Positions 1 through 51,920 of a stretch of DNA of 51,920 nt are shown piece after piece. Each line of letters begins with the position of its first letter. Position 1 is the first letter of the stretch. The position numbers and the translations under genes were made by a program. The DNA comes from Spirochaetales bacterium (lineage in GTDB: Bacteria > Spirochaetota > Spirochaetia > Sphaerochaetales > Sphaerochaetaceae). The stretch is from positions 1-51,920 of the forward strand of contig JAHDQJ010000021.1 in the NCBI GenBank assembly GCA_018433865.1, written 5' to 3'. The notes below the pieces were generated by a model, which saw only the letters and a program-made list of their open reading frames with translations, made no database searches and was not told the origin of the DNA.

Positions 1-207
1 TCATCTTATTGTTACAGCATTCGTTACCCATTACTATTGCAAGGTATCACCATATCGCTTTCATGTATGGGTTCTTTTCTCTTGCCGCGGATTGGTTGTA
101 TTTATCCGACTATTTGTGGTTGTATTCGCCTGACGCCAACAGCTTCTGCAAGATAAGGATTTCGAGCAATTTCGGGGTACCTTCCTACTGTATTTTTTTT
201 GTGTTGG
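1..207. other. Upstream region without a supported gene
   Basis: No coding sequence is supported here. Short open frames exist on both strands but have no ribosome binding site or recognisable product. A T-rich run (about 191-200) precedes the promoter proposed for the radical SAM operon. Confidence 0.5.
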
Positions 208-216
208 TGCTATACT
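208..216 (+). promoter_or_regulatory. Extended -10 promoter of the aminomutase operon
   Basis: TGCTATACT is an extended -10 element (TG at 208-209, TATACT at 211-216). No good -35 is seen, as is common for extended -10 promoters. Transcription would start near 223, which rules out the in-frame ATG at 199 and supports the ATG at 256 as the operon start. The 11-mer TGCTATACTCG recurs in front of the nucleotidyltransferase gene at 6564. Confidence 0.5.
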
Positions 217-255
217 CGCAATCGATCGATAGCGCTTGGGCAGGAAGCGCCGAAA

Positions 256-1527
256 ATGGCCAAACCTGCTGTGCAAGAGCGTAAGGAGCGAACCGTGGAG
301 CAAGTCTCTGCGCAGCGGATAGCGTCCCTCGATGACGAGCCTCCGCTTAAACGGAAGGGTGTGGAAGAATCTCTCGCCACACCCCGGACCTCAAGATCCG
401 GAATCCCCGGATCCTCCCTGTTCAGAAAGCAATTTTTTCCGAACACGTCTTCGACCCAATGGAATGATTGGCATTGGCAGCTTTTCCATAGGATCACGAC
501 CGGCGAACAACTGCTGCGGTTCTTGGAACCCACGGAATCTGAGCATCAGGCGCTCCAGCGATCCGACTGGCAGTTCCCGTTCTCCGTGACTCCCTATTAC
601 TTGAGTCTGATCAACTTGCAGGATCCGGAAGATCCGCTGCGCAAGACGGTCATCCCCCATATCGCAGAGAGCATCGTCTCCGATGGCGAGGCGCTCGACC
701 CGTTGGGAGAGGATCACACGAGCCCCGTTCCGGGTATCGTGCACCGCTATCCCGACAGGGCACTGTTCTTGGCAACCAGTTTCTGTTCTGTCTATTGCCG
801 GTATTGTACCCGCTCGCGCTTGGTCGGAGGCCATACCGAGGCGTTGGAGGAACACTGGGATCGTGCACTCGACTATCTGGCAAGCCACACGGAGATCCGC
901 GATGTCATCATCAGCGGTGGTGATCCGCTCACCCTCTCCGACGAGCGGCTGGAGAAACTGCTTGCACGGTTTCGACAGATGAAGCACATCCAGATGCTCA
1001 GGATCGGAACGAAGGTCCCCTTCGTCCTCCCGCAACGGGTTACACCTGCATTGGTGAAGGTCCTCAAGAGCTATCGCCCCCTGTATATCAATATCCATGC
1101 GACACACCCCCATGAGTTGAGTGAGGAGGGAAGGCAAGCTTGCAATCGGCTCTCTGACGCGGGGATCGTTCTCGGCAGCCAGACCGTGCTGCTCAAGGGC
1201 GTGAACGATTCGGTTGAGGTGATGACTGATCTTTTCCACTCGTTGCTCAAGGTTCGAGTCCGCCCGTACTATCTGTTCCAGTGCGACCCCATCGTGGGTT
1301 CGGCCCACTTCAGGACCACCATCGAGGATGGGAAGGCCATCATGGACGGATTGCGGGGCCACACGAGCGGCCTGGCGATTCCCTACTACGTCGTCGATAC
1401 CCCGGGAGGCGGTGGCAAGGTCCCCGTATTGCCCGATTACGAGGTATCCCACGATGCGAAGGGATTCTGCCTGCGCAACTACGAGGGGAAACGATTCATG
1501 TATCCCGATGCGAAACCGGAGGCTTGA
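256..1527 (+). CDS. kamA: Lysine 2,3-aminomutase-like radical SAM enzyme (KamA family)
   Basis: The 423-residue product is a PLP- and SAM-dependent aminomutase of the KamA family, expected to convert an alpha-amino acid (lysine, or possibly glutamate) to its beta isomer. The radical SAM cluster is C177, C181 and C184 (CSVYCRYC). The C-terminal PGGGGK, with K388 as the likely PLP lysine, matches the family, as does the WNDWHWQLFHRI start of the conserved region near residue 70. Length fits lysine 2,3-aminomutase better than the shorter EpmB. The first 55 residues are polar and not conserved-looking. The start at 256 is chosen because the promoter -10 lies at 211-216. The stop is one base before the next start, so this is the first gene of a four-gene operon with two ATP-grasp ligases and an acetyltransferase. 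Substrate is inferred, not shown. Confidence 0.88.
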   Translation: MAKPAVQERKERTVEQVSAQRIASLDDEPPLKRKGVEESLATPRTSRSGIPGSSLFRKQFFPNTSSTQWNDWHWQLFHRITTGEQLLRFLEPTESEHQALQRSDWQFPFSVTPYYLSLINLQDPEDPLRKTVIPHIAESIVSDGEALDPLGEDHTSPVPGIVHRYPDRALFLATSFCSVYCRYCTRSRLVGGHTEALEEHWDRALDYLASHTEIRDVIISGGDPLTLSDERLEKLLARFRQMKHIQMLRIGTKVPFVLPQRVTPALVKVLKSYRPLYINIHATHPHELSEEGRQACNRLSDAGIVLGSQTVLLKGVNDSVEVMTDLFHSLLKVRVRPYYLFQCDPIVGSAHFRTTIEDGKAIMDGLRGHTSGLAIPYYVVDTPGGGGKVPVLPDYEVSHDAKGFCLRNYEGKRFMYPDAKPEA

Positions 1528-1528
1528 G

Positions 1529-2536
1529 ATGGTGGTGGGACTGACCTACGACCTCAAGCAACGGTACCTGGAGGATGGGTATGCACCTGAGGATGTTGCC
1601 GAGCTCGACAGCCCGGAGACCATCGATGCGATCGATGCATCCTTGCGTTCCCTCGGTTACGAAACCGAACGGATTGGCAACGTCAAGGATCTCGTGAGTG
1701 CCCTCGCCAGTGGAAAGCGGTGGCCAGTGGTGTTCAACATCGCCGAGGGGTTGCACGGTCTGTGCCGAGAGGCACAGATCCCTGCGCTGCTCGATGCCTA
1801 CCGCATACCCTATGTGTTCTCCGACTCGCTCACGATGGTGGTGACGCTCCATAAGGGCTTGGCCAAATCAGTGGTGCGAGAGTACGGAGTACCCACTGCT
1901 GACTACCGTGTGGTCGAACGGATCGAGGATCTGGTTCGTGTCCATTTGCCGTTCCCGCTCTTCATCAAGCCAGTCGGAGGGGGGACGGGTATGGGCATCG
2001 ATGCCCATTCCATCGTTCATGAGCCGACTTGCCTTCAGCAGGGGGTCGAACGACTGTTGTCGTTGCATCGACAGCCGGTGTTGGTGGAAACATACCTCAG
2101 TGGTCGGGAATTCACCGTGGGGATCGTAGGAACAGGAGAGCATTCCCGTGTAGTGGGGATGATGGAGATCGTCGTCGATACGAAGAGCGATCATGGCGTC
2201 TACTCCTATGCATCCAAACAACAGTACCTGGAATGTACGACCTACCATCGTGTAGAGGGCGCCGATGCGGTGCAGTGTGCCGAGGTGGCTCTCGGGGCAT
2301 GGCGGGCGCTCGGGTGCAGGGATGGGGGACGGGTGGACCTGAAGATGGATGGCCGGGGGAAGGTCCACTTCTTGGAAGTGAATCCGATGGCCGGCCTGCA
2401 TCCCGTCGATTCCGATCTTCCGATCCTCTCGAGGATGGAGGGTATCGATTATGAGCACTTGATCGGTATGATCATGGACTCTGCGATTTCCCGGTTGGAC
2501 AGCGATGGTGAACAGAGAGATACTGCTATTGCATGA
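1529..2536 (+). CDS. ATP-grasp ligase, D-Ala-D-Ala ligase-like (first of two)
   Basis: The 335-residue product has the D-alanine-D-alanine ligase type of ATP-grasp fold. It shows the ATP lysine in FIKPVGGGTGMG (K147), the adenine-region segment VETYLSGREF (188-195) and the metal ligands D270, E283 and N285 (FLEVNPMAGLHP). The family joins a carboxylate to an amine through an acyl phosphate. The ATG at 1529 has GGAGG at 1518-1522 and follows the aminomutase stop by one base. The longer frame that starts inside the aminomutase gene is not needed. It is followed by a second, clearly different ATP-grasp gene overlapping by 32 bases. The operon context argues against peptidoglycan synthesis and for ligation of the aminomutase product, but the substrates are unknown. 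Confidence 0.8.
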   Translation: MVVGLTYDLKQRYLEDGYAPEDVAELDSPETIDAIDASLRSLGYETERIGNVKDLVSALASGKRWPVVFNIAEGLHGLCREAQIPALLDAYRIPYVFSDSLTMVVTLHKGLAKSVVREYGVPTADYRVVERIEDLVRVHLPFPLFIKPVGGGTGMGIDAHSIVHEPTCLQQGVERLLSLHRQPVLVETYLSGREFTVGIVGTGEHSRVVGMMEIVVDTKSDHGVYSYASKQQYLECTTYHRVEGADAVQCAEVALGAWRALGCRDGGRVDLKMDGRGKVHFLEVNPMAGLHPVDSDLPILSRMEGIDYEHLIGMIMDSAISRLDSDGEQRDTAIA

Positions 2537-3488
2537 TGCGGTCATCGAGGGAGCTCCCCCCGATGAACAGGATACCTTGGTACAGGTTTCTCAGATCGGG
2601 TCGGCATTGCGCCGACTCGGTTGTGCTGTCCGTACATTGGCTTTCGATGGTGACCTCTCAGCCTTGGAAGCAAATCTGCGCAAGAAGCCGACAGACTTGC
2701 TGTTCAACGTGGTGGAGACCTTCCATGGCTCCCGTTTCCTTCACACCATCCCGCTCCTTTGCGCGCAACTTGGCATCCCTGTCACGGGAGGCAATGCCTC
2801 CAGTCTGTTCCTTACGGGAGACAAGCTATTGGCAAAACGGCTGATGGTGCTGAAAGGTATCCCGACACCCAGATGGGTCGAGGACCGGGACAGCGATGCG
2901 TGGCCTTCGTTCCTTGGCAAGACTTTGATTTGCAAACCGAGGGAGGAGGAAGCTTCGGTCGGCATCACCGACGAGTCGGTGTTCACCTGTAACACGTCGG
3001 ATGAGCTTCGGATGCGATACGACGACGCTGTTCGCGGGAAGATGATCCTGGAGGAGTATATCGAAGGAAGGGAATGCAATATCTCGGTAGCTTCCTCCGG
3101 CAAGGCGGTGCATGTCTTCCCGATAGCGGAGATGGTGTTCACCGACTACCCGGAGGGGAAGCCCCGGATCGTAGGGTATGAGGCGAAATGGGACGAACAC
3201 TCGTTCGCATATCACCATACGGTCAGATCTTTCGCATTCGCTCAGCGGGAGCCGGCGCTTGCCCGTAGATTGGAAGAGTTGGCCGTCTCATGCTGGCACC
3301 TGTTCGATTGCACCGGATACGGTCGGGTCGACCTGCGCATCGATAGTGCGGGCACGCCGTTCGTCCTGGAAATCAACATGAACCCATGCCTGACCGATGA
3401 CAGCGGTTTCATCGCGGCATGTGCGCAGGCATCGATGAGCTATGATGAGGTGATTCGCATGATAATCGAGGAGGCTCTCCGTGGATGA
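2505..3488 (+). CDS. ATP-grasp ligase, D-Ala-D-Ala ligase-like (second of two)
   Basis: This 327-residue protein is a second D-Ala-D-Ala-ligase-like ATP-grasp enzyme. Visible landmarks are the nucleotide-binding lysine K144 (LICKPREEEASVG), EEYIEGRE at 183-190, D276 in GYGRVDLRID, and the metal ligands E289, N291 and N293 (LEINMNP). It differs from its upstream neighbour, lacking the glycine-rich GGGTGMG and having EEEASVG instead, so it is probably not a simple recent duplicate and may use another substrate. The start overlaps the preceding gene by 32 bases and has no strong ribosome site, suggesting translational coupling. A GTG three bases on is an alternative start. Its stop overlaps the acetyltransferase start by 8 bases. 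Confidence 0.78.
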   Translation: MVNREILLLHDAVIEGAPPDEQDTLVQVSQIGSALRRLGCAVRTLAFDGDLSALEANLRKKPTDLLFNVVETFHGSRFLHTIPLLCAQLGIPVTGGNASSLFLTGDKLLAKRLMVLKGIPTPRWVEDRDSDAWPSFLGKTLICKPREEEASVGITDESVFTCNTSDELRMRYDDAVRGKMILEEYIEGRECNISVASSGKAVHVFPIAEMVFTDYPEGKPRIVGYEAKWDEHSFAYHHTVRSFAFAQREPALARRLEELAVSCWHLFDCTGYGRVDLRIDSAGTPFVLEINMNPCLTDDSGFIAACAQASMSYDEVIRMIIEEALRG

Positions 3489-3969
3489 CCTGAAATTCCG
3501 GGAAGAACCGTGTGCCGAGGATGTCGGCCGGGTTGCCCGTCTGCTTTCCCGTACCCGTTTCTTCACTGCAGAGGAGGAGGAAATCGGTGCATCCCTGGTG
3601 ACGGAGCGACTTCGTGAAGGAGCCCGTTGGGGGTACCTGTTCCTTTTTGCCGAATCGCAAGACACTTTCGTCGGATACACCTGCTATGGTCCGATTCCCG
3701 GGACCCTCGACGGCTACGATCTGTACTGGATAGCTGTGGACCCGGATAGCCAGCGGGGAGGCTTCGGCCGTCAGTTGCTCGCTGCCACGGAGAGGAAGGT
3801 CCTGGAGCTCGGTGGGAAGCGGTTGTATGCCGAAACTTCGTCGACAGCCCAATACCAACCGACCCGTTCATTCTATGAACGCAATGGTTTCTTCCTTGAA
3901 GGCCGGCTTGCAGACTACTATGCACCTGCCGATGACAAGATGCTCTATACAAAGATATTGGTCAGATGA
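3481..3969 (+). CDS. GNAT family N-acetyltransferase
   Basis: The 162-residue product is a GNAT acetyltransferase that should transfer an acyl group from acyl-CoA to an amine. The acetyl-CoA-binding motif A is visible as VDPDSQRGGFGRQLL around residues 88-102, and a typical C-terminal YERNGFF follows. The start is GTG at 3481 with GAGGAGG at 3467-3473. It overlaps the upstream ATP-grasp gene by 8 bases and is last in the operon. By analogy with the known AblA/AblB pair (aminomutase plus beta-lysine acetyltransferase making N-epsilon-acetyl-beta-lysine) it could cap the operon product. It is not closely recognisable as AblB. The 3' end overlaps the convergent MATE gene by 8 bases. Confidence 0.8.
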   Translation: MDDLKFREEPCAEDVGRVARLLSRTRFFTAEEEEIGASLVTERLREGARWGYLFLFAESQDTFVGYTCYGPIPGTLDGYDLYWIAVDPDSQRGGFGRQLLAATERKVLELGGKRLYAETSSTAQYQPTRSFYERNGFFLEGRLADYYAPADDKMLYTKILVR

Positions 3970-5332
3970 CCTTCTTGGACTTCCATGAGTTCCCAAGGAA
4001 CCGGATCACGAAACAGCTTGACCGGCAGATCCAATCGATGTACATCGCGAACCAGATGCCGTGCAATCCCATGCCCAGCCAACTGCCGAGGATGTAGGAG
4101 AGCCCGACCCGGAACGTCCACATGCTGACGATGGAGACGGTCATGGTGAACCGAACATCGCCTGCAGCCCGCAGGACCTGAGGCAACGTGAAGGCAAGCG
4201 GCCACATCAGCGCGTTCATGACGAAGAGGATTTTCAACACTGAAACAGCGAGTGTCGCTGATGCCGCGCTGAGGTTGAACATGCCTACCAGCTGTTCAGT
4301 CAGCACGAAGAGCACGGTCGCGAGGATGGCGAGCGTGCCATAGGCGATGCGCATCAGTTTCCTGGCATAGCGGTTGGCCTGCTCGGTCTCCCCGGCGCCC
4401 ATGCACTGTCCCACCACCGTGATCGTAGCCATGCCGATCGCTCCGCCCGGGATGTTCGTGATCGAGGCAAGGGTATTGGCGATGGCATTGGCCGCTATCG
4501 CAGCGGTGCCGAATGAGGCGGTCAAGGTCTGTACCAAGATCTTCCCGATATGGAAGATGCCGCTTTCGATGCTGTTCGGAACTCCGATGCGAAGTATCCT
4601 CTTGATCATCGTCCAATCGAGATTGAATCGCCGTATCCGTTCGATGCGGACCACCGTATCCTTGCGTACCAGGAGCACCTGCATGATCGTGGCTGAGAGA
4701 ATTCGTGCGAGCAACGTGGCCAGTCCCGCTCCGAACACCCCCCACTGGAACCCATAGATGAACAGTGCATTGCCGAGGATGTTCGTGATGGTCATGATCA
4801 GTGAGACACGCATGGAGATACGGCTGTTTCCCATGGCTCTGAAGATCGCTGCACCGGAATTGAACAGTCCGAGGAACGGGTAGGAGAGGGCCGTGAGGGT
4901 AAAATAGGTCTGTGCTTGCCCCATGATGGAACTGTCGAGGTTCCCGTAAAGGAGAGCGAGTATCTCATGGTTGAAGAAGAGGAAGGTTCCCATGAACAGA
5001 AGGGCGACGAAGGTGGTCGTGTAGATCAACTGTTTGGCCGCCTCTCCTGCCTTCTCGGGTGTCCGTTGGCCGATATATTGGGCGACGACCACTGCTCCGC
5101 CTGCAGCGAGCGCAGAGAAGAGGAAGAGGAACAGGTGATTGATGGAATCGACGAGCGAGACGCCCGCTACCGCTGCCTCCCCGACGCTCGAGATCATGAT
5201 CGTATCGGCAAGTCCTACCGATACATCCAGTACCCGTTCGATCACGAGCGGGATGATCAGTGCGGCGAGCTGCCGGTTGGTAAAGAGTGCGTTACCTGAA
5301 GAGGGCGGGCTTGCGAGGGACAATGGTGTCAT
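3962..5332 (-). CDS. MATE family multidrug/metabolite efflux protein
   Basis: The 456-residue membrane protein has about twelve hydrophobic segments in two similar halves, with the MATE signatures LIIPLVIERVLD near the N terminus, VGLADTIMISSVGEAAVAGVS and later AANAIANTLASI. The family exchanges cationic compounds for Na+ or H+ across the inner membrane. ATG 5332 is preferred because it puts the usual short tail before the first helix and has AAGGA just upstream, though unusually close. A GTG at 5434 would add 34 polar residues, including three Cys/His-rich positions, and cannot be excluded. It faces the aminomutase operon with an 8-base tail overlap, so export of that operon's product is possible but unproven. 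Confidence 0.85.
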   Translation of the reverse strand: MTPLSLASPPSSGNALFTNRQLAALIIPLVIERVLDVSVGLADTIMISSVGEAAVAGVSLVDSINHLFLFLFSALAAGGAVVVAQYIGQRTPEKAGEAAKQLIYTTTFVALLFMGTFLFFNHEILALLYGNLDSSIMGQAQTYFTLTALSYPFLGLFNSGAAIFRAMGNSRISMRVSLIMTITNILGNALFIYGFQWGVFGAGLATLLARILSATIMQVLLVRKDTVVRIERIRRFNLDWTMIKRILRIGVPNSIESGIFHIGKILVQTLTASFGTAAIAANAIANTLASITNIPGGAIGMATITVVGQCMGAGETEQANRYARKLMRIAYGTLAILATVLFVLTEQLVGMFNLSAASATLAVSVLKILFVMNALMWPLAFTLPQVLRAAGDVRFTMTVSIVSMWTFRVGLSYILGSWLGMGLHGIWFAMYIDWICRSSCFVIRFLGNSWKSKKVI

Positions 5333-5371
5333 TCCTTGTATCGGATCTCCGCTTGGGAGCGAAGCTGTGAT

Positions 5372-5390
5372 GGCACAGTGTGCCTTTTTT
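5372..5390 (+). terminator. Hairpin plus T-run on the plus strand
   Basis: GGCAC-AGT-GTGCC (5372-5384) is followed directly by six T residues, the form of an intrinsic terminator reading rightward. No rightward gene ends nearby; it lies just upstream of the leftward MATE start. It may block antisense or read-through transcription towards tRNA-Arg, or act in the leftward transcript as a leader hairpin. Confidence 0.4.
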
Positions 5391-5616
5391 CCCCGACAAT
5401 GACAAGCATCATGGCCCATGGAGTGATTGTTCACAGCATACCCTAGCTATCACAGGGAAAGAGTTTTTGGCAAAACTGCGAACAATCACGAGCGTAACAC
5501 AGCGACCGGTGGTTTCCATCGTTGATCCATGGTCTCAAGACACTTTTGGACGGTCCGGACAGTCGCCTGCATGCACGGATAACGACGAGAGGAGGTTCGA
5601 CTGTGGAGGGAACTAG

Positions 5617-5690
<74 letters not shown>

Positions 5691-5700
5691 AAGCTTTTGT

Positions 5701-5729
5701 ATGCTATGGATAGCGGCTCATCTTGTCAA
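5701..5729 (-). promoter_or_regulatory. sigma70-type promoter of tRNA-Arg
   Basis: On the minus strand TTGACA (5724-5729) is separated by exactly 17 bases from TAGCAT (5701-5706). The predicted start point lies a few bases before the mature tRNA 5' end at 5690. Confidence 0.7.
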
Positions 5730-5902
5730 GTGATGCCCGAAGCGGATTTTCGGGAAATATCTGGCACCCATCTTCGTTGGTATTGCATAGAATGCTACAT
5801 ATATGTCACAAGTGTAATACTATATAATTATCTATAATATATAAAAAAGAATTAAAATATATTCCGGTCTTTGAATTATTTTCACAATATTAGTTCCATC
5901 TC

Positions 5903-5931
5903 TTGACACCACTTCCTCTTTTATTTACCAT
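5903..5931 (+). promoter_or_regulatory. sigma70-type promoter of the secreted protein gene
   Basis: TTGACA (5903-5908), a 17-base spacer and TACCAT (5926-5931) lie 40 bases before the ATG at 5972. The 120 bases before it (about 5780-5900) are very AT-rich, which may act as an upstream element. Confidence 0.6.
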
Positions 5932-5971
5932 AGGGAGGAAGACGTTCCGTGGTCTTGCGGAGGATCGAGTG

Positions 5972-6529
5972 ATGAAAAGGCGGATTCTGGTTTGCATCCT
6001 CTTTGCAATGCTGTCGATAGGGTCAATCCATGCCGAGCGGGTCATCTTCAATGAGTCGATCCCCTTGCAAGGTCACATAGATCTCCAGGAAAAATTCACC
6101 CTTGAGGTCAAGCAACGTATCATGTTCACCCTGAACCAGGACATGGCCGGCACAACCCATGAGATCGCCACCTATGAGTTCTTCTCGAACAGCCCGGAGA
6201 TCGCGTATCAGATGCGGCTCGCTCCGGGATTCGTAACCCAGCTCGGAGAGGGAGTCTTTGCATTCCGCAACGTAGGCATCTCCGGTTCCGATCCTGCTCC
6301 TCCGATCCCATTCCGCCTCACCGTCCGTCCCCAGTGGGGAGATCCGGGAGTCACCAATGAAATGTTCCGATCGGTGAACAAGCCGATCGGTATCCGCGCG
6401 GGTTCCCGATCCGAGGAGCGAGGGACGATCTTCGTGACCTTTCCCACCTTGAGCGAGGGATTCAACCTCCAATCATTCTCCTTCGGAGCCTATGAAGCCT
6501 CCATCGCAGTCGAGGTCTCAGCCGATTGA
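5972..6529 (+). CDS. Secreted protein of unknown function
   Basis: I do not recognise this 185-residue protein. The N terminus MKRRILVCILFAMLSIGSIHA is a clear signal peptide with an Ala-x-Ala-like cleavage context (IHA|E), so it is exported, probably to the periplasm or outer membrane. The mature part is rich in Phe, Thr and short beta-prone stretches, with no cysteine and no obvious catalytic motif. The ATG at 5972 has GGAGG at 5959-5963 and follows a good promoter. It is monocistronic; a separate promoter serves the next gene. Confidence 0.7.
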   Translation: MKRRILVCILFAMLSIGSIHAERVIFNESIPLQGHIDLQEKFTLEVKQRIMFTLNQDMAGTTHEIATYEFFSNSPEIAYQMRLAPGFVTQLGEGVFAFRNVGISGSDPAPPIPFRLTVRPQWGDPGVTNEMFRSVNKPIGIRAGSRSEERGTIFVTFPTLSEGFNLQSFSFGAYEASIAVEVSAD

Positions 6530-6563
6530 TCCTCTAGTCCCCATAGTGGATTTCTCCCTCTCA

Positions 6564-6572
6564 TGCTATACT
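6564..6572 (+). promoter_or_regulatory. Extended -10 promoter of the nucleotidyltransferase gene
   Basis: TGCTATACT (TG 6564-6565, TATACT 6567-6572) 30 bases before the ATG at 6602. It shares the 11-mer TGCTATACTCG with the promoter at 208, so the two genes may use the same extended -10 class. Confidence 0.5.
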
Positions 6573-6601
6573 CGATACATGCATCATTCGAGGAGGACAC
6601 G

Positions 6602-7510
6602 ATGAAACCGATTCTATTGGTCATGGCAGCAGGCATGGGGAGCCGTTATGGCGGTATCAAGCAGATCGACGGAGTGGGGTTGCACGAGGAAGCATTGCTC
6701 GATTTCTCTACCTATGATGCGCTCCAAAGCGGTTTCGGCAAGATCGTCTTCATCATCCGCAAGGATATCGAGAAGGATTTCCGACAGCGGATATTCGATC
6801 GTGTCGCTCGCAACTGTGATGCAACCTATGTATTCCAGGAGCTGAACACACTGCTGTCGGACCGACAGGAAGCGGCCTCGAAGGGGCGCAAGAAGCCGTG
6901 GGGTACCATCCATGCCGTACTCAGTGCGAAACATGTGCTCGATGCACCGTTTTGCGTGATCAACAGCGATGACTACTATGGCAGGGAAGCCTACCGGATC
7001 ATGGGAGCACACTTGTCATCCATCGGCAATGATTCTGCGGAGCACGCGATGGTCGGCTACGTGCTGAAGAACACCACCAGCCTGAGCGGTTCGGTCTCAC
7101 GTGCCATCTGTTCGGTCAAGGATGGGTATCTTGTCTCCATGCGTGAGAACAAGAAGATATACCACCAGGGAGAACAGATTCTCAGCAGCATCGATGGTGA
7201 GGAGCGGGTCCTCGGCGGTGATGAGTGGGTCTCGATGAACTATTTTGGATTCGCTCCGTCGGTGTTGCCCTTCTTCCAGGACTATTTCGACCGATTCCTT
7301 GCAGAACACGTTTCCTCGGAAAAGGAAGAGTGCTACCTCCCCGAGGGTACGAGCCTGATGGTTCGGCAGGGGAAAGGCAGGATGCGGTTCTTCACCACGA
7401 CCGAGCGGTGGTTCGGCATGACCTACCAGGAGGACCGGCAGATCGTGAAGGATGAGATTGCCGACAGGATCGCACGCGGCATCTACCCCGAGAAACTCTG
7501 GCCGAACTGA
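6602..7510 (+). CDS. Sugar-nucleotide-type nucleotidyltransferase
   Basis: The 302-residue protein starts with the nucleotidyltransferase signature LLVMAAGMGSRYGGIKQ (residues 5-21), which binds the NTP in the RmlA/GlmU superfamily. It has the INSDDYYG (about 120-127) metal-binding acid region and GDEWVSMNYFGF later. Such enzymes activate a sugar phosphate to an NDP-sugar. No transferase or left-handed helix domain follows, so it is a stand-alone enzyme, and the sugar cannot be told from sequence. The start at 6602 has AGGAGG at 6591-6596. The 39 bases of upstream open frame overlap the promoter and are excluded. No sugar-modifying neighbour gives a context clue. Confidence 0.78.
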   Translation: MKPILLVMAAGMGSRYGGIKQIDGVGLHEEALLDFSTYDALQSGFGKIVFIIRKDIEKDFRQRIFDRVARNCDATYVFQELNTLLSDRQEAASKGRKKPWGTIHAVLSAKHVLDAPFCVINSDDYYGREAYRIMGAHLSSIGNDSAEHAMVGYVLKNTTSLSGSVSRAICSVKDGYLVSMRENKKIYHQGEQILSSIDGEERVLGGDEWVSMNYFGFAPSVLPFFQDYFDRFLAEHVSSEKEECYLPEGTSLMVRQGKGRMRFFTTTERWFGMTYQEDRQIVKDEIADRIARGIYPEKLWPN

Positions 7511-7581
7511 CAGGCGCATATACCTGTGGCATGTCTCTTTGCATCATGTTGAAGGAAGCCTTCATGATTGTGTGAATCTTG

Positions 7582-7610
7582 TTGCGGTTCCACCTTGGAA
7601 GTGGGATAAT
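7582..7610 (+). promoter_or_regulatory. Promoter of the lipoprotein gene with a dyad in its spacer
   Basis: TTGCGG (7582-7587), 17-base spacer, GATAAT (7605-7610). The spacer holds a perfect short dyad TTCCA-CCT-TGGAA (7588-7600), a possible operator. Confidence 0.5.
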
Positions 7611-7661
7611 GAATCATCTCATGTGCAAGGCGATAACCCGGACAGAAAAGGCAGGTATTCC

Positions 7662-8177
7662 ATGGAAATGAAGAGATATGTTGCATTGGTGTGCATGGCA
7701 TTGGTCATTGTGGTGTTCCTCACTTCATGCATGACGGTAGAGGGAACGATGTCCGTTCCCATCGAGCCGGTCGTCGAAGAGCCTATGGTGGTCGCAGAGG
7801 TTCCTGTCGAAGAGCCGGCTCTCGAAGAAGAGGAAGTCTTGCCCGTTGCGAAACCGAAGATTGACTGGATGCTCAGCGCGCAGGGCCTTGAAGTCTCGAT
7901 CGGCGAGCGTATCACACTGGTGTTGCCTCCCGACGGTGCTCCCTCGGCAATCTGGGGTGATGGGATGTATACGGATGATTCGAGTATCGGGACCGCTGCG
8001 GTGCACATGGGGCTCCTTGCATTCGAAACGGGAGGAGAGGTCACCATCGAGATCAGGGATGGGCTGGATTCCTATGCAGGATCGACACGAAACGGTGTGA
8101 CCAGTACCCCGTACACTGAGTGGGGAGGGAGCTTCGTGTTCCTCGATCGCAACGGTAATGAGATCACTGCTCCCTAG
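7662..8177 (+). CDS. Lipoprotein with Glu-rich tether
   Basis: The 171-residue product begins with a lipoprotein signal peptide ending in the lipobox FLTSC, so C25 would be lipidated and the protein anchored to a membrane. The lipobox is followed by a tether of about 40 residues rich in Glu, Pro and Val (for example EEPALEEEEVLPV), then a compact domain of about 110 residues with many Gly, Asp and Thr. I do not recognise that domain. ATG 7662 is used, and ATG 7668 is an equal alternative. A 70-residue upstream open extension overlaps the promoter and is rejected. The tether resembles that of the beta-barrel-like protein at 11436, hinting at a shared envelope role. Confidence 0.7.
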   Translation: MEMKRYVALVCMALVIVVFLTSCMTVEGTMSVPIEPVVEEPMVVAEVPVEEPALEEEEVLPVAKPKIDWMLSAQGLEVSIGERITLVLPPDGAPSAIWGDGMYTDDSSIGTAAVHMGLLAFETGGEVTIEIRDGLDSYAGSTRNGVTSTPYTEWGGSFVFLDRNGNEITAP

Positions 8178-8194
8178 GAGATCGCACCGCTCAG

Positions 8195-9211
8195 TCACGC
8201 CCTCGGACGTTTGCTTCCCTGTCTGTCCCGATTTGTCCTGGACAGTCTTGTCCTGGTCAGCGGGGTCATCTGACGTGCGGCCACTGAGGATGGAGTGCCA
8301 GTAGGCTTCTTTGGTCCGGAGAGGTGGTCCACCGCCTCCCGGGCAATCGGGGTGAAGCCTTCGCCGAGGACCTTGTATGCCTCCTGCACGATCATGAAGG
8401 CTTTGGGGTCGGTCTCGTGGACCAGTACGGTGAGCCGTGATATCTGTTGGTTGGGGATCACGGCCATCAGCATCCGGCGCTCCTGCCCGGTGTAGATTCC
8501 CGTTCCCTGGAAGATCGTGCCCCCGTGGCGAAGCTCATCGATCACCAGTTGCTTGATCACTTCCAGCCTGTCGCTGAAGATGAAGACCGTCTTTGCATAC
8601 TTGGTACCCATCACCATGATCATGTAGTTGACCATCTGACTGGAGATGTACACGGTGATGATCGCGAACATCGCCCGCTCGATACCGAAGATGAATGCGC
8701 TGGTCATGATGATCAGTGCGTCCACGAGGAGGATCGAGGTGCCGAGCGGCAGCGGCGTGTACCTGCTGACAATCTGCGCCACGATATCGGTGCCGCCCGT
8801 GTTCGCACCGCCTTTCATGACCAACCCGATGCCTGCGCCGAGGAACAGTCCTCCGAAGAGCGCCGAGAGCATCACGTCGATCGAGTCGGTGTAGGGCATG
8901 ATTCCCTCGTACCCGACAATCCTTCCTACGACGGAGACGGCGAGCGAGAGCAGCACCATGCCCAACAGCGATTTCATACCGTAGGCAGGACCGAATATCC
9001 TGAGTCCTGCGATGAAGAGGGGTACATTCATGCACAGCATCGAGAGCCCGGGCTCGAAGCCGAAGGTATGGTAGAGGATCGTCGCGATACCGTTCACGCC
9101 CCCGCTTGCGATCTTCGCAGGCATGGTGAATGCCGCGATCGCGAAACCGGCCATCGCGGAGCCTATCGCGATGAAAAGGAATTCCTGGACTCTCCTGCGC
9201 GCTGTCGTCAT
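8195..9211 (-). CDS. YitT family membrane protein (second of a tandem pair)
   Basis: The 338-residue protein belongs to the YitT family: an N-terminal membrane domain of about five or six helices (DUF161) with GGVNGIATILYH, the conserved GANTGGTDIVAQI, and a C-terminal soluble DUF2179 domain with GTGIYTGQERRMLM. The function of the family is not established. ATG 9211 with GAGGA upstream is preferred over the TTG at 9217. The gene follows its paralogue by two bases, so the two are co-transcribed. It carries an extra polar, basic C-terminal tail of about 50 residues that the paralogue lacks. Confidence 0.85.
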   Translation of the reverse strand: MTTARRRVQEFLFIAIGSAMAGFAIAAFTMPAKIASGGVNGIATILYHTFGFEPGLSMLCMNVPLFIAGLRIFGPAYGMKSLLGMVLLSLAVSVVGRIVGYEGIMPYTDSIDVMLSALFGGLFLGAGIGLVMKGGANTGGTDIVAQIVSRYTPLPLGTSILLVDALIIMTSAFIFGIERAMFAIITVYISSQMVNYMIMVMGTKYAKTVFIFSDRLEVIKQLVIDELRHGGTIFQGTGIYTGQERRMLMAVIPNQQISRLTVLVHETDPKAFMIVQEAYKVLGEGFTPIAREAVDHLSGPKKPTGTPSSVAARQMTPLTRTRLSRTNRDRQGSKRPRA

Positions 9212-9213
9212 GA

Positions 9214-10089
9214 TCAATCCTCGCTCATGGGACTGAAGCCCTCTCCAAGCACCTCGAAAGCTTCTTCGATGATCATGAAGGCTCGTGGATCCGCCTCCTT
9301 CACGATGGCGTTCAACCGGGAGATCTTCTGGTTCGGGATGACTGTCATCAGGACCGGTCTGTCCATCTTCGAGTAGATTCCTTTCCCCGCAAGCAAGGTC
9401 CCCCCGTGCCCCAGTTCCTCTAGGATCCGCTTTGCGATCACCTCATGCCTGTCACTGATGATCAAGGCAGTCTTCGCATAGCGGGTCCCCATCCGGAGCA
9501 TCACGAAGTTGATCGAGGTACTCGTCACATAGAGGGTGATGCTGGCGAAGAGGGCACTCTCGAGCCCGAAGGCGAATCCTCCCGCGACGATGACCAGGCC
9601 GTCGACGAGAAAGAGGGAAGTCCCCACGGAGAGTGGCGTGTACTTGCTGACGATCTGCGCTGCAATGTCGGTACCGCCTGTGTTGGCACCTCCCTTGAGG
9701 ACCAATCCTGTCCCGAAGCCGCTGAGGAATCCCCCGAACAGCGCCGAGAGCAGGATATTGATCGAATCGGAGTAGTCGAGGAACCCCTCGAATCCGAAGA
9801 TCAGTCCGAACAGGGTGGTGAAGAGGCTGAGCAGCAGCGTCCCCACCAGGCTTATGATGCCATATGAGGTTCCGAATATCCTGATGCCTGCGATGAACAG
9901 GGGAAGGCTGAGAAGGAATATCGAGATGCCGACCTCGAAATCCACCAAGTGATAGAGGATGACCGCGATGCCGCTGACCCCGCCGCCGGCAAGCTTCGCG
10001 GGGGTGATGAACGCCGCGATGCCGATCGCCGTGATCACGGAACCGAGGACGATGAGTACATAATCGCCGATTCTTCGGGTGTGTTTCAT
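9214..10089 (-). CDS. YitT family membrane protein (first of a tandem pair)
   Basis: This 291-residue protein has the same plan as its downstream neighbour: membrane DUF161 half with GGGVSGIAVILYH and GGANTGGTDIAAQIVSKYTPL, then a DUF2179 half with GKGIYSKMDRPVLM. The pair is an evident tandem duplication with divergence, and may form a heteromer. There is no Shine-Dalgarno sequence; instead a -10 element TATACT ends only nine bases before the ATG, so the transcript would have almost no leader. Family function is unknown; a transport or sensing role is often assumed. Confidence 0.85.
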   Translation of the reverse strand: MKHTRRIGDYVLIVLGSVITAIGIAAFITPAKLAGGGVSGIAVILYHLVDFEVGISIFLLSLPLFIAGIRIFGTSYGIISLVGTLLLSLFTTLFGLIFGFEGFLDYSDSINILLSALFGGFLSGFGTGLVLKGGANTGGTDIAAQIVSKYTPLSVGTSLFLVDGLVIVAGGFAFGLESALFASITLYVTSTSINFVMLRMGTRYAKTALIISDRHEVIAKRILEELGHGGTLLAGKGIYSKMDRPVLMTVIPNQKISRLNAIVKEADPRAFMIIEEAFEVLGEGFSPMSED

Positions 10090-10098
10090 GATGAATGC

Positions 10099-10127
10099 AG
10101 TATAGCGTTCCCGTCGGAAAAAATCAG
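10099..10127 (-). promoter_or_regulatory. Promoter giving a nearly leaderless yitT transcript
   Basis: Minus strand CTGATT (10122-10127), 17-base spacer, TATACT (10099-10104), nine bases before the ATG at 10089. Transcription should begin within about three bases of the start codon. Confidence 0.5.
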
Positions 10128-10138
10128 CAGGTCTCCGC

Positions 10139-10741
10139 TCAGGGATGCGCGATCTTCGCCGGGAGATCCAACGGCACCCGCTGCAGCCGTTCTATCAGGC
10201 GCATGGGATCCGAATCGACCGTCAAGGTATCGAAAAGTACACTCCTGAGGAATCCTTCGTCGATCATATGGGAGAGGAATGCAGTCAGGTGAGAGAAGAA
10301 CCCAGCAGTATCGAGCAATCCGACGGGCTTGTCATGATAGCCGAGCTGGAGCCAGGTGAGTGCTTCCATGACTTCCTCGAGCGTTCCGATACCGCCGGGA
10401 AGCGCCACGAATGCGTCTGCGCGTGCATACATGGCCGCTTTCCTCTCATGCATGTCTCCGACGATGATCAGCTCATCCTCATCGTGTCCGATGTGCTTGA
10501 CCATCTCATGAATGCGGGTGGGGATGATCCCGGTAACCCGCCGGGAGCCGGCCTTCACCGTCGCGGCAAGCCTTCCCATGATTCCCTTGCCTCCGCCGCC
10601 ATAGACCAAGTCCATGCCACTTTTCACCATCGCCAAGCCGAACTGTTCGGCACTTTGGAGATACGCAGGGTCATTCCCCTCCGAGGAACCGCAGAATACA
10701 CACAGGGTATTGATCTTTCTCAATGCAGTCACATCGTTCAT
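10139..10741 (-). CDS. LOG family nucleotide phosphoribohydrolase
   Basis: The 200-residue product is a LOG-type (TIGR00730) protein, a lysine-decarboxylase-like Rossmann fold that hydrolyses nucleoside 5'-monophosphates to free base and ribose 5-phosphate. The diagnostic PGGIGTLEE is present around residues 114-122, with VYGGGGKGIMG near residue 50 and FCGSSEG near the N terminus. The plant members activate cytokinins; bacterial members act on AMP or similar nucleotides. The start is set at ATG 10741 (MNDVTALRK) because a promoter (-10 at 10748-10753) sits directly upstream, which also explains why no ribosome binding site is seen. An in-frame ATG at 10756 lies upstream of the expected transcription start. 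Confidence 0.85.
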   Translation of the reverse strand: MNDVTALRKINTLCVFCGSSEGNDPAYLQSAEQFGLAMVKSGMDLVYGGGGKGIMGRLAATVKAGSRRVTGIIPTRIHEMVKHIGHDEDELIIVGDMHERKAAMYARADAFVALPGGIGTLEEVMEALTWLQLGYHDKPVGLLDTAGFFSHLTAFLSHMIDEGFLRSVLFDTLTVDSDPMRLIERLQRVPLDLPAKIAHP

Positions 10742-10747
10742 GAAAGG

Positions 10748-10776
10748 AGGATACACGAGAGGAGCCGGCGATGCAA
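10748..10776 (-). promoter_or_regulatory. Promoter giving a leaderless LOG transcript
   Basis: Minus strand TTGCAT (10771-10776), exactly 17 bases, TATCCT (10748-10753), then six bases to ATG 10741. The predicted transcription start is the A of the start codon. Confidence 0.6.
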
Positions 10777-10864
10777 CCGGTGCCTGGAAAAGATCTCAAT
10801 TGCTTTATGAACAAAGATATGTTTCATGCATGACATATGATACCATCTTCGGTGGAGGAATAGC

Positions 10865-11356
10865 ATGAAAGTATTGATTCTCTATGACTCGGTATTCGGG
10901 AACACCGAAAAGATCGCGATGGCGATGCAACGGGCGATCGCCCCGAAGCACACGGTGACGGCGGTCCGTGTCGGATCGTTCACCACAGGAATGCTCGATG
11001 ATCTCGATCTCTTGGTGGTCGGTTCCCCGACACGGGCGTTCCGCCCCACCAAGGCCGTCGTCTCATTGTTGAAAGGACTTTCGTCCGATGCACTTGCACA
11101 GGGGATCCACACCGCGGCATTCGACACGAGGGTATCTGTCGAGGAGGTCAACTCCAAGTTGCTCAGTGCGATGGTGAGGCTTTTCGGGTACGCTGCCCAA
11201 CCGATCGACAAGCAATTGACACGGTGCAAAGGCACGCCGATAGCACAACCGACCTGGTTTTTCGTCGAGGACAAGGAGGGCCCGTTGCGTGCCGGCGAGG
11301 AAGAACGGGCCGCTGCGTGGATCGGACAATTGGTCGACAGGTTGCCGATGGTTTGA
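10865..11356 (+). CDS. Flavodoxin-like protein
   Basis: The 163-residue protein has the flavodoxin fold signature LYDSVFGNTEKIAMAM (residues 6-21), where the S/T-rich loop holds the FMN phosphate, and a VVGSPTRAFRPTK loop around residue 57 that contacts the isoalloxazine ring. It probably acts as a low-potential electron carrier or a small FMN oxidoreductase in the cytoplasm. GGAGG at 10854-10858 sets the ATG at 10865. It diverges from the LOG gene. Whether it serves a particular partner, such as the radical SAM enzymes in this window, cannot be told. Confidence 0.8.
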   Translation: MKVLILYDSVFGNTEKIAMAMQRAIAPKHTVTAVRVGSFTTGMLDDLDLLVVGSPTRAFRPTKAVVSLLKGLSSDALAQGIHTAAFDTRVSVEEVNSKLLSAMVRLFGYAAQPIDKQLTRCKGTPIAQPTWFFVEDKEGPLRAGEEERAAAWIGQLVDRLPMV

Positions 11357-11365
11357 CCTTTCCAC

Positions 11366-11395
11366 TTGACCTAACCTGAAATCCATGACTACGCT
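11366..11395 (+). promoter_or_regulatory. Possible promoter of the beta-barrel-like gene
   Basis: TTGACC (11366-11371), 18 bases, TACGCT (11390-11395), 40 bases before the ATG at 11436. An inverted repeat TCCAT-N9-ATGGA (11382-11400) overlaps the -10. Spacing and -10 are only fair. Confidence 0.35.
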
Positions 11396-11435
11396 ATGGA
11401 TACGTCCCTCTTGCAGGGAACGGAGGTAGTCTGTT

Positions 11436-12488
11436 ATGAAGAAACGGTATCTGATGCTCTTGCTGCTCATGGTAGCAACCATGTGCGTTCCCCTGTCGGC
11501 AAAAGAGATCATGATCACGTGGGAGTGGGATCTTGCCGATCCTCTTGTCACCGCATCCCGGTACCAGCTGGATGGCCAGGATCCGGACAAGTGGATCACC
11601 GTCGATTCGACGGTCACCTCATATACCTACGGGCCGGTCGCTGATACCGAACCGCATACGCTCTATGTGCAGCTTTCCTATGACGGTCTCCATTGGAGCG
11701 AGAGCGGTTCTCTCGGCTACGATCCGGTTGCATTCGGTGCCGTGCAGCTTGCACAGCCCGAACCTGTGGCGGAAATACCTGCCGAGCCTGTGGCGGTTGC
11801 CCAGGAGCTTCCGGCGGCACCGATCGAAGTGGAACCGGCACCTGCTGTCGAGCCCTTTGTCCTCGAAGAGGAAGAAATCGAGCCCATCGAACCGATTGCG
11901 GAACCTGTCACGGAAATGGCTCCTGTCGCTACCGTGGTCCCCGAACCGGTACGCGAACGGAAGTCAAGGGTGGAATTGCACCTCGGGGCCGGAGGGAAGG
12001 CTGACAATCTCGTGCTGACGTCCAGTTTCGATCCGGGCAACGATTTCAAGGCCCTGAGGACCAGGATCATTCCCGTCGTCAGCGCCGATTACGTACAGGA
12101 CTCGCTGTTCGATTTCTCGGAAAAAGTTTCCCTCGGAGTACGCGCAGGAGTCGGTTTGCACGGCTATGAGACGGCAACCAGCCCCTCGACGTTCATCGGA
12201 GGATTCGATGTCCATGCCTTGGGTCTCGCAACCTATGCCGTGAATGAGCGGTTCTCGTTGGATGCGGCCTTGGGCTTCACGTTCATGTTCACCGGAAACA
12301 CCATCCAGAATGCCTCGTCCGACATCGGTGTATTCTTCGGTCCGGCAGGTCAAGGTGGCCTGCGATACCGGATCAATGAGAGCTGGTCGGTGAGCGTGCA
12401 GGGCGAGATCCGCCTTCTCTTCGCCAACCAGTTCATGCCCTACGAGCTGACCGGAACCGTCCGGTTCGGCGTAGGGTATCATTTCTGA
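11436..12488 (+). CDS. Secreted protein with Pro/Glu linker and outer-membrane beta-barrel-like domain
   Basis: The 350-residue product has a signal peptide (MKKRYLMLLLLMVATMCVPLSA). It then has a domain of about 90 residues with ITWEWDLADP that looks like a small beta-sandwich, and a linker of about 80 residues made almost only of Glu, Pro, Ala and Val. The C-terminal part of about 170 residues has alternating hydrophobic beta strands and ends in VRFGVGYHF, the aromatic last residue typical of outer-membrane barrels. I infer an envelope protein whose linker spans the periplasm or crosses a layer. The exact family is not recognised. GGAGG at 11422-11426 supports the start. Confidence 0.7.
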   Translation: MKKRYLMLLLLMVATMCVPLSAKEIMITWEWDLADPLVTASRYQLDGQDPDKWITVDSTVTSYTYGPVADTEPHTLYVQLSYDGLHWSESGSLGYDPVAFGAVQLAQPEPVAEIPAEPVAVAQELPAAPIEVEPAPAVEPFVLEEEEIEPIEPIAEPVTEMAPVATVVPEPVRERKSRVELHLGAGGKADNLVLTSSFDPGNDFKALRTRIIPVVSADYVQDSLFDFSEKVSLGVRAGVGLHGYETATSPSTFIGGFDVHALGLATYAVNERFSLDAALGFTFMFTGNTIQNASSDIGVFFGPAGQGGLRYRINESWSVSVQGEIRLLFANQFMPYELTGTVRFGVGYHF

Positions 12489-12506
12489 TCGACACATGGA
12501 GGATGC

Positions 12507-13265
12507 ATGAGGGAAAGTCACTTGCGAAGGCATCTGGATTTCATCAGTTTCATTCAGGAGACCGAAGGGTATCGCATGAGCGACAGGTCCGAGCAATTGG
12601 CCCGAGACGTCTTGGATGACGACCTTTCGGGAGACGAGGCGATCTCATCCATCATGGATTTCCATCGTCTTGTCACCGATGGGGAAATCCCGAGGAGTGC
12701 GGACGGTTGTTATCCCGGTACCGATGTCTACATCAACTACTTCGGCATACAGGATCCCGATTTCCTTGACGAGGTCGAAACCGAGATCGTTTCGGTGCGG
12801 ATGGCCGAGATTCTCGCAGGACCGCAGGAGTGGGAATTCGATTTCGAACATCTGAAGACCCTTCACGGACGGCTGTTCGATGACATCTATCCCTTCGCCG
12901 GGGAGGTCCGGTATATCCCGATCACCAGGAGAACAGTCTTCTGCCTTCCGCAATACATCAACACCATGGCCACGCAAATCTTCGACAAGCTGCGGGAGGA
13001 GCATTATCTTCGCAATCAGGAGCTGTATGAGTTCGTGGACAATCTGGCCTACTTCATGGCCGAGGTGCATGCGTTGCACCCGTTCCTCGACGGAAACACG
13101 AGGACGATGCGTCTCTTCTTCCAACAGCTCAGTCACTCCGCCGGGTGGCGGATCAATCCTTCGGGAACAGAGGACAGCCGGCTCCTCGAGGCCGACATCG
13201 CAGCCTTGGAGGGAGACTATCAACCGCTCATCCTCCTGCTCCACGATGCCGTGGAGCCATTGTAG
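12507..13265 (+). CDS. Fic family protein (probable AMP transferase)
   Basis: The 252-residue protein carries the Fic core motif HPFLDGNTRTMR with the catalytic His at 191, acidic residue D195 and the phosphate-binding GN-x-R (R199). The nearby GEVRYIPITRRTVFCLP (132-148) is the flap that positions target side chains. Fic proteins attach AMP, or less often another nucleotide part, to a hydroxyl side chain of a target. The T in GNTR is a common variant. No antitoxin-like small gene adjoins, and no clear inhibitory (S/T)xxxE(G/N) helix was identified. GGAGG at 12498-12502 sets the start; a later ATG at 12576 is possible. It may regulate itself or act as a housekeeping modifier. Confidence 0.82.
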   Translation: MRESHLRRHLDFISFIQETEGYRMSDRSEQLARDVLDDDLSGDEAISSIMDFHRLVTDGEIPRSADGCYPGTDVYINYFGIQDPDFLDEVETEIVSVRMAEILAGPQEWEFDFEHLKTLHGRLFDDIYPFAGEVRYIPITRRTVFCLPQYINTMATQIFDKLREEHYLRNQELYEFVDNLAYFMAEVHALHPFLDGNTRTMRLFFQQLSHSAGWRINPSGTEDSRLLEADIAALEGDYQPLILLLHDAVEPL

Positions 13266-13286
13266 GGCGGCAATAGGGGAACCAAG

Positions 13287-14366
13287 ATGATCACAGCGAT
13301 CCTGTTCGATATGGACGGAGTCCTCATCGACTCCGAAGCATACATCTCTGCAGCGGCGATCGAGTATTTCGCATCGATCGGTACGCACACTACCCCGGAG
13401 GATTTCATTCCCTTCGTCGGAGCGGGAGAGAACCGCTATATCGGCAAAGTAGCCGAGAAGTACGGGATACAGATCGAGATCGAGCAGGCGAAGCTCGACA
13501 CCTACGATATCTACGAGCGGCTGATCATGGGAAAGGAGGGCGCGCTTCCCGGGGTGGTTCGCTTTCTCGAGAATGCCCATGAGGCCGGATTGCTCATGGC
13601 AGTGGCCACCAGCGCAGACAAGCGGAAGATGGAGATCAATCTCGCAGCAATGGGTTTGGATCCCACTTGGTTCAAGGTCCTGATCAACGGCAAGGACGTG
13701 GAACGGAAAAAGCCGTTCCCGGACATCTATGAACTCGCTGCGGGAAAACTTGGTCTCAGCGCGGGGCAATGCATCGTCTTCGAAGATGCCACCAACGGCG
13801 TACGGGCAGCCAAGGCTGCCGGTTCGCTCTGCGGTGCACTGACCACGAGCTTCACCGATGTGCAATTGCGGGCGGAGGGTGCCGATTTCATCATCTCGAC
13901 CTTGGATGATTTCGATGATTTCTCCACGATCGAGGAATTCAACCGTCTCTTGCTGCGGTTCAAGGCGAGGGAGGTTGCCTCCCAAGTACGACTCAATGCC
14001 TATTCCCCTTATTCGAGGTTCCAGGTCGGAGCAGCGGTGGTCAGTGCATCCACCGGCACGATCTACCGCGGGTGCAATGTGGAGAACAGCAGCTATGGCG
14101 CGACGATCTGTGCCGAGCGCGGAGCGATGATGCAAGCGGTCGCTGCAGAGGGCGATTTCCGCATCGACATGGTAGTGGTGGTATCGGATGACGATCCCCC
14201 GGCACCTCCCTGCGCGCTTTGCCTCCAGGTGCTTGCTGAGTTTGCCACGGAGGATACGGTAGTCTATCTGTATGACCTGCAAGGAACATGTCGGGTGCAC
14301 GCATTCGATGAGCTGTTGCCCTATCCCTTCATCTTCCCTTCCGAGCGGGAAAGACGGCGGTCCTGA
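13287..14366 (+). CDS. Fusion of HAD phosphatase and cytidine deaminase
   Basis: The 359-residue protein joins two enzymes. Residues 1-215 are a beta-phosphoglucomutase-like HAD hydrolase: FDMDG with D8 and D10, ATSADKRK near 107, K141/K142, and FEDATNGVRAAKAAG with E166 and D167. Residues 222-359 are a cytidine deaminase: AYSPYSRFQVGAAV, substrate loop NVENSSYGATICAERGAM with zinc ligand C275 and catalytic E277, and the other zinc ligands C309 and C312 (PCALC). A single frame crosses the junction without a stop, so the fusion is real in this sequence. A simple reading is that a pyrimidine nucleotide is dephosphorylated and the nucleoside deaminated to the uridine form. The HAD substrate is inferred only from the partner. 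Confidence 0.88.
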   Translation: MITAILFDMDGVLIDSEAYISAAAIEYFASIGTHTTPEDFIPFVGAGENRYIGKVAEKYGIQIEIEQAKLDTYDIYERLIMGKEGALPGVVRFLENAHEAGLLMAVATSADKRKMEINLAAMGLDPTWFKVLINGKDVERKKPFPDIYELAAGKLGLSAGQCIVFEDATNGVRAAKAAGSLCGALTTSFTDVQLRAEGADFIISTLDDFDDFSTIEEFNRLLLRFKAREVASQVRLNAYSPYSRFQVGAAVVSASTGTIYRGCNVENSSYGATICAERGAMMQAVAAEGDFRIDMVVVVSDDDPPAPPCALCLQVLAEFATEDTVVYLYDLQGTCRVHAFDELLPYPFIFPSERERRRS

Positions 14367-14816
14367 TCAGCAGGTGCAGCCCTCCAGCGCCATGATCTTC
14401 TGCACGCGCTTTGCATGGCGGCCTTCCTCGACGGGACTGTCAATATAGGCGTCGAGCATCGCAAGTACCGGTTCGGGGTATGCGATGCGGCCGCCAAAGG
14501 CGATGAAGTTCACATTGTTGTGGCTCTTCGCCATCTGTGCGGCGAAGATGTTCTGTGGCAAAGCGCAACGGATCCCATCGATCTTGTTCGCTGAGATCGA
14601 GATGCCTATGCCGGTTCCGCAACAGAGGACACCGAACTCATAACCACCCGCGAGGAATTCTCCGCACGCTTGCGCCGCCATGTCAGGATAATCGACGGAA
14701 TCGGTGCTGAGCACTCCCAGGTGATTGACCTCGAAACCCCGCTGTTGCAGGTGTCTCACGATTTGCTTCGTCAACTCCACTGCTCCATGATCATTCGCCA
14801 CCACAACTTTGCCCAT
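14367..14816 (-). CDS. rpiB: Ribose-5-phosphate isomerase B
   Basis: The 149-residue protein interconverts ribose 5-phosphate and ribulose 5-phosphate in the pentose phosphate pathway. The RpiB/LacAB signature is complete: ANDHGAVELK-type N terminus with D9-H10, CCGTGIGISISANK with catalytic C66, and the later HNNVNFIAFGGR. GAAGGAG upstream of ATG 14816 sets the start. The stop codon abuts that of the convergent HAD-deaminase gene. It lies 52 bases after crtW on the same strand and may share its transcript, although no functional link is evident. Confidence 0.92.
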   Translation of the reverse strand: MGKVVVANDHGAVELTKQIVRHLQQRGFEVNHLGVLSTDSVDYPDMAAQACGEFLAGGYEFGVLCCGTGIGISISANKIDGIRCALPQNIFAAQMAKSHNNVNFIAFGGRIAYPEPVLAMLDAYIDSPVEEGRHAKRVQKIMALEGCTC

Positions 14817-14868
14817 TGTTCGATTCTCCTTCTCAGATGCCCCATTCTTCCTCGATTCACCTGATTGG

Positions 14869-15579
14869 TCAACCATCTGCATGCACGTCGGCCTTCATGC
14901 GAGGGGGCGTTGTACGGTACAGAAGCCACCACGGGGTTCGCGGGTATTCATGGTGTTCCCAGTGATACCCGAAAAACCAACAACTCAACATGGCCCACAG
15001 ATGGTTGCGGCGCAACGTGCGGGAGTTGTGGGGGGCCATGTCTGCGGTGTGGGGATAGCGGTGCGGCAGGTAGGTTCCGAAGAAAAAGAGCTGGAATGTC
15101 CCGAGGAACGCGGGGATCACCCAGAATGCGATGAGGTTCGCCAGGTCGATTCCCACCAGGTACCGCCCGATGTTGAAGAGGATGGCCATCGTGGCCAATT
15201 GGAGTATCGTGACGTAGTTGAGGAAGAAGCGGAAGAACCAGCGGAAGGGATCTTGGAACCGAACGGAGAAATCGGGATCTTCGGAGGTTCCCGGATTCCG
15301 GTGATGGGCCATGTGTTTCGTGAACATCGGTTGGTAGCGGAATGCGGCGAACAGCCAGAGGCTTGTCTGTCCGATCACGCGGTTGAGCGGTCGCCTGCGG
15401 GTTATGGAGCCGTGCATGCTGTCGTGTGCGGTGATGAACAGTCCGGTGTAGAGGTATGCCTGGAACAGGACATGGAGGTAGGTGAGCGGATTGCGCACAT
15501 CTGCCGCAACAGACACCAACGCCCACGCCAGATGTCCTCCCCAGAGCGTGATGACCGCAGCGGCAATCAGGATTCCCAT
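14869..15579 (-). CDS. crtW: CrtW-type beta-ring carotenoid ketolase
   Basis: The 236-residue membrane di-iron oxygenase has the three histidine boxes of the family: HDSMH (52-56), HMAHH (89-93) and HWEHH (206-210), plus the CrtW-typical LYTGLFITAHD, DPDF after the second box and GTYLPHRYP before the third. It would add a keto group at C4 of a beta-ionone ring, which needs O2, so the host should meet oxygen. The start ATG at 15579 has GAGGAGG upstream and overlaps crtD by 13 bases. It is third in the leftward crtY-crtD-crtW operon. No hydroxylase of the CrtZ type is seen in the window. Confidence 0.88.
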   Translation of the reverse strand: MGILIAAAVITLWGGHLAWALVSVAADVRNPLTYLHVLFQAYLYTGLFITAHDSMHGSITRRRPLNRVIGQTSLWLFAAFRYQPMFTKHMAHHRNPGTSEDPDFSVRFQDPFRWFFRFFLNYVTILQLATMAILFNIGRYLVGIDLANLIAFWVIPAFLGTFQLFFFGTYLPHRYPHTADMAPHNSRTLRRNHLWAMLSCWFFGYHWEHHEYPRTPWWLLYRTTPPRMKADVHADG

Positions 15580-17066
15580 CGTCGGAACCTCCTCAACAGC
15601 GATTCTCCCGCGATCACGCCCGAAAGGACAGCCAGCGGCATGCCTCCTCCCGGATGTACGCTTCCTCCGCAGAGATACAACCCCCTGTACCGTCGCGAGA
15701 CATTCGGATGACGGAGGAACGCCGCCATCGATGTGTTGGAGGAGATGCCGTACAGGCTTCCCCGGAAGCTTCCCGTCTCATGGGCTATCCTGGCGGGTGT
15801 CAGCGAGTCCTCCGCGACGATGTGGCGTGCTACGTCGAACCTGAGGACCTCGGAGAGGCGCAAGAGCACCCGCTGTCGGGTCTGCTGCAGGTCATCCGTC
15901 CAATCCCTGCCATCATCCGGCGGAGCGTTCACCAGCACGAACCAGTTTTCCTGCCCCCGAGGAGCATCCTCAGAGGTAAGCTTGCTGGTGATATTGATAT
16001 AGATCGTCGGATCCTCCGCAATTTGATGTTGTCGGTGTATCCGGTTGAACTCACGTGCGTAATCGGAAGAGAAGAAGATGTTGTGCAATCCGAGCGCGGA
16101 ACACTCGCGATCGATTCCCCAATAGAAGACCAGTGCCGAGGAGGATGGAGGCAAGCGTCGGTACCGACGGACCAACGGTGCGTCGGGATCGCCAAGGAGC
16201 TGGTCATGCAACGTGAGCACGTCGACATCGGAGACCACCATGCGGGCCGGAATCGTCTTCCCGCCGATGGTGAGGGATTCGATCGTCCGGTTCCGATCGG
16301 TTCCGATCCGATCGACTCGCTCGCCCGTATGGATGTCGACCCCGAGTTCGCGAGCCAACCGCTCCATCCCCAGTACGATGCCGTAGATGCCGTTGCGTAC
16401 TCCGTGGCCGCCGAGCCCATGCTCCACATACGCGATGTTGTTCAGCGTTGCCGGGGCTTGGTATGGATCGGAACCGTTGTACGTCGCATACCGGTCCAGA
16501 AGCTGCACCATCCTCGGATCGGTGAAGCTCTTGGCGTTTGCCGTGTGCATGGTACGTAACGCATCGATCGATCCGATGCGCAACAGCGATCCCAAGGTCT
16601 TCTTCGAAGCATACGTGGCGAATGCGTGGAGGGAGTGTTCCAGGAACACTTCATGGGTAAGGTCCCAGATGCGCTTCGCGTAGGCATGATAATCGTTCAG
16701 CTGCCGCTCGGTGACGGAAAGCTTCTCCATCAAGGTGGGTATGAAACGATCCCACGTGTCACTGGCGAAATGGGTTCCGTCGGAGAACCAGTAGCGGGTG
16801 ATCGGTGAGAGCCCGACGATCGGGATATAGGAGTCGATGCGCTTGCCCGCACGTTCGAACAATCGTGCGAAAACCGAGGGGAGGGTAAGCAGGGACGGTC
16901 CCGTATCGAAGCGGAAGTCCCCGATCATCCTGGTGTTGGCCTTCCCCCCGACGGTAGGTTGCTGTTCATGAAGGATCACTTGCATCCCTGCGGTTGCCAA
17001 GGTGATTGCCGCGCTGAGCCCGCCCAGCCCGCCGCCGATCACATGTACCGTCTTTTCCTCTCTCAT
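15567..17066 (-). CDS. crtD: Carotenoid desaturase of the CrtI/CrtD family, probably CrtD
   Basis: The 499-residue flavoprotein starts with the dinucleotide-binding VHVIGGGLGGLSAA and has GDFRFDTGPSLLTLPSVF, close to 1-hydroxycarotenoid 3,4-desaturases. Its C-terminal FAD motif is GLYLCGGSVHPGGGMPLAV. A second, more typical phytoene desaturase (crtI) lies across the divergent promoter, and a 1,2-hydratase (cruF) is present, so a CrtD role (3,4-desaturation of the hydroxylated end) is the best guess. GGAAGGA precedes ATG 17066, whose ATGA overlaps the crtY stop, showing translational coupling. A 105-residue upstream extension lies within crtY and is rejected. Confidence 0.78.
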   Translation of the reverse strand: MREEKTVHVIGGGLGGLSAAITLATAGMQVILHEQQPTVGGKANTRMIGDFRFDTGPSLLTLPSVFARLFERAGKRIDSYIPIVGLSPITRYWFSDGTHFASDTWDRFIPTLMEKLSVTERQLNDYHAYAKRIWDLTHEVFLEHSLHAFATYASKKTLGSLLRIGSIDALRTMHTANAKSFTDPRMVQLLDRYATYNGSDPYQAPATLNNIAYVEHGLGGHGVRNGIYGIVLGMERLARELGVDIHTGERVDRIGTDRNRTIESLTIGGKTIPARMVVSDVDVLTLHDQLLGDPDAPLVRRYRRLPPSSSALVFYWGIDRECSALGLHNIFFSSDYAREFNRIHRQHQIAEDPTIYINITSKLTSEDAPRGQENWFVLVNAPPDDGRDWTDDLQQTRQRVLLRLSEVLRFDVARHIVAEDSLTPARIAHETGSFRGSLYGISSNTSMAAFLRHPNVSRRYRGLYLCGGSVHPGGGMPLAVLSGVIAGESLLRRFRRWES

Positions 17067-17758
17067 GTGCGTTCCTTCCGCGAGAACCATCTGGGAACCG
17101 TCTCGTAGCTGAGTGCGTAGAAGCCCAACATGGAAATGTTGTAGAACAAGTCTTCCAGGGGGATGGTGATGATCCTGATGCCCCAGATCGCCTGGGGGTT
17201 GTAGCGCACGACCGGCAATCCGGTGAGCACGCCGTTCACCACGAAAAATGCCATGATCGAAAGGCCGAAGAAGAGATACAGGTGCGAGTCTGTCAGAAGT
17301 TCTATCCGCATGGATACCGTGAGGGCAACCCACGCCGCTGCGGCGAGAAGGGCGAGGACCGTGTATGCTTGGTCCCTCCACAGGTAGGAACCACCGAGCA
17401 GCAGGATGATCGCTCCTACCGCCAAGGTCCGCACCAGCTTGATGTTGGTGAATCGCTTGCGCGGGAAGTAGGCCCGCACCACCTCAAGGATGAACAGGCA
17501 CGCATAGGGAACCACAAAAAAGAAGAGCCACTCCCCGGCAGGAAGCCCCAAGGGATGCCAGGACCCGGCATACTCGGGATTGAAGGACCAGTGTCCGCGT
17601 TCGGTCACCAGGACATCCCACAGCAGGTAGGTTGCGCTCACCGGTATGATCGCGACGATCAATCGCTTCCACTGACGGAAGAACGCCACCCGCTTGTCGA
17701 AGGAGAGGGCAAGCGGGCCGGAGATGACCAGTAGGGTAATGAGTACGTAGGTGTTCAC
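17063..17758 (-). CDS. crtY: CrtYcd-type lycopene cyclase (fused two-domain form)
   Basis: The 231-residue protein has six or seven membrane helices and two repeats of the heterodimeric-type lycopene cyclase domain. The first acidic helix is LPAGEWLFFFVVPYA and the second is IPLEDLFYNISML, both with the P-x-E motif of the catalytic sites. This type is found as separate CrtYc/CrtYd in actinobacteria and fused in archaea and fungi. It would close one or both ends of lycopene to beta rings. The GTG at 17758 is chosen because AAGGAGG lies just upstream, while the longer frame runs antisense into crtI. First gene of the leftward carotenoid operon. Confidence 0.82.
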   Translation of the reverse strand: MNTYVLITLLVISGPLALSFDKRVAFFRQWKRLIVAIIPVSATYLLWDVLVTERGHWSFNPEYAGSWHPLGLPAGEWLFFFVVPYACLFILEVVRAYFPRKRFTNIKLVRTLAVGAIILLLGGSYLWRDQAYTVLALLAAAAWVALTVSMRIELLTDSHLYLFFGLSIMAFFVVNGVLTGLPVVRYNPQAIWGIRIITIPLEDLFYNISMLGFYALSYETVPRWFSRKERT

Positions 17759-17831
17759 CGTGAGTTCCCCTCCTTGTGAAATGCTGGAATTGGCAGGCAT
17801 TAAATCGTACGAATACAGTAACATATCTTTC

Positions 17832-17860
17832 TTGAAATGTATCAAGATTTCGAGTATCTT
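17832..17860 (+). promoter_or_regulatory. crtI promoter giving a leaderless transcript, with an overlapping dyad
   Basis: TTGAAA (17832-17837), exactly 17 bases, TATCTT (17855-17860), then seven bases to ATG 17868, where no Shine-Dalgarno exists. The symmetric TTGA-N6-TCAA (17832-17845) covers the -35 and may be an operator. The leftward crtY promoter must lie in the same 110 bases but is not clearly resolved. Confidence 0.6.
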
Positions 17861-17867
17861 CGGAATC

Positions 17868-19343
17868 ATGAGCAAGCAAGCGGTAATCATCGGTGGCGGC
17901 TTCGGCGGTCTGAGCAGCGCGGCGTTATTGGCACGCGACGGGTGGGACGTGACCGTCGTGGAGAAGCTCGATGAGGTGGGCGGAAGGGCCCGTCCCTGGA
18001 AGACCGAAGGGTATGTGTTCGACCTCGGCCCCTCGTGGTATCTGATGCCCGAGGTGTTCGAGCGGTACTTCGCCCTCTTCGGTCGAGACCGCAAGGATTA
18101 CTACAATCTTTTCCCCCTGGACCCCTACTACAAGGTTTTCTTCGGGAAGGACGATACCGCCCTTCTCAGTCCGCGGGAAGATGAGAACATCGCCCTCTTC
18201 GAATCCTTCGAGACCGGTGGCGGTGCCGAATTGTCTCGGTACATGGAGCAAGCTACCTACAAGTATGAGGTGGCAATGAAGGATTTCCTCTACCGCGGGT
18301 ACAAGCACATCGGTGAGTTCTTCAACCGCAGGTTGATGACCGAGGGCCTCCGATTGGGCATCTTCAAGAAGCTCGACCGCTTCGTAGGAGACTACTTCGA
18401 TGACCGGCGTGCCCGCCAGATACTCGAGTATGCGATGGTGTTCCTCGGAACCAGTCCAGCCGATGCCCCGGCCATCTACTCGATCATGAGCCACGTCGAT
18501 TTGAAACTCGGCGTCTTCTTCCCTGAGGACGGCATGGCCGGGGCGGCGCAAGGGATTGCGAAGCTCTGCAAGGAACTAGGCGTGGAGATCGTCACGGGTG
18601 AGGAAGTGGTACACATCCGCACCGAGTCGGGCAAGGCCGTGGCTGTCGAGACGGCAAAGCACGTGTACCCCGCGGACGTGGTCGTCTCCGGTGCCGATTA
18701 CCACCATGTCGACCAGGAGCTTCTCGGCCAAGGTTCCTCGCAGTACAGCGAACGGTATTGGGAGAAGCGGGTGGTTGCCCCCTCCATGTTCATCGCGTAC
18801 CTTGGCATCAATCGGAAACTGAAGAACCTGGAGCATCACAACCTCTATTTCGCAGAGGATTGGAATGTTCACTTCGATACGATTTTCAAGAAACCCGCAT
18901 GGCCACAGAAGCCGTGCTTCTACCTCAGCTGCATCTCCAAGACCGACGCCAAATCGGCTCCCGAGGGTGCTGAGAACGTATTCCTTCTCGTTCCTGTGGC
19001 TCCCGGTCTCGCCGATACGGACGAGCAGCGGGAGGCGTACCTCGCCCATGTGCTCGACCATGTGCGGGAGGTGACCGGAGAGGACCTGACCAAGGACGTC
19101 GCGGTGCAGAGGATCTACTCCCACCGTGACTTCGCACAAGACTACCATGCGTTCAAGGGAACTGCCCTCGGTCTCTCCCACACGCTGATGCAGACGGCCA
19201 TCTTCAGGCCTTCGAGTCGCAGCAAGCGTGTCGAGAATGTGTTCTTCACCGGACAATACACACATCCCGGAGTGGGTGTCCCCATGGTACTGATAGCCAG
19301 CGAGATCGTGGCTGACGAGATCCGCAAGACCTATGGTACATGA
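17868..19343 (+). CDS. crtI: Phytoene desaturase
   Basis: The 491-residue FAD enzyme desaturates phytoene to lycopene (or similar). It has AVIIGGGFGGLSSAALLA at the N terminus, VGGRARPW and the phytoene-desaturase stretch FDLGPSWYLMPEVF near residue 50, then LDPYYKVFF. The C-terminal flavin motif is FFTGQYTHPGVGVPM. It is a much closer match to bacterial CrtI than its divergent neighbour. The start has no ribosome site, but the promoter places the transcription start at or just before the ATG. It overlaps crtB by 11 bases and heads the rightward crtI-crtB-cruF operon. Confidence 0.87.
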   Translation: MSKQAVIIGGGFGGLSSAALLARDGWDVTVVEKLDEVGGRARPWKTEGYVFDLGPSWYLMPEVFERYFALFGRDRKDYYNLFPLDPYYKVFFGKDDTALLSPREDENIALFESFETGGGAELSRYMEQATYKYEVAMKDFLYRGYKHIGEFFNRRLMTEGLRLGIFKKLDRFVGDYFDDRRARQILEYAMVFLGTSPADAPAIYSIMSHVDLKLGVFFPEDGMAGAAQGIAKLCKELGVEIVTGEEVVHIRTESGKAVAVETAKHVYPADVVVSGADYHHVDQELLGQGSSQYSERYWEKRVVAPSMFIAYLGINRKLKNLEHHNLYFAEDWNVHFDTIFKKPAWPQKPCFYLSCISKTDAKSAPEGAENVFLLVPVAPGLADTDEQREAYLAHVLDHVREVTGEDLTKDVAVQRIYSHRDFAQDYHAFKGTALGLSHTLMQTAIFRPSSRSKRVENVFFTGQYTHPGVGVPMVLIASEIVADEIRKTYGT

Positions 19344-20163
19344 ACAACACGAGCGGATCTTCCGCACCGGAAGCAAGACGTATTACTTCAGCTCCCGGTT
19401 CTTTCCCCCTGCGGTGCGTGACGATGTCTACGCCCTGTATGGGTTTGTCAGGGTGGCAGACAACCTGGTCGACGAACTTCCGGTCGATCCGGAGCTGTTT
19501 CACGCGTTCAGGAGACGCTACGCATCGGCGTGGGAAAGCGGATCGGCGAGCGGGGATCGAATCATAGACACCTTCATCGAGTTGCAGCGGCGGAAGCTTT
19601 TCGATCCCGCGTGGACCGAGGCCTTCCTCGATTCCATGGAACACGATTTGGTGAAAAGCAGCTGCGACTCTCTCGAGGAGACGCTCTCCTACATCTACGG
19701 TTCGGCCGAGGTGATCGGTCTCTACATGGCCAGGATCATGGACCTGCCCGAAGAGAGCTACGGTGCCGCTGCGATGCTCGGCCGGGCGATGCAGTACATC
19801 AATTTCATCCGGGATATCGCGGAGGACAACCACCTTGGCAGGCGCTACCTGCCGCTGGTAGGCACCTCGATGCAATCGGTGGCCAGGGAGGAGGCTTTCG
19901 CGCATCCGCAGGAGTTCAGGCGCTTCATCAGGCGTGAGATCGAGCGGTATCGCACGTGGCAGCAGCAGGCGGCGGAAGGATATCGGTTCATCCCCCGCAG
20001 ATACCGCATCCCGATCATGACCGCAGCCGACATGTACTGCTGGACGGCACGGCAGATCATGCGTGAGCCGATGATCGTTTTCGAGCGGCGCGTGAAGCCG
20101 AGCAAGTTCAGGATCTTGCGCAAAGGGGTGGCCCACACCCTGGGAGTGGCGTTCGGATGTTGA
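19333..20163 (+). CDS. crtB: Phytoene synthase
   Basis: The 276-residue enzyme condenses two geranylgeranyl diphosphates to phytoene, the first committed carotenoid step. Both aspartate-rich Mg-binding motifs of the trans-isoprenyl squalene/phytoene synthases are seen: RVADNLVDE with D43 and D47, and FIRDIAEDNHLGRRYLP with D161 and D165. The N-terminal TGSKTYYFSSRFFP is also typical. It overlaps crtI by 11 bases at the start and cruF by 7 at the end, so the three genes are coupled. Confidence 0.92.
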   Translation: MVHEQHERIFRTGSKTYYFSSRFFPPAVRDDVYALYGFVRVADNLVDELPVDPELFHAFRRRYASAWESGSASGDRIIDTFIELQRRKLFDPAWTEAFLDSMEHDLVKSSCDSLEETLSYIYGSAEVIGLYMARIMDLPEESYGAAAMLGRAMQYINFIRDIAEDNHLGRRYLPLVGTSMQSVAREEAFAHPQEFRRFIRREIERYRTWQQQAAEGYRFIPRRYRIPIMTAADMYCWTARQIMREPMIVFERRVKPSKFRILRKGVAHTLGVAFGC

Positions 20164-20801
20164 ATGACAAGCGTTATGCCTTCTGGGTGATCCGTCTCCT
20201 TCCCGTTTTCTACCTGGTGGGATTCGTCTCCCATCTGTTCGATGCCACGTTCCCGTTGATGATGATGCTCACGCCTTACACGATTCTCGGTACGGCAATC
20301 ATCGGGTTCTTGCCCGATATCCTGGCTGGCAAGACACGGCTGCTCATATGGGCCGGTGCGACGTTCCTCTGTACCCTCTTCCTCGAGATACTGGGAGTCG
20401 CCACAGGAGCGGTCTTCGGCGCATACAGCTATGGTGCCACCCTCGGCTTGCAGGTCCTGAAGGTGCCTCTGCTGATCGGCATCAACTGGACATTGATCAT
20501 CATGGGATCGGCGGCGATGGCCCGACGCCTCACCGTCAATCCTTGGCTGGTCTCGCTCATCACCGCAAGCGTCACGGTGCTCTTCGACTGGATCATGGAA
20601 CCGGTGGCGATCGCATTGGATTACTGGAGTTGGGAAGGTGTGTCCATCCCGTTGCAGAATTATGTGGCGTGGTTCGTCATCTCGTTCCTGTTCACCCGTC
20701 TGCTCGTGCGTTTCAAGCTGAAGACAGTCAGCATCGTTCCTTCGGTGATCGTGCTCATCCAAGCCGTATTCTTTCTCCTTCTGCGTCTGTTCGTCGCCTG
20801 A
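20157..20801 (+). CDS. cruF: CruF-type carotenoid 1,2-hydratase (COG2324)
   Basis: The 214-residue protein has about six or seven membrane helices and the features of COG2324: LGVATGAVFGAYSYG around residues 80-94, GINWTLIIMGSAAMA, and FDWIMEPVAIALDYWSW near residue 150. Family members CruF and bisanhydrobacterioruberin hydratase add water across the 1,2 double bond of an acyclic psi end. It overlaps the end of crtB by 7 bases. Together with a ring cyclase and CrtD this fits a monocyclic pigment with a tertiary hydroxyl end. A role as an archaeal-type hydratase of another carotenoid is the alternative. Confidence 0.78.
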   Translation: MLNDKRYAFWVIRLLPVFYLVGFVSHLFDATFPLMMMLTPYTILGTAIIGFLPDILAGKTRLLIWAGATFLCTLFLEILGVATGAVFGAYSYGATLGLQVLKVPLLIGINWTLIIMGSAAMARRLTVNPWLVSLITASVTVLFDWIMEPVAIALDYWSWEGVSIPLQNYVAWFVISFLFTRLLVRFKLKTVSIVPSVIVLIQAVFFLLLRLFVA

Positions 20802-20816
20802 ACCGCAGGATTCTTG

Positions 20817-20845
20817 TTGCAAGTTCTCCGTTCCTTGGCTACTCT
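20817..20845 (+). promoter_or_regulatory. Promoter of the pyrophosphatase gene
   Basis: TTGCAA (20817-20822), 17-base spacer, TACTCT (20840-20845), 23 bases before the GTG at 20868; an AGGGGG ribosome site lies between. It separates this gene from the carotenoid operon. Confidence 0.55.
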
Positions 20846-20867
20846 TTGCTGAGCAGGGGGTGCTCCA

Positions 20868-22505
20868 GTGCAAGAAATTTATGTGACCGGCCACAGGAAT
20901 CCCGATCTTGACTCGGTAAGTGCCGCGTATTGTTATGCGCGGCTGAAGAACATCGTGGACAGTGAACACGCATACGTACCGATTCGTATCGGACACATGA
21001 ATGAGACGACCAAGGACCAGTTCCAGCGTGCAGGTGCCGAGCCTCCCGTATTCATCAAGGACGTGCGGGCAAAGGTCGGTGATGTGGTCAATACCGATTT
21101 TTGGTCGTTGCATCCCGATGATCCTGTGTACAACCTGGTCACGATGATGAGCGACCGGCATTCCTCGGTCGTGCCGCTGCTCGATGGTGATGTGTTCACC
21201 GGGTTGCTCAGCCTGGATGAGATCACCGCGTTCTTCCTTCGTGAGAACGCGGGGAAGCGGCCGTACTATCGGTTCCATCCGGACAATTTCGCCAAGGTCA
21301 TCAGGGGCGAGTATATCAAGAAGAATGACGTCCAGTGGTTCGACGCCTACATCATGACTGGTGCGATGGAGTTCGATGTCTATTGCAACAGGTTGAACGC
21401 GCTGTTGCCCGATCTTCCTGTCTTGGTGGTTGGAAAGCGACTCAAGCACATCGAATTTGCTGTGAAAAATCAGTTTCCAGCCATCATCCTTACAGGAATC
21501 GATCCCACCGATCACCTCGATATCGATCTTTCCGAGTACAGGGGAACCATCTACAGGTCGTATGAGGATACTGCGGAAACGATCCGGTTGCTCCGCATGA
21601 GCCTTCCTGTGCGCTATTTGCTTCGGAAGGAACCCCCGCGGGTCCAGGTCGACGATCTCTTCGATGAGGCGAAGCGGATGCTCGCCGATTCTGAGTTCCG
21701 GGGACTTCCGGTGTTCAAGGAGAGCCGTTTCGTCGGGTTCGTCACCAGGAGAAGCTTCCTCGAGCGACCACGGAGAAAGGTGATCATGGTGGATCACAAC
21801 GAGCTCAACCAGAGCGTCGAGGGACTGGAAGAGGCCGATATCGTCGAGATCATCGATCATCACCGTCTCGATGCCGAGAAGACACAGCGCCCGATCTACA
21901 TTGCTGCGGAACCGGTGGGCAGTACCTGCACGATCATCTACCACCAGTTTCTCAGGTGGAGCGTTCCGGTCGACCCGTTGACCGCACGGATGCTCCTCGC
22001 GGGGATCATCAGCGATACCATCATTCTCCGCAGTCCCACTACGACGGCTCAGGATGTCTCGGCGGTGAATGCGTTGAGCAAGATTGCCTCCATAGCCGAT
22101 GTGAAACAGTTCGGCGAGCAACTCTTCTCGGCCGCTTCGGTCCTCACGAAGGCAGATCCGAAAAAGGTCATCGAGGGAGATTTCAAGGTCTACGCGGAGA
22201 ACGGTGCCAGGGTCGGTATCGGTCAGGTGGAGGTGACCACGCTCGCCCAGGTGGACGAGGTGATGGATCGCTACCACGCGCAGCTCGAACTGACGCGGCG
22301 CGACCATGGTCTCGATTGGGCGATGCTCTTGGTGACCGACGTGATCAAGGAGGAGAGCATCCTCCTCACCACCAGCTATCCGAGGAGGGAGAAGGCGTTG
22401 GTGTATCCCCTGTTGGTGCCGGGCAAGTACCTGCTCAAGGGAGTCCTGTCGCGGAAAAAGCAGTTGTTGCCCGAAATACTCAGGGTCCTTGAGGAATCGC
22501 GCTAA
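20868..22505 (+). CDS. ppaC: CBS/DRTGG-containing family II inorganic pyrophosphatase
   Basis: The 545-residue protein is a DHH phosphoesterase of the manganese-dependent (family II) pyrophosphatase type. The first catalytic motif is GHRNPDLDS with H9, D13 and D15; later come the nucleotide-sensing CBS repeats (about 75-125 and 250-305) flanking a DRTGG-like segment, then VDHNE and IIDHH around residues 305-330. In clostridial and other enzymes of this build the CBS pair binds adenine nucleotides to tune hydrolysis of pyrophosphate; the same control is inferred here. The start is GTG 20868. The stop is three bases from that of the convergent rel gene. Confidence 0.87.
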   Translation: MQEIYVTGHRNPDLDSVSAAYCYARLKNIVDSEHAYVPIRIGHMNETTKDQFQRAGAEPPVFIKDVRAKVGDVVNTDFWSLHPDDPVYNLVTMMSDRHSSVVPLLDGDVFTGLLSLDEITAFFLRENAGKRPYYRFHPDNFAKVIRGEYIKKNDVQWFDAYIMTGAMEFDVYCNRLNALLPDLPVLVVGKRLKHIEFAVKNQFPAIILTGIDPTDHLDIDLSEYRGTIYRSYEDTAETIRLLRMSLPVRYLLRKEPPRVQVDDLFDEAKRMLADSEFRGLPVFKESRFVGFVTRRSFLERPRRKVIMVDHNELNQSVEGLEEADIVEIIDHHRLDAEKTQRPIYIAAEPVGSTCTIIYHQFLRWSVPVDPLTARMLLAGIISDTIILRSPTTTAQDVSAVNALSKIASIADVKQFGEQLFSAASVLTKADPKKVIEGDFKVYAENGARVGIGQVEVTTLAQVDEVMDRYHAQLELTRRDHGLDWAMLLVTDVIKEESILLTTSYPRREKALVYPLLVPGKYLLKGVLSRKKQLLPEILRVLEESR

Positions 22506-22507
22506 GG

Positions 22508-24529
22508 TTACAGCGATCCTATGGAGATGATCGAGGGGATGGCCTTGATACTCTTGACCACCTTCTTGAAGTCGTCCTCATTGGCAACTTCCATCGTGAA
22601 GCTGCCGATCAGGCGGTCCTGTTCCCCATCATCCAGCCGTCCCTCGATCAAATGTCCGCGGAACTTGCGGATCGCGCCTTCGATCTCGGCGAACAGGTCC
22701 TGGGTGATTCTGCTGACCACACGGAATCGGCGCGTGAGACGGGGTGTCGCGGTCTCCCATTCCACCTCGATGCTCCGTTCATTGATCTCCGTCATGTTCT
22801 TCAGGTTGTGGCAATTCTTGCGATGGACGATGATGCCGCGGCCTCTCGAGACATACCCGATGATATCGTCCCCTCTGCGCGGATTGCAGCACTGTGCGAG
22901 ACTGATCATCATGTTCTTCTCATCGCCGACCTTGAACGTGAGTCGGCTCTGGTCCATCACCGAACGGACGATATCGCCCTCAGCGAGCGGCGGGACGGGT
23001 TCGGGGGCTTCCGGCGGCGCAGCCGGTTCGATCCGTTTCTTCGCGATTATGTTCTTGTCGATGATCAGGCTGTCATCGTTCTTGTTCAGCCAGGAACGGA
23101 TTTTCTTGCGTGCATTGGTGGTCTGGGCGAGACGGAGCCAGTTGATCGTGGGGTGGGCGTTCGGACTGGTGAGGATTTCGATCACTTGGGTATTCTTCAA
23201 GGGCTGGCTCAACGGGATGATCGATCCGTCGGCCTTGGCCCCGGTGGTATGGTTTCCGATTTCCGTGTGGATGTGGTACGCGAAATCGAGTGCGGTCGCG
23301 TTCGCGGGCAATTCCACGATGTGTCCTTGCGGAGTGAAGACGTAGATCGTATCCTTCAGCAGTTCTCCCTTGATGTCATCGAGGAAGCTCTCCGATTGCT
23401 CGATCTCATTGCTCCAGCTCTTCAGCTTGTGGAGGATGCGGGAGAACTGTTCGCTCTCCCGTTGCATCCAGGTACTCTCGCTCACTCCGGTCTCTGACTT
23501 GTAGACCCAGTGCGCGGCAACACCGTATTCGGCGGTGGCGTGCATCTCACGGGTCCTGATCTGGACTTCGAGCAATTTCCCATCGAGTGCCATCACCGTC
23601 GTATGGAGGCTTTGGTAATTGTTGGCCTTCGGCATCGCGATATAGTCCTTGAACCGACCCTCGATCGGTGGCCACAACTTGTGGACCAACCCGAGCAAGG
23701 TATAGCACTCGTTCACCGTATCGCAGATGATGCGCACGCCGAGGATGTCACCGATCTCCTCGAGCTCTTTCTTGCGCTTCTTCATCTTCATGTAGACGCC
23801 GTAGGTGTGCTTGGTCCTGGACTGGACCTCTACGTTCGCCATCCCTTGCTCACCGCAGGCACGGTAGAGAATCTTCTCTATCCGCCCGAGGTAGGCGGTA
23901 CGCTCGCTCTTCTTCGAGAGCAGGTACTCCTCGATGTATTGGAAAGTCTCGGGCTTGAGGATCTTGAGGGACTGGTCCTCAAGCTCTCCCTTGAGCCAGG
24001 ACATGCCCAATCGGTCCGCGAGCGGAGCGAAGATGTCGAGGCACTCGTTTGCAATTTCCCTGGCACGGTTGGGGGAGAGGTGCTTGAGCGTCCGCATGTT
24101 GTGGAGCTTGTCCGCGAGCTTGATGATGATGACCCGGACATCCTCGCTCATCGCGAAGAACATCTTCCTGATGGTCTCGGCTTCTTGCTGGCTCTTGTTC
24201 TTTGCCTTCAGCGCGCTGATCTTTGTCTCGCCCTCGACCAGGTCTGCGACGGTTTTTCCGAACTTCTCCACGAGGGTCTCATAGGTGACCGAGGTATCCT
24301 CGAGGGTGTCGTGCAACAGTCCGGCGATCACGGTATCGACATCCATCTTGATCGAGATGAGGATCTCGGCGACCGCATAGGGATGTATGATGTATGGTTC
24401 CCCGCTCTGCCGTTTCTGCGAACCGTGCGATTCGGCTGCAAAGACCGCGGCCTCCCTGATCCGTTCCTGCTCGGTCTTGGAGTACCGGAATGCTTTCTGT
24501 ATGAACCTGTTCGTCAATTCCTCATACAT
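22508..24529 (-). CDS. rel: Bifunctional (p)ppGpp synthetase/hydrolase Rel
   Basis: The 673-residue stringent-response enzyme has every domain in order: HD hydrolase (H49, H73-D74 in LLHDTLEDT, KLADKLHNMRTL), synthetase (GRFKDYIAMPK, ANNYQSLHTTV, EVQIRT), TGS (about 390-450), a Cys-containing linker with AQCCNP, and a C-terminal ACT domain. The RFKD signature and intact HD residues mark a bifunctional Rel/SpoT-type protein that makes and destroys (p)ppGpp, rather than a synthetase-only RelA. ATG 24529 is in-frame with the conserved start and overlaps the prmC stop by 8 bases. Third gene of prfA-prmC-rel, which would tie the stringent enzyme to translation termination. Confidence 0.93.
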   Translation of the reverse strand: MYEELTNRFIQKAFRYSKTEQERIREAAVFAAESHGSQKRQSGEPYIIHPYAVAEILISIKMDVDTVIAGLLHDTLEDTSVTYETLVEKFGKTVADLVEGETKISALKAKNKSQQEAETIRKMFFAMSEDVRVIIIKLADKLHNMRTLKHLSPNRAREIANECLDIFAPLADRLGMSWLKGELEDQSLKILKPETFQYIEEYLLSKKSERTAYLGRIEKILYRACGEQGMANVEVQSRTKHTYGVYMKMKKRKKELEEIGDILGVRIICDTVNECYTLLGLVHKLWPPIEGRFKDYIAMPKANNYQSLHTTVMALDGKLLEVQIRTREMHATAEYGVAAHWVYKSETGVSESTWMQRESEQFSRILHKLKSWSNEIEQSESFLDDIKGELLKDTIYVFTPQGHIVELPANATALDFAYHIHTEIGNHTTGAKADGSIIPLSQPLKNTQVIEILTSPNAHPTINWLRLAQTTNARKKIRSWLNKNDDSLIIDKNIIAKKRIEPAAPPEAPEPVPPLAEGDIVRSVMDQSRLTFKVGDEKNMMISLAQCCNPRRGDDIIGYVSRGRGIIVHRKNCHNLKNMTEINERSIEVEWETATPRLTRRFRVVSRITQDLFAEIEGAIRKFRGHLIEGRLDDGEQDRLIGSFTMEVANEDDFKKVVKSIKAIPSIISIGSL

Positions 24530-25373
24530 GCCAGGTCCCCCAGACGATCCTGCGCACCTGCGCCAGGTCCTCGCGCTTCCCGATAGAGGAGAATCCCCGT
24601 TCGGCAAGCAGTTTCGCGACCGATTCGTTCTGTCGGTAGTCACACTCGATCAAGAGTGTTCCTCCCGCTTCCAGATGATCCGGGCTCTCCCCGATGATCC
24701 GTCTGATGATGTCCAATCCATCCTCACCACCGCCGATGAGCGCCAGTTCAGGTTCCTTGCGGACCTGCATCTCCGTCTGCTCGTACCACTGGTCGGTCAG
24801 ATAGGGTGGATTGGTCATTATCATATGGAAACGGCGGTTTTGCAATGCACGATAGAGGTCGGAGGCGACCGTCTCCAAAGAACGGCCGAGAATGGAACGG
24901 CTATTCTTCCCGGCGACCACCAAGGCTGACTCGCTGATGTCCGCCAGGGCGACGGTCGCCGATTCGACAGCCGAGGCGACCGAGATTCCGATGCATCCGC
25001 TCCCGCAGCAGAGATCCAATACCTTCTGTCCGTCATGTGCGCCGAGCATGAGCACTGCTTGCTCGACCAGGATTTCTGTATCGGCCCGCGGGATAAGGAC
25101 GTCGGGCGTGACGGTGAATGCGTGACCGAAGAATTCGCGCGTGCCGGTCAGGTAGGCAATCGGTTGGGACTCGCACCGTTGTGCAATGAGTTCGGTGTAG
25201 CGGTGGAACCCCTGCGTACTGAGAAGATGGGCGGATCGGCTGTACAGCTGTTCCCGGGTCATCCCGGTCACCGCACAGAGCAGAAGCGATGCATCGAGCA
25301 ACGGCGTTTGTGAGATGCACTGTCCTTGGATAGCCTGTGTCCCCTGTCGCAACGCGTTGCCGATCGCTATCAT
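24522..25373 (-). CDS. prmC: Release factor glutamine methyltransferase PrmC
   Basis: The 283-residue enzyme methylates the GGQ glutamine of release factors with SAM. It has a helical N-terminal substrate domain, the [14 protein letters not shown] linker, the SAM-binding [11 protein letters not shown] (120-130) and the catalytic NPPY (188-191). It is coupled to prfA by an ATGA overlap (25370-25373), the usual arrangement, and overlaps rel by 8 bases at its end. Confidence 0.95.
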
Positions 25374-26437
25374 TGGAGCTCCTTCAATGCCTCTTCTCCG
25401 GCGGCCATCTTGAGTGCGTCGACCACCTCCTCAAGCTGCCCGGCCATGATCAGCTCAAGCTTGTACAGCGTCAGGTTGATACGGTGGTCGGTCAAGCGGT
25501 TCTGTGGGAAATTGTAGGTCCTGATACGCTCTGAACGGTCACCGGAACCGACTTGGCTCTTGCGATTGTCAGCTCGTTCTTTCGCTTTCTTTTCCTCTTC
25601 GATCTCATACAGGCGGGAGCGCAATACCCTCAGTGCCTTGGCCTTGTTCTTGATCTGCGACTTCTCATCCTGGCAAATGACGACGAGTCCGGTGGGGAGG
25701 TGGGTCATGCGCACCGCACTGTCGGTAGTGTTGACCGACTGTCCGCCAGGACCGCCCGAACGCATCACATCGACCTTGAGATCCTCCTGCCTGATCTCGA
25801 TGTCGGTCTCCTCCGCCTCGGGAAGGACCGCCACCGTCACCGCCGAGGTGTGTATCCGCCCGCCCGATTCGGTCTCGGGTACCCGTTGGACGCGGTGAAC
25901 CCCGCTCTCCCAACGGAGGTTTCCGTAGACATCCTTTCCGCTTATGGAGAAGATGATCTCCTTGAATCCCCCGATGCCCGTCTCGTTCATGCTCATGATC
26001 TCGATCTTCCAACGATTGCCCTCGGCAAAGTGGGAGTACATGCGGAAAAGATCCGCGGCGAACAGAGCCGCCTCCTCTCCGCCGGTTCCGGCCCGGATTT
26101 CCATGATGATGTTCTTTCCTTCCATCGGGTCGGGGGGGACGAGCAACATCTTGCTCTCCTGCTCGATGCGCTCGTGTTCGGCTTTCAGTTCTTCGATCTC
26201 CTGTTCGGCCATCGCGATCATCTCCTGGTCCGACTCCTCCTTGATCATCACCTGTGCGTCGGCGATCTGGTTCTCAAGGGTAGTCAGGGCATGGAACGCA
26301 TCCATGATCGGTTCCAGGTGGGCCCGTTCCTGCATGAGCGTGCGGTATGCCGCGATATCCTTCATGATATCGGGATCGGCAAGCCGCTTCTCCAGTTCAG
26401 CGAATTGCGGTTCGAACTTCTGCAGGATTTCTCTCAT
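25370..26437 (-). CDS. prfA: Peptide chain release factor 1
   Basis: The 355-residue protein terminates translation at UAA and UAG. The peptidyl-tRNA hydrolysis motif GGQ is at 231-233 ([11 protein letters not shown]), and the codon-reading tripeptide is P-E-T at 187-189 in [15 protein letters not shown], the RF1-type P-x-T rather than the SPF of RF2. Of two adjacent ATGs, 26437 lies seven bases from AAGGAG; 26440 is an alternative. It leads the prfA-prmC-rel operon. Confidence 0.95.
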
Positions 26438-26516
26438 CATCTGACTCCTTGGGCACAACGGACAGCCTTGAGGATGAAAACCGTTCTGCGGGAACCAAGT
26501 ATAGCGATTTCCCGCA

Positions 26517-27917
26517 TCAGATGTCCAGCGTGGCCAGGATACGCTTGTTCTCCTCGATCCGCTTGGGATCCAGGGTATTCAGCTTGTGGAACACCAAGGC
26601 TCCCGCAAGGAAGAAGAGGGCGGGGACCGCGGCCATGTGGAGGCTGATTCCCGTCTTGGCTGCAGCGGATGTGGGATCGGCATTGAAGTCGGTCAGGCGG
26701 TGGATGAGCCAGAAGGTCACCGCTTGGCTGGCGTAGCTGAACCGCATGAAGAATGCACGGATTCCCATGAGCACTCCGTCATCCCTCCTGCGGTCGGCTA
26801 CGACGATCGAGTCCACGATGTCGGCCATGGCGGGACCCATGAATGTCCAGAAACCGCCGAAGCCCAATCCCCACAGTGCCATGAAGAGGGTGAACCCGCC
26901 GCTGGTCCTGATGAACGTCATCGGGAATGCGAACAAGGCCATCACGAGGCAGGTGATGAGCAGCATCCTCTGGTTGTTCTTCAGTCGTTTCGAGAGGATC
27001 GTCCATCCGGGAATCGAGATGAGCGTACCCACCAGCATGCCCGCGAAGATCACGGTGGTACCGCTGCTTGGAACGTTCAGGATGTAGTCTCCGACATAGT
27101 GGACGCTGCTGGTCATGCACATCGCTCCCGATTGGTAGAGGAACAGCAGGAGGATGAACGCCAAGAGGTCCCGGTGACGAAGCGCGCGAGCCATCGAGGG
27201 GAAGAATCGCTGCTCTGCCTTCGGTGCCGACTTCTGCTCTTCCTGTTGCCTGACAAAGCGTCCGATCATCTCTTTCGTCTCATGGATCCCCGGGATGATC
27301 AGAAGGATGCCGGCGATCGTGAAGGCCGCGACCGCCCATCCGCTGGTCAGGTAACTGCCCACATCACCATACTCGAAGAACATCGGGGGAACAACGAATC
27401 CCGCAGCGACTCCGAGGACTCCGACGGCGGTACTGATCGCGGCGGCCTTCGTGCGGATCTCATGGGAGCGGAATTTGTCGGGATAGACCGACTGGTAGTT
27501 CACCTCCCAGAGCGAATAGCAACCGTCGAAGAGACAGATGGTGATGACCATCCAGAGGAACACGGGAAGCGGGCGTACGGAGGCTGCCTCACGCCACGAA
27601 GCGGGGACCGCGAAGATGAGCACGAAGAAAAACGCACTCAGCAAGAGACCGATGATGATCCAGGGGAATCTTCTGCCCAGACGGTGGGAGAACGGAGCTC
27701 GCCGGTTCGTCACATAGCCGATGACCGGATCGTTGACAGCGTTCCACAATGAATAGATGATCGTCGCGACCGCAGCATACCCTGCGGAGAGTCCGATCTC
27801 CGTCTCATAATACTTGAAGACTACCGCGCCGAACGCTCCCGTGAGAAACTCGGCGAGGAACTTGCCCACGCCGTAGGATGCCATGATGCCGCTGCCGATG
27901 GTGCCTTTTCTTGCCAT
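26517..27917 (-). CDS. GPH-type (MelB-like) MFS transporter
   Basis: The 466-residue protein has twelve membrane helices and features of the glycoside-pentoside-hexuronide cation symporter family: [17 protein letters not shown] after helix 2, the basic cytoplasmic loop [12 protein letters not shown], and a central charged loop of about 35 residues ([12 protein letters not shown]). Such proteins import sugars or related solutes with Na+ or H+. The ATG at 27917 is preferred over one two codons earlier. The promoter and start are overlapped by dyads (27926-27946). It adjoins an XRE-cupin regulator on the same strand, which may control it. Substrate unknown. Confidence 0.8.
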
Positions 27918-27925
27918 GTGCACAC

Positions 27926-27967
27926 CCCCATTGGGGTTATGTAACCACAGAATCGTTCGCGAGGCAA
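27926..27967 (-). promoter_or_regulatory. Transporter promoter with two dyads
   Basis: Minus strand TTGCCT (27962-27967), 17 bases, TTACAT (27939-27944). GGTTA-TG-TAACC (27935-27946, plus strand) lies across the -10, and CCCC-ATT-GGGG (27926-27936) covers the probable ribosome site, so both a repressor site and a hairpin masking translation are possible. Confidence 0.4.
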
Positions 27968-27976
27968 GAACTATGC

Positions 27977-28546
27977 TTATCCTTGCACGCCGGTGTAGCG
28001 CACGATCATGGAGATGACGGCCTGCGTGGCTCCTTCGTTGGTGATCGCATGCTCGATATCGGAGTGGTAGGCGAGGAAATCGCCCTTGTGCAATTCGGTC
28101 CTGTTTCCACCGGCGGTCACCTTGACCGAGCCCTTGATCACGGTGAGGAACTCTTCCGTTCCTGCCATGTGCGGCTCGCTCGCGAGCACAGCCTTCGGAT
28201 CGAACACGAGCATGTAGATCTCCAGGTCTCCTGCCATCTCAAGTGGGCTGAAGACCTTGATCGTGACCCCATGCTCAGCGGTGTCGAGGACCTTGATGGC
28301 CTCGCTCCGGTTCACCGCGAACTTTCTCTTGGGGGTAGCGTTGGAGTCGATGAGGTCCTGCAGGTCGACACCGAGACCCCTGGCGATCTTCCATACCGTC
28401 GCGATCGTCGGATTGACCTTGTCCGACTCGATCTGGCTGAGCATCGCTTTCGATACCCCGGACCGTTCGGAGAGGACGTTCAATGTCAGATTCCGCGCGT
28501 TGCGCAGTTTCTGGATATTCTTGCCGATCATCGGAGGGTTTTCCAT
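27977..28546 (-). CDS. XRE-cupin transcriptional regulator
   Basis: The 189-residue protein combines an N-terminal helix-turn-helix of the XRE type (about residues 7-60; LSERSGVSKAMLSQIESDKVNPT) with a C-terminal cupin sensor domain (about 110-185; GSVKVTAGGNRTELHKGDFLAYHSDIEHAI). Members bind a small effector in the cupin and usually repress neighbouring metabolic genes and themselves. ATG 28546 with GGAG upstream is preferred; upstream ATGs at 28558 and 28570 lie in or near the promoter. A 17-bp dyad in the divergent promoter region is its likely site. Control of the threonine dehydrogenase/KBL operon, possibly in response to threonine or a product, is inferred from position. Confidence 0.82.
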   Translation of the reverse strand: MENPPMIGKNIQKLRNARNLTLNVLSERSGVSKAMLSQIESDKVNPTIATVWKIARGLGVDLQDLIDSNATPKRKFAVNRSEAIKVLDTAEHGVTIKVFSPLEMAGDLEIYMLVFDPKAVLASEPHMAGTEEFLTVIKGSVKVTAGGNRTELHKGDFLAYHSDIEHAITNEGATQAVISMIVRYTGVQG

Positions 28547-28563
28547 CGCGCGCTCCATTGTGT

Positions 28564-28592
28564 TTGACATAGTAAATTTCGTTCACTATACT
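28564..28592 (+). promoter_or_regulatory. Strong promoter of the threonine dehydrogenase/KBL operon
   Basis: Perfect TTGACA (28564-28569), 17-base spacer, TATACT (28587-28592). On the opposite strand TTCAGT and TACTAT flank the same segment and could drive the regulator gene. Confidence 0.7.
28571..28587. promoter_or_regulatory. Probable operator of the XRE-cupin regulator
   Basis: AGTAAATTTCGTTCACT is an imperfect dyad (AGT-A/G-AA, five central bases, TT-C/T-ACT) that fills the spacer between the -35 and -10 of the rightward promoter and overlaps the leftward one. A repressor bound here would shut both. Confidence 0.5.
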
Positions 28593-28659
28593 GAACACGC
28601 ACATTGTAAGTCGGCCCTATCCGCTTGTCAAGGAAAGCTCTCCAAGGAGGAATGCTACC

Positions 28660-29631
28660 GTGAAGAACATCCTGATCATCGGAGCCCTCGGGCAGCTCGG
28701 TTCGGAAATCGCGACCAGACTCCGTGAACTCTATGGAGACGTCCATGTCGTGCTGACCGACATCAGGGATGATGTCAACAGGGACCTGATCGAGGGCGGT
28801 CCGTTCCATCTCGTGGATTGCCGTGACGGCAAACGCTTGGGAGAACTGGTGTGTTCCTACCGCATCGATACGATCTACCACCTTGCCGCGTTGCTTTCCG
28901 CGACCGCGGAAAAGAATCCCCAGAAGGCGTGGGACATCAACATGAACGGCTTGATGACCGCCCTGGAGATCGCGAGGGAGAACCGGTGCGCACTCTTCAC
29001 TCCCTCATCCATCGGGGCGTTCGGTCCCACCACTCCGAAGAAGTTCACCCCCCAGGATACGATCCAGCGACCGACATCGATCTACGGGGTCACCAAGGTA
29101 GCGGGAGAGTTGCTCTGCGATTACTATCATCACAAGTACGATGTGGACACCAGGGGCGTACGCTATCCAGGGATCATCAGCAACATGACGCCCCCCGGAG
29201 GAGGAACGACCGACTACGCGGTGGAGATATACTACGCCGCGCTCGAGTCGCACCACTATGAGTGTTTCCTCCAGGGAGATACATACCTGGACATGATGTA
29301 CATGCCCGATGCGGTCAAGGCTGCGATCCAGATCATGGAGGCCGACCCGTCGAAGCTTCGGCACCGCAACGCGTTCAATGTCGCGGCGATGAGTTTCTGC
29401 CCCGAGGAACAGGCCGCCTATATCAGGACCCATATACCCGATTTCACCATCAGCTACCGGATCGACCCGGTGAAGCAGGCGATCGCCGACTCATGGCCCG
29501 ATTGCCTGGAAGATTATGCCGCCCGGGTTGAGTGGGGCTGGAAACCATCCTACGACCTGCAGGGCATGACTGCCGACATGCTCAAGACGATCGGCGAGAG
29601 GATGGTGAAGAAAGGAGGAAATCCGCGATGA
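28660..29631 (+). CDS. tdh: SDR-type L-threonine 3-dehydrogenase
   Basis: The 323-residue protein is an extended short-chain dehydrogenase like the GalE-type L-threonine dehydrogenases, oxidising threonine to 2-amino-3-ketobutyrate with NAD+. It has the Rossmann glycines [11 protein letters not shown] (6-16), TDIR as the NAD-ribose acid, the serine region [11 protein letters not shown] (113-123), and the catalytic YGVTK with Y142 and K146. RYPGIIS and [10 protein letters not shown] further match the type. The GTG start has AAGGAGG at 28644-28650. It overlaps the next gene by ATGA. The pairing with KBL makes this assignment firm compared with generic epimerases. Confidence 0.9.
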
Positions 29632-30809
29632 TGTCCCAGACGATGAAAACGGAATTGACCCAGTTCATGGAAGGCCTGCACACGGAAGGCCTGTTCAAGG
29701 CTGAGCGGATACTCGAGGGCCCGCAGGGATCGCGTATCACCGTAGGATCACGTGAGGTCCTCAATTTCTGCGCCAACAATTACCTGGGCCTCTCCGACAA
29801 CGCCGAGGTCATCGAGTCGGCTGCGCGCACGATGGAGAGGTGGGGGTACGGACTCTCCTCCGTCCGGTTCATCTGCGGTACCCAGCGATTGCACAAGGAT
29901 CTGGAGGAGGCGATCAGCCGGTTCCTCGGCATGGAGGATACGATCCTCTTCTCCAGTTGCTTCGATGCGAACGGAGCGCTCTTCGAACCGTTGCTTGATG
30001 AGCAGGATGCCATCCTCAGCGATGAGCTCAACCACGCTTCGATCATCGATGGCATCAGACTCTGCAAGGCACAGCGTTTCCGCTACCGGCACAGCGACAT
30101 GCAACACCTGCGTGAACAACTGATCGGGAGCCGCGGATGCAGACGCCGCATGATCTGCACCGATGGTGTCTTCTCGATGGATGGGGACATTGCCAGATTG
30201 CAGGAGATCTGCGATCTCGCGCAACAGTTCGACGCCCTGATCATGGTGGATGACTCGCACGCCACCGGGTATATCGGACAAAGGGGAAGGGGAAGTGCGG
30301 AGCATTGCAAGGTCGAAGGGAAGGTGGACATCATCACGACGACCTTCGGCAAAGCCTTGGGAGGAGCCAGCGGCGGGTGCATCAGCGCACGTGCCGAGAT
30401 CGTGGCCCTCTTGCGTCAGCGTTCACGGCCCTATCTGTTCAGCAATACCCTTGCACCCGCGATCGTCGGAGGAACGCTCAAGGTCCTGAAGATGCTGGAG
30501 GAGGGCAACCCCTACCGAGAGCGGACCGTTGCCAACGCTCGTCACTTCAGGGAAAGGATGACCGAAGAGGGTTTCGACCTGGTCAATGGCGATACCGCGA
30601 TCGTGCCGGTGATGCTCTATGACGAGCGTCTCGCCGTCAGGATGGCAGAGGAACTGCTGAAAGAGGGGATCTATGTCATCGGATTCTCCTACCCGGTCGT
30701 ACCGAAGGGGAGAGCCCGCATCCGCGTGCAGCTGAGCGCAGCGCATACTCCGGATGACATCGACAAGGCGGTAGCGGCGTTCGTCACCGTCCGCGATCGA
30801 TTGCGCTGA
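29628..30809 (+). CDS. kbl: Glycine C-acetyltransferase (2-amino-3-ketobutyrate CoA ligase)
   Basis: The 393-residue PLP enzyme cleaves 2-amino-3-ketobutyrate with CoA to glycine and acetyl-CoA. The alpha-oxoamine synthase signature [14 protein letters not shown] carries the PLP lysine K242; D208 and H211 (DDSHATG) and H136 (LNHASI) contact the cofactor, and [17 protein letters not shown] near residue 77 is characteristic. The ATG overlaps the dehydrogenase stop and has AAAGGAGG upstream. The two genes form a complete threonine-to-glycine route that feeds acetyl-CoA and one-carbon metabolism. Confidence 0.94.
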
Positions 30810-30812
30810 GCG

Positions 30813-32417
30813 TCATTCGGGATAGGTGAGGCCGACGCGCTCGCATAGTTGCCGGCCATACTCGCCGAGCTTTGCCAACACCTCTTTCTGCTTCGGCGAG
30901 ATATCCTTCGAATTCATGTGCTCGGTGATCTTCCGTGCGAAGAAAGAAAGCGTGGTCGCATTCTTGTCAGGCGGTTGGATCAATCGTTGCGCACAAAAGC
31001 TCTGCCAACGCTGCGTTTGCCGCTCATCCATCGCGTGAGGCCAGTTGCGGCAGAGGTAGCGCCAGAGCATCTCGTGACCTCTCGAGTCATCGAATTCGAA
31101 CCGGGTCTTCCACAACGTCTCGGGATCGCCCTGTCGTATCTGTGAGAACACATAGGCGTCGGCGTTGTTGAAGAAGGGTCCGCTGTAGAGGGAGAAGTCG
31201 ACATCATTGATCACCGGATATTCATCCGCATCGGCGGCCTTGCGCAGGTTGACCGCAAGCATGTCATGTTCCATCAACAGTTCGCGGTGGCGCTCGCAAC
31301 GTGCCACATCGATACCGAGCCTGGATGCGACATCCTCTTCCAACACCGAAAGCGGTGAGAGGAAGGGGACGCGATTGATCGCCACCTTATGGACTCCGTT
31401 GATGCCCAACAGCTTGTCATTCGCGGTGAAGAGGCGGGGGAGGTCTGCCATGAGGTCGGCAGTCTCCTCCAACAATAGCCGTGCGCGCTCCAGGGTCTTT
31501 TCCCTGTCCCCTTCCTGCGTGAGCACCGTGGTGATCTCGGCTACCATGGCACGCAGCGCATCCTCGCGTTCCCTGCTCGCCTGCAGCTCGCCGAAGGCCT
31601 CCGATGCGGCAATCAAGGGAAGCGGATCCTGCATGAGGTCGAACACGATGATGCTGTTGCTGTTCTGCGAGCTTGCGGTGATGGGAAGCACGACTGTGGT
31701 GCACCCTTCGATCCTGGTGAACGGAGCGGCTGTGTAGACGACCGGAGCTCCTGTCGGAACCTCCAGCAACTGTCTCACCTTGTTCTTGTCCCGAAGGTCA
31801 AGGTAGTAGGCGAAGAGCTTCGGTTGCCGCCACTTGATCAGGCGCGCCAATTCCAAGGTAGCCCAGACATCGCTCATCGCATCGTGTGCACTTTCATGGG
31901 CGATCCCGTTCGCCTCGGTCAGGTCGGTGAGCTTGAACGAGGGCAATCCGCTCGAGCTTTTCTTCGGCCAATTGATGCCGCGGGGCCTCAGGTCATGGGC
32001 TGCCCTGGCGAGATCGAGGAGGTCCCACCTGCTGTTCCCCTTGTCATACTCGCGGCGATAGGGATCAAGGAAGTTCCTGAACAGCACGTTGCGGAGGAAT
32101 TCATCATCGAACCGCAACGTATTGTAGCCGACGGCGCAGGTCCCCGGCACGCTGAGTATCTCATTGATCTTTCCGATGAATTCGCTCTCGACGATTCCTT
32201 TCTCCATGACCTCCTGAGGGCTGATTCCGGTGACCATGCAGGAGAGCGGGTCGGGGAGGTAGTCGTCGCTGAGGGTGCAATAGAGGATTGTCGGTTCCTC
32301 GATGACCGAAAGGTTGGTGTCGGTCCTGACTCCTGCGAACTGGGCAATGCGGTCATGCCGCGGGTTCAATCCGAAGGTTTCGATATCATACCAGAAGAAC
32401 GTTTCGGGGCGCTTCAT
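30813..32417 (-). CDS. sbcB: Exodeoxyribonuclease I (SbcB)
   Basis: The 534-residue protein is a 3'-5' single-strand DNA exonuclease. The DEDDh site is visible as YDIETFGLNPRHDRIAQF (D11, E13), VGYNTLRFDDEF and HESAHDAMSDV, and the later ExoI-C region is full length, as in gamma-proteobacterial SbcB. It works in mismatch repair and recombination. No recBCD, sbcCD or repair neighbour is present. The start at 32417 has no ribosome site, but a promoter -10 ends six bases before it, so the mRNA should be leaderless. Its presence in a spirochaete-like genome may reflect transfer. Confidence 0.88.
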   Translation of the reverse strand: MKRPETFFWYDIETFGLNPRHDRIAQFAGVRTDTNLSVIEEPTILYCTLSDDYLPDPLSCMVTGISPQEVMEKGIVESEFIGKINEILSVPGTCAVGYNTLRFDDEFLRNVLFRNFLDPYRREYDKGNSRWDLLDLARAAHDLRPRGINWPKKSSSGLPSFKLTDLTEANGIAHESAHDAMSDVWATLELARLIKWRQPKLFAYYLDLRDKNKVRQLLEVPTGAPVVYTAAPFTRIEGCTTVVLPITASSQNSNSIIVFDLMQDPLPLIAASEAFGELQASREREDALRAMVAEITTVLTQEGDREKTLERARLLLEETADLMADLPRLFTANDKLLGINGVHKVAINRVPFLSPLSVLEEDVASRLGIDVARCERHRELLMEHDMLAVNLRKAADADEYPVINDVDFSLYSGPFFNNADAYVFSQIRQGDPETLWKTRFEFDDSRGHEMLWRYLCRNWPHAMDERQTQRWQSFCAQRLIQPPDKNATTLSFFARKITEHMNSKDISPKQKEVLAKLGEYGRQLCERVGLTYPE

Positions 32418-32423
32418 GTTACC

Positions 32424-32453
32424 AATGTACCATAACATTGTTTCTTTTGACAG
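32424..32453 (-). promoter_or_regulatory. sbcB promoter giving a leaderless transcript
   Basis: Minus strand CTGTCA (32448-32453), 18 bases, TACATT (32424-32429), six bases to the ATG. Its -35 overlaps on the other strand with TTGACA (32447-32452), which may serve the divergent secreted protein gene (weak -10 AATCCT at 32470). Confidence 0.5.
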
Positions 32454-32493
32454 GCGCACCATCGTCTGCAATCCTGATACCGAGGAGAATGTC

Positions 32494-33153
32494 TTGAAGC
32501 GTCACATCCTGATCGTCCTTTTGCTCGTAAGCCTGCTCTCTCCCGCTTTCGCTTCGGGTTATGTGCCGAACGAAAGTGAGGTGAAGGTTGCCATACGGTC
32601 GATCATCGTGGCAGCAGCCTCCACGATGGCCGCCCGCAATTTCACCCCTCCGCTCGTATTCAGCGAATCGGTGTTCACCTCGGACGGATCCTATGCCTCC
32701 TTCTCGTTGCGGATGCAGGACGCCGATGTCGGGCATCTGAGGAAGGAGGTCCTGGCACTCCCGCCACCGCCTCCAAGGCAGATGGGGTTCCTCGAGGCCT
32801 TGATGAGCAGTGTGATCCGCGTGGTACCCGAGCATGAACGGCTCATCGCCTTCCTCCTCCCCCAGGGCTTGTTGCCACAGGAGGTGTATTTCACCGGCTA
32901 TGTGAAGGCGGACCGCTATGCAGCCCCCTATCCGTTCCGCTATGAAGGATCGGGGAATGTGGCGGTCTCGGGGAAGCGGTTCGCAGGTGATTTCGTGCTT
33001 GATTTCTCATTCGTCGTTCCCCTCGAGGGCCCTGATGCGATGGTGATCGTGCCATTGAGGATCACCGCCAACGATACCGACTTCCTTCCCGTCATGAAGG
33101 ATTTCTTCGCACCCGCGACGAGTAGTGGAGTCCCTCCGTCACCGGGGTATTGA
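32494..33153 (+). CDS. Secreted protein of unknown function, TTG start
   Basis: The 219-residue product begins with the signal peptide (M)KRHILIVLLLVSLLSPAFA followed by a SGYVPNES mature start, so it is exported. The rest shows a beta-rich pattern (VYFTGYVKADRY, FAGDFVLDFSFVVP) but no motif I recognise. The start is TTG 32494, which has GAGGAG at 32482-32487 and puts the signal peptide exactly at the N terminus; no in-frame ATG does so. It is divergent from sbcB and precedes the hexokinase gene, which has its own promoter inside the 67-base gap. Confidence 0.68.
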   Translation: MKRHILIVLLLVSLLSPAFASGYVPNESEVKVAIRSIIVAAASTMAARNFTPPLVFSESVFTSDGSYASFSLRMQDADVGHLRKEVLALPPPPPRQMGFLEALMSSVIRVVPEHERLIAFLLPQGLLPQEVYFTGYVKADRYAAPYPFRYEGSGNVAVSGKRFAGDFVLDFSFVVPLEGPDAMVIVPLRITANDTDFLPVMKDFFAPATSSGVPPSPGY

Positions 33154-33159
33154 TCGAAC

Positions 33160-33188
33160 TGGACAGATGGCCCCGCTTTGCCTAGAAT
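33160..33188 (+). promoter_or_regulatory. Hexokinase promoter
   Basis: TGGACA (33160-33165), 17-base spacer, TAGAAT (33183-33188), followed by GGAGG (33211-33215) and the ATG at 33221. Confidence 0.6.
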
Positions 33189-33220
33189 GGAACGACAGTA
33201 GGCTTGCACTGGAGGGGATC

Positions 33221-34531
33221 ATGGACAATGTGGTGACAAGGACCGAGGCATTCTTGCACAAATGGGGTGTCTCACCCGATTCGATCGACATGCAGCGATG
33301 TTGCGACGATTTCTTGGCCGAGATGGAGCGGGGATTGGCGAAAAACGGAGATGGTTCGCTGGCGATGATCCCGACTTTCGTCGAGTCCGATACCACCATA
33401 GCTCCCCATGAGCGGGTGATTGTGCTCGATGCGGGAGGAACGAACTTCCGGACCTGCGTCGTCTGGTTCGACGAACACATGGAACCCCATATCGAATCGT
33501 TCAGGAAGAGCGGCATGCCGGGGGTGAAGAGCGAGGTCTCCGCCCGCCAGTTCTTCTCCCTGTTGGCTGACCAGGTGGAGCCGATCATCGGGGAGAGTGA
33601 CAAGATCGGGTTCTGTTTCTCCTATGCTGCAGAGATCACCGCCGATCATGACGGCATCCCCTTGGTGTTCTCGAAAGAGATCAAGGCACCCGAGGTGATC
33701 GGACGTCCGGTCGGGAAGAATCTTCTCGAGGAACTTGCGAGGCGGGGGCATGACGTTTCTTCGAAGCGGGTCTCGGTAGTCAATGACACGGTAGCGACGC
33801 TCCTTGCCGGAAAGATTTCCTCCGACGTATCGCCCTATGGCGGGTATGTCGGGTTCATCCTGGGAACGGGGACGAACACCGCCTATGTGGAGAGAAACGA
33901 TCGGATCGGGAAACTCAAGGACACGACAGCCCATTCCCAGATCATCAACGTCGAGTCGGGCAACTACGACCTCATTCCCTCCGAGCTTGACCGGCGTTTC
34001 ATTGCCACCACGAAACAGCCGGAAAATTATCATTTCGAGAAGATGATCAGCGGAGCCTACCTTGGCTCGTTCAGCCAGGTGGTGATCGGACAGGCAATCG
34101 AAGAAGGGCTATTCTCTCCGAACTTCGCAAGCCGGTTCTCCACCGTCATACCGCTCGATACCACCCGGATGAGCCATTACCTGGAGATGCCCCACAATGC
34201 CGAGTACGACCTGGTGCGGTGCATCGATAACGAGAAGGATGCGACGACCCTCTACCTCCTGCTCGATTCGGTGATTGCCCGTGCGGCGAAGTTGACTGCC
34301 ATCAATCTCAGTGCGGCGGTGCTGAAGTCCCGCTCCGGTGAGAACCCGCGCTACCCCGTGTGCATCAATGCCGATGGAACGACTTTCTACAAGACGGCAT
34401 TTCTCGCTCCGTACACCGAGATGTACATGACGCGCTTCCTCAGGCAGGAACACCACCGGTACTTCCGGTTCGTGAACATCAAGGACTCACCTGCCATCGG
34501 AGCCGCGGTAGCGGGACTGTCACTGCCCTGA
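33221..34531 (+). CDS. hxk: Eukaryote-type hexokinase
   Basis: The 436-residue enzyme phosphorylates glucose and similar hexoses at C6 with ATP. Motifs of the eukaryotic hexokinase family rather than of bacterial glucokinase or ROK are seen: phosphate-1 LDAGGTNFR (69-77), the sugar-binding SVVNDTVATLLAG with catalytic Asp, phosphate-2 FILGTGTNTAY, and IINVESGNYD. Spirochaetes such as Treponema are known to carry this type. GGAGG lies six bases before the ATG. Its 3' end overlaps the convergent phosphohexomutase gene by 12 bases, and the two act on adjoining steps (glucose to glucose 6-phosphate to glucose 1-phosphate). Confidence 0.9.
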   Translation: MDNVVTRTEAFLHKWGVSPDSIDMQRCCDDFLAEMERGLAKNGDGSLAMIPTFVESDTTIAPHERVIVLDAGGTNFRTCVVWFDEHMEPHIESFRKSGMPGVKSEVSARQFFSLLADQVEPIIGESDKIGFCFSYAAEITADHDGIPLVFSKEIKAPEVIGRPVGKNLLEELARRGHDVSSKRVSVVNDTVATLLAGKISSDVSPYGGYVGFILGTGTNTAYVERNDRIGKLKDTTAHSQIINVESGNYDLIPSELDRRFIATTKQPENYHFEKMISGAYLGSFSQVVIGQAIEEGLFSPNFASRFSTVIPLDTTRMSHYLEMPHNAEYDLVRCIDNEKDATTLYLLLDSVIARAAKLTAINLSAAVLKSRSGENPRYPVCINADGTTFYKTAFLAPYTEMYMTRFLRQEHHRYFRFVNIKDSPAIGAAVAGLSLP

Positions 34532-36352
34532 GAAAGCCTCCCTGTCGGCACTCTCAACCAAGGATCGCTGCCAAGCGAGGAGGTAGTCGTGCCTGGAACG
34601 GTCATTCCCTGACGCATCGGCCATGATCCTGAACACCGGTTCGGTGCCGCTGCCACGCATCCAGATGAAATCGGAGTCGTTTCCGAGCCGGTCGGCAAAG
34701 ATGATCTTCAGCCCCCCCCGCATCGGAGGGGAACGGAACGCCTCTCCGAACCCGTTCTTGCAGTTCGTCCCCTCGGTCTGTTGGGCGCGCCACCCATATA
34801 TGCCGAACCGGGAACCCAACTCTTCCCTCCGTTGCAGGTAGGAGAGGAGGAACTGTTTCTCAAAGGCACGCTTGAGTTTTCCATGGTCGGTCGTCTTGAT
34901 CCGCATGACCGCCTCGGCCGAGAATCCTCCGGTGATCGTACGCGCGGGGAGGGACTCCAGCGCCCTGGCTATCGACGGCAAGCCTTCCCGTTTCGTGATC
35001 CTGGCGAACCGGTCGGCGGATGAGAGGAGCTTGATGAGAGACACCAGCGTATTGAGCGGATCCCGAACCTTGCTCGGATGGGTGATGTTTCCCCCGTTCG
35101 ACCCTTCCCCGAGCATCCGCACGGCATATCCTTGTCCGCGCAACTGCTGTGCAAGCCGTACGACATTCGCTTCCCCGACCTCCGCGCGGAACACCTTCGC
35201 CCCCAACGAAGCGGCGATCGTGTCGATCATCAGCGAGGTGGGTCCGTTCACGGCGATCGCCTGGGGGACACCCTCCTTGTGAGAGAGGGTAAGCTCGATT
35301 CTCGCCACCAAGGCGAACAATTCCTGGGCTCCAAGGATCCGAGCGCTGTTGCTCGTCTCGTCAAAATAGACGATGTTCCCCCGGTCCCCATCGTTGTCGG
35401 GGACATATCCGATGACGAACGAAGGATCCTCACGGTGTGCCTTGTCGAGTTCCTGTCGGCACAGTTCGAGATTCTCCTGCTCAGGGACAATCCCGTGGAC
35501 GATCTGCCGCGGCTTGTCGTTGAGGAAACGGGTCTTCACCCCCAGGCCTTCCAGAAACGGCTTGTCGATGGAAAGACCGCGGGCACTGCCGTTCAGTTCG
35601 GCGACGATTCCGATGGGATGCGTGGCAACATCGTGCCGGATCGCGGCGACCAGGGACCCGAAGACAAGCTCGTCCTCACTGTCCGTCGCGGTATCGAGCA
35701 CAAGCCGTTCATAGGAGACCAATGCCTCCTCCTTGCTGGTACCGATGGATTGCAGGACCTTCCGGTACCGTGCCGTGTCCAAGGAAGCACTCAGCTTCTG
35801 CACGTATGCGCTCGCGGCGGAATCGGCCAGGAGCGTCCTGAATGTCGCGATGACGGCGGTTGCCTGCTGTGCATCGGAGACTCCTCCGCGCGAGCCGAAC
35901 TTGAAGCCGTTGTGTCCTATGGGATTGTGGCTCGCAGAGATGTAGAAGAAGTGATCGTCGTTGCGGTAGAAGCTCGAGGCCATGATCTCCGGTGCTGCAC
36001 TGATGAATTGGTGCGATACCTGTACCCCGTGTGCGATGAGGACCCTGCAGACCACATCGGCGATCGCGGGACCTGTCGGTCGGCTGTCCATGCCGACGAT
36101 GACACGCGAGCACTTCATCTGGCGCCAGAACGCCTCCGCAGCGAGTGCCACCAGGAACAGGTCGGCCCTGCAGATGCCCGGGGAGGGGTCCTCCTCTCCC
36201 CCTTGTGCGAAGATCTTCCGCCATCCGGAGGCACTGAGGATCATGCTCCGGTAGGAACTCTCCAACTGCTCTTGCGAGGGGAGGGCTCCTGCGAGCGGAT
36301 CGACCGAATCGTCTGTGATGAAAAAGCCGGTTCCAGGATGTATGTGCTGCAT
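34520..36352 (-). CDS. Phosphohexomutase (phosphoglucomutase/phosphomannomutase family)
   Basis: The 610-residue protein is an alpha-D-phosphohexomutase. The phosphoserine loop is ISASHNPIGHNGFK with S141, the metal site is PDNDGDRGN around 318-325, the sugar-specificity loop is GEGSNGG near 395, and the C-terminal phosphate-binding loop is MRGSGTEPVFRI. It moves phosphate between C1 and C6 of a hexose; whether glucose or mannose is preferred cannot be told. It is longer than the usual 450-550 residues, with extra N-terminal sequence. GGGAGG precedes ATG 36352. Confidence 0.88.
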   Translation of the reverse strand: MQHIHPGTGFFITDDSVDPLAGALPSQEQLESSYRSMILSASGWRKIFAQGGEEDPSPGICRADLFLVALAAEAFWRQMKCSRVIVGMDSRPTGPAIADVVCRVLIAHGVQVSHQFISAAPEIMASSFYRNDDHFFYISASHNPIGHNGFKFGSRGGVSDAQQATAVIATFRTLLADSAASAYVQKLSASLDTARYRKVLQSIGTSKEEALVSYERLVLDTATDSEDELVFGSLVAAIRHDVATHPIGIVAELNGSARGLSIDKPFLEGLGVKTRFLNDKPRQIVHGIVPEQENLELCRQELDKAHREDPSFVIGYVPDNDGDRGNIVYFDETSNSARILGAQELFALVARIELTLSHKEGVPQAIAVNGPTSLMIDTIAASLGAKVFRAEVGEANVVRLAQQLRGQGYAVRMLGEGSNGGNITHPSKVRDPLNTLVSLIKLLSSADRFARITKREGLPSIARALESLPARTITGGFSAEAVMRIKTTDHGKLKRAFEKQFLLSYLQRREELGSRFGIYGWRAQQTEGTNCKNGFGEAFRSPPMRGGLKIIFADRLGNDSDFIWMRGSGTEPVFRIMADASGNDRSRHDYLLAWQRSLVESADREAFSGQ

Positions 36353-36382
36353 GATAGCCTCCCTGCGAGGAGTATAGCCCCC

Positions 36383-36411
36383 TTGTCGCGAGCCGGCAAG
36401 CCTGCTACTCT
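36383..36411 (+). promoter_or_regulatory. Promoter giving a nearly leaderless pyridoxal-kinase-like transcript
   Basis: TTGTCG (36383-36388), exactly 17 bases, TACTCT (36406-36411), nine bases before the ATG at 36421 (a GTG at 36418 is directly adjacent in frame). Confidence 0.5.
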
Positions 36412-36420
36412 ACCGGTGTG

Positions 36421-37257
36421 ATGAAAACGGTTGTTGCAGTCCACGATCTCTCCTGTCATGCAAAGAGTTCCCTCACGGTGGTCATCCCCACCCTTGCCGC
36501 CCTCGGTGTGGAGGCTTCGGTCCTTCCTACCGCGTTGCTCTCCACGCAGACCGACGGATTCGATTCCTACGTCTATGTCGATCTCACCGAGACGATGGAA
36601 CGGGTACTTGATCACTGGGAGTCGCTCGCACTCCGATTCGACAGCATCTACTCGGGGTTTCTCGGTTCCCAGAGGCAGATCGATACGGTCTCCCGCTTGA
36701 TCGATGGCCAGTACCGGCTTGCCAACCATCCGCTGGTTTTGGTCGATCCAGTCCTTGGCGACCAAGGCAAGCCGTACGGTCCCGTCTCAGGTGAGCTGAT
36801 CGGGAGGATGGAACATCTGGTAGCGAAAGCTGATGTGATCACCCCCAATCTCACCGAGGCTGCGCTTCTGCTCCATCGGCCGTTCGAACCCGGATTGAAA
36901 ACCGACGAGGCGATCGGGTGGGCAAAAGATCTGAGCGCCCTCGGGCCCCGTTGCGTGGCGATCACCAGCGTGATGGATGGCGCACAGGGAATCACCGTCG
37001 CCTACGATGCCAAGACCGACAAGGCGATCGCCAGCAGACAATCGTACGTACCGGTATCGTATCCCGGATGCGGGGACCTGTTTGCCGCGATACTCTGTGC
37101 CTTGATGGTACGGGGACAGGATTTCCTGACCGCCGCCGATCGATGCGCCACGGTGGTGAGCAAGGCAGTACACCTTTCCTGGGAACGGAAGACCGAACAA
37201 CGGAAGGGAGTAGCCGTGGAGCTGATCATGGGCGATCTGGCAGGGATGCTCCTTTGA
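36421..37257 (+). CDS. pdxY: Pyridoxal/pyridoxamine kinase-like protein
   Basis: The 278-residue ribokinase-fold protein resembles PdxY/PdxK, which make pyridoxal phosphate from the free vitamers. Seen are VHDLSCHAKSSLTVVIPTL (8-26), LSTQTDGF, VDPVLGDQG (about 108-116), TPNLTEAALL (about 141-150) and the anion-hole YPGCGDLFAA near 218, where Cys replaces the usual Thr of GTGD. PLP would serve KBL and the aminomutase. No ribosome site precedes the ATG; the promoter gives at most a few leader bases. The stop overlaps the next start in TTGA. Confidence 0.82.
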   Translation: MKTVVAVHDLSCHAKSSLTVVIPTLAALGVEASVLPTALLSTQTDGFDSYVYVDLTETMERVLDHWESLALRFDSIYSGFLGSQRQIDTVSRLIDGQYRLANHPLVLVDPVLGDQGKPYGPVSGELIGRMEHLVAKADVITPNLTEAALLLHRPFEPGLKTDEAIGWAKDLSALGPRCVAITSVMDGAQGITVAYDAKTDKAIASRQSYVPVSYPGCGDLFAAILCALMVRGQDFLTAADRCATVVSKAVHLSWERKTEQRKGVAVELIMGDLAGMLL

Positions 37258-37931
37258 TCGCAGTGTTGGCCTCATCCAAGGGAGAGCTCGTCCCTGCCGA
37301 ACAAGTTCCCCAGGCATATCGTGCATCGATCGGGTGGTTTGCGATCGGGGTGGGCAAGGTGCAGGCTTCCCTGAACACCCATCGCATCATCGGGGAGTTC
37401 CGACCGACAGGCATCATCGGGACGGGAACCTGTGGTGCGGTGGACCCACGCATGCAGGTCGGTGACCTCGTGCTTGCTTCCGAGACAGTCGATTACGATC
37501 TCGACCTTCGCCGGTTCGGCCTGGATCGCGGTACTACGTTCGACAAGGATGGGAACCGCATCGGGACATTGCGACTCGATGTCTCCTGGTTTCCCCCTCC
37601 TGCGACTGACATGATCTTCGAAGGCAGGCGTGTGTGGCACCAGGTATGCATCGGAAGTGCCGATCGGTTCTTGGTAGCCGCCGATCGCCAAGAGAACCCG
37701 TGGATTGCCGGTGAGATGCACATCGGAGCCGTCGACATGGAGAGCCACGCGATCGCAGCGACTGCATTTGCGACGGGCATACCGGTATCGATCGTCCGTG
37801 TGGTCAGTGATACGCATCGCGGAGAACGGCCGCGTTCCTACGCTTCGTTCCTCGCTCATGCCGCGGCGTCGGTGATGCGCTTCGTGATTCAGTACAGCTT
37901 GCCCAACGAGAAGTCCCCTACGATCTTGTAG
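37254..37931 (+). CDS. MTA/SAH nucleosidase-like protein, TTG start
   Basis: The 225-residue product belongs to the purine nucleosidase/phosphorylase superfamily, closest by eye to 5'-methylthioadenosine/S-adenosylhomocysteine nucleosidases. It has GVGKVQASL near 33, GTGTCGAVDPRMQVGDLVLA (57-76), the ribose-binding GAVDMESHA with catalytic Glu, and the base-contacting VVSDTHRG with Asp. It would recycle SAM by-products, including 5'-deoxyadenosine made by the radical SAM enzymes. The start is set at TTG 37254, overlapping the kinase stop, with AGGGA upstream. The 3' end overlaps a convergent gene by 43 bases. Confidence 0.8.
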   Translation: MIAVLASSKGELVPAEQVPQAYRASIGWFAIGVGKVQASLNTHRIIGEFRPTGIIGTGTCGAVDPRMQVGDLVLASETVDYDLDLRRFGLDRGTTFDKDGNRIGTLRLDVSWFPPPATDMIFEGRRVWHQVCIGSADRFLVAADRQENPWIAGEMHIGAVDMESHAIAATAFATGIPVSIVRVVSDTHRGERPRSYASFLAHAAASVMRFVIQYSLPNEKSPTIL

Positions 37932-38296
37932 ACCTTACCGTCCTTCACCACCTCGAGCTTCCGGTCGGGAAAGTGTTCGGGAAGTTTCTCACGGAGAAAT
38001 TTGATCGCCGTGCTCTCGATTTCCTCCCTGTCCTCGGCTTTGACCCGTTCAAGCGTAGAGATCTCGATATCCACGAGGTAGCCTCGTCCATGAGTGCTTC
38101 CGTATCCCAAGGTGAACTTCGTGCCGGTGCTGAACAAGCCGTCGTACGCGACCCGGGCAGCCTTGCCCCGTGCCGGGCGGTTGGGGTGCAGTGGGTAGCG
38201 CTCCCCGTAGGTGTCCTCGAGATGATGGTCGAGTTCATCACAGAGCAGACGCATGTGTTTCTCCAGGACTGCTTGTTGCGGACTGGAAAGGCTCAT
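37889..38296 (-). CDS. Small conserved-looking protein coupled to the patatin gene
   Basis: I do not recognise this 135-residue soluble protein. It is charged, with a Glu/Arg-rich helix (about 83-110, ERVKAEDREEIESTAIKFL) and beta-prone stretches such as TKFTLGYGSTHGRGYLVDI. It starts inside the stop of the patatin gene (ATGA at 38293-38296) with AAGGAG upstream, so it is translated together with that phospholipase and may be its partner or regulator. The C terminus overlaps the nucleosidase gene by 43 bases on the other strand. Confidence 0.7.
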   Translation of the reverse strand: MSLSSPQQAVLEKHMRLLCDELDHHLEDTYGERYPLHPNRPARGKAARVAYDGLFSTGTKFTLGYGSTHGRGYLVDIEISTLERVKAEDREEIESTAIKFLREKLPEHFPDRKLEVVKDGKVYKIVGDFSLGKLY

Positions 38297-39423
38297 GGCA
38301 TCTCCTTGGGCCGCTGTGGGTGGTCGGGCCGCTCGAGGAATCTGCGGCAGAATTCCTCGATCCTCTGTGCATGCTCTTGATAGATGTGTTCGGCGGAATC
38401 GATCATCTGTGCAAGGACCACAGGGTCGGTCTCATCCAGTTTCACTTTCCTTTTCAGGTCTCCGTGGATCCTGACGTATTCAAGATCCCCGATGGCCGAT
38501 GCGATCTCATGCGAGGTTCGCATCTGGCTCGATGCGTAGAGCCGGTAGATCGGTGTTCCCCGCGCAGGATCAAGCCACCCGATCACACCCCCTCCCGCTT
38601 GCTCGGCATCGAGCTTGTAGGGAGTGCTCGCGGTACTGATCGAGAGGACGTGGAATCGCTTGGCCTCGGGGTAGAGCCTCTTGGCTTCCTTGTAGGCGTA
38701 GAGAACCGGGTTGTTCGCCACGACCCCTCCGTCGATGAGCGAGATCGTACGCTCGGTACGCGGGTCATGGACCAAAGTGGGGGAGAAATAGGTCGGAGCC
38801 GCGCTGGTCGCCCTCGCCGCGGTACGCACCATGATCTTCGGGGTCCCATAGCTTGAGATGATGTAGGGCATGTCCTCGGCATAGTCGTAGGTGACCACCA
38901 TCGTAGGAGTCAGCGCCTCGCCGATCGCGATGTCCCCGAAAATATCCATCAGCAGTTGGTTGAACGAAAGATCATCATATTTCTGGGTGAACAGTTGGTT
39001 GATCTTCCCGAGATTGAACAGCGATTGGCTGCGGGGAAAGATGATCCGACCGTATTTCAGATAGATGTCGGTGATCTGTCGGATATCGGGGCCGGGGTCT
39101 CTGTAGACAACCTGCTTTCTCCGCTTCACCTTCGGTTCTTCTGGGGTATCGAGCGGCTGCTGGCCTATGGCGAGCAGGGAGCCTTCCCTCCTCGGAGCAG
39201 TGAGCGCAAGTGCGATCAAACCTCCGGTGGAAGTGCCGCTGATCAAGTCGAAGTGGGAGTAGAGGGGACGGTCGTCCCCCAAGGTGCGGAGCAATTGCCC
39301 GACATGTTCGAGGATGGTCGCGGGTATGACACCCCGCATCCCGCCACCGTCGAGGCAGAGGATGAATCGATCTTCACCGAGTCGCTTGAGTTCACGCTTT
39401 TTCAGGAAGTCCCGTAGTCCCAT
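38293..39423 (-). CDS. Patatin-like phospholipase
   Basis: The 376-residue protein is a patatin-type lipid acyl hydrolase with a Ser-Asp dyad. It shows the oxyanion DGGGMRG (25-31), nucleophile S65 in GTSTGG (63-68), and D231 in LIDGGVVANNP. A basic insert KVKRRKQ (about 98-104) lies in the middle. There is no signal peptide, so it acts from the cytoplasm. Patatins of this size are housekeeping lipases or effectors of anti-phage signalling; no cyclase gene for the latter is nearby. ATG 39423 is chosen from the promoter fit; ATG 39435 is possible. It is coupled by ATGA to the following 135-residue gene. Confidence 0.84.
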   Translation of the reverse strand: MGLRDFLKKRELKRLGEDRFILCLDGGGMRGVIPATILEHVGQLLRTLGDDRPLYSHFDLISGTSTGGLIALALTAPRREGSLLAIGQQPLDTPEEPKVKRRKQVVYRDPGPDIRQITDIYLKYGRIIFPRSQSLFNLGKINQLFTQKYDDLSFNQLLMDIFGDIAIGEALTPTMVVTYDYAEDMPYIISSYGTPKIMVRTAARATSAAPTYFSPTLVHDPRTERTISLIDGGVVANNPVLYAYKEAKRLYPEAKRFHVLSISTASTPYKLDAEQAGGGVIGWLDPARGTPIYRLYASSQMRTSHEIASAIGDLEYVRIHGDLKRKVKLDETDPVVLAQMIDSAEHIYQEHAQRIEEFCRRFLERPDHPQRPKEMP

Positions 39424-39430
39424 GCACAAT

Positions 39431-39459
39431 AACATGGTATATTTGCCTGCGGTGGTCAA
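39431..39459 (-). promoter_or_regulatory. Possible leaderless promoter of the patatin gene
   Basis: Minus strand TTGACC (39454-39459), 17 bases, CATGTT (39431-39436), seven bases to ATG 39423; no ribosome site is present. The -10 is weak but keeps A at position 2 and T at position 6. On the other strand TATATT near 39437 could serve the divergent radical SAM gene. Confidence 0.35.
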
Positions 39460-39462
39460 GTT

Positions 39463-40410
39463 ATGAAGCTGGGTGAAATAGGGTATTCTTCCTGCAGGCT
39501 CTGTCCTCATGCCTGCGCTGTCGATCGGAACAAGGAAATATATGGTGTGTGTGGCGAGGGTCCGGTCATGCGCATCGCCTGGATGGGATTGCATCGCGGA
39601 GAAGAACCTCCGTTGGTCGGCGAGCATGGTTCGGGAACGATATTCTTTTCCGGATGTCCGCTTCACTGCACCTACTGCCAGAATTGCCAGATCAGCGGAC
39701 GCGAGAATCCGGTCGGCATCGAGGTCTCTCCTGCCGAGTTGGCGGGATTGCTCCTCTCACTGCAACAGATGGGTGCAGCGAATGCCAACTTGGTCACCGG
39801 GACTCACTTCATCCCATCGGTCGTCGAGTCGATCCTCCTCGCGAAAGCACAAGGATTCACCCTGCCGATCGTCTGGAACTCGAGCGGATTCGAGTCCCCG
39901 ACGACTCTTGAGCTGATAGATCCGTTGGTGGATCTGTATCTGGTGGATGTGAAGACGCTGGAAAAGGGTGTCGCTGCTCGGTTTTGCGGGTCGGGCTCCT
40001 ATGCCCAGGCGATCATCCCGGTGATGGAGTACCTGCTGGAAAAGCATCCTGAGGTGACCGTGGATGTGTCGGGGATCCTGAGAGGCGTGTTGGTGCGGCA
40101 CATGGTGTTCCCGGGAGCGTTTTCGGCTACGATCGAGGTGTTGCGATGGTTCGCCAGGCATGCGAAAGGCAAGGCATGGCTCTCACTGATGGTACAATTC
40201 GTCCCTCCGCAGGGAGAGGCGATGCCTGCCGTCACCGAGCGCCAATACGATCGGCTCCTGCAGGTGCTTGATGAGTTGGAAATTGAGGATGGGTTCGTCC
40301 AGGAGCTTGCCGACAACATCCCCTGGATACCCGATTTCACGCGGGACAATCCATTCCCGGAGACTTTCGCCGAGCCGTTGCCTGCGTTCCTTGCCCTCCG
40401 CTCGCGTTAG
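39463..40410 (+). CDS. Radical SAM protein of the PflX/COG1313 type
   Basis: The 315-residue protein has the radical SAM cluster C65, C69 and C72 in FSGCPLHCTYCQN and a second Cys set upstream (C11, C14, C18, C30; CRLCPHAC) that can bind another Fe-S cluster. This layout is that of COG1313, relatives of pyruvate formate-lyase activases whose target is unknown. YLVDVKT (about 153) is also shared with the activases. No glycyl radical enzyme lies nearby. It ends just past the stop of the convergent kinase gene (4-base overlap). The start ATG has only a weak GGTGG ribosome site. Confidence 0.83.
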   Translation: MKLGEIGYSSCRLCPHACAVDRNKEIYGVCGEGPVMRIAWMGLHRGEEPPLVGEHGSGTIFFSGCPLHCTYCQNCQISGRENPVGIEVSPAELAGLLLSLQQMGAANANLVTGTHFIPSVVESILLAKAQGFTLPIVWNSSGFESPTTLELIDPLVDLYLVDVKTLEKGVAARFCGSGSYAQAIIPVMEYLLEKHPEVTVDVSGILRGVLVRHMVFPGAFSATIEVLRWFARHAKGKAWLSLMVQFVPPQGEAMPAVTERQYDRLLQVLDELEIEDGFVQELADNIPWIPDFTRDNPFPETFAEPLPAFLALRSR

Positions 40411-41096
40411 CCGATGACCGTCCCCTCGAACGGCTCTCCTCGCAGGATCGCGAACGTGTTGCCGATGTTCCGGCCGTTCGCACAGATGACCCGAAGCTTG
40501 CCCTGCTGGGCCTCCTTCGAGGCTATCGGATCGAACGGAAGATTGGTCCCCGGTGTCCAGGTGTCGCCCACCATATGGCGGAAATCGGTCCAGCTGATGG
40601 CATCGATCGGTGTGGCGTCAGGATCCTTCTTCGGATCCGCGGTATAGACCTTCGCAATATTGGAGAGGTTGATGACGGTATCGGCTCCGAACCGCTTCGC
40701 GAGGAACACCGCATCGGTGTCACTGGAGAAGCCCGGCTTCCAGCCCGCTGCGACCAGGATCCTACCGGAAAAATCGATGGGAGCGGTGGGATCGGTCACA
40801 AGCGGATCGTTGCAACGGTGGCTGAACAGTGCCCTGACGAGGGATCCGTTGAGGTGGGTAGCCGCGATGCCGATCCAATCGAGCATGTCGCTGTCACTCT
40901 TCTTGCTGATGCTGCGGTAGGCTGCCTGATACGTGCGCGCGGGTGCTCCGCCACCGGTGACCAGGATGATCTTCTCGTCGGGGAAGGCGTCAAGATGGGC
41001 ATCCATCGCAGTGACAAAACGGGAGAGGAACTCGGTATCGACGGAATCGGGGGCTATGATCGACCCGCCGAAGGAAAGAACGGTAATGTGTTTCAT
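40407..41096 (-). CDS. UMP-kinase-like amino acid kinase family protein
   Basis: The 229-residue protein has the amino-acid-kinase fold: LSFGGSI (8-14), LVTGGGAPARTYQ (45-57), WKPGFSSDTDAVFLA (about 118-132) and SNIAKVYTADPKKDPDA (about 144-160). This pattern is that of the archaeal-type uridylate kinases, phosphorylating UMP to UDP, rather than the standard bacterial PyrH. A related small-molecule kinase function is possible. AGGAGG precedes ATG 41096. It stands alone. Confidence 0.75.
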   Translation of the reverse strand: MKHITVLSFGGSIIAPDSVDTEFLSRFVTAMDAHLDAFPDEKIILVTGGGAPARTYQAAYRSISKKSDSDMLDWIGIAATHLNGSLVRALFSHRCNDPLVTDPTAPIDFSGRILVAAGWKPGFSSDTDAVFLAKRFGADTVINLSNIAKVYTADPKKDPDATPIDAISWTDFRHMVGDTWTPGTNLPFDPIASKEAQQGKLRVICANGRNIGNTFAILRGEPFEGTVIG

Positions 41097-41191
41097 GGGG
41101 AAGCCTCCTGAATCAGAGTAACAGAAATTTTAAAAAAGACCACTCCCGGGCAGGCAAATTTCCTGCTTCACGCATTACGAACCGGTACAGT

Positions 41192-41542
41192 TTACGAACG
41201 TAGGATCTTCTCCATGGACTTTCCTTTGGCAAGCTCATCGATCAGCTTGTCCAGGTGACGGATCTCGCGCATGACAGGGTCTTCGATTGCCTCCACCCGC
41301 ACCCCGCAGACTACCCCGGTGATCTTCTCCCTCAACGGGTTCAGGCGAGGACATGCCGAGATGAAGGGTGCAAAGAGTGTTCCCCGCTCCACGTGTCCGT
41401 CGAGCTCGGACTGTGTGTACCCGAAGAGCCACCGGATGATCGTGTCCACTTCATCCTTGGTCCTCCCTTTCCTTTCCGCTTTCGCGACATAGAGCGGATA
41501 CACGCTTGCAAAGCTCATGTTGAATATCTTGGGTACTGCCAT
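41192..41542 (-). CDS. DUF2200 family protein
   Basis: The 116-residue protein matches the DUF2200 pattern: [24 protein letters not shown] at the start (residues 5-28), [20 protein letters not shown] in the middle and [16 protein letters not shown] at the end. The family has no assigned function. AAGGAGG six bases before ATG 41542 sets the start. Monocistronic. Confidence 0.82.
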
Positions 41543-41645
41543 GAGCAACCTCCTTGAAGTAATCCATGGTACTCAGGCGAGAGTCATCCTGTCCATCCTC
41601 TCTGGTGCACATGCCGCCAATAAATCCGTCACCATATTCCATATG

Positions 41646-41663
41646 GGTTGTTATATGATAACC
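41646..41663. promoter_or_regulatory. 18-bp dyad upstream of the PPC-type lipoprotein gene
   Basis: GGTTGTTATATGATAACC pairs 7 of 9 positions as DNA and all 9 with two G-U pairs as RNA. It contains a TATGAT that could be a -10. Operator or hairpin role is possible. Confidence 0.35.
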
Positions 41664-41711
41664 ATGACAGAGAATTCTTTGCAAACCGACCGAAAGGTGA
41701 AGGACCGCGAA

Positions 41712-42185
41712 ATGGAAATCAGATTGAATACCACGAACCTGTTGGTGAAACTCATCGTGTGTGCGAGTGCTTTCTTGCTGATCCTCCTGATCGGTTGCGA
41801 CTTGCATGCAGGATACCAACGGGAAGAGGAACCGAACGAAGACTATGTGAGTGCGACTGAGTTCCAGATGACGGAGGGTTCCTGGTCAGGTTCCATCAGT
41901 TCGGTGGGTGACCGGGACTATTTCAAACTCTACCTCAGTGGAGGATTCACCTACCGGTTCACCTTGCGTGACTTGGTGAGTGATCTCAACCTGCTGCTCT
42001 ACGGTCCCGTAGGAGATTCCCTCGATCTGGTCGGCAGCTCCTTGAACACAGGGGAGAGTGACGAAGTCATCGAAATCACGGTCACCACCACCGATTTCCA
42101 TTATCTGTTCGTCGATATCCCCTCGCGTGAGACTACCGGGACAACGAGTTTCGGCAGTTATGTCATCGACCAGGAACGGTGGTGA
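41712..42185 (+). CDS. Lipoprotein with PPC-like domain
   Basis: The 157-residue product has a lipoprotein signal ending in LLIGC, so the Cys near residue 25 should be lipidated. The mature part looks like a bacterial pre-peptidase C-terminal (PPC) beta-sandwich: EPNEDYVSATEF, SGSISSVGDRDYFKLYL and FRFTL-type strands. Such domains are usually carried by secreted proteases; here it stands alone. ATG 41712 has AAGGA eight bases upstream; an earlier ATG at 41664 would add 16 polar residues before the signal peptide and is less likely. Confidence 0.7.
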   Translation: MEIRLNTTNLLVKLIVCASAFLLILLIGCDLHAGYQREEEPNEDYVSATEFQMTEGSWSGSISSVGDRDYFKLYLSGGFTYRFTLRDLVSDLNLLLYGPVGDSLDLVGSSLNTGESDEVIEITVTTTDFHYLFVDIPSRETTGTTSFGSYVIDQERW

Positions 42186-42244
42186 GACTCCGTCATTGAT
42201 CGGAACGTACTGGGCATCCCCAGCGATTTCCGTTTCCCACTGCC

Positions 42245-42281
42245 TTGCCGGGCGGGATGTCTCTCAGTACCCTAGAGACAT
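42245..42281 (+). promoter_or_regulatory. Promoter with operator-like dyad upstream of the DUF4256 gene
   Basis: TTGCCG (42245-42250), 17 bases, TACCCT (42268-42273). A perfect 8-bp inverted repeat ATGTCTCT-N9-AGAGACAT (42257-42281) straddles the -10. There is no T-run after it, so it is more likely an operator than a terminator. Confidence 0.5.
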
Positions 42282-42332
42282 GCGATGGACCGTACGTGCG
42301 CCAGAGCGGACTGCGGGCAACGGGGAGGTACC

Positions 42333-42884
42333 ATGGACAAGGATTCGATGACGGACGATATCGTGCTTGAGGTATTGGAAACACGGTTTGCCACACACCT
42401 GGAACGTCATCCGCACATCGCGTGGACCGATGTGCGCCAGCGGTTGCTCGCACAACCTGCGAAGTTGCGGGCGATTCGGGAGATGGAGCGTTCGGGGGGA
42501 GACCCCGATGTGATCGGTTACGACAAGACCTCCGATACCTATCTGTATGTCGATTGTTCCGAAGAGAGCCCATCAGGAAGAAGGAATCTCTGCTACGATC
42601 GTCTGGCACGGGAGACAAGGAAGAAGTTCCCTCCCACACAGAGTGCTTCCGAGATGGCAGGTGGGATGGGAGTGGATATCCTCACCCAGGATGAGTACCG
42701 TATGCTTCAACAGTTGGGATCGTTCGACCTGAAGACTTCCAGCTGGATCCATACTCCGCAACCTATCAGGGACCTGGGAGGAGCGCTCTTCTGTGACCGA
42801 CGCTACGATACGGTGTTCGTGTATCACAACGGAGCCGACTCCTACTACGGATCGAGGGGTTTCCGTGCGGTGGTACGCCTCTGA
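42333..42884 (+). CDS. DUF4256 family protein
   Basis: The 183-residue protein fits the DUF4256 family: EMERSGGDPDVIGYDK (about 48-63), YVDCSEESPSGRRNLCYDR and GGALFCDRRYDTVFVYHNGA near the C terminus. No activity has been assigned to the family. GGGGAGG at 42322-42328 sets ATG 42333. It is preceded by a promoter with a perfect 8-bp dyad, so it is probably under specific control. Confidence 0.83.
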   Translation: MDKDSMTDDIVLEVLETRFATHLERHPHIAWTDVRQRLLAQPAKLRAIREMERSGGDPDVIGYDKTSDTYLYVDCSEESPSGRRNLCYDRLARETRKKFPPTQSASEMAGGMGVDILTQDEYRMLQQLGSFDLKTSSWIHTPQPIRDLGGALFCDRRYDTVFVYHNGADSYYGSRGFRAVVRL

Positions 42885-42964
42885 AGTCAACCGCGATCAA
42901 GATCAGAACTTCTGCGGGGGTATCGATCTATTGTCTTGCGGCGTGTCGCGCGGCATCATGGGGC

Positions 42965-43111
42965 ATGGACACTTACCGTCAGTACTGGGCAGACTGGCGG
43001 AGGCCCCTGGTGATCGTCGTTCCCTCCAATGCGTGCATCTTCCTCTTTCATGAGCTGGTCGAGAGACGGTTGTGGGGCAAGCTGCATGGCGTCATGAGAA
43101 AATCCGGGTGA
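42965..43111 (+). CDS. Possible small membrane-associated protein
   Basis: A 48-residue frame (MDTYRQYWADWRRPLVIVV..., ending GVMRKSG) has one hydrophobic stretch followed by FHELVERRLWGKL, which recalls the HE-R-W ending of DUF2061-type small membrane proteins. The same frame stays open back to 42881, so the true start could be a non-ATG codon overlapping the DUF4256 stop. No ribosome site is clear. It may be real or chance. Confidence 0.3.
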   Translation: MDTYRQYWADWRRPLVIVVPSNACIFLFHELVERRLWGKLHGVMRKSG

Positions 43112-43153
43112 TGATGAAAGGACACCAGGCACAACCGGGCAACCTTCCCGATC

Positions 43154-44332
43154 CTACGCTTGGTCGTACCCGACTTTTCCCGTTCTCTTGTGCGCGTACA
43201 TCGCAGCATCGGCTTTCCTGAGCAAACTCTCACCGTCGACGCCGTCATCAGGGTAGATGGCCATGCCGATGGAGGCATCGACTTTGCATGCCACCGTATC
43301 GGTCCTTACGTCATCTTTCATGACGGACCGGATTCTCTCGACAAGGCCCTCTGCGGTCATCCTTTCTTCGATATCCTCCACCAACACTGCAAACTCATCG
43401 CCACCCAATCGCGCGACGAAGTCGGTCTCCCTGAGGCTCCTCACCAACCGCTCTCCCACGGTCACAAGGACCGAATCCCCAACCTCATGGCCATGGGTGT
43501 CGTTGATTCCCTTGAATCCGTCAAGGTCGAGATACAACAGTGCGAAGTTTTTCTGCGCTTGCCCGCTCTTGCGTACCAACTTCTCCAATTTTTCGAAGAA
43601 GCACCTTCGGTTGGGCAGGCCCGTGAGCATGTCATGATTCGCGAATTGTTCCCATTGGCGCGTGGACTCATGCAGACGTTCAGTTTCCTCCTCCAACGCA
43701 CTCAGTGTGGTGAACTTGGCTAGAGCATGGAGGATCGTACCGTAAACGGCCACGCAGAGTGCCACGAGAAGGAGAAGTGGCCATCTCTGTACACTCAGGG
43801 TTTCCATAATGTTATTCGTGTTGTAAAAATAGTAGGAAAGGTTCAGGAACATGCAGAGCAACAGGACCGAGAATACCGGCCAGTTCTCGACAGCCGAGCG
43901 ATAGGAGAGACGCAGCTGCCGCCTGAAGAGCAGGATCACCGTGAGGTAGAGGACGAACCGGATGATCGTATGTGCATACTCGGGATGCGGGAACAGCTTG
44001 CCGAGGTGGAAACTGAGGATGATGATCATCATTGCGAAATTGATGGCAGTGAGGAAGGAAAAGCACCACTGCATGATGCTCAACCGTGTCAGCGGCTTGA
44101 TGGCGAGGGTAACCAAGATGAACAGGATGATGCTGAAATGCGACAAGGCGGTAAGGTCTCTGTACAGGTAGAACCAGAGGGTACTTGCCATGTAGATGGC
44201 GAAGACAGACACGGCGAAAAGCACGGTTCCCTTGCGCCCGAATCGTGGTCTCATCAGGGTGAGCAGCAACAATACATACATGACTATCGAGACGCTCCCC
44301 CGAAGGATATTGCTGACAAGCTCGGTTCCCAT
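43154..44332 (-). CDS. Membrane-bound diguanylate cyclase (GGDEF)
   Basis: The 392-residue protein has six or seven membrane helices (residues 10-205), a short coiled linker (about 212-230) and a complete GGDEF domain. [12 protein letters not shown] starts the domain, the active site is GGDEF at 310-314, and the allosteric RxxD site is RETD at 301-304. It should make cyclic di-GMP and be inhibited by its product; the membrane part probably senses an unknown signal. GAAGGAG lies five bases before ATG 44332. Confidence 0.9.
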
Positions 44333-44374
44333 TGACACTCCTTCACGAGGTGACCCTGATTCGGCCTCAATGCG

Positions 44375-44404
44375 ATTGTAGCGGATTGTATGCTCATGCG
44401 ACAA
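44375..44404 (-). promoter_or_regulatory. Diguanylate cyclase promoter
   Basis: Minus strand TTGTCG (44399-44404), 18-base spacer, TACAAT (44375-44380), about 40 bases before ATG 44332. Confidence 0.5.
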
Positions 44405-44655
44405 CAGGATATTTATGTGAATTGCCGTGCTCCTTTCCGAAGCATTCGTGTCGCCCGGCGGGTATTTCTCATGTCGGCATCCGAAGAGGTGCGGGAAAAG
44501 GAGTGCCGATGCACAGCATGGATTCCATCCGCATTGCTGAAGTATAGTCAACATAAAAATATACAATAATACGAAATAGGGAAATCTTCATTGCTAAGGA
44601 AAAGAAAGAGTAATCAGTAGGAGCTTGCCTCTTCGAGGTGTGCCAGTTCTGACTG

Positions 44656-44684
44656 TTGAACAATATATTACCGAGTGATACACT
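44656..44684 (+). promoter_or_regulatory. ktrBA promoter giving a nearly leaderless transcript
   Basis: TTGAAC (44656-44661), exactly 17 bases, TACACT (44679-44684), then ten bases to ATG 44695. The in-frame TTG at 44656 is part of the -35 and cannot be the start. Confidence 0.6.
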
Positions 44685-44694
44685 TCGGCACATC

Positions 44695-45996
44695 ATGATG
44701 ATACAGAAGCGCAGCAAATTGCCTCCGAGCCAGTATCTCATAGTTGGCTTTTTGGTCATCATTTTCCTCGGTTCCATACTCCTCTCCCTCCCATTCGCGC
44801 ATCGCCCAGGAATCCGTCTCCCATACGTCGACGCCCTGTTCACCTCGGTCAGCGCCGTATGCGTGACCGGACTTGTCACAGTCGACGTAGCCGCAACATT
44901 CAACCTGTTCGGACGTGCCGTCATCGCAATCCTCATCTTGCTCGGGGGAATGGGGTTCGCGGCAGTCATCATGTATATCGTGCTCTTGCTCGGATGGGAT
45001 GTCGGCATTTCCCAGCGGAACCTGCTGAGCGAGGCGTACAACCTGGGAACGTTGCGGGGAACGTTGGTGGTGGTGAAGACGGTGGTGCTCGCATCATTTT
45101 CCTTCCAGATTGTCGGAACCATAGTTGGATTTTTGGTGTTCAGGCACGATTATGCGCCTTTGGATGCACTCGGGCACAGCCTGTTCCATGCAATCTCCGC
45201 GTTCAATAATGCCGGGTTCGATCTCATGGGAGATTTCAAGAGCATGATGGATTACGATCAGGATGTGTTGCTGAATATCCTGACCATGGTCCTGATCATC
45301 TCGGGAGGCCTGGGATTCTTTGCCTTGAGTGACATCTACAGGAAGCGTTGGAACTTCAGGAAGTTTGCCATGCACACGAAGATCGTGTTGCTGATGACCG
45401 CGATCCTCATCGTGCTCGGGACGGTTGCGATCCTCTTCCTGGAACGGGTGGATCTCCTGTCGGCACTCTTCTTGAGCGTCACTTCCAGGACAGCCGGATT
45501 CAACACGATAGACACCGGTGCACTCTCCTCTTCGGGACTGTTCTTTGTCATGTTGCTCATGTTCGTGGGAGCCTCGCCCGGGTCTACCGGTGGAGGAATC
45601 AAGACCACAACGGCCTTTGCCATGTGGCTGAGCCTCTTGAGCCTCGCTTTTGGCAAGCAGCCGGCAGCATTCAGAAGAAGGATCCCCGACGACAACATCC
45701 TGAAGGCGTTCCAGGTGCTCATGCTGGCATTGCTCACCGTACTGACCGGGACGTTGGTCCTCGCGTTCCTGGAACACGATTCATTCGATTTCATACAGGT
45801 TGCCTTCGAGGCAGTATCGGCGTTCGCGACGGTCGGGCTATCGACCGGCATCACTACCCAGATCGGCAACGACTCAAAGCTGGTGCTCATGGCCCTGATG
45901 TTCATCGGACGGCTCGGACCGATCACGATCGCGACCAGCCTCAAGACCAAGGAGGCGAAAGTCAGGCACGTGGAGGAACGGATATTCATCGGTTGA
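44695..45996 (+). CDS. ktrB: KtrB-type potassium uptake channel subunit
   Basis: The 433-residue membrane protein has the four pore repeats of the TrkH/KtrB family, each with its selectivity glycine: SAVCVTGL, SAFNNAGF, SRTAGFNT and SAFATVGLS. The gating-loop region GASPGSTGGGIKTTT (about 298-312) is also conserved. It forms the K+ channel of the Ktr system, working with the cytoplasmic ring protein encoded next. The short form without extra N-terminal helices favours KtrB over TrkH. The start at 44695 (or the adjacent ATG 44698) is set by the promoter. The gap to ktrA is 19 bases. Confidence 0.92.
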   Translation: MMIQKRSKLPPSQYLIVGFLVIIFLGSILLSLPFAHRPGIRLPYVDALFTSVSAVCVTGLVTVDVAATFNLFGRAVIAILILLGGMGFAAVIMYIVLLLGWDVGISQRNLLSEAYNLGTLRGTLVVVKTVVLASFSFQIVGTIVGFLVFRHDYAPLDALGHSLFHAISAFNNAGFDLMGDFKSMMDYDQDVLLNILTMVLIISGGLGFFALSDIYRKRWNFRKFAMHTKIVLLMTAILIVLGTVAILFLERVDLLSALFLSVTSRTAGFNTIDTGALSSSGLFFVMLLMFVGASPGSTGGGIKTTTAFAMWLSLLSLAFGKQPAAFRRRIPDDNILKAFQVLMLALLTVLTGTLVLAFLEHDSFDFIQVAFEAVSAFATVGLSTGITTQIGNDSKLVLMALMFIGRLGPITIATSLKTKEAKVRHVEERIFIG

Positions 45997-46015
45997 AGAC
46001 CGATAAGGAGATGAG

Positions 46016-46693
46016 ATGAAACATTCTGGGCATGACGCCAATTCATTCGGCATCATCGGATTGGGCAAGTTCGGCCTGGCGCTCGCCAAGGAACTGGTGA
46101 AAGCAGGAAGGGATGTGGTGGTATTGGAGAAAGATGAGTCGAAACTCGACGTTGTAAAGGGCATGATCGAACACCTGTATCCCATCGAGCAGATCACTCA
46201 GGACATCCTGGTGGACACCGGCATCTCCCATTGCGGTACAGTCGTGGTCTGCATCGGCAAGGACATCGAGAGCAACATACTGACAACCCTCAACTTGCTG
46301 GAACTCGGGATACCCCGGGTGATCAGCAAGGCCATGAGCGAGGATCATGGCCGCGTGCTGCGGAAGATCGGAGCGGAGGTGGTGTTTCCCGAGACCGAGA
46401 TGGGCTTGCGGTTGGCACGTTCGCTCATCACGCTGCGCACGCTGGATTTCCTCGAACTCGCCGAGGACATCTCGATCGCCGAGGTGCTGCTCTCCAAGCA
46501 TTTCGACAACAAGACCGTCGAGCAATTGAATTTCAGGAAGCGGTTCAAATTGAACATCATTGCCATCACCCATGAGAACCAGACGGAAGTGGACATATCC
46601 GCTGAGACCTTGCTCCATGCGAATGACGAGATCGTCGTGATCGGCAGGAATGAAGACTTGCACCATCTCCAGGAATACAACAATCGAGCTTGA
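46016..46693 (+). CDS. ktrA: KtrA-type RCK regulatory subunit
   Basis: The 225-residue cytoplasmic protein has an RCK-N nucleotide-binding domain with FGIIGLGKFGLALAKEL (G-x-G-x-x-G) and VVLEKDE, and a C-terminal RCK-C domain (about 145-220, ISIAEVLLSKHF onward), which in relatives binds cyclic di-AMP. It forms the gating ring on KtrB, opening with ATP and closing with ADP. AAGGAG lies upstream of the ATG. It completes the ktrB-ktrA operon. Confidence 0.93.
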   Translation: MKHSGHDANSFGIIGLGKFGLALAKELVKAGRDVVVLEKDESKLDVVKGMIEHLYPIEQITQDILVDTGISHCGTVVVCIGKDIESNILTTLNLLELGIPRVISKAMSEDHGRVLRKIGAEVVFPETEMGLRLARSLITLRTLDFLELAEDISIAEVLLSKHFDNKTVEQLNFRKRFKLNIIAITHENQTEVDISAETLLHANDEIVVIGRNEDLHHLQEYNNRA

Positions 46694-46722
46694 ACGCATG
46701 ACAGTGCGATCGTCAAGCGGAT

Positions 46723-46926
46723 TCAGTCGATATATGCGGACATCCGCCAAAGGGCGGCTTTTCCCGATGAGATCACAACCGGAAGGTGTTCTCCGATCCC
46801 TACGGTGATGCGCATCTCATCCTCCTGAGGTTCGGGCTCTTGGGTCCCATCAGCATAGGATACCCATACATATTCAGCAAAGTGCTCCGACTTCCTTCCG
46901 GTCTCACGGATATCACCGATGGCCAT
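46723..46926 (-). CDS. Small protein of unknown function
   Basis: A 67-residue acidic protein (MAIGDIRETGRKSEHFAEYVWVSY... SAYID) is preceded by GGAGG eight bases before the ATG, which argues that it is real. No motif is recognised. It is the last intact gene before the decayed region and the island. Confidence 0.5.
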   Translation of the reverse strand: MAIGDIRETGRKSEHFAEYVWVSYADGTQEPEPQEDEMRITVGIGEHLPVVISSGKAALWRMSAYID

Positions 46927-46971
46927 GATGTTGACCTCCTCGACATATCATAATACAACTTGATGACATGT

Positions 46972-47209
46972 TGTAAGAAAATGTTGTGCCATCCTCACCA
47001 GAACCTTCGGATCACGAAAATTCGAGCAGGATATCCCATCCATCTGGAGTGTGGCAAGAGAAGCCGTCAAGATCAAAATTTCCATGAATGGGGTGGAAAC
47101 CCATTCATGGAATCACTTCACCGGCTCCTACAAGGACTTGCGGACGGTGCCGACCAAGGCACTGCGGCTGATTTTCCACCTCTTGAAAATCCAATACCAT
47201 CGGAAGTGA
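46972..47209 (+). pseudogene. Gene remnant lacking a start
   Basis: One frame stays open for about 78 codons to a stop at 47207 and reads like protein (REAVKIKISMNGVETHSW, then FTGSYKDLRTVPTKALRLIF), yet it has no upstream start or ribosome site; the first ATG inside is at 47081. I take it as the 3' end of a broken gene of unknown type. The rest of 46927-47336 holds nothing else that I can support. Confidence 0.35.
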
Positions 47210-47336
47210 GAAACCTTGAATGCGGAGGAACACAATCGGCCTGAAGATGCCGAACTGGAAGCGGACCGGACATAATTACGATTGGTCGGGAATTTGCGAA
47301 GCTTCCATGCAAGCAATCTTCTCATTCGTGATCGTA

Positions 47337-47870
47337 TCAGGGCCTCAAATGCTTGTTTCTCCTCTCCGGTAATATGGCTTGTGCTGATATTCCGATAAAC
47401 ACATCTTCCAACGCCAAGAGACGATGTAGTTCACCTACCTTGGGAGAAAGATTGAGATGTTGTGCCAGTCGTAGAAAATCAAGTCGATTGAGCATGGAGT
47501 GTCTACCACCTAAGGAAAGTGCCGATTCCTCCTTGTCCTCTGGCAGTATCAAGGATGCAGGCAACAGATCGTAGGCAGGGGTGAGGTGATAGTGTCTGCC
47601 GTCCGGAGCATAGAGCGAAAGGTTTTTCCAATGCATGCGGGAGTTCGCGGTAATGAAGCAGAACTCCGGCAGATGCCAAAAATTGGTGATGTCAAGCATG
47701 TTTTGACTGGAGAATGTGTTGATAAGTTTGCCGCATTGCCCGTAGGACCCTTTATATTCTTCCTCAGTCAGTCGGGATGAGAGTTGACAGAAATCTTCCA
47801 TTGGAAGTTTATGCATGTCCTGCCTTATCATGACTCTGTCAATCCCGAACGGTTTCTTGGGCACCAGCCG
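47337..47870 (-). pseudogene. HipA-like kinase C-terminal remnant
   Basis: The last 175 or so residues match the HipA C-terminal kinase region: LPMEDFCQLSSRLTEEEYKGSY, FCFITANSRMHWKNLSLY (where HipA has the catalytic GNADMHLKNFSL), and LTPAYDLLPASLILPEDKEE. The catalytic Asp position of D-M-H is Arg (SRMHWKN), so it would be inactive. Upstream of about 47870 the frame no longer resembles HipA, and no start exists there, so the N-terminal half is lost. A relic of a HipBA-type toxin-antitoxin locus. Confidence 0.7.
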
Positions 47871-48129
47871 ATATCGAGGTCGAAGAGCACGGAAACAAGG
47901 GCCGAAAGAGCATCCGTTACAACGACAAGAAGGCTGTGGACAGGACGGAGATAACGACCGAACCCGTACACTGAATGACATTTCACTCATGCGAGAAGGA
48001 AGTCTTACGTCATAAACGCCTTGTACACCTGAAGCAGAAAAGCTCTTTCTTTCGTAATCTAGATGTCGGTGCCTTACAAAAGAGGTGCTGGAAAAGGAGA
48101 GTCTATGAACAACTTGAATTCCATTCTGA
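47871..48129. other. Decayed segment before the symE promoter
   Basis: No intact gene. A plus-strand frame ending at 47974 (EEHGNKGRKSIRYNDKKAVD) reads like a protein tail but has no start, so it may be another remnant or chance. Confidence 0.3.
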
Positions 48130-48157
48130 TTGACGTTTGTATTTTTAATTCTATAAA
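48130..48157 (+). promoter_or_regulatory. Promoter of the symE-like gene
   Basis: TTGACG (48130-48135), 16-base spacer, TATAAA (48152-48157), 50 bases before the ATG at 48208. Confidence 0.5.
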
Positions 48158-48207
48158 ATATAACGAGATAGCAGTGTATTGCTATGATTTGAATAGGGGA
48201 GGTGGCC

Positions 48208-48543
48208 ATGAATTATCAAGATGATGAATTGATGCAAATCTTTTCAATGTTAGACCTTCACTCGAGATCGGATCGGAGCAATCTAGATAACGTGCTTGAT
48301 GAAATCACCTATTCTGAACAACGTTTTAGCCCCATCAAACGATATCGTTTGGAGACTAAAATACACCGTAAGTTGAAGATCTGTGCCCAAAGCGGCTATA
48401 AATACCAGGCTGTCCCAACAATAAGATTGCAGGGAAAATGGCTTGAACAGCTTGGGTTTTCTGTTGGTCAGGAAATCGATGTCCAATGCGAGCAAGAATA
48501 TCTGATCATTCGTCTGGAAAAAGATCCAAGAATTGTTAAGTAG
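48208..48543 (+). CDS. symE: SymE-like toxin-family protein
   Basis: The 111-residue protein has a polar N-terminal half and a C-terminal SymE-type AbrB-like fold: RKLKICAQSGYKYQAVPTIRLQGKWLEQLGFSVGQEIDVQ (residues about 54-93), ending YLIIRLEKD. E. coli SymE is an SOS-induced endoribonuclease or nucleoid-condensing toxin kept down by an antisense RNA; no such RNA can be shown here. The N-terminal 50 residues are longer than in short SymE forms. GGGGAGG at 48196-48202 sets ATG 48208. Its context (HipA relic, recombinase island) suits a mobile toxin gene. Confidence 0.72.
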   Translation: MNYQDDELMQIFSMLDLHSRSDRSNLDNVLDEITYSEQRFSPIKRYRLETKIHRKLKICAQSGYKYQAVPTIRLQGKWLEQLGFSVGQEIDVQCEQEYLIIRLEKDPRIVK

Positions 48544-48905
48544 CTGATAACCCTAGACCAAAGTAGGCACAAGATTTTGTTCTGGCTATAAGATAGTTTA
48601 ATCTTCGATAACGGCTACCCTCCGACACTTACATATATTTCTAGGGTTAGGCATATCATTTTTGCTAGTTATATCAGCAACTATGTTTGCATCGCGACGC
48701 TGTTTCTGCAGAAATGTCTGGCTTTAAAACCATGGTCTTAAAATCATAAGTAAAATTCTTTACAATAATCAAATATGCGATAGAATAAAAAAAGGAAGCA
48801 AGTTTTTCTTTACATGAACCATTTGTATCTCCCTTGCTAGTGCCTAAGTTGGTTCCTCTACAAGTTGTAATGCTTCCTTCAATATTTAGCACTGAGGAGA
48901 TAAAA
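48544..48905. other. AT-rich intergenic region of the island
   Basis: This 362-base stretch contains no gene that I can support; a minus-strand 80-codon frame lacks a ribosome site. Base composition falls sharply here. It probably carries the promoter of the three-gene operon, but no clear -35/-10 pair was singled out. Confidence 0.45.
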
Positions 48906-49169
48906 ATGGAGTTCATTCATTCAGACTTAGGGTTTGTTTCTAGTGGTACAAATGTTAGGTTTGACCTTTCAGGTAATCAAGCGAATGTAAAATTGATAGA
49001 TGATATTAATTTTAACTATTACAAGACAGGCATGAAATATCATTATGTCGGAGGCCTCGCTCAAAAGACTATCGTGACACTTACTGTTCCTAATAGTGGC
49101 CACTGGCATGCTGTTGTAGATATGAATGGTGTTGGTGGAAAGGTCCGTGCTTCTATCTCGGTGATTTAG
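48906..49169 (+). CDS. DUF1883-like protein
   Basis: The 87-residue protein matches the DUF1883 pattern over its full length: MEFIHSDLGFVSSGTNVRFDLSGNQANVKLIDDINFNYYKTG at the start in two blocks, and TVPNSGHWHAVVDMNG near the end. The domain is a small beta-rich unit that in other bacteria can be joined to TIR or other effector domains; here it is alone. GAGGAGA at 48894-48900 sets the ATG. It is followed after 19 bases by the nucleotidyltransferase-like gene and heads a three-gene operon with much lower GC than the core. Confidence 0.7.
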   Translation: MEFIHSDLGFVSSGTNVRFDLSGNQANVKLIDDINFNYYKTGMKYHYVGGLAQKTIVTLTVPNSGHWHAVVDMNGVGGKVRASISVI

Positions 49170-49188
49170 CTCACTAGGTCAATTTAAT

Positions 49189-49803
49189 ATGATGCTAACA
49201 ACCTGCCAATCAATTGATTTTTCAGCGATACCAGAGTGGAATGACGATGCCCTTCTTCCGTTTGTAATAAATGGATATGGAGAAACGGATTTTTCTCACT
49301 CATCCCCTTATAGGTGTTCCATTGAAGCTTTTTATAAAAGGTTTTGCTACACTGATGAACGATTAGAGCTATTCAAAGGTCTCCTAATGTTTAGAAAGTA
49401 TTTATACGAGAATGTTTACTCAATATTACCCAGCATACATGGAATACAATGGGTGGATGGAAGCTTTTGTCAGGATAAAGAATCCTCTTTAAATTTACCC
49501 CCAAACGATATTGATGTATGGACTGCATTCTTCTATGACAGTATACCCTCCGCAGATGAAAAAACTAAAATTACTGCGCTAATAAATCCTATCACTGTAA
49601 AAAAATATTTTATGGACCATTTCAAGGTAGATGCATATTTTACTACTTTTTACAATGATCCCAATTTGTTTGGCGATAGAATGAAGTGGACTGCTTATTG
49701 GTGTGGACTCTGGTCACATAAAAAAGTAACCAATGCCAGAAAAGGCTTTTGCCAGCTTACACTAAGCCCTACAGATGACAGGTTATTATTAAATGAGATA
49801 TAA
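49189..49803 (+). CDS. DUF6932-like nucleotidyltransferase-fold protein
   Basis: The 204-residue protein has WVDGSF followed after 13 residues by PNDIDVW: G91-S92 and D107-x-D109 form the G-S-x(n)-D-x-D signature of minimal nucleotidyltransferases, as in DUF6932. This fold includes MNT antitoxins that AMPylate partner toxins, and defence-system nucleotide synthases. Whether it is active cannot be told. ATG 49189 or 49192 is the start, with only a weak ribosome site. It lies 18 bases before an unknown 295-residue gene in the same AT-rich operon, a common arrangement for two-part toxin-antitoxin or defence units. Confidence 0.6.
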   Translation: MMLTTCQSIDFSAIPEWNDDALLPFVINGYGETDFSHSSPYRCSIEAFYKRFCYTDERLELFKGLLMFRKYLYENVYSILPSIHGIQWVDGSFCQDKESSLNLPPNDIDVWTAFFYDSIPSADEKTKITALINPITVKKYFMDHFKVDAYFTTFYNDPNLFGDRMKWTAYWCGLWSHKKVTNARKGFCQLTLSPTDDRLLLNEI

Positions 49804-49821
49804 TCTTTAAAGAGGTTTAAT

Positions 49822-50709
49822 ATGAACTATAAGGAATATATCAACTCGAAGAACCTAATTAAAAGGTTAAAGAGTGAGGTCCTATTAATTCCTGAGGAAT
49901 TAAGCCTTGAAAGAGGGAATCTTGAATGGTTAATATATCAAGAGGAAGAAAAACTCGCTGCGATTGATCGAATTCCGGAGCCAATAAAGAATCTTGAATT
50001 GACTTTCAGAGGAAAAGCCGTAAACGGAACAGAATCTATTAATGCCAAGTTCATTTCCAATGTAGCGTCTTCATTCGCTGAAGTGATCAATTTTTTGACA
50101 AAGAGTATTAAAAGTAATGACGGATCTCAGCTAATAATCAAAGATATTGTTAGGGGCTCTTTTGGGTTTGAATTTGAAGCACTTCCTGGTTTGCAATATG
50201 AACTTTTCGAGAGTAACACTGAAAGATCACTCGCAATGTTTCAAGATTACCTAAACCACTTAATTAATGATGATGACGATGCATTAGATAGTTTTCTTGT
50301 TGAATCGAACCCCACATTGATAACAAAATTAAAGAACTTCTTTACGGTAAACTCAAAATATGAAAGCTGGTTTGTAAGTAATTTTTCAGGAAATAAATTG
50401 GATACAAAAAACAAGGAAGGAATTGACGCTATAATTTCAAGGATTTCATTACCACCTGATGAATGCGAGATCATACTCAATGGATTTTTCCATGGTTGCT
50501 TACCTAGCGCAAGAAGGTTTGATTTTATTGTCTCTGAAGAATCATATTCAATAAAGATTAGCTCATCGATTCAACTCGATCAAGTAGAAGAAATTTTACA
50601 GAAGGATAATGAATCCGCCAAAATTAAGGTTAAGCAAATTTCTCGAGGTGGAAGGAAACCAAAGTATTTATTAGAGAGTTTCGAAAACATTTCATACATA
50701 GAATTGTAA
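49822..50709 (+). CDS. Unknown partner protein of the island operon
   Basis: I do not recognise this 295-residue soluble protein. The first 50 residues are helical and charged (LIKRLKSEVLLIPEELSLERG). The middle has LTFRGKAVNGTESINAKF, then VRGSFGFEFEALPGLQY, and an acidic run INDDDDALD near 150. The end is basic and polar (KIKVKQISRGGRKPKYL). No signal peptide or membrane helix is seen. AAAGAGG at 49809-49815 sets the ATG. Last gene of the DUF1883/DUF6932 operon; its stop is 43 bases from the convergent recombinase. It may be the effector or the specificity part of the module. Confidence 0.6.
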   Translation: MNYKEYINSKNLIKRLKSEVLLIPEELSLERGNLEWLIYQEEEKLAAIDRIPEPIKNLELTFRGKAVNGTESINAKFISNVASSFAEVINFLTKSIKSNDGSQLIIKDIVRGSFGFEFEALPGLQYELFESNTERSLAMFQDYLNHLINDDDDALDSFLVESNPTLITKLKNFFTVNSKYESWFVSNFSGNKLDTKNKEGIDAIISRISLPPDECEIILNGFFHGCLPSARRFDFIVSEESYSIKISSSIQLDQVEEILQKDNESAKIKVKQISRGGRKPKYLLESFENISYIEL

Positions 50710-50752
50710 TGATATAGGCTTCCATGACTCGACCAAAAATCCAAGAAATTTT

Positions 50753-51919
50753 TCAATCCTTTCTTTTTTTGTAGTCGGTATAACACTTTCGGCTGCAATA
50801 TTTTCGGTTGGTGCCATAGGTTACGAACTCCTCACCACAGTTTTGACAAGTAACTTTGTTTGTAGCCCGTCCTTCGCCAGCTTTGAATTTTGCATACCGA
50901 TTCCACCAATCCTGCCTGCATCCGTCCGAACAAAAAATCTTTTTCCTAAAACCGGGGGTATGTTCAAGCTCTTTCCCGCAAGTCTTGCAGAGCACATGTT
51001 CTCCATCTTCTTGTACAGCTGCCTCATTTTCCGAAGTTCTGGAAAGGCAGAAGCTGCGAACCTGTCCACGAGGAAGGTTCAGCATTTCTCCGATCTTCGC
51101 ATAGGACATTCCATCTCGCCGAAGACTACTGATCTCAGTCATCTGTTTCTCTGTGAGAGGAGGGCGTTTCTTTTCCTCTTCGGATAAGTCCACCTTGATT
51201 TCAGATCCATCGCGAAAGATGAATCGGACATCATTTGGAGAATGCACCTTGAGATGGTCAACCAGCCCGCTCCATAGGTCCTCATCAAAACGCACGACCT
51301 GGCTATTCTGCTTCTTGAGATTATCGAAGAATGAAGTTGCAAGTGCTTTCTTGGCTACCTTGTCCTGGATAGTATTGTCGAGCTCCTCTTTGCGTTTCTC
51401 AGCCTGCTCATAGCGTATCTGTAGTGCTTGATACTCTTGAGTATGGGCATATCCATTGGATCTTGAACTGGGTTGTCCACTCGACATTCGCTCCATGAGT
51501 TCGGCTGTAACACTCATGTCAGCTATGAGTGCCGTCCTTTCCCTTTCCAGACCAGCGGTATCGAAAACCGTATCGTAGACAAGCTTCTGTGTTTCAAGGA
51601 TGCTGGATGAATCCTTCAGTAGTCTGTTGACCGCTATCACGAACATTCTCTGGACATCCTGTTCTATCAGATTGCCTGAGGTACATTGGGAGTGTGCCTT
51701 ATCATATTTTCCATTGCATTGCCAAACCACTTTCTGATACTTGCTGTTTGGATGCCATTTCTTCTCTCCAAACCAAGAGCCGCACTGGGCACAGAGGATT
51801 CGTCCTGAAAGCATTCTCCTGCGGTTTCGTCTGCCAGGCATTCCATCGCGCCGTTTCATCTCGGTCTGGACTAGAGCAAACATTTCTTTGGATACGATCG
51901 GTTCATGATGGTCTTCCAC
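50753..51919 (-). CDS. Large serine recombinase, C-terminal part (runs off window)
   Basis: 388 residues of a large serine recombinase are present; the catalytic N-terminal domain lies beyond the right edge. In order: the end of the recombinase domain (EPIVSKEMFALVQTEM), a zinc-ribbon start CAQCGSWFGEKK, a long charged coiled coil (about 115-200), an HTH-like LTEKQMTEISSLRRDGMSYA, and two extra C-terminal zinc fingers (CKTCGKE...FCSDGC and CQNCGEE...YCSRKC). The double finger tail is unusual for the family. It would integrate and excise the island at att sites, which cannot be found without the other end. It faces the three-gene operon. Confidence 0.85.
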   Translation of the reverse strand: MEDHHEPIVSKEMFALVQTEMKRRDGMPGRRNRRRMLSGRILCAQCGSWFGEKKWHPNSKYQKVVWQCNGKYDKAHSQCTSGNLIEQDVQRMFVIAVNRLLKDSSSILETQKLVYDTVFDTAGLERERTALIADMSVTAELMERMSSGQPSSRSNGYAHTQEYQALQIRYEQAEKRKEELDNTIQDKVAKKALATSFFDNLKKQNSQVVRFDEDLWSGLVDHLKVHSPNDVRFIFRDGSEIKVDLSEEEKKRPPLTEKQMTEISSLRRDGMSYAKIGEMLNLPRGQVRSFCLSRTSENEAAVQEDGEHVLCKTCGKELEHTPGFRKKIFCSDGCRQDWWNRYAKFKAGEGRATNKVTCQNCGEEFVTYGTNRKYCSRKCYTDYKKRKD

Positions 51920-51920
51920 A

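Follow-up and report, generated by a model that had tools for sequence, protein, structure and literature searches.

A spirochaete gene block that joins a KamA-type aminomutase to Ddl-like ATP-grasp ligases and an acetyltransferase, and its possible beta-lysine peptide product

What might a cell make with an operon in which a KamA-type aminomutase is followed by two ATP-grasp ligases and a GNAT acetyltransferase? In the window (the whole 51,920-nucleotide stretch that was analysed), these genes form the four-gene block kam-lig1-lig2-gnat, with all members on the plus strand. The window, contig C41, comes from a nearly complete genome (2.9 Mb, 55 contigs) whose closest relatives are Sphaerochaetaceae-like spirochaetes. 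An earlier reading made from the sequence only had placed four genes at 256-3969, and its frames, starts and spacings were exact (gaps of +1 base for kam/lig1, -32 for lig1/lig2, and -8 for lig2/gnat). The features are as follows:

256..1527, plus strand: kam, ATG start, 423 aa; lysine 2,3-aminomutase-like radical SAM/PLP enzyme of the KamA family (TIGR00238)
1529..2536, plus strand: lig1, ATG start, 335 aa; Ddl-like ATP-grasp ligase (PF07478, 5.2e-26)
2505..3488, plus strand: lig2, ATG start, 327 aa; second Ddl-like ATP-grasp ligase (PF07478, 3.6e-21)
3481..3969, plus strand: gnat, GTG start, 162 aa; GNAT N-acetyltransferase with a QRGGFG acetyl-CoA motif (PF00583, 2.1e-13)
3962..5434, minus strand: MATE-family transporter (TIGR00797, over cut-off), convergent neighbour and doubtful member of the block

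All four block genes have a codon-position GC typical for coding DNA, a Shine-Dalgarno-like GGAGG lies upstream of lig1, and the MATE gene overlaps the gnat stop by 8 bases. The contig holds just 255 bases 5' of kam, so that the upstream region is seen in part; no Rfam riboswitch was detected in seven block-bearing loci.

Among 393 spirochaete genomes, the kam clade (at least 487 bits) was found in 33, lig1 (at least 348 bits) in 35 and both in 31, with the limits placed where the score lists show a visible break; the associated Fisher p of 2.8e-39 overstates the association because related genomes are not independent, and the spread over families carries more weight. By our own count, about 22 of the 35 genomes with lig1 have all four genes together, across eight families. 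The gene order is altered in one of these full blocks, lig1 and lig2 are fused to a single 681-693 aa protein in two (L072, L081), and the locus is cut by contig ends in several of the remaining lig1 genomes. A scan of species genomes for the aminomutase returned eight full-length relatives, seven with the four genes in identical order and an eighth (L021) with gnat cut off at the contig end; the two genome sets overlap, as L015 and L054 are apparently one record. Because the order recurs in eight spirochaete families, the grouping is not due to chance, and the four-gene block is real and ancient. The sequence-only reading, which had named rare co-occurrence as the observation that would speak against its operon, is strongly borne out on this point.

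Where the block is split, its parts are usually still in the genome: kam-lig2-gnat lies on one contig and lig1 on a different one in G020 and G053, kam-lig1 is separate from lig2-gnat in G201, and G092 keeps lig1-lig2-gnat with kam elsewhere. The parts therefore persist together though unlinked, with lig2 keeping company with gnat. Partial sets comprising kam-lig2-gnat (L168, L169, L170), lig2-gnat (L178), or a third ligase with a second acetyltransferase (lig3-gnat2; L087, L175, L176) also indicate that the parts travel as sets. The kam-clade gene of G092 (L173, G092:C21:23946-25070) contains one in-frame TAG and is either a pseudogene or an assembly error.

Kam exceeds the cut-off of the KamA model TIGR00238 (336.9 bits against 199.2), and its nearest PDB match is the lysine 2,3-aminomutase (LAM) 2a5h (E 3e-122). 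The CxxxCxxC motif and the PLP lysine are both present, in agreement with the earlier assignment of a KamA-type enzyme with intact radical SAM and PLP residues. The protein scores under the cut-offs of the AblA lysine 2,3-aminomutase model (TIGR03820; 435.9 bits against 525.4) and of the glutamate and arginine 2,3-aminomutase models (418.9 against 650 for TIGR04368; 368.4 against 600 for TIGR04468). The equivalents of Cys125/129/132 (CxxxCxxC), Arg134, Asp293, Asp330 and Lys337 (PLP) are kept in 32 of 32 kam-clade members. We take Asp293 and Asp330 of LAM to be the residues that bind the side-chain amine of lysine, and Lys337 to be the PLP lysine; the position of Asp330 holds Thr in an annotated arginine aminomutase (L152) and Cys in a rhizobial KamA (L108). 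Lysine is thus the likely substrate of Kam because the LAM active site, including both Asp residues, is intact throughout the clade, though the AblA cut-off is not reached. The window's genome also has a 717-residue KamA-like open frame (L087:1183-3333) with CxxxCxxC and no Pfam match at E 0.001.

The two ligases were correctly described beforehand as non-identical and Ddl-like: both match PF07478, and they share 26% identity and fall into separate clades in the tree. Lig1, which is the best conserved of the system's ligases, forms a clade of 43 rows with an SH support of 99. AlphaFold models of both proteins (pLDDT 93 each) have the Ddl fold, with Foldseek E values of 2e-24 and 3e-23 against Ddl structures, and the structure search of these models gave nothing more than that fold. 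Both also retain the Ddl catalytic set (equivalents of Lys97, Lys144, Glu180, Glu187, Lys215, Arg255, Asp257, Glu270 and Asn272), from which amide-ligase chemistry is inferred. Unlike the Ddl family, with which they share this fold and these catalytic Lys, Arg, Asp, Glu and Asn residues, the ligases score under the Ddl cut-offs, for Lig1 under every one among the matches listed (110.5 against 245.65 for TIGR01205 and 94.4 against 262 for NF002528; 88.1 and 69.7, respectively, for Lig2), and the genome holds a separate true Ddl on C38 (287.8 against 262 for NF002528) with the canonical Tyr216.

The pockets differ from Ddl at the Tyr216, Ser150 and Leu282 positions. Tyr216 is never Tyr, being Gln, Glu or other in lig1 and Trp in all lig2 and lig3; the EGSSVG (Ser150) loop is mostly of the GTG type in lig1 and of the EAS/HAS/DAS type in lig2 and lig3; and the Ser281-Leu282 pair is Ser-Asp/Glu in 43 of 43 lig1 rows. 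In the window, lig1 has a GGTG loop, Lys-Gln and Ser-Asp, and lig2 has an EAS loop, Lys-Trp and Ser-Gly, with a Lys-Trp omega loop and EN.NPC as lig2 motifs. The acidic lig1 pocket may accommodate an amine, for instance that of beta-lysine. Family annotation would call these proteins D-Ala-D-Ala ligases, yet they form clades of their own, whose members accompany a lysine aminomutase.

On balance, we think that the product of the operon is a di- or tripeptide that contains beta-lysine and is N-acetylated, a proposal that draws on gene content and on active-site residues read from alignments. The LAM-type site, the non-Ddl ligase pockets, the separate Ddl and the lack of AblB together point to a beta-lysine amide or peptide rather than to D-Ala-D-Ala or to plain N-epsilon-acetyl-beta-lysine. 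Kam, judging from its intact LAM active site, would convert L-lysine to beta-lysine (3,6-diaminohexanoate). Lig1 and Lig2 (and Lig3 where present) would each use ATP to convert the carboxylate of an amino acid to an acyl phosphate, which is then coupled to an amine so that amide bonds of beta-lysine form, and Gnat would place an acetyl group on a free amine, most likely the side-chain amine of beta-lysine or the N-terminus. The sequence-only reading had likewise preferred a beta-amino-acid peptide or amide to plain N-epsilon-acetyl-beta-lysine; the active sites, the separate Ddl and the missing AblB speak for that preference, and the product itself is something we infer.

The fate of such a product bears on an alternative in which the operon makes a secreted, antibiotic-like bioactive peptide or amide with the MATE protein as its exporter. 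Aminomutase and ATP-grasp genes do occur together in a blasticidin-type cluster and a Thioflavicoccus plasmid cluster, and the convergent MATE gene is found in the window and its close relatives. It adjoins the block only there (the window, L014/L054, L016 and L057), however, and most families lack a MATE gene beside the block; we therefore rejected MATE as a dedicated exporter and general part of the system, and the export suggested in the sequence-only reading finds little support. Moreover, no conserved transporter, resistance gene or regulator was found across the block neighbourhoods, and a block held by many families of one phylum looks closer to core physiology than a patchy secondary-metabolite cluster, so we consider secretion unlikely. 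Since the block is spread across the phylum with no transporter or resistance gene conserved beside it, a role in internal physiology is favoured, and the beta-lysine peptide would most likely be kept intracellular, where it could plausibly act as a compatible solute in the manner of N-epsilon-acetyl-beta-lysine or of N-acetylglutaminylglutamine amide (NAGGN). A solute role is plausible because the established compatible solutes include beta-amino acids and acetylated dipeptides, with the NAGGN dipeptide described (PMC1224877), and because one set of close relatives has an MscS gene near the block. This is the weakest step of the proposal, argued largely by analogy, and we put it forward as a tentative possibility.

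We consider it quite unlikely that the product is plain N-epsilon-acetyl-beta-lysine, although the block resembles the AblA-AblB pair, a known osmolyte pathway (PMC1224877), in that a lysine 2,3-aminomutase-type enzyme neighbours a GNAT acetyltransferase. Here, kam lies under the AblA cut-off, the set includes two or three Ddl-like ligases, and gnat is not AblB: neither gnat, whose GNAT membership agrees with the earlier call (PF00583), nor any other protein of the genome matched the AblB model TIGR03827, with positive controls that included Methanosarcina acetivorans and Bacillus subtilis. In addition, lig1 is present in 31 of 33 kam-clade genomes, lig2 stays with gnat even in split blocks, and lig1-lig2 fusions occur inside kam operons. 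The nearest solved relative of gnat is 2r7h (E 2.6e-40, almost full length), a protein from Desulfobacterota titled 'putative D-alanine N-acetyltransferase'; its D-alanine function is putative, and the depositor's title may reflect Ddl-like neighbours. The NAGGN pathway follows a similar acetylated-dipeptide logic of acetyltransferase plus ATP-grasp, and its genes encode a GNAT/ATP-grasp synthetase and an asparagine-synthase-type amidotransferase. It differs in having no aminomutase, and the operon's proteins are separate and non-fused; the NAGGN-type GNAT model was not among the gnat matches, and no asparagine-synthase-type amidotransferase was seen among the neighbourhoods examined.

A role of the ligases in peptidoglycan, by adding beta-lysine to precursor peptides or cross-bridges or by making D-Ala-D-X, would fit their Ddl fold and family, and some ATP-grasp ligases are known to attach cross-bridge residues. 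We regard it as very improbable, given that the genome's own Ddl passes the cut-off that lig1 and lig2 fail, that their pockets are not those of Ddl, that no mur genes were seen within the block, and that an acetyltransferase and, in relatives, a deacetylase are a poor fit.

The relatives contain further genes, and the earlier description of a four-gene system, while right about the block, missed a third ligase and a second acetyltransferase as well as deacetylase and SET-domain additions. In seven loci (L017, L018, L019, L020, L053, L055 and L056), a second GNAT gene (gnat2) follows gnat and is itself followed by a convergent third ligase (lig3), which forms its own clade within the lig2 group (support 99). 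The lig3-gnat2 pair lies on a separate contig in G327, G260 and the window's genome, where the two genes are mutually convergent (L087:11905-13614, G000:C1). A protein of about 590 residues, with a histone-deacetylase-like C-terminal domain and an N-terminal part that is weakly GNAT in two of three examined, is encoded between the ligases and gnat in five f46/f54 genomes (L068, L072, L075, L077 and L078), and a deacetylase-like protein of about 590 residues sits before lig1 in G349; the window's own genome has none. Such a GNAT-deacetylase fusion could undo the Gnat acetylation in some relatives. In G427, a genome found by way of the phylum of G393, a single run comprises lig1, a gene of the lig2 type, a SET-domain gene, lig3 and a gnat; a SET gene is recorded at L111. 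At L089:6332-9482, one protein combines a distant Ddl-like ligase with an S58 peptidase, from a family that includes beta-aminopeptidases, and its gene is followed by an HDAC-like gene; this fusion bears only indirectly on the operon, its ligase being more distant. The GNAT-HDAC fusion, the SET gene and the S58 fusion are side genes of kinds that act elsewhere on lysine-like amines or beta-peptides, and we count them towards the beta-lysine peptide. That Kam and the ligases instead modify a protein, by EF-P beta-lysylation-like or RimK-style amino-acid addition, might be suggested by the relatedness of EpmB to KamA and by the SET-domain and deacetylase genes of some relatives, but is the most improbable reading, as kam fails the EpmB cut-off (TIGR03821; 274.3 against 369.3), the block has no EpmA-type enzymes, and one side chain would not need two or three separate ligases.

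Beyond spirochaetes, the genome survey covered a 249-genome sample of the phylum of G393 (Bacillota), in which 34 genomes have a lig1-like protein. At eight Bacillota loci (L112, L113, L122, L126, L127, L128, L130 and L151), kam adjoins a lig1-like gene without lig2 or gnat, and part of the chemistry may therefore be simpler. In the Thioflavicoccus plasmid cluster, KamA adjoins a lig2-like ligase and diaminopropionate genes, and the aminomutases of the blasticidin-type cluster and of a Sinorhizobium plasmid are paired with L-amino-acid-ligase-type ATP-grasp proteins; the plasmid searches returned nothing nearer than distant relatives of lig1 and gnat. The blasticidin-type cluster (the arginine 2,3-aminomutase BlsG plus an ATP-dependent carboxylate-amine ligase) also places an aminomutase near an ATP-grasp amide ligase, which fits a feed of beta-amino acid, but it differs in the loss of the second Asp, the type of ligase and the nucleoside antibiotic context. 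These pairs show that the combination of an aminomutase with an ATP-grasp amide ligase recurs, and this operon is a new, larger version of it: the logic of aminomutase, ATP-grasp and acetyltransferase is known, and the set with two or three Ddl-like ligases is new.

In the excerpted literature on aminomutases with ATP-grasp or Ddl proteins, no description of this gene set was found; the excerpts of one paper mention Sphaerochaeta under ammonia stress without these genes (PMC10785759), and those of another hold, of relevance, AblA/AblB only (PMC12776343). The aminomutase and Ddl annotations thus mask an apparently undescribed pathway. If the proposal is true, it would bring a new beta-amino-acid metabolite, new substrate specificities of the Ddl fold and, perhaps, a new osmolyte of anaerobic spirochaetes. 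A wider and more doubtful conjecture is a new class of intracellular beta-peptides of beta-lysine and other residues, assembled by a dedicated set of two or three ligases of Ddl descent and subject to reversible acetylation, which might serve as compatible solute or reserve in many spirochaetes and occur in a simpler form in Bacillota.

Several further observations concern the surroundings and distant relatives of these genes. Just past the MATE gene, the window has a tRNA-Arg (anticodon CCG; 5616-5690, minus strand), and a tRNA gene of equal score is present in L054 and L057. Two neighbouring YitT/DUF2179 membrane proteins at 8195-10089 of the window are likely tandem duplicates. On the Sinorhizobium plasmid, the KamA gene with Cys at LAM Asp330 lies beside the gene of the L-amino-acid-ligase-type ATP-grasp protein (L108:5974-8433). 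Finally, eight spirochaete genomes (L132-L139) encode a Ddl-like ATP-grasp ligase whose N-terminus carries a long extension; this ligase forms a separate clade (support 100) and in three scanned members contains a methyltransferase domain.
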